A stretch of 20,271 nucleotides of DNA, taken from IMG/VR virus record IMGVR_UViG_3300048585_000031, positions 1 to 20,271 of that record; one strand, written 5' to 3'. The position numbers and the translations under genes were made by a program. Each line of letters starts with the position of its first letter. Position 1 is the first letter of the stretch. Below are positions 1 through 20,271 of this stretch, piece by piece. This DNA comes from a virus. Under the pieces are notes generated by a model that was not told the origin of the DNA, did no database searches, and was given only the letters and a program-made list of their open reading frames with translations.

Positions 1-2
1 CG

Positions 3-3000
3 GAGGCTGATGTTCGACCGGACGCGGGCCTCGATGGGAAGATCAAGCGCCTCGAGCGCCAGAGACGGGCCGCGACATCTCCTGAGGATGTTGATAGGCT
101 CACAGACGAGATCGCCGATCTTGAGGCACGGCGCGGTCTGCCCACACCTGCGGTGGAAGCAGCGCGTCGTGTTCTGCAGGCTCAGGGTGTAGCGGTCCCG
201 CAGAGAGGTGAGGCGTCAGGGCCCACCGCTCAACCCGCTGAAGCCGAGGGTTTGCAGCCCGAGGGGACAGCATCAGGGCCGGTGGGCGCGGCAGCGCCTG
301 CCGGTCCGCGCAATGCGCTGGACACCACCCCATCCGAAGCTGAGGTGGCCACCATCTCGCGCTCCCGGGACCGGACCGCAGAGCGCCTGGCTGTCGACCA
401 GGCTCTCGCCGCGCGTGGTGTGACGGATCCAGCTGCCCGGCAGAAGGCTGTGAAGGCCTACGATGCCATGCGGGATGCCGGTGCCACGGTGGACACCTCC
501 CTGCGTGAGGCGACGGCGACCACCGCGCCTGAGCCCCCCATCGAAGGGTCGGGCGGCTTCGCCGCTCCGAACGGCCTCGCCTATATCGACCTGACCGCCA
601 AACTGGGCGTGCCTCGCGGCCTCGACAAGCTTGAGGAAGCCATGCTGGAATGGTCCACCGAGACTGGCTTCGAGGCTGGCGCCCATGTTGCGGCAGATGG
701 CACGGTGCTGGGGGTCGGGACCAACGAAGATCCCAACATGCTGATGCCGCCGGCCAAAGGTCTGAACGATCCCACGGTCATCTTCACGCACACCCATTCG
801 CAGAACACGCCTTTCTCGGCGGCGGACATGCGGGCGATGTTCAAGTCTGGCCAGACCTTCCGGGCTGTGCTGCCGGACGGGTCAGTGCTCGAGATGCGCC
901 CATTGAAGCCCTACGATGAGCAGGCCTTCGCGGAAATCTTCCAGGTGGTGCGGGGCGATCTGGCTGACACCATGCCGCCCGGGATGCCCTTCCTCGAGGC
1001 AGCGCAGGTCAAGCAGGAAGCCATGGTGCAGGCCCTCGAGATGGCCGGCATGATCGACTATGTCCGCCCTTTTCGCGGGCTATCCCAGACCCAGAAGGAG
1101 GCAGTGAATGCAACCGTCAACCGAACCGCTGATGCCGTCGCCCGTATTGGAGCTGGAGCTGATGGACGAGCGGGAACTCCGCAAGCTGATCAACCAGGGG
1201 GACAGGCTGGCGAGCGCCGAGCTGCAGATGAGGCGGAGGGAGAAATCGCCGACGACGACCTCGACGAAGAAGGGTTCGACTTCGAGCAAGCCCTCCTCGG
1301 CTCTGGCCAGTTCGACGACCGAAGCTCCGCCCGGGAAAAGCGGCCTTCCTTCAACCAAGCTCGCGTAGAGGAGATCGCTGACAAGATCATCGCCGACGTG
1401 ACCGCGCAGCGGTCTCGCCGCACGACCGGGGCCAAGCTGATCCGTGAGGGCACGGTCACGCGCGACCAGGTGATTGCCGGTATCGGTGAGTATCTGAAGA
1501 GCGACGGTCGCAAGCAGATGTACACGGTCATCGACGTGCGTCGGGCCATGTTCCGCGACCCGATCACCTTCGACATGATCGAGCAGAACCCGGACAACCG
1601 GACCGGTCGGGCTGGCCGGAAAGCTGGATCCTTGGTCTGGCGCGTGAAGCCCGAGCATCAGTGGCAGTTCAGCGTGGCGCTCGACCTCGAGCGCCTGATC
1701 AACAACGCCGGCATGGGGACGATCGAGCGCAGGGAAAACCGCTTTGCCGCGCAGGGCGACAAGCTGGACGGCAAGACCTATTTCGTTGAGGTCTCCAGTG
1801 CGCTCCGCAAGCACACCGAGCTGATCGGCCCGGAGGGGATGCGGTTCGACCCACCCTTGGCTGATCCTTCCGACACGCGAAAGATCAAGCGCAACACCAG
1901 GACCAACCGGCTCTCGCCGGAAGGTATCGAGGTTGCGCGGCGCACCGCGCGTTACCTGCAGGCCAATCGTTACAAGATCGACCGGCAGAAGCTCTATGCC
2001 CTCACCCCAGACAGCCTGGTGTCGGGTAAGTCCCTGGCCAAGGACGGCATCCGGGATGAGCACATCACGCAATGGGACGCCCTCAAGCCAACGCTGACGG
2101 GGGAATACAAGACCTGGAGCCGTCAGGACCAACAGTTTGCCCGGTCCTATGGCTGGAAGATCGACGAGAAGCGGCGCGAGGCCGCTGCGCGGCTGCGCCA
2201 GCTGCGGCTGGCCTATGAGACCTTCGCTGCCAAGCATGGGGCAGATGGCGACGTCGGGTTCCTCTACCAGATCGACGACCGTGGCCGGATCTATGCCGAT
2301 GGGTCGTTTCACCCGCAGGCCGACAGTTCCATCAAGGAACTCTTCTCGGTAGACGGCAAGAACCTCGTCACCGACATGGTGACCGTCGACAATTCGGCCT
2401 CTGGCTGGCAGATCAACGCGCTGATGGCCTACGACCACGTCGCTGCGCCGCGGCTGAACATGGGGCGGGGCCAGGCCTCCGAGGCTGGCTACAAGAAGTC
2501 CGACCTCTACAACAACACGCTCGAGGCCATGCGGCGCCGTCTCCTGGAGGATGCGGCCGACCCCACGGCGGGCGGCACCATCAGGATGACCCCGCAGCAG
2601 GCCGACAAGCGCCGGAGGCTGGCGCGGTATTTCTCCGACACCATCTTCCCGTCATCCGATCCCAACTCCTGGCTCCTGAACCGCAAGGGCATCAAGCCCG
2701 CCATCATCGCGATGAACTATGGCGGCCTGGAGAAGAACTTCCTCCGGGTGCTGACGCGCACGCTGTCGAAAGACATCAACCTCGATCCCGCCCTCAAGGA
2801 TGGGGCTTGGTCCTACCTGACCGAAGTGGGCATGGCCGGCGTTCGCGAGACTGCGCCGCACGCCCTGGCGCTGCAGGAGTGGACGATCAAGAACGTCTCC
2901 GCCCTGTCGAAGGCGCTCTACGCCAAGTATGGCAACGATGCGCCCCCGATCGAGATGACCATCGGCCTCGATGGCAAGATCGTCGTCAATCGCCCGAAGC

Positions 3001-6000
3001 GCGTGGATACCGAGACGCGCCTGAAGCAGGTGGCCCAGGGCGTCGAGAGCACGCTGGTCGCGAAGTTCAAGGTGGCCAAGCCTGAGCCTGACCATGACAA
3101 GGTGGCGAAGGCGGTCTGGGCCAACCTCGTCCAGTCCTATGACGCGGCTGTGCTGCACCGGACGGTCGAGCGGTACAAGAAGGCGACGAATGACGCCTAC
3201 ATCACCACGAACCACGACAGCTTCACCGTGCCTCCCGAGCATGAGGGGGCAATCGCCTCGTCTGTCCGCGAGAGCATGCGGACGATCATGGAGCAGGCCC
3301 CCGTGCCGAAGTGGCTCTTTGAGGAGATGGACGCGATGGCTCGGGTCCACGGTCTGGATCTGGACATTCAGCCGTTCGATAACCTTGGGCGCTACAACTA
3401 CGACGACCTGATGACCTCGACACCGGTCTTCGGGGAGATGGGGGCGCGCGAGGATTTCGTCCCTGAGTATGCCGACCTGCCGCAGGAGGGTGCTGACCTC
3501 CGTCGTGCGGTCGATGAAGAGGTTCCGGCGGGCGGAGCGGGTGCAGCCGCTGTCGGAATGTCCCCTGTTCGCGGTCCGGTCCGCGGGCAGGGGGCCACGT
3601 CCATCGCCGACCTGCCACCCGAGGCTCGGCGCGCAGTCGACGTGGCTGACTACATGGCTCAGCTGCCGCAAAGCAGCTCGCTCCTGACCAAGGTTCAGGA
3701 TGCGATGACCTCACCGAAGGTGGCCAACCGCACCCTCTGGCAGATCATCGAGGACAAGTTCTTCAACTCGGCGGCCCCGATCCGCAGGCTGGAGATCGCG
3801 CTCACCGGTGGGCTTGCCGATGGGGCTGAGAGCGCCTTCAAGGCTGTCGAGATGGCGGTGCAGGACAGCGGCCGGCAGGAGGCGATGCTCTACTACGGCG
3901 CGGCGGCCTTCGGAAAGCACGGCGAGTATACCGTAGCCCCGGGGACGATGGGGTTGTTCGACATTTTCAAGCTGGCGGGCGGCGAGGGGGCTGGCCGTGG
4001 GCAGCGCCTGCAGGACTGGATGCAATGGATGGTCGCCCGCAGGGCGCAGGACCTGGTGGCGCGCGGGATCAAGACCCCGCTCACGCCGCAGGACATCCAG
4101 GCCGCGCTTGCCAAGGGGGCGAACATCCCTGAATTCCAGCAGGCAGCGGATGCGTGGAAGAAGTTCAACGACGCCAACCTCGACTTCCTTGAGCAGTCGG
4201 GGCGGATCAACGCGGCGCAGAAGGCGGCAATGCAGGCCGATGACTTCTATGTCCCCTTCTACCGCTCGGATGAGCGGGTCGATGGCACCTCGCCTGAGCT
4301 GGAGCTGCCCGAGTACAAGGCCGGCACCACGAAGGTCGGCGTTCTCAGCCGGGATCCGGGGATCAAGGCGATCAAGGGTGGCGACAAGCTCCGCATCGAC
4401 AACCTGATGCAGAACATGATCCGCAACAGCCAGGCCATTCAGGCGGCAGGCATGCGGAACCGTGCGGCCAACCAGACCTTCGACCTGATGAAGATGGCCA
4501 ATTTGGCCACTGTCCAACCGCTGACGGCGAAGAAGCCCGATCCGAATGCGGTACGCGTGTGGCAAAATGGTGTCGAAAGCTGGCTGGTGCCGGAGGGGCG
4601 TGAGGCTTACCCCTTGATGATGGCCCTGGCAGGGATGCAGCCCATCCAGCAGGGTGTTGGCACTCGTTTCATGACGGACATGGCCAACATCTTCCGGCAG
4701 GGCATCACGCTCACGCCGCCCTTCATGATCCGCAACGCGATCCGGGGGGCTGTGTCGTCTGGCATCATGACCACCGGGGCCAACCTGACCCTGACCAACA
4801 ACACGATCACCGGCTTCCGGGAGGCCTACAACAACGGGCAGGCGGCGCAGGCCTTCAAGGCGCAGTCCGGCATGGGGGACTACCGCTTCGGCAACGCCGA
4901 TACCGGTCTCTTCGGCAAGGATGACCTCCTGATCGACTTCGGGGTCATGGACAAGACGCTGGGGTCGCGCTTCCGCAAGTTCATGGAGAAGATGGAGCAT
5001 GTCGGCTCGGCGACGGAACTCGCCGACCGGATCGCTGCGCGCGAGACCATGATCAAGAACGGCATGCGGCCGGATGAGGCGTCCTATCAGGCCCTGACGA
5101 TCATGAACTACAGCCGGAAGGGGAACAGCCAGACGCTGCGCGCTCTTCTGCCCTTGGTCCCGTTCATGAACGCCCGCCTGCAGGGCCTTTCGCGCATGGC
5201 TGAAGGTGCGGTGGGCAAGCGCGGCGCCCTTGGGCGCAAGCAGGCGCTGATGCAGATGGCGCTGAACGGCTTGGTTTACACCGCCCTGGGCGCTGCCATC
5301 TGGCTCTGGAATGCCTCGGATGAAGAGCGCCGCGAGAAGTACACGCAGGAGCCTCTGTTCCGGCGCCTGAACTTCCACATCGTCTACGTGGGAGGGGAGA
5401 CCCTCTACATTCCGAAGGCGTTCGAGCTGGGGCACCTCTTCACTTCGATCCCTGAGCTGTTCGCCGACGCCATGATCATGAGGGACATGAACGAAGCTGG
5501 GTCCACGGGCTTTGGGCAGGTGGCGACCGGTTTGAAGAAGATGGTCTACGACACTGTGGCCATGAACCTCATTCCTGCAGCCATGCTGCCCACGCTCGAG
5601 GCGTTGACGAATTACAGCTTCTTCCGTCAGGCGCAGCTCGAGGGGCAGCGAGAGCAGGACATGCTTCCAGCCGACCGTACATCGGGAGCATCCATGCTCT
5701 CCCGCCTTGTTGGGCGCGACCTTGGCGTGTCGGAATTCACCGGCATCTCGCCCACCATGATCGAGCACTGGCTCTCCAGCCATGGCGGGATCTATTACAC
5801 GATGCTCAGCACTGCGGTGGAGATTGCGGCCGGGGACCTTGGGCTTGCGCCTGTGCGGCCGGGCGGGGCTTTCGGTGATGTGCCGCTGATTTCTCCTGCG
5901 CTCAACGCGGCCTTCGGCTCAATGGTCAAGGATAGTGCAGTGACGCCCTCGAGGTTCATCGAGGAGTACTACAAGACGAGGGATCACATCACGCAGATCT

Positions 6001-6320
6001 ATCGGTCGGCCACGAATGCCGCCCGTGGCGGAGACGTCGAGTATGCCCGTCGCCTGCTCTCCGAGTTCGGTGGCGCTCCAGCGGCCTACAAGATCATGAA
6101 CCAGGCTGGCACCGAACTGACGGACATCAACACCGCCCTCAGGATGCTGCGCGACAATCGGACCATGACGCGCGAGCAGAAGCGCATCGAGGAAGAGAAG
6201 CTGATCGCCAGGCGTAATGCCATTTCCCGGAAGGTCATGGAGGTCGTAAGGGCGATCGAGGAGAAGCAGGGGGCGAACTTCAGTCGTGGTCAGGGAGCTT
6301 TGAGCCGGATTTTGCCGTGA
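3..6320 (+). CDS. Giant polyvalent virion protein with JAMM-like peptidase and T7-like RNA polymerase domains (5' end outside window)
   Basis: The frame is open from base 3 to the TGA at 6318, giving at least 2105 residues. A GTG at 153 has no ribosome site and the coiled-coil-like sequence continues upstream of it, so the true start lies left of the window. Counting the codon at base 3 as residue 1: a charged helical segment (1-60) and a Pro/Gly/Ala linker; a JAMM-like domain (about 180-310, HTH at 263-265 with S272 and D275); an acidic linker (about 370-450); a single-subunit RNA polymerase core (about 455-1145); a second linker (1160-1215); and a helical C-terminal half with one hydrophobic segment (1752-1769). 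The C-terminal part resembles LPD38, a domain common in phage polyvalent proteins. Established analogy: N4 packages a T7-like polymerase in its virion. Inferred role: packaged, ejected with DNA, transcribes early genes. The stop overlaps the terminase start by 4 bp. Polymerase call is firm; virion location is inferred. Confidence 0.88.
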   Translation, partial: EADVRPDAGLDGKIKRLERQRRAATSPEDVDRLTDEIADLEARRGLPTPAVEAARRVLQAQGVAVPQRGEASGPTAQPAEAEGLQPEGTASGPVGAAAPAGPRNALDTTPSEAEVATISRSRDRTAERLAVDQALAARGVTDPAARQKAVKAYDAMRDAGATVDTSLREATATTAPEPPIEGSGGFAAPNGLAYIDLTAKLGVPRGLDKLEEAMLEWSTETGFEAGAHVAADGTVLGVGTNEDPNMLMPPAKGLNDPTVIFTHTHSQNTPFSAADMRAMFKSGQTFRAVLPDGSVLEMRPLKPYDEQAFAEIFQVVRGDLADTMPPGMPFLEAAQVKQEAMVQALEMAGMIDYVRPFRGLSQTQKEAVNATVNRTADAVARIGAGADGRAGTPQADQPGGQAGERRAADEAEGEIADDDLDEEGFDFEQALLGSGQFDDRSSAREKRPSFNQARVEEIADKIIADVTAQRSRRTTGAKLIREGTVTRDQVIAGIGEYLKSDGRKQMYTVIDVRRAMFRDPITFDMIEQNPDNRTGRAGRKAGSLVWRVKPEHQWQFSVALDLERLINNAGMGTIERRENRFAAQGDKLDGKTYFVEVSSALRKHTELIGPEGMRFDPPLADPSDTRKIKRNTRTNRLSPEGIEVARRTARYLQANRYKIDRQKLYALTPDSLVSGKSLAKDGIRDEHITQWDALKPTLTGEYKTWSRQDQQFARSYGWKIDEKRREAAARLRQLRLAYETFAAKHGADGDVGFLYQIDDRGRIYADGSFHPQADSSIKELFSVDGKNLVTDMVTVDNSASGWQINALMAYDHVAAPRLNMGRGQASEAGYKKSDLYNNTLEAMRRRLLEDAADPTAGGTIRMTPQQADKRRRLARYFSDTIFPSSDPNSWLLNRKGIKPAIIAMNYGGLEKNFLRVLTRTLSKDINLDPALKDGAWSYLTEVGMAGVRETAPHALALQEWTIKNVSALSKALYAKYGNDAPPIEMTIGLDGKIVVNRPKRVDTETRLKQVAQGVESTLVAKFKVAKPEPDHDKVAKAVWANLVQSYDAAVLHRTVERYKKATNDAYITTNHDSFTVPPEHEGAIASSVRESMRTIMEQAPVPKWLFEEMDAMARVHGLDLDIQPFDNLGRYNYDDLMTSTPVFGEMGAREDFVPEYADLPQEGADLRRAVDEEVPAGGAGAAAVGMSPVRGPVRGQGATSIADLPPEARRAVDVADYMAQLPQSSSLLTKVQDAMTSPKVANRTLWQIIEDKFFNSAAPIRRLEIALTGGLADGAESAFKAVEMAVQDSGRQEAMLYYGAAAFGKHGEYTVAPGTMGLFDIFKLAGGEGAGRGQRLQDWMQWMVARRAQDLVARGIKTPLTPQDIQAALAKGANIPEFQQAADAWKKFNDANLDFLEQSGRINAAQKAAMQADDFYVPFYRSDERVDGTSPELELPEYKAGTTKVGVLSRDPGIKAIKGGDKLRIDNLMQNMIRNSQAIQAAGMRNRAANQTFDLMKMANLATVQPLTAKKPDPNAVRVWQNGVESWLVPEGREAYPLMMALAGMQPIQQGVGTRFMTDMANIFRQGITLTPPFMIRNAIRGAVSSGIMTTGANLTLTNNTITGFREAYNNGQAAQAFKAQSGMGDYRFGNADTGLFGKDDLLIDFGVMDKTLGSRFRKFMEKMEHVGSATELADRIAARETMIKNGMRPDEASYQALTIMNYSRKGNSQTLRALLPLVPFMNARLQGLSRMAEGAVGKRGALGRKQALMQMALNGLVYTALGAAIWLWNASDEERREKYTQEPLFRRLNFHIVYVGGETLYIPKAFELGHLFTSIPELFADAMIMRDMNEAGSTGFGQVATGLKKMVYDTVAMNLIPAAMLPTLEALTNYSFFRQAQLEGQREQDMLPADRTSGASMLSRLVGRDLGVSEFTGISPTMIEHWLSSHGGIYYTMLSTAVEIAAGDLGLAPVRPGGAFGDVPLISPALNAAFGSMVKDSAVTPSRFIEEYYKTRDHITQIYRSATNAARGGDVEYARRLLSEFGGAPAAYKIMNQAGTELTDINTALRMLRDNRTMTREQKRIEEEKLIARRNAISRKVMEVVRAIEEKQGANFSRGQGALSRILP
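540..930 (+). other. JAMM/JAB-like metallopeptidase domain within the giant protein
   Basis: The motif H-T-H followed by S and D (codons at 789, 795, 816 and 825) resembles the zinc-binding signature of JAMM/MPN+ peptidases, which remove ubiquitin-like tags or cleave isopeptide bonds. Candidate catalytic glutamates lie about 40 residues upstream (codons at 660 and 672), the distance expected for this fold. The spacing between the second His and the Ser is six residues; classical JAMM motifs have seven. JAB domains are recurrent parts of phage polyvalent proteins. Possible roles are self-processing of the polyprotein or attack on a host modifier; neither is shown by the sequence. Confidence 0.6.
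1108..1368 (+). CDS. Possible out-of-frame nested gene with its own Shine-Dalgarno
   Basis: An 86-codon reading frame lies inside the giant gene in another frame. It starts with ATG directly after a same-frame TGA (1105-1107), and a perfect AAGGAGG sits at 1095-1101, six bases upstream. The first 46 codons have about 87% G/C at third positions by my count, while the host frame has only about 37% there; 30 codons further on the host frame returns to about 83%. The product would have an N-terminal charged helix (around MDERELRKLINQGDRLASAE) and a Ser/Thr/Pro/Lys-rich tail. Caution: linkers rich in Ala, Gly, Asp and Arg codons automatically raise G/C in this alternative frame. I do not recognise the product. 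An ancient double frameshift in the linker could give the same codon pattern. Confidence 0.3.
   Translation: MQPSTEPLMPSPVLELELMDERELRKLINQGDRLASAELQMRRREKSPTTTSTKKGSTSSKPSSALASSTTEAPPGKSGLPSTKLA
1371..3430 (+). other. T7-like single-subunit DNA-directed RNA polymerase domain within the giant protein
   Basis: All catalytic landmarks of the T7/N4 polymerase family are present in order. A DxRGRxY motif (codons 2274-2294) matches the T7 DWRGRVY segment and the N4-type xxGR element. Motif A has Asp at 2388 in a DNSASGWQ context, like T7 D537 with downstream SG.Q. Motif B is RKGIKPAIIAMNYGG, with R at 2682, K at 2694 and Y-G at 2718-2723; the R-K spacing of four and K-Y spacing of eight equal T7 R627, K631 and Y639. 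Motif C is HDSF, with Asp at 3216, matching T7 D812. The motif A-to-K and K-to-motif C distances (102 and 174 residues) are close to T7 (94 and 181). Residues needed for the two-metal mechanism are intact, so activity is expected. Confidence 0.92.
4590..5700 (+). other. LPD38-like helical polyvalent-protein-associated region
   Basis: This part of the giant protein carries TLTPPFMIRNAIRGA, a TELADRIAARE helix, MNYSRKG, and LLPLVPFMNARLQGL followed by a hydrophobic segment (bases 5256-5309) and YIPKAFELG. I recognise this arrangement from the large polyvalent protein-associated domain LPD38, found at the C-terminal end of many phage polyvalent proteins. Its biochemical role is unknown. The hydrophobic helix could interact with membrane during DNA ejection, which is inference. 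Boundaries are approximate. Confidence 0.55.
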
Positions 6321-7267
6321 GACAGATACTTGCCTCCGAGATTGCGGAGATCCGGCGGCTCATCGACAAGCAGCGGCTGGCCAACTTCGACATCCTCAGC
6401 CGGATCGAGCGCATCCCAGCACCGCTCGAGTTCGGTGAGGCCATCCTCGGGTCCAGGTTCGATGCGTGGCAGCGCCGTTACATGGAGGAGTGCCGGGCCC
6501 GGGGCCGGATCGCCATGGCGGCCTGCCGCCAGTCGGGCAAGTCCACCGTCACCGCCCTCTTCGTGGCGTGGTGCCTGATCTTCATCCCTGGCTTCCAGTG
6601 CCTCGTGGCCTCGCGCTCTCTGCGTCAGGCCTCCCACTACCTGAACGCCGTGCGGAACGCGGTCCTCTCGGTCATCCCGCGCGAGGCGATGCCGCAGCTG
6701 AACCGGCTGAGCATGGAGCTTCCGAACGGGAGCCAGATCATCTCCATCCCCTGCGCCCAGCCAGATGCGGGCCGGGGCTTCTCGCCCCACCTGATCATCC
6801 TGGACGAGGCCGCGTTCGCGCCGGAGGCGCTCTTCCGGGCCATCACACCATCGCTGGCTGCGACGGACGGGGCGCTGCATATGCTGTCGTCACCGAACGG
6901 GCGGCAGGGCTACTTCTTCGAGGCGTTCGAGGGCGAGGCGCAGAGCGTCTTCATGTCGATGAAGGTGCCCTACACCCAATGCCCCCGGATCTCCGAAGAG
7001 ACGATCCGGAACGAGAAGATTGCGTTGGGCGACCTCTACTTTCGGCAGGAATACGGGGCCGAGTTCATCACCCCGCACGGGGCCTTCTTCGGCTTCTCGG
7101 CGCTCCAAAACCTCGAGGAAGGTGAGGATCCCGACCTGACAGACCTGACACTGCTGGACATGGACAAGGTCCTTGAGAAGATCATGCCGGTGCCGTCACC
7201 AAGAAAAGAGGACCTGACCGTGGCACTGGACAGGGCGCAGAGGGTCAATCAGATGTTGTACGAATGA
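6317..7267 (+). CDS. terL: Terminase large subunit, ATPase (motor) domain only
   Basis: This 316-residue protein is the DNA-packaging motor ATPase that would dock on the portal and pump DNA into the procapsid. It has a FDAWQRRY adenine-binding Q motif (about residue 52), Walker A CRQSGKST (70-77), Walker B HLIILDEAAF with D163-E164, and the coupling motif SSP (191-193) followed by GRQGYFFEAF. The sequence then ends after a helical tail (about 245-316) without the RNase H-like nuclease domain, which is encoded by the next gene. The start is GTG, overlapping the stop of the giant gene as GTGA, so translation is probably coupled. The stop overlaps the nuclease gene start as ATGA. The domain lacks nothing needed for ATP hydrolysis. 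The split from the nuclease is unusual. Confidence 0.9.
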   Translation: MRQILASEIAEIRRLIDKQRLANFDILSRIERIPAPLEFGEAILGSRFDAWQRRYMEECRARGRIAMAACRQSGKSTVTALFVAWCLIFIPGFQCLVASRSLRQASHYLNAVRNAVLSVIPREAMPQLNRLSMELPNGSQIISIPCAQPDAGRGFSPHLIILDEAAFAPEALFRAITPSLAATDGALHMLSSPNGRQGYFFEAFEGEAQSVFMSMKVPYTQCPRISEETIRNEKIALGDLYFRQEYGAEFITPHGAFFGFSALQNLEEGEDPDLTDLTLLDMDKVLEKIMPVPSPRKEDLTVALDRAQRVNQMLYE

Positions 7268-7983
7268 ACGAGGTCCCGCAATTCAACCGGATCGTGGACT
7301 GGAAGCAGCGGGGCTATCACCTCCGCATGCCGCCTCTGGTCCTGGTCGGCTACGACCCCGCTGGCGACGGGCGCGACAAGGATGCCATGACCCTCACGGC
7401 GCGCGAGGAGCATCAGAAGGGTGAGCCCTACGACCCCGACTTCTCGGTCATGATGCTCTACCGGGTGCTGATGGCCCACGAGATGTCGCCAGACCTCGAG
7501 TTCCCCGACAAGCTCGCCATGCTCCTCAGGCTGCACCGGCAACTGAAGGGCTGGGCCCGCGCAGGGCGCTGCACCAACCACGTCTTCACGGTCGAGACGA
7601 ACGGTGTGGGCTATGCCATGGGGTCGGCACTCCGCTCGAATATCGGCAACAACGTGGTCACCTACACCACCGTGGGCAACGCCACCGACAAGCCCTATAC
7701 CGAGAAGCGGCTGGCGATGCCGCGGCTGGCGGCGCTGGACAACCTCCGCGTTCTGGCGGAGACCCACGCTCTCAAGCTGGCCAAGGACGCGCCAGGCCGG
7801 GAGATACTCCTGCGGCAGATGGCGTCCTTCGTCTGGCGCAGGGCCGGTCGGCCGGAGGCGATCGAGGGGCAGCACGACGACATGGTACTGTCGCTGGCGG
7901 GGGCCTGCTGGATCGGCACCAAGGTCATTCCGCCCCTTCTGAAGCAGATCCCGGTGCGGACCACGGGCATGCGGAGGCAATGA
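7264..7983 (+). CDS. terL: Terminase large subunit, RNase H-like nuclease domain as a separate protein
   Basis: This 239-residue protein carries the acidic triad of terminase nucleases: GYDPAGDG with D31, VFTVETNG with E111, and EGQHDDMVL with D205/D206. The enzyme cuts concatemeric phage DNA at the start and end of packaging, using divalent metal. The N-terminal segment (1-25) looks like the linker that joins the two domains in ordinary terminases. The ATG overlaps the ATPase stop (ATGA), and there is no good ribosome site within 12 bases, so it probably depends on termination-reinitiation. The frame stays open upstream only to 7177. The two products presumably reassemble into one working motor-nuclease. 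A programmed frameshift fusing them is possible but not favoured. Confidence 0.87.
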   Translation: MNEVPQFNRIVDWKQRGYHLRMPPLVLVGYDPAGDGRDKDAMTLTAREEHQKGEPYDPDFSVMMLYRVLMAHEMSPDLEFPDKLAMLLRLHRQLKGWARAGRCTNHVFTVETNGVGYAMGSALRSNIGNNVVTYTTVGNATDKPYTEKRLAMPRLAALDNLRVLAETHALKLAKDAPGREILLRQMASFVWRRAGRPEAIEGQHDDMVLSLAGACWIGTKVIPPLLKQIPVRTTGMRRQ

Positions 7984-8049
7984 AAGTGCGGGGTCTAGCG
8001 AAAATCGGCAACTTCCGTATGATGTGCGGACCAGCGACAGGAGCGGCGC

Positions 8050-10470
8050 ATGGCTGACGGCGATCTCATCTTCACGCGGGACGAGGACGGGGTGACGTTC
8101 GGCCCGCCCGCGCAACCTCCGCAGCCTGAGGAAAAGCCTCACACGACGAACATCGCGACGGAGATGACGCAACCCTCCCTCGATGCGATCGCGGAGAGCC
8201 TGACCGAAACCATCGCCTTCGACCAGGATGGTGTCTCGCCGTGGGAGAATATCGCCGTCGAGGTGATGGACCACCTGGGTCTTGGCCCCGATGCGGACAG
8301 TGACGACGCCTCCGACGACAACTCCGACACCTCCAGTCACACCCTGATGCTCACCGCGCTCCTGCGGTTCCAGGCCAAGGCGCTGTCGGTCATGCTGCCC
8401 TCGGATGACATGGCGGTGCGGACAAAGCCCGCGTTTGATCTGGATCAGATCGAGGACGAGGACGAGCGCGACAAGGCCACCGAGATGATCACGGCGGCTG
8501 AGCGCCGGGTGCAGCAGTTCTATACCGACTACCTCTTCCACCGGCTTCCCTCCTACGAGGAGGACACCGATCAGATCCTGCACGACATGGGGTTGATGGG
8601 GGTTGGTCTCCGCAAGATCGTGGTGGACCGGTCGCGGCAGTCCACGCCGGTCATGCCCGAGTATGTCCCTGCGGAAAACCTGATCGTCTCCTACTCGAGC
8701 CGGAACTTCCGCATGGGGCGCTATGCCCACAAGATGGACATGCCCACCGGCGACCTGATCCGGCGCATCCAGACCGGAGCCTACCGCCCGATCAAGCTCT
8801 ACGATCAGGCAGTGCCGGACAGCAACGCGGTCAGCGATGCGCGCGACAAGGTCTTCGGCCTGGTGCCGGCCAACCTCATGAACACCGAGACGCATCGGAT
8901 GTATGAGGTCTACACCCACCTCTTCCTCGAGGCAGACCCTCACCCGCTGCGGCTTCCCCGGCCCTACATCGTCACCATCCACTCGGAGAGCCGCGAAGTC
9001 CTCGCGATCCAGCGCAACTGGGATCAGGCCGATCCGGACGAGACACCGCTCGAGCACTTCGTCGGTTACATCTACCACCCGGGCAAGAGCGCATCGACGG
9101 GGATCGGCCTTGGCCAGATCCTGCTGCAGACCACCAAGGCACTCCGCAAGGCGCAGCGCCGCACGCTCGAGGCTGGCTACCTGCAGAACCACCCCTCCGG
9201 GTTCAAGCTCTCCAACCTCTCCATCCGCAATGGCGACACCAAGGTGCGCCCTGGCGAGTTCGTCGACGTGGATAGTCCGACGGGAGACATCCGGCAGGCG
9301 CTGATGATGCACCCGTTCCAAGGCCCGTCGCAGGGCCTGATGGCTCTGGCGCAGACGTTGGAAGCCAACGGGCGCGAACTGGGCGGCATCGCCTCCATCG
9401 ACTTCGCCAGCCTGATGAAGGCCGGTGTTGCGGCGGGCCCGGCCATGGCGGCCTTCGAGGAAAGCACCGAGTTCCAGACCTCCGTCCACCGCCGCCTCTA
9501 CAAGGCGCACCGCAAGGAGCTGGAGATCATCCACGACCGGATGCGGACCGTGATGGGCAACAAGCCCGTCCTGTTCGGCACCGACCAGACCTTGGAGCCA
9601 GGCGACCTCGTGGGGGTGGATATCCTGCCCTACATGCAGCCCGGTCAGGCCTCGCGCCAGAAGGTCATCATGGAAGCGCAGGCGATCTGGGATCTGGCGA
9701 AGGAGAACCCCGACCTCCTGAACAAGCGCCGCGCCGCAGAGAACTTCGTCCGCGCCCTTGGCTCGCCCGATGCGGACCGGCTGATGATCCCCGACCCCGA
9801 GGAAGAAGAGGTCATGCCGGCGGACCCGATCACCGAATACTCGATGAGCCTCGCGGGCAAGCCCGTGCGGGCAGGCCCGATGCAGAACCACCAGGCCCAC
9901 ATCGACGCCCACACAGCGCAGATGCGGATGGTCCAGACCTCCTCCCTGCCGGTCGAGCAGGGCGAAGCGGTCATGGCCGCCCTGGCAGCTCACATCGCAG
10001 AGCACATGGGCATGCAGATGATGGTCGAGGCGGCCGCGATGCTCGGCATCGACATGGCGCAGATCGGTCCGGACATGGCGCCCGAGGTGGAGGCGCAGCT
10101 TGCGCCGGCGCTGGCTGCAGCGGTGGTGCAGCTGGAAGAGATGCGGCGTCAGCCCGATCCCGAGGAGGCGCGGATCCAGACCGCCCGCGTGGTGGGCGAG
10201 AGCCGGATCGAGGCGACCCGCGTGGCGGCCGAAGGCCGCCTGGCGCTGGCCAACCTGCAGAACGCCCACGAGCGTCAGATGGCCGACGTGAAGGCCAAGT
10301 ACGACCAGATATTGCAGGACATCAAGGATGCCGCAGCGCTCGACCGCGAGGTCGAGGACAACGCCGTTGCCCTGCAGATCGCCAAGCTCAAGGGGAACAA
10401 GAACGCCGACGCCGGCGCTGGCGCTTCAGCCAGCGGCGGCGCGGTGGCCCGCGCCGGGGCGAACTCCTGA
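8050..10470 (+). CDS. Portal protein (head-to-tail connector)
   Basis: At 806 residues this is the length expected of large podovirus portals (P22/SU10/N4 type). Such portals form a dodecameric ring at one capsid vertex and are the docking site for the terminase and adaptors. An acidic N-terminus (about 1-100) precedes the clip/wing/stem region, with segments such as HRLPSYEEDTDQILHDMGLMG, EYVPAENLIV, and STGIGLGQILLQTTKALRKA, which are typical of this portal group. The C-terminal 120 residues are a long charged coiled coil, consistent with a barrel domain inside the capsid, ending in an Ala/Gly-rich tail. An AGGAG (8039-8043) stands upstream of the ATG. The position directly after the terminase and before the scaffold and capsid genes agrees. 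Confidence 0.85.
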   Translation: MADGDLIFTRDEDGVTFGPPAQPPQPEEKPHTTNIATEMTQPSLDAIAESLTETIAFDQDGVSPWENIAVEVMDHLGLGPDADSDDASDDNSDTSSHTLMLTALLRFQAKALSVMLPSDDMAVRTKPAFDLDQIEDEDERDKATEMITAAERRVQQFYTDYLFHRLPSYEEDTDQILHDMGLMGVGLRKIVVDRSRQSTPVMPEYVPAENLIVSYSSRNFRMGRYAHKMDMPTGDLIRRIQTGAYRPIKLYDQAVPDSNAVSDARDKVFGLVPANLMNTETHRMYEVYTHLFLEADPHPLRLPRPYIVTIHSESREVLAIQRNWDQADPDETPLEHFVGYIYHPGKSASTGIGLGQILLQTTKALRKAQRRTLEAGYLQNHPSGFKLSNLSIRNGDTKVRPGEFVDVDSPTGDIRQALMMHPFQGPSQGLMALAQTLEANGRELGGIASIDFASLMKAGVAAGPAMAAFEESTEFQTSVHRRLYKAHRKELEIIHDRMRTVMGNKPVLFGTDQTLEPGDLVGVDILPYMQPGQASRQKVIMEAQAIWDLAKENPDLLNKRRAAENFVRALGSPDADRLMIPDPEEEEVMPADPITEYSMSLAGKPVRAGPMQNHQAHIDAHTAQMRMVQTSSLPVEQGEAVMAALAAHIAEHMGMQMMVEAAAMLGIDMAQIGPDMAPEVEAQLAPALAAAVVQLEEMRRQPDPEEARIQTARVVGESRIEATRVAAEGRLALANLQNAHERQMADVKAKYDQILQDIKDAAALDREVEDNAVALQIAKLKGNKNADAGAGASASGGAVARAGANS

Positions 10471-10679
10471 TGGTGGCGATGCTCAACCCAGCGGTCGAGG
10501 CCAGTGTCTGCCGCAAGATGATCGAGCAGGTGCAGCGGCAGCTTCACCAGGTTGAGCATCAGCTGACGCACACCCCGCTTGATATGAACGCCTACCACGC
10601 GGCCTTCGGCCGCGCGGCGGGCCTGCGCGCGATCGTGACCGATCTGACAGCCATCTACGACCAGAACTTCAACGTCTAA
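10470..10679 (+). CDS. Small helical protein of the head module, unknown function
   Basis: This 69-residue protein starts at an ATG overlapping the portal stop by one base (TGATG), so translation is probably coupled to the portal. It appears all-helical, with the segment SVCRKMIEQVQRQLHQVEHQL forming an amphipathic helix and a second helix around AFGRAAGLRAIV. I do not recognise a named family. Comparable small proteins often sit between portal and scaffold genes in podovirus-like genomes. It could be a minor head protein or an assembly factor. The codon use matches its neighbours, and the tight spacing on both sides supports a real gene. Confidence 0.75.
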   Translation: MVAMLNPAVEASVCRKMIEQVQRQLHQVEHQLTHTPLDMNAYHAAFGRAAGLRAIVTDLTAIYDQNFNV

Positions 10680-10696
10680 CCGGAGAGACAGCACCC

Positions 10697-11230
10697 ATGT
10701 CCCTGATCCTACCCAAAGCCACCGCTCAAGCGATCAGCGCCCAGCGCCAGTCGGCCGTCGCTGACAGCATCCAGAGATCCTCGATCAACCAGCTCACCTC
10801 CGATGACTTCGTGACGGTGAAGGAGGTCGAGCGGCAGATCCTCGAGCTGCGCGAATACATCGCTGATCGTCGTCAGGTCGAACCCGAGTACCGCCTGCCG
10901 CACCCGGCGGGCTGGCGTGTGTCGGTCCTGATGCTGACGGTGCCGGAAGTGACGGATGGTGGTGTCCACATCGTGGATGAAATGCGTGAGGCGCGCGGCA
11001 TGGCCTCGCCGCAGGGGATCGTTCTGGCGCTTGGCCAGGGCGCGTTCCAGGACAAGAGCCGCTTCACCATCAACGGCGAGCTTGCACCCTGGCTGCATGT
11101 CGGGGATCGGGTGATCTGGAAGAAGTACGACGTCACCACCTTCCAGATCGGAAACGGCCAGCGCCTGGGGTTCATGAACGACACCCAGGCTGTGGCCACC
11201 ATCGACAACGGCTGGATCGTTCCGGCTTAA
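10697..11230 (+). CDS. GroES-like co-chaperonin (phage Cpn10)
   Basis: Residues 70-172 follow the GroES (Cpn10) pattern. It begins with GWRVSVLMLTVPE, followed by DGGVHIVDE, which matches the GroES mobile loop (GGIVL-type) that binds GroEL. Next come SPQGIVLALGQG, like the GroES G.V.AVG strand, then WLHVGDRVIWKKYD, matching the VGD.V.F element, and a final strand ending AVATID. A 65-residue helical N-terminal extension is not part of classical GroES. Phage T4 gp31 is a known GroES substitute needed to fold its capsid protein in GroEL; the position of this gene, just before scaffold and capsid genes, suggests the same job. A Shine-Dalgarno GGAGAG precedes the ATG. An alternative is a structural protein that merely shares the fold. 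Confidence 0.7.
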   Translation: MSLILPKATAQAISAQRQSAVADSIQRSSINQLTSDDFVTVKEVERQILELREYIADRRQVEPEYRLPHPAGWRVSVLMLTVPEVTDGGVHIVDEMREARGMASPQGIVLALGQGAFQDKSRFTINGELAPWLHVGDRVIWKKYDVTTFQIGNGQRLGFMNDTQAVATIDNGWIVPA

Positions 11231-11246
11231 CCAAGGAGAGCACCCA

Positions 11247-12104
11247 ATGGCAGACGAATTCGACGACGACCTCGGTACAGATGGGGGCGGTGATGGCGGC
11301 GGCCAGCAGCAGCCTTCCGCGCCGCAGGTTGACCTGTCCCCGATCGAGGCTCGCCTCAACCGGATCACCGACGCGATCTCGGGCCTGACCCGCGACAGCG
11401 AAGCTCGCGAAACGCAGTCGCGCGTCTCGAGCGCGGAGGCATCCTTGCGCCAGCGCCTGGCGCAGGCAGACACGGCGGTCACGCTGGCAGAGCGCCGGGT
11501 GGCCGAGGCCTATGACAGCGGCGACGGGGCGACGATTGCCCGCGCCAACCGGGCCATGACCGAGGCCATTGCGGCTCGTGAAGGCGTCAAGACTGACGTC
11601 CGCGAGTTCGATCGGTGGAAGAAGGACATGGAGACCCGGAAGCCCCAACAGCAGCCCCAGCAGCAGCCTCAGGCGGGTGACGAAGGGGCCAAGGACACCC
11701 GCAATCTTAATGACTGGAAATCGCGGAATTCTTCGTGGTATGGTGTCGACACGGACATGACCAAGGCCGCCCACGAGGTTGACAAATCCATTCGTGAGGC
11801 AGGCGTCATCCCCGTCGGCTCCCAGGAATATTTCAAGGCGATCGACAGACAGATGGCGCAACGCTACCCGGACAAGATGAGGTCTACCCCCGACACCGCT
11901 GGCGCAGGTGGAGGTCGTCCTCAGGCACCGCAGCGCCAGGGCGGAGGCCGCATTCCGGCGTCGGTTCTTGATGGTTGGGCCCGCATGGGGATCAACGTCA
12001 ACGACGACAAGACGCTCGAGCGGATGGTCCGCAACCAGCAGGCGCTGGTTGCCAAGGGCATCCTGCCGCAGGAGCGTCAGTACGGCACGGTGATGACCCG
12101 ATGA
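11247..12104 (+). CDS. Capsid scaffolding protein
   Basis: This 285-residue hydrophilic protein has an acidic, Gly/Gln-rich N-terminus, a long helical middle rich in Ala, Glu and Arg (about 35-125), a Gln/Pro linker, and a region around residues 150-215 containing WYGVDTDMTKAAHEVDKSI and GSQEYFKAIDRQMAQRYP. The last pattern recurs in scaffolds of podovirus-like phages. The C-terminal end is a basic helix, as in scaffolds that bind capsid protein. It would guide procapsid assembly and leave before DNA filling. AAGGAG (11233-11238) precedes the ATG. The stop overlaps the next start as ATGA. Identity rests on composition, motif memory and position between portal and capsid genes. Confidence 0.75.
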   Translation: MADEFDDDLGTDGGGDGGGQQQPSAPQVDLSPIEARLNRITDAISGLTRDSEARETQSRVSSAEASLRQRLAQADTAVTLAERRVAEAYDSGDGATIARANRAMTEAIAAREGVKTDVREFDRWKKDMETRKPQQQPQQQPQAGDEGAKDTRNLNDWKSRNSSWYGVDTDMTKAAHEVDKSIREAGVIPVGSQEYFKAIDRQMAQRYPDKMRSTPDTAGAGGGRPQAPQRQGGGRIPASVLDGWARMGINVNDDKTLERMVRNQQALVAKGILPQERQYGTVMTR

Positions 12105-12733
12105 ACAAGCGCACCCCCACCGATCAGGGCCTGGATCCCGCCGCCGAGCAGGAAGACATGACTTCCGCCTCGAGCTACGATGCCCGGCAGGCGGAACTGG
12201 ACGCTCGCGAGGCAGAGCTGGAGCGGCGCGAAGCTGCCCTGGCGCCGCGCGAGCGCGAAGGTCAGATCACCACCCGGAGCCGGGTGATGGACGACACCGC
12301 ACGCCTCGAGCGCCAGTCGATGGACTACTACGCGCCTCCGAACCAGCTTCGGACGCCGGAGGATCCAGAGTACCACTTCCGCTGGATCGCCGAGCATGTG
12401 AACGGGCAGCACATGCCCCGCAACGTGCAGATGCGCCTTCAGGAGGGCTACATCCGCGTGCGGATGGATGAGCTTCCGGAAGACTTCATGGTTGACGAGG
12501 ACATCAAAGGGGATGGCTACGCGCGCACCGGCGGGCTCATCCTGATGCGTCTTCCTGTCAGCCGGAAGCGTCAGCGCGATGCCTACTACGCCAAGAAGTC
12601 CAGAGAGCGAGCGAACTCGGTCGATGAGCTTCAGGGCGTGGCGGGGCGGAACGCCGTCAGAGAAGACCGTGGAACGCGTTCCCTGACCGGGGCGGAAGCG
12701 GGCCGCGCACTTGCAAACATGAGCCAATCGTAG
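12101..12733 (+). CDS. Conserved phage head-module protein, unknown function
   Basis: The start at 12101 is chosen because its ATG overlaps the scaffold stop as ATGA; in-frame starts further upstream would lie inside the scaffold gene. The product is 210 residues. A charged helical segment (about 27-60, repeated A-E-L-D/E-R-E units) suggests a coiled coil. It is followed by a conserved-looking domain with EYHFRWIAEHVNG, NVQMRLQEGYIRVRMDELP and GLILMRLPVSRKRQRDAYY. I recall similar proteins between scaffold and capsid genes in other podovirus-like phages, always without a known role. It could be a minor head protein or assembly factor. No catalytic motif is visible. Confidence 0.75.
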   Translation: MNKRTPTDQGLDPAAEQEDMTSASSYDARQAELDAREAELERREAALAPREREGQITTRSRVMDDTARLERQSMDYYAPPNQLRTPEDPEYHFRWIAEHVNGQHMPRNVQMRLQEGYIRVRMDELPEDFMVDEDIKGDGYARTGGLILMRLPVSRKRQRDAYYAKKSRERANSVDELQGVAGRNAVREDRGTRSLTGAEAGRALANMSQS

Positions 12734-12744
12734 GAGGGACAGTG

Positions 12745-13293
12745 ATGTCAATGGGCTTCAGGCTGGCCCGGTCGCAGGGGATGGAGGGGTCGACTGGTAA
12801 CCTCAACGAATTCCCCATCGCTCCGGGATATACGACCCCGATCTTTCGTGGCGATCTCGTCACGCTGGTCGCGGGCAGAGTTCAGGTAGCGAGCGCCGCT
12901 GCTGGTCAGAAGGTCCTTGGTATCTTCTGGGGCTGCAAGTTCGTCGCGCAGGACGGCTCGTTCGAGTTCCGCCCCCGTTGGGATGGCGTCGCCGGGCGGT
13001 CGCAGATCCTCGCGCAGGTCGCGGTGATGCCGGCTGGTGCGACCATGCTGGTGCGCGGCACGCCTGGCGCGACCTACACCGACGCCGACATCGGCACCCG
13101 CAAGGCGGCGAACGTCGCCACGCCGGGCGACCCGCTCTCGGGCATGTCGCGGCAGGCGCTTGGCGCTCCGGGGGCCACCGTGCCAACGGCGGGCCTGGTC
13201 GTCCTCCGCAAGATTGACTTGCCGGATGGTGGGGGCGAATGGTTCGAGGTCGCTCTGGCCGCCGACAACGCAATCACCAACACTGGCGCATAA
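12745..13293 (+). CDS. Putative head decoration or auxiliary capsid protein
   Basis: This 182-residue protein sits directly before the major capsid gene. TAGGAGGGA at 12731-12739 gives ideal spacing to the ATG at 12745; a GTG three bases earlier is too close. The N-terminal part (NEFPIAPGYTTPIFRGDLVTL, then VLGIFWGCKFV) is beta-rich, with Gly/Asp turns as in small capsid cement or decoration proteins. The C-terminal part contains repeated Ala/Thr/Gly stretches and ends with a strand-rich segment. I recognise this as a type often found beside capsid genes of such phages, but no named family is certain. Expected role: stabilising the expanded shell. Confidence 0.65.
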   Translation: MSMGFRLARSQGMEGSTGNLNEFPIAPGYTTPIFRGDLVTLVAGRVQVASAAAGQKVLGIFWGCKFVAQDGSFEFRPRWDGVAGRSQILAQVAVMPAGATMLVRGTPGATYTDADIGTRKAANVATPGDPLSGMSRQALGAPGATVPTAGLVVLRKIDLPDGGGEWFEVALAADNAITNTGA

Positions 13294-13308
13294 GGAGGGA
13301 CCTGAGCG

Positions 13309-14217
13309 ATGTCAGCGATTAACAGAGCAGCCCTCCGGGAACAGCTGTGGCCCGGAATTTTCGAGATCTTCGGTTCGACCTATTCGGACTACGAGGATCA
13401 GTACGGCTACATCTTCACGACCCGGAAGTCGACCAAGGCCTACGAAGAATACGTGATGGAGAGCATGTTCGGCCTGGCACCGCCCAAGGCTGAAGGCGCT
13501 CCGATCATCTTCGACGAAGCGGCTGAGGTCTGGAAGGGCCGGGTGGAAATGAACGCCTATGCGTTGGGCTTCATCATCACCCGCGAAGCGGTGAACGACA
13601 ACCAGTACTTCGACCTGGTGCCGCGTTACACCCGCGCCCTGAAGCGGTCCATGAAGATCACCAAGGAAGTCCGCGCTGCGGCCTTCGTTGATGCGGCCTT
13701 CACCACCTCGACCACCGGTGACGGCAAGCCGATCTGTGCTGTCGACCACCCGCTGCGGAACGGCGAAGTGCTGTCCAACCGCCCCGCAGCTGCGGCCGAC
13801 CTGAACGAGACCTCGCTGGAAGCCGCGATCATCCAGATCGGCGACTTCGTTGACGAGCGCGGCCTCAAGATCGCCGTGAACGCCCGTCGTATGGTCGTTC
13901 CGAACTCGTTGCAGTTCACCGCCGAGCGTCTGATGAAGACGACCGGCGCGCGAGTTGCCACGGCGGACAACGACATTGCGGCGATCCACACCCTCGGCAT
14001 GGTTCCCGAAGGATACCGGATCAACAACTACCTGAGCGATCCGGCGGCCTGGTTCCTCATGACGGACGTGGACGAGGGCATGACCCACTGGGACCGCGAA
14101 CCCCTTGATCTTGAAGAAGGAGATGGGTCCGAAACACAAACCATGCGGGTAATGGCATACGAGCGCTATGCTTTTAGTTGCATGGACCCGCGCTCGATCT
14201 TCGGCGTGCCTGGCTGA
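13309..14217 (+). CDS. Major capsid protein
   Basis: The 302-residue product has the size and layout of an HK97-fold shell protein. It has an N-terminal arm with FGSTYSDYEDQYGYIFTTRKS, an extended loop region, a helix-rich domain (YTRALKRSMKITKEVRAAAF), DHPLRNGEV, NARRMVVPNSLQFTAERLMK, and a closing segment (MRVMAYERYAFSCMDPRSIFG). The pattern resembles capsid proteins of the Mu gpT-like and podovirus groups. AAGGAGG (13292-13298) is the strongest ribosome site in the window, with a ten-base spacer. The gene is followed by a strong hairpin, as expected after the most highly made virion protein. No protease domain is seen, so maturation presumably uses the separate scaffold. Confidence 0.85.
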   Translation: MSAINRAALREQLWPGIFEIFGSTYSDYEDQYGYIFTTRKSTKAYEEYVMESMFGLAPPKAEGAPIIFDEAAEVWKGRVEMNAYALGFIITREAVNDNQYFDLVPRYTRALKRSMKITKEVRAAAFVDAAFTTSTTGDGKPICAVDHPLRNGEVLSNRPAAAADLNETSLEAAIIQIGDFVDERGLKIAVNARRMVVPNSLQFTAERLMKTTGARVATADNDIAAIHTLGMVPEGYRINNYLSDPAAWFLMTDVDEGMTHWDREPLDLEEGDGSETQTMRVMAYERYAFSCMDPRSIFGVPG

Positions 14218-14244
14218 ACGAGCCCCCCAGCTCGGCAGCAGTTC

Positions 14245-14272
14245 CGGGGGTCGTCCGATAGGGCGGCCCCCG
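14245..14272 (+). terminator. Hairpin after the capsid gene, probable intrinsic (partial) terminator
   Basis: A 12-bp stem (CGGGGGTCGTCC with GGGCGGCCCCCG, including two G-T/U pairs) closes a four-base GATA loop. A short TTGTC run follows instead of a long U-tract, so termination may be partial. It lies 27 bases after the capsid stop and 19 bases before the next gene. This is where many phages reduce transcription between highly expressed head genes and tail genes. An alternative stem with upstream bases is described in the findings. Confidence 0.65.
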
Positions 14273-14291
14273 TTGTCAAATTGGAGGGCAC

Positions 14292-14930
14292 ATGGAGACG
14301 GGCTTCACCTTCGCTGATGTCTATGACGAGGTTGTCTCGCGCGCCGGAGGCGAGCAGACCACCGCCGAGGACGTCATTCGCGTCCGCCGTGGTCTTCGGC
14401 TGCTCCTGGAGAGGTGGGAGGCCAAGGGCTTCAACACCTGGCGCATCCGGATGCGCCGCGTGGTCGCCGTAGGCGGCCAGCCGTACATCACCCTGCCGCC
14501 CTGCGTCGATGACATCATCCACGTTGTCCACGTCAATGGGGGTGAGCTGACCCGGATCCCGCCTGACCGCTACATGACCATCGGCCCCAAGACCCGGACC
14601 GGCACGCCGGGCGAATACTGGCTGGCGCGGGAGGAGTGCCCGAAACTCTACCTGCACCCCACCGGCAACGGGGATCAGCTCGAGGTCTGGTACGTCGAGC
14701 GGCCAGAGAACTTCACGGCATCCGCTGCCAACCTGGGCGACGTGCCGGGCCGGTGGCTCGAGGCGATGATCCTCGGCCTGGCGCTGGACTTCGCCCGCAA
14801 GCGCCCTGGAGATGGCGGGCAATACAACGAGGGTCTCATCCAGCGGCTTGCAGGAGAGGCCGCAGAGGCGGAGGATATCGCCATGCGCGCAGACCGGGAC
14901 CGGTCGCGCTTCCGCTACAGGATCGCTTGA
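14292..14930 (+). CDS. Head-tail adaptor (P22 gp4-like / connector) protein
   Basis: The 212-residue product begins with a helical region (FTFADVYDEVVSRAGGEQTT, then VRRGLRLLLERWEAKGFNTW). A beta domain follows, with ITLPPCVDDIIHVVHVNG, RIPPDRYMTI and TPGEYWLAR, and a C-terminal helix (WLEAMILGLALDFARKRP, then ERxxR-type basic end). This order is that of the adaptor proteins that bind beneath the podovirus portal and extend the DNA channel. GGAGGG just upstream supports the start, and it is the first gene after the capsid hairpin. It overlaps the next gene by one base (TGATG). Family membership is from pattern recognition, not a search. Confidence 0.7.
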   Translation: METGFTFADVYDEVVSRAGGEQTTAEDVIRVRRGLRLLLERWEAKGFNTWRIRMRRVVAVGGQPYITLPPCVDDIIHVVHVNGGELTRIPPDRYMTIGPKTRTGTPGEYWLAREECPKLYLHPTGNGDQLEVWYVERPENFTASAANLGDVPGRWLEAMILGLALDFARKRPGDGGQYNEGLIQRLAGEAAEAEDIAMRADRDRSRFRYRIA

Positions 14931-15256
14931 TGGCCACGTTCCGCTCCTTCCCTGCCCACCTGAAGCCGATGCGGGGACGCGGGCTGGTGACGTGTGCGCG
15001 GTCGGGCTTTCTGCGCTTCCCCGACGACATCGTGGAAGTGGACGGTATGCCCATGGCCAAGGACAAGGCGGACTTCTACGGTGCCTTCGGCACCGACCAC
15101 CCCCAGGACCATGCTCAGCCGGAGATCGGCGGCGATCCGAAGCCAGTGCGCTTCGGCGGTCTGGACAAGGCACGGTCGAAGTCGGACCTGGGCATCACCG
15201 ATCAGGAAATCCTCGCGTCGATCCGAGAAAATCGACCGCCAAGACCGGGGTTCTGA
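14930..15256 (+). CDS. Small conserved phage protein resembling a zinc-ribbon family but lacking the cysteines
   Basis: The ATG at 14930 overlaps the adaptor stop (TGATG); longer in-frame extensions would lie inside that gene. The 108-residue product contains a VTCARSGFLRFPDD segment, a central turn, and an HPQD motif about 30 residues later. I recall a widespread phage family of the form CxRCGF...VCxxC...RHPQD encoded near connector genes. Here the second cysteine is Ser and the C-terminal pair is missing, so zinc binding is unlikely to be retained. The C-terminal tail (SDLGITDQEILASI) is helical. Function unknown; its place between two adaptor-like genes suggests a role in the connector or tail. 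Confidence 0.65.
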   Translation: MATFRSFPAHLKPMRGRGLVTCARSGFLRFPDDIVEVDGMPMAKDKADFYGAFGTDHPQDHAQPEIGGDPKPVRFGGLDKARSKSDLGITDQEILASIRENRPPRPGF

Positions 15257-15257
15257 C

Positions 15258-15908
15258 ATGACCTATGACGACCTGATCGCCTACGCGCCACTGGCCCTGA
15301 TCATGCGGAACCGCGATACGGTGGCGCAGATGCCCCAGATCGTGCGGCGGGCGCAGGGCTATCTCGTGGCCCGCCTTGACCATGACCTCTTCCGCACGAC
15401 AGTGCCGGCGGCTCCGATCGGAGCTGATGGGGTGGTCGATGACAGCACCTTCCCCGGATCACTCCTCGAGATCAGGTCGATCTCGGTCCAGGTCTCGCCC
15501 GGTTCGTGGCTTCCGCTGCTGCGGCGCAGCGAGGAGATGCTGATCGCGCTCCACTCGGACAACCCGCGCGGCCAGCCGCGCTTCTACGCTGTCACGGCCG
15601 CTGGGGACATCCAGACCTACCCGACGCTCGGCACGGCGGGCGCTCTGGCGCGGGTGACGGCGAACGTCGCGCCGCCCGTGCTGTCGCCCACGGTGCAGAC
15701 CAACATCATCAGCGAGCAGTTCCCGGAACTCTTCGAGTTCGCCACGGCGATGGAGGCTGCGGTCTTCAACGTGGATGGGGCAACGACCCAGCTCTATCAG
15801 GGCCGGGTCGCCGAGACGCTGCAAGTGGCCAACGCGCAGATCTCGCGCCGCACGCGCGATGAGAACGCGCAGCGCGCCGTCGAGACACGCAACATCCAGG
15901 GGGCATAA
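15258..15908 (+). CDS. Adaptor-like connector protein (SU10-adaptor type)
   Basis: The start at 15258 comes two bases after the previous stop; an in-frame extension upstream would overlap that gene extensively. The 216-residue product starts with TYDDLIAYAPLALIMRN and IVRRAQGYLVARLDHDLF. A beta-rich middle follows (PGSLLEIRSISVQVSPGSWLP) and then a helical C-terminus with QTNIISEQFPELFEFATAMEAAVF. This arrangement is the one I know from SU10-type phage adaptor proteins. It probably forms a second ring under the first adaptor, between portal and nozzle. The ribosome site is weak, so coupling to the upstream gene is likely. Confidence 0.65.
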   Translation: MTYDDLIAYAPLALIMRNRDTVAQMPQIVRRAQGYLVARLDHDLFRTTVPAAPIGADGVVDDSTFPGSLLEIRSISVQVSPGSWLPLLRRSEEMLIALHSDNPRGQPRFYAVTAAGDIQTYPTLGTAGALARVTANVAPPVLSPTVQTNIISEQFPELFEFATAMEAAVFNVDGATTQLYQGRVAETLQVANAQISRRTRDENAQRAVETRNIQGA

Positions 15909-15910
15909 GC

Positions 15911-16270
15911 ATGAGCTGCGCCATTCGGCACGACCTGAGCATCATCCGGGGCAACACCTTCAACCTGCATGTGGGGCTGGCCTCGGGATGGGAGGACATC
16001 GCGCAGGATCCTTCGCTCTACGAGGGGCGGCTGGTGTTCCGGGAGCGCCAGGACGACAGCCTGCCCGAGCTTCTGGTCATCACCACCACACCACAACCGA
16101 TCGACGAGCATCGTTTCCCGCAGCTGGACTTCCTCCTCGACCTGTCGATGACGCCCACGCAGACATCGAGCCTTCCGACCTATCCGGTGGTATGCTTCTG
16201 CGAGATCAGGCTGGTGGCCGGTGGCTATGTGAGGCGGCTCTTCGAGGGGCGGGTCAGGCAGAGGGATTGA
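15911..16270 (+). CDS. Small beta-rich tail-associated protein
   Basis: This 119-residue protein follows the adaptor by two bases. It opens with HDLSIIRGNTFNLHVGL and closes with VVCFCEIRLVAGGYVRRLFEGRVR. The opening RG-T-F and closing strand-Gly-strand pattern is shared by many small phage proteins that lie just before tail-fibre genes and probably adopt an immunoglobulin-like sandwich. The likely role is a joint or minor tail component. No catalytic motif is seen. A G-rich stretch (AGGGGGC, about 15898) can act as ribosome site. Confidence 0.65.
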   Translation: MSCAIRHDLSIIRGNTFNLHVGLASGWEDIAQDPSLYEGRLVFRERQDDSLPELLVITTTPQPIDEHRFPQLDFLLDLSMTPTQTSSLPTYPVVCFCEIRLVAGGYVRRLFEGRVRQRD

Positions 16271-16272
16271 GG

Positions 16273-17154
16273 ATGAACCTTTCAGGCAAATCAGCTACCG
16301 TCCTCGAGCAGGACCCCAACCTTATCGTCATCTATGACGGGCCGCGGGGTCTGCCCGGTGCCAAGGGTAACCCTGGCGGTGACGGCGCTCCCGGCCGGTC
16401 AATCACCGTGCGGGGTGACTGGAACAACACCGTGCAATATGGCCCGGGCGATGCGGTCACCTCCCGATCGCAGGCGAGCCCGGGCCTGACGGCCCTCTGG
16501 ATTGTCAGGGATGGCGCGACCCCCACTGTTGGTCTGGCGCCCCACCAGGAACCTATCGCATGGTCCGAGGTCTCCGCCGGCGGCGACAGCGCCGGAGGCG
16601 CGATCTACCGGGTCCAGCAGATCGCGCATCCCTTCACCATGATCGGAGAGCCTGTGGCGCGCTCGGAGATCACCGGGCGCTATGAGATGGCAGACGCACG
16701 GCAGAAGGACCTCCTCGGCATCGGTGTGGTCTGCGACATTCCGAACCCGAACGAGTTTGCCGTGCAGACGAGCGGTCGGGTGATCCACACCGGCGGCCTC
16801 CTGATCTTCGATCCGGTCCCGCCAGCGGGCCGCGCCTCGTCTGACTGGGTCTTGGGTCGCATCTATTACCTCTCGACCCGGCCCGGCATGTTCGAGGTGG
16901 ATCAGCCCAGCGCGCCGGGGGCTTACTTCCAGCCGATGGTGGTGCCGATCTCGCAGACGGAATTCGTCCTTCTCGGCTGGGGGCCGGAGAACCTCGACAC
17001 CCCTGTCGACATACCTGCTGTCGAGACAGATCAGGGCGTCGTTCCGGGCCGAGAGGGGCAGCTCTGGTATCGCCGGATCGACAACCCGGGCCTCTACGTG
17101 GCGCTCTGGGATGCGACGCGGACGCGGCTGATGTGGGTGCAGGCGAATGGCTGA
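16273..17154 (+). CDS. Tail fibre protein with short collagen-like stretch and carbohydrate-binding-like module
   Basis: The ATG at 16273 has GAGGGA six bases upstream and follows the previous stop by two bases; in-frame sequence upstream belongs to other genes. The 293-residue product has an N-terminal attachment segment. Six Gly-X-Y triplets (residues 23-41, GPRGLPGAKG...) then match phage collagen-like fibre segments that trimerise. A module follows around GDWNNTVQYGPGDAVTSRS with a closing W, resembling small chitin-/sugar-binding modules common in fibres. A beta-rich middle comes next, and the C-terminal motif EGQLWYRRIDNPGLYVALWD...MWVQ. That motif recurs in the large fibre at the right edge. 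Likely role: receptor contact or fibre attachment. Confidence 0.72.
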   Translation: MNLSGKSATVLEQDPNLIVIYDGPRGLPGAKGNPGGDGAPGRSITVRGDWNNTVQYGPGDAVTSRSQASPGLTALWIVRDGATPTVGLAPHQEPIAWSEVSAGGDSAGGAIYRVQQIAHPFTMIGEPVARSEITGRYEMADARQKDLLGIGVVCDIPNPNEFAVQTSGRVIHTGGLLIFDPVPPAGRASSDWVLGRIYYLSTRPGMFEVDQPSAPGAYFQPMVVPISQTEFVLLGWGPENLDTPVDIPAVETDQGVVPGREGQLWYRRIDNPGLYVALWDATRTRLMWVQANG

Positions 17155-17917
17155 CAAGCGGGGTCTGGTCGCCTCCTACCCTTTTGCCGTTCAGGCGCCG
17201 GATACTTACGAACCTCGAAACGAAGAGCGGTTTCGGGCGCAGATGGCGCAGGCCAACGCGGAGATCTACGACCGGCTGGCCAACATCGAGACCGATGTGG
17301 ATGCCGTCGAGAAGGGGCTGGGGAGCATTCCATCCCCCGCCTCCTTCGCCACTGGTCCGGAAGCCCTCGATGGCACATCGGCAGACACCATCATCTCGCC
17401 GGCCACGCTCAAGCTGGTGCTGGACACGCTGACCAACCTCCTGGTCCCCACGGGGTCCGTCATGTATTTCGCCGGGGATGCTCCAGCCGGGTGGCTTACT
17501 TGCGATGGGGATGTCGTGACACCAGCATTCCCCGATCTGCGCGCATACCTGATCGCGGCTGGGAGCCCATATGGTGCCGTCGGCGCGGATCCGAGAATGC
17601 CAAATCTCCTTGGCGAGTTCATCCGGGGTGCGGACCTCGGGCGCGGGGTCGATGTCGGGCGCGTCTTTGGCTCGTTCCAGGGCGATGCGATCCGCAACAT
17701 CACCGGCAGCATCCGAACCCTGCACAGCTTCCGTCCCTTCAGCCCGTCAGGGCTGACCGGCGCGTTTGCGCCAAGCGCAGATCGGGGTCCGTCGCTTGGT
17801 GGGTCAGGTGCGGCCAGCTTCACCGACGGAGGAGACTTCAGTGCCGCCCGCGTCGTTCCGACCGCAGCCGACAACCGCCCGCGCAACATAGCCTTGCGGC
17901 CTTGCATCAAGACCTGA
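17147..17917 (+). CDS. Phage tail-collar domain protein (receptor-binding fibre tip)
   Basis: The 256-residue protein has a helical N-terminal segment (about 25-55) that may trimerise, and a clear tail-collar domain. The domain shows LVPTGSVMYFAGDAPAGWLTCDG (99-121), followed by MPNLLGEFIRGADLGRGVDVGRVFGS (151-176), FQGDAIRNITG, and a closing NRPRNIALRPCIKT. This order is characteristic of collar/T4 gp12-like fibre proteins that bind cell-surface sugars. The gene overlaps the previous one by 8 bp. The weak ribosome site implies coupled translation. It is complete. Confidence 0.88.
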   Translation: MADKRGLVASYPFAVQAPDTYEPRNEERFRAQMAQANAEIYDRLANIETDVDAVEKGLGSIPSPASFATGPEALDGTSADTIISPATLKLVLDTLTNLLVPTGSVMYFAGDAPAGWLTCDGDVVTPAFPDLRAYLIAAGSPYGAVGADPRMPNLLGEFIRGADLGRGVDVGRVFGSFQGDAIRNITGSIRTLHSFRPFSPSGLTGAFAPSADRGPSLGGSGAASFTDGGDFSAARVVPTAADNRPRNIALRPCIKT

Positions 17918-17945
17918 CAGATAGACCAAACGAAGGGAGGGGCCG

Positions 17946-18206
17946 ATGAACAAGAAGGTGACGCCGGTCAAGCCGGGAGCCAAGAAGCCCCCTTCGGGGC
18001 GGGTCTACTCGACCTATGACCAGGAGTATCAGAAGGATCCCGCCTACATCAAAAAGCAGGTGACCCGGAACCGTGACCGCCGGAAGGCGCAGGCCGAAGG
18101 CCGCGTCGAGAAGGGCAGCGGCAAGGATGTGCACCACATTCACGGCGCGGCCAAGGGCGGCCCGACGCGGGTGATCTCGGCCTCCAAGAACAGGAGCATG
18201 AAATGA
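17946..18206 (+). CDS. Small basic HNH-like protein
   Basis: This 86-residue, Lys/Arg-rich protein starts after AAGGGAGG (17933-17940) with a five-base spacer. Its N-terminal half (STYDQEYQKDPAYIKKQVT, then RNRDRRKAQAEGRV) is basic. The C-terminal half has GSGKDVHHIHG and a final SASKNRSMK. I recognise a common small phage protein of the form GDGKDVHH...NR, related to the HNH nuclease fold. Here D-x-H-H and the later Asn are present, but the third His of a standard HNH motif is absent, so nuclease activity is doubtful. Its stop overlaps the next gene's start by 4 bp. A DNA-binding or packaging-related role is possible; none is shown. Confidence 0.7.
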   Translation: MNKKVTPVKPGAKKPPSGRVYSTYDQEYQKDPAYIKKQVTRNRDRRKAQAEGRVEKGSGKDVHHIHGAAKGGPTRVISASKNRSMK

Positions 18207-20271
18207 CCCTCCAATTCCCGATCCCGCAGTTCATTGGCGAGGCCGTTCGCTACCAGGGCTCAAGCTGGGTCTGGGATGGCGTGGCCTGGGTCATCGACGA
18301 CACCGCTGACCGCATCGACCTGGCCACGGTCCCCGCCTATCTGGGGCAGTTCGTCTACAGGATGCCATCCGTGCCGCCGCTGCCGACCTTCGTCAGCCTC
18401 TCGGCTCCGGACATCTTCGGCGCGACCTTCATTCTCTCGACCGTGCCCCCCATCGAGGGGATCAAGGTCTACAAGAACGGCGAGCTTCTGGTCATGGATG
18501 GCGGCGTCGGCGGGCCGGGGCAGTATGTCGTCAACCGGGCGGCCAACCGGATCGAGTTCCTTGTGCCGCTGGTCGTCCAGGATGTGATCACCGTCGGGGT
18601 TCTGACGCCTTCTGACAGGCTGGCGCCGGGCCGGGTGGATATCCAGCCCATCAAGGATCTGGATACGGACTGGGTGACGAACCCGGGTAGCCCCACCACC
18701 GGCATGGTCAACGGCGTGCGCCGCACCTTCGACCTCCTGATCGACGTGGCGGGGGTCGGGCAGCAGTTCGCCACCATCTCCCGGAACTCGGACCTTGCGG
18801 TCTTTGTGGGTGGGTCACGCCAGCGCCCCGGCATCGACTACACCACGATCGGGGCCGAGGTGACCATGACGGTCGCCCCGGTCGCTGGCGTGCCCTTCTG
18901 GGCGCTCTGGTATCGTCCGGGAGGCGGAGGCACCGGCGGGGGTATTGCGCCGCCACAGCCGCCCCTGGACGGACAGCAGTCCTTCTATGGCTGGCGGCCA
19001 GGCACGAGGGCTGCGTGGCAGGATGCGCGCGGTCTGGCCATGACGGTGGCCAACGCAGCGGCCCGCGCGGCGCTGCGTCCCGATGTCGACATTGGCAATG
19101 GCAGCCTGGTGATGGATGCCGACACCCAGATCCTCTGGCGCTGGACCGGCACGGCATGGGTCCGCTACCTCGACGCTGGCACCTTCACCGCCCGGCTCGG
19201 CGGCCGCATGCAGTCCTTGCGCTCGACCACGGCCCTGCAGCGCCCGGCGGCGGCGAGCCTTCTGCCCGGAGAGATGTGGGTCAACCAGGCCGACCGGGTG
19301 TTCGGCTTCGGCGATGCCGCGGGAGACCCCATCGAGTTCCTGCCCCGCGCAGCCGCCTCGGCTGGCGTGCCGGATGCGGGCAAGCTGGCTGCGCTCAACG
19401 CCCAGGGCGTCTTCGACCAGAGCTTCTTTTTGGCAGGGATGCGGCCCTACGGCACGGTGGACCCAGGCTCGATCGAGATCACCGACTGGAACAACGCGCA
19501 CCTGAACGGCACGGCTCCGGTGCGCGCGCCGGCGGGCACGCCCAACCGCCCGCCGGGCCCCGACCTCCCCTATGCGGGCCAGTATATCGCCATGGGGAAT
19601 GCCGACACGGGTGTCCTGACGGCGTTCTCGCCGCAGGGGAACACGGTCTATGTGCGGGCGCGCAATGCTGGCGCCTGGGCGCCATGGGTTCAGGTCAACT
19701 CGCCCGGCCTCGACATCTCGTCGGCCATGCTCAGGGCCAACAACCTGAATGACGTGGCATCGAAGCCCGCGGGTCGGACCAACCTCGAGGTGTTGTTCAA
19801 CCCCCGCACGGTCTTCGCTGGCGACCTGAACCTCCTTGATGAGACCGGGCTCTACCCCCTCGGGATCGGCGTCACCAATGGCTGGGTGAATGACGGGACC
19901 GGCGCGGGTGGCGAAGCCACCGTGGGCGATGCCGTGCTGCATGTGGAGACGGGCGGCTCTCTGGCCTACCAGCTTGGCTTCAACGTGATCCCGACCGGGC
20001 CAGCGGCGAAGCCGCTGCGGATGCGCTTCATGACGGGCCCGACAACCTGGACGCCCTGGGCGAGCATGTCCACGAGCGAGGAGGTGACGACGCAGATCGC
20101 CGTTGCCATCGCGGCGCTGCCCCCGGGCACCAGTGTCGGGGAGACACCCCCGGCCAACCCGGACCAGGGGCAGCTCTGGTTCAAGACGGTTGAGCCGGTG
20201 GGGCTGTTCATCTGGTTCGAGGACGGCGACAGCAGCCAGTGGGTGCAGACCGGTGGCGGTGGCGGTGGCGG
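18203..20271 (+). CDS. Large modular tail fibre protein (3' end outside window)
   Basis: The frame from the ATG at 18203 stays open to the right edge (at least 689 codons). AGGAG (18192-18196) gives a six-base spacer. The N-terminus (VRYQGSSWVWDGVAWVIDD) is followed by two similar beta-sandwich units. The first is around YKNGELLVMDGG...VITVGVL, the second around VFVGGSRQRPGIDYTTIGAEVTMTVAPVAG. A Gly/Pro linker follows (about 235-255), then a region with LRANNLNDVASKPAGRTNLEV, the well-known phage fibre repeat element. Near the end, PANPDQGQLWFKTVEPVGLF...WVQ repeats the module of the fibre gene at 16273, and the window ends in poly-Gly codons. It is the probable main host-recognition fibre. 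Confidence 0.82.
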   Translation, partial: MTLQFPIPQFIGEAVRYQGSSWVWDGVAWVIDDTADRIDLATVPAYLGQFVYRMPSVPPLPTFVSLSAPDIFGATFILSTVPPIEGIKVYKNGELLVMDGGVGGPGQYVVNRAANRIEFLVPLVVQDVITVGVLTPSDRLAPGRVDIQPIKDLDTDWVTNPGSPTTGMVNGVRRTFDLLIDVAGVGQQFATISRNSDLAVFVGGSRQRPGIDYTTIGAEVTMTVAPVAGVPFWALWYRPGGGGTGGGIAPPQPPLDGQQSFYGWRPGTRAAWQDARGLAMTVANAAARAALRPDVDIGNGSLVMDADTQILWRWTGTAWVRYLDAGTFTARLGGRMQSLRSTTALQRPAAASLLPGEMWVNQADRVFGFGDAAGDPIEFLPRAAASAGVPDAGKLAALNAQGVFDQSFFLAGMRPYGTVDPGSIEITDWNNAHLNGTAPVRAPAGTPNRPPGPDLPYAGQYIAMGNADTGVLTAFSPQGNTVYVRARNAGAWAPWVQVNSPGLDISSAMLRANNLNDVASKPAGRTNLEVLFNPRTVFAGDLNLLDETGLYPLGIGVTNGWVNDGTGAGGEATVGDAVLHVETGGSLAYQLGFNVIPTGPAAKPLRMRFMTGPTTWTPWASMSTSEEVTTQIAVAIAALPPGTSVGETPPANPDQGQLWFKTVEPVGLFIWFEDGDSSQWVQTGGGGGG

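Follow-up and report, generated by a model that had tools for sequence, protein, structure and literature searches.

A T7-type RNA polymerase within a cysteine-free giant polyvalent protein of an HTVC023P-like phage, probably packaged and ejected

A giant phage protein encoded at one end of a 20,271-base IMG/VR fragment of environmental DNA (the window, that is, the whole stretch of DNA analysed here) is probably an ejection protein that includes a catalytically active T7-type RNA polymerase and that would be packaged, injected and put to the transcription of early genes. With slightly less assurance, we also think it likely that this protein represents a second, independent origin of a packaged single-subunit RNA polymerase: a T7-type enzyme in a Cys-free JAMM/LPD38 ejection protein of an HTVC023P-like podovirus; the enzyme would transcribe some 30 early units, most of them monocistronic, and small structured RNAs, and the host would make the late genes. 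Such a phage would be N4-like in its working, yet its enzyme does not belong to the N4 virion polymerase family.

The giant gene occupies positions 3..6320 of the plus strand as a single open frame of 2105 codons without an internal stop, open at the window edge so that its 5' end lies beyond it. Homologous frames (57-75% identity) were found in four other IMG/VR contigs, and since one of these, G001, is an identical 43.6-kb piece of another, G004, they represent three further distinct giant proteins. The frame is therefore not a chimaera of one assembly; it is real and conserved among relatives. G004 (69,145 b) is probably a closed, complete genome, judging by its terminal direct repeat of 42 b. 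Its giant protein has 2761 aa, compared with which the copy in the window is short of about 650 N-terminal residues. From the N- to the C-terminus, the window copy comprises a linker (residues 1-105), a JAMM-like fold, an acidic linker, the polymerase (residues 455-1143), a further linker and an 855-residue C-terminus with LPD38. An earlier note, made from the letters of the window, had read a single frame of at least 2105 codons as joining JAMM-like, polymerase and LPD38-like parts directly before the terminase gene, and this description holds: the frame is intact and runs four bases into the terminase ATPase gene, its stop overlapping the GTG start (GTGA at 6317-6320). When further relatives were sought by the polymerase or the C-terminus, the scans turned up the same few contigs and no new ones. 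A prophage origin was considered and found to be unsupported, the bacterial genomes scanned having yielded no relatives of the giant protein.

The C-terminal region (3753..6317, plus strand), delimited by phrog_18222, phrog_9854, tblastn and alignment, is common to polyvalent proteins of other phages. It is the most conserved long part of the giant protein (77-86% in the alignment) and the only part for which tblastn found homologues in sequenced phages at E 1e-5. The LPD38 domain within it (5334..5822, plus strand; residues 1778-1940) matches Pfam PF18857 with E 4.4e-20, which bears out the polyvalent C-terminus proposed before. With an LPD38 match, several unrelated domains and adjoining packaging genes, the protein has the make-up of a polyvalent protein with LPD38. 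The N-terminal linker (3..317, plus strand) is 92-100% identical between relatives by sliding identity, and its dS is 0.16-0.19 as against 0.6-1.4 elsewhere; from this near-identical stretch the sequence changes abruptly to a variable region. The low dS and the abrupt shift indicate that cassettes were exchanged at that point, and the linker is probably a recombination boundary at which the enzyme cassettes are swapped.

The JAMM-like fold, which forms the alpha-beta core of the AlphaFold model, spans 621..971 (plus strand). The model of this part has a pLDDT of 73 and the JAB order of elements, and a Foldseek search against the PDB placed P. furiosus JAMM1 in the top three positions (probability 0.98, 0.94 and 0.90; next best 0.18), with E values of 0.05-0.11 that are not significant alone; phmmer against PDB chains gave no match for the JAMM part. 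The residues of the E..HxH..S..D signature (672..827, plus strand) are encoded at 672-674 (Glu), 789-797 (HxH), 816-818 (Ser) and 825-827 (Asp), and all five are invariant in 4/4 giant proteins. The JAMM-like motif recognised earlier stands as regards its residues, but its spacing, H-x-H-x6-S-x2-D, is one residue below the classical x7. As judged from the model, the giant protein likely contains a JAMM fold; that the domain trims or remodels the giant protein itself, as the self-processing suggested earlier would have it, or a host target, is a guess.

The polymerase module (1365..3431, plus strand) was identified by Pfam, PHROG, hhalign, a tree and dN/dS. Residues 793-1111 match Pfam RNA_pol PF00940 (E 1.3e-10, 41.2 bits, curated cut-off 22) and residues 793-1140 match PHROG 414 RNA polymerase (E 3.7e-28). 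Profile-profile comparison by hhalign with the T7, SP6, phiKMV and P-SSP7 enzymes gave a probability of 98.4% and E 4.8e-15 and reached the C-terminal foot, whereas the same comparison with seven N4-family virion polymerases gave 0.5% and E 0.12. Likewise, an HMM built from the four giant-protein polymerases matched T7 at 5.6e-16 and did not find the N4 virion polymerase, and phmmer against PDB chains matched T7 polymerase weakly (E 9e-4). In the maximum-likelihood tree, of the kind proposed in the earlier note, these polymerases form a long-branched clade among T7-type enzymes and apart from the N4 virion polymerases, the long branches leaving their exact position among T7-type enzymes unsure. 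All the motifs read from the letters align to T7 catalytic residues: DxRGR at 2274..2288 (D304-R308 of the module; T7 R425), the motif A Asp at 2388..2390 (T7 D537), motif B R-x3-K-x7-Y-G at 2682..2723, at T7 spacing (T7 R627, K631, Y639 and G640), and motif C HDS at 3213..3221 (T7 H811 and D812), each on the plus strand. By these comparisons the enzyme belongs with the T7 type, not with the N4 virion polymerases. To call it complete was nevertheless too much: the catalytic core and the C-terminal foot are there, but T7 has about 80 residues more between DxxGR and motif A, and neither the T7 N-terminal domain nor the palm insertion was recognised. AlphaFold, with only four sequences, gave a model of the polymerase (pLDDT 55, pTM 0.31) too poor for a fold search, and its identity rests on profile-profile comparison in place of a structure model. 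The catalytic residues are invariant in the four genomes, including L004 (43% identical over the domain), and for the catalytic part dN/dS is 0.24-0.25 in comparison with the two nearer relatives and 0.48 with L004; on these values the catalytic part is under purifying selection. It is the only single-subunit RNA polymerase in G004.

None of the four giant proteins contains a single Cys (0 in 2105, 2761, 1713 and 2144 aa). Other proteins of the G004 phage average 0.89% Cys, and those of the structural genes after the giant gene 0.66%; at the phage's own Cys frequencies, the chance of 0 Cys in 2761 aa is about 1e-8 to 1e-11. The G004 neighbours g66-g69 (the S74 protein, the M15 peptidase and proteins of 106 and 1034 aa) are also Cys-free, as are the N4 virion polymerase (3500 aa), N4 gp51/gp52 and T7 gp15/gp16. 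By comparison, the non-packaged RNAPII of N4 has 13 Cys in 673 aa, and five free T7-type polymerases have 10-13 Cys each; a Cys in motif A, common to these five compared enzymes, is Ala in 4/4 giant proteins. The same hallmark was used in a published annotation of a putative virion polymerase (PMC10747016). The signal is not confined to ejected proteins, however, as the 806-aa portal lacks Cys too.

The giant gene lies after those of the S74 protein, the M15 peptidase and the 1034-aa protein and before terminase and portal, and thus, by what its neighbours appear to encode, within an ejection-protein-like cluster. The ATPase part of the terminase large subunit (6317..7267, plus strand), which overlaps the giant gene by 4 b, is followed by the portal protein (8050..10470, plus strand), related to those of HTVC023P-type phages, and the major capsid protein (13309..14217, plus strand), 52% identical to that of Pelagibacter phage HTVC023P. 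The large terminase subunit appears to be split, a second ORF (7264-7983) with a DPAGDG-like stretch overlapping the ATPase ORF by 4 b, and the same arrangement is present in G004. A GroES-like co-chaperonin (10697-11230; Cpn10, E 2.1e-5) is encoded between portal and capsid, and such a protein is common to HTVC023P, CRP-901, RW and Pag-Yong1. By portal, GroES-like protein and capsid, the phage belongs with HTVC023P, CRP-901, Pag-Yong1, Caulobacter RW and their relatives. The examined parts of HTVC023P, CRP-901, QDWS535, DSL-LC04, RW and Pag-Yong1 gave no single-subunit polymerase, nor did 80 related IMG/VR contigs, of which many are short. In 20 relatives, neither PF00940 nor LPD38 was matched; in the control, the PF00940 scan detected T7, N4 and G004, while the LPD38 scan was run without such a control.

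Candidate target sites of the polymerase were found in relatives. G004 contains 30 copies of a T7-like promoter-like element with the consensus CGKGGTCCCCATAGGRA; with up to three mismatches, two 20-kb stretches hold 18 and 12 sites, about 0.2 per 20 kb being expected. GGTCCC and a GG at the predicted start are invariant, and in the best alignment the consensus agrees with the T7 promoter at 11/17 positions and with the K11 promoter at 12/17, the T7 match being equalled by 0.7% of shuffled consensuses. Along the non-structural arm of G004, on the minus strand at about 9-23 kb, the order terminator hairpin, T run, element, ribosome-binding site and start codon is repeated regularly. The sites are co-directional with non-structural genes or small structured RNAs and lie 20-45 nt upstream of start codons; 25/32 left-arm genes have a site within 80 nt upstream, and 5 of the other 7 overlap the preceding gene. 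A terminator-like hairpin stands within 80 nt before 22/29 minus-strand sites, as against 69/600 random positions. The distinct relative G2 has nine sites with the same consensus. Among 2.9 million IMG/VR contigs, the exact pattern occurs in many copies in three polymerase-bearing contigs and once in one other, 3300014208_000123, which was rejected as a promoter carrier, the single isolated copy being treated as chance.

No copy was found in the 20 kb of the G004 structural region searched, and the window gave a chance-level match only, as its fragment holds late genes only. A single rightward site, at G004 26781, lies upstream of the structural operon, and read-through from it past the terminator into the structural genes could occur. 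Host-promoter-like stretches (TCGACA-17-CATAGT; TGnTATCGT after a terminator) stand before the structural operon and the primase gene and are kept in G2; measured against the consensus, the host-type promoters before the structural operon are weak. Within the element there is an inverted repeat, TCCC-n4-GGGA, with an invariant 5' arm and a variable 3' arm, and hence without conserved pairing. A hairpin promoter of the N4 type was therefore discarded, the 3' arm not being kept complementary and the start falling inside the hairpin.

At several sites predicted non-coding transcripts begin, 73-274 nt long and ending in T runs. Short ORF-less transcription units follow one another in a row at about 22,040-22,930 of G004 (minus strand; L012 2040-2930) and at 21790-22615 of G2 (L024+L025, plus strand). 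Two of these predicted units, about 147 and 188 nt long, are conserved in both genomes, and the 147-nt unit folds better than its shuffles (z about -2 to -2.4) and has two compensatory pairs. A search of the promoter-rich region, including the small RNAs, against Rfam gave no match.

From these results, the following programme may be proposed. The giant protein would be made alongside the other structural proteins, probably by the host RNA polymerase, packed into the head with its Cys-free neighbours and fed through the short tail into the next cell to be infected. There, the injected polymerase would transcribe the non-structural (early) genes and the small RNAs from the T7-like double-stranded promoters, starting at GG. 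That the left arm is early we infer from its predicted content (helicase, small genes). In T7, it is the structural genes that the phage enzyme transcribes, the reverse of the promoter distribution seen here. In N4, the virion enzyme serves the early genes and the host polymerase the late ones (PMC4496689), an order described as opposite to that of any other well-studied phage (PMC4496689); promoters on non-structural genes and none in the structural operon that encodes the polymerase fit this order. Taken together, the promoter distribution, the Cys test and the neighbourhood make an enzyme that is produced late, packaged and used at the next entry the simplest account. The earlier suggestion, that a transcription machine is ejected by a phage that differs from N4, gains from the absence of Cys, the ejection-type cluster and the restriction of promoters to non-structural genes, from which packaging, ejection, timing and the reading of these promoters by this polymerase are still inferred.

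An alternative that we regard as unlikely is a T7-like programme in which the host polymerase makes the enzyme early in the cell, the fusion is incidental and packaging is not needed. Enzyme and promoters are indeed both T7-type, and the rightward element at G004 26781 would allow read-through into the structural operon. However, the polymerase is encoded within that operon, between ejection-type proteins and terminase, the structural region is devoid of promoter copies, and a lack of Cys is in keeping with ejected proteins but not with free RNA polymerases. It is more doubtful still that the repeated element is a host-type regulatory site or an RNA leader rather than a promoter of this polymerase. 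Its place shortly before start codons and its short inverted repeat would suit such a role, but it also stands ahead of conserved non-coding transcripts and, far more often than random positions, directly after terminators; GG is invariant at the predicted start, 11-12 of 17 positions match the T7 and K11 promoters, the repeat does not conserve its pairing, and the element co-occurs with the polymerase.

It appears very improbable that the polymerase has lost its catalytic activity and survives solely as a structural component of the ejection protein: the unrecognised N-terminal domain and palm insertion speak for such a relic, whereas every catalytic residue is unchanged even in the distant L004 and the dN/dS against the two nearer relatives is low. 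Membership in the N4 virion polymerase family, suggested by the like plan of N-terminal region, polymerase and large C-terminus, by the location among structural genes and by the lack of Cys, can hardly be credited, being refuted at the profile level by hhalign and placed on the T7 side by the tree; in addition, no HExxH occurs in the three giant proteins scanned, and capsid, portal and gene order are HTVC023P-like.

The packaged and ejected T7-type polymerase favoured here shares features with several known systems. Like N4 gp50 (Schitoviridae), the protein is giant and Cys-free and has its single-subunit polymerase in the centre, before a large C-terminus; its gene lies among structural genes, next to those of other Cys-free ejection proteins, and it belongs to a phage whose promoter-bearing genes are non-structural. 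It differs in that the polymerase is T7-type by profile and tree, a JAMM-like domain replaces the HExxH of N4, the promoters are T7-like and double-stranded instead of hairpins, and the structural genes are of the HTVC023P type. With the RNA polymerases of Autographiviridae (T7, SP6, phiKMV, P-SSP7) it has the catalytic motifs, the C-terminal foot and the ATAGGG-type promoter core in common; those enzymes, however, are free, Cys-containing, about 800-900 aa long and made in the cell, while the present one is fused into a Cys-free polyvalent protein, is without some 80 residues between DxxGR and motif A, and is accompanied by promoters on non-structural genes only. As in LPD polyvalent proteins (Iyer et al. 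2017, PMC5512222), several domains, including a peptidase-like domain, a nucleic-acid enzyme and LPD38, are joined near packaging genes, but the LPD38 proteins of the other phages examined have methylase, helicase or ParB-like domains in place of the polymerase, and polymerases in polyvalent proteins were reported in N4-like phages only (PMC5512222). Portal, GroES-like protein, scaffold region, capsid and M15 peptidase are shared with the HTVC023P/CRP-901 podoviruses, of which, in contrast, CRP-901 and CRP-902 have no RNA polymerase genes; 4/24 related metagenomic genomes encode an RNA polymerase, which was not further described (PMC10149686).

A 2025 study called the giant virion polymerase unique to Schitoviridae, the N4-like phages (PMC12633501). 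If the proposed programme is true, it is not, and an unrelated phage has reached the N4 order by convergence, with a T7-type enzyme. It would then be testable which features ejection demands, such as the absence of Cys, a loosely linked chain and an LPD C-terminus. A new polymerase/promoter pair would also be on offer, and the Cys rule would serve as a cheap sequence marker for ejected proteins. The LPD38 giants of Vibrio phage 1.232.O, phiARM81mr and Pag-Yong1, which bear other enzyme domains, likewise have 0 Cys in 3292, 3190 and 2772 aa, and the absence of Cys may be a general mark of ejected polyvalent proteins. A short GLNE(P/K) motif recurs in g66, g67 and g68 of G004 and at the N-terminus of g70; it is possibly a common docking or packaging signal.
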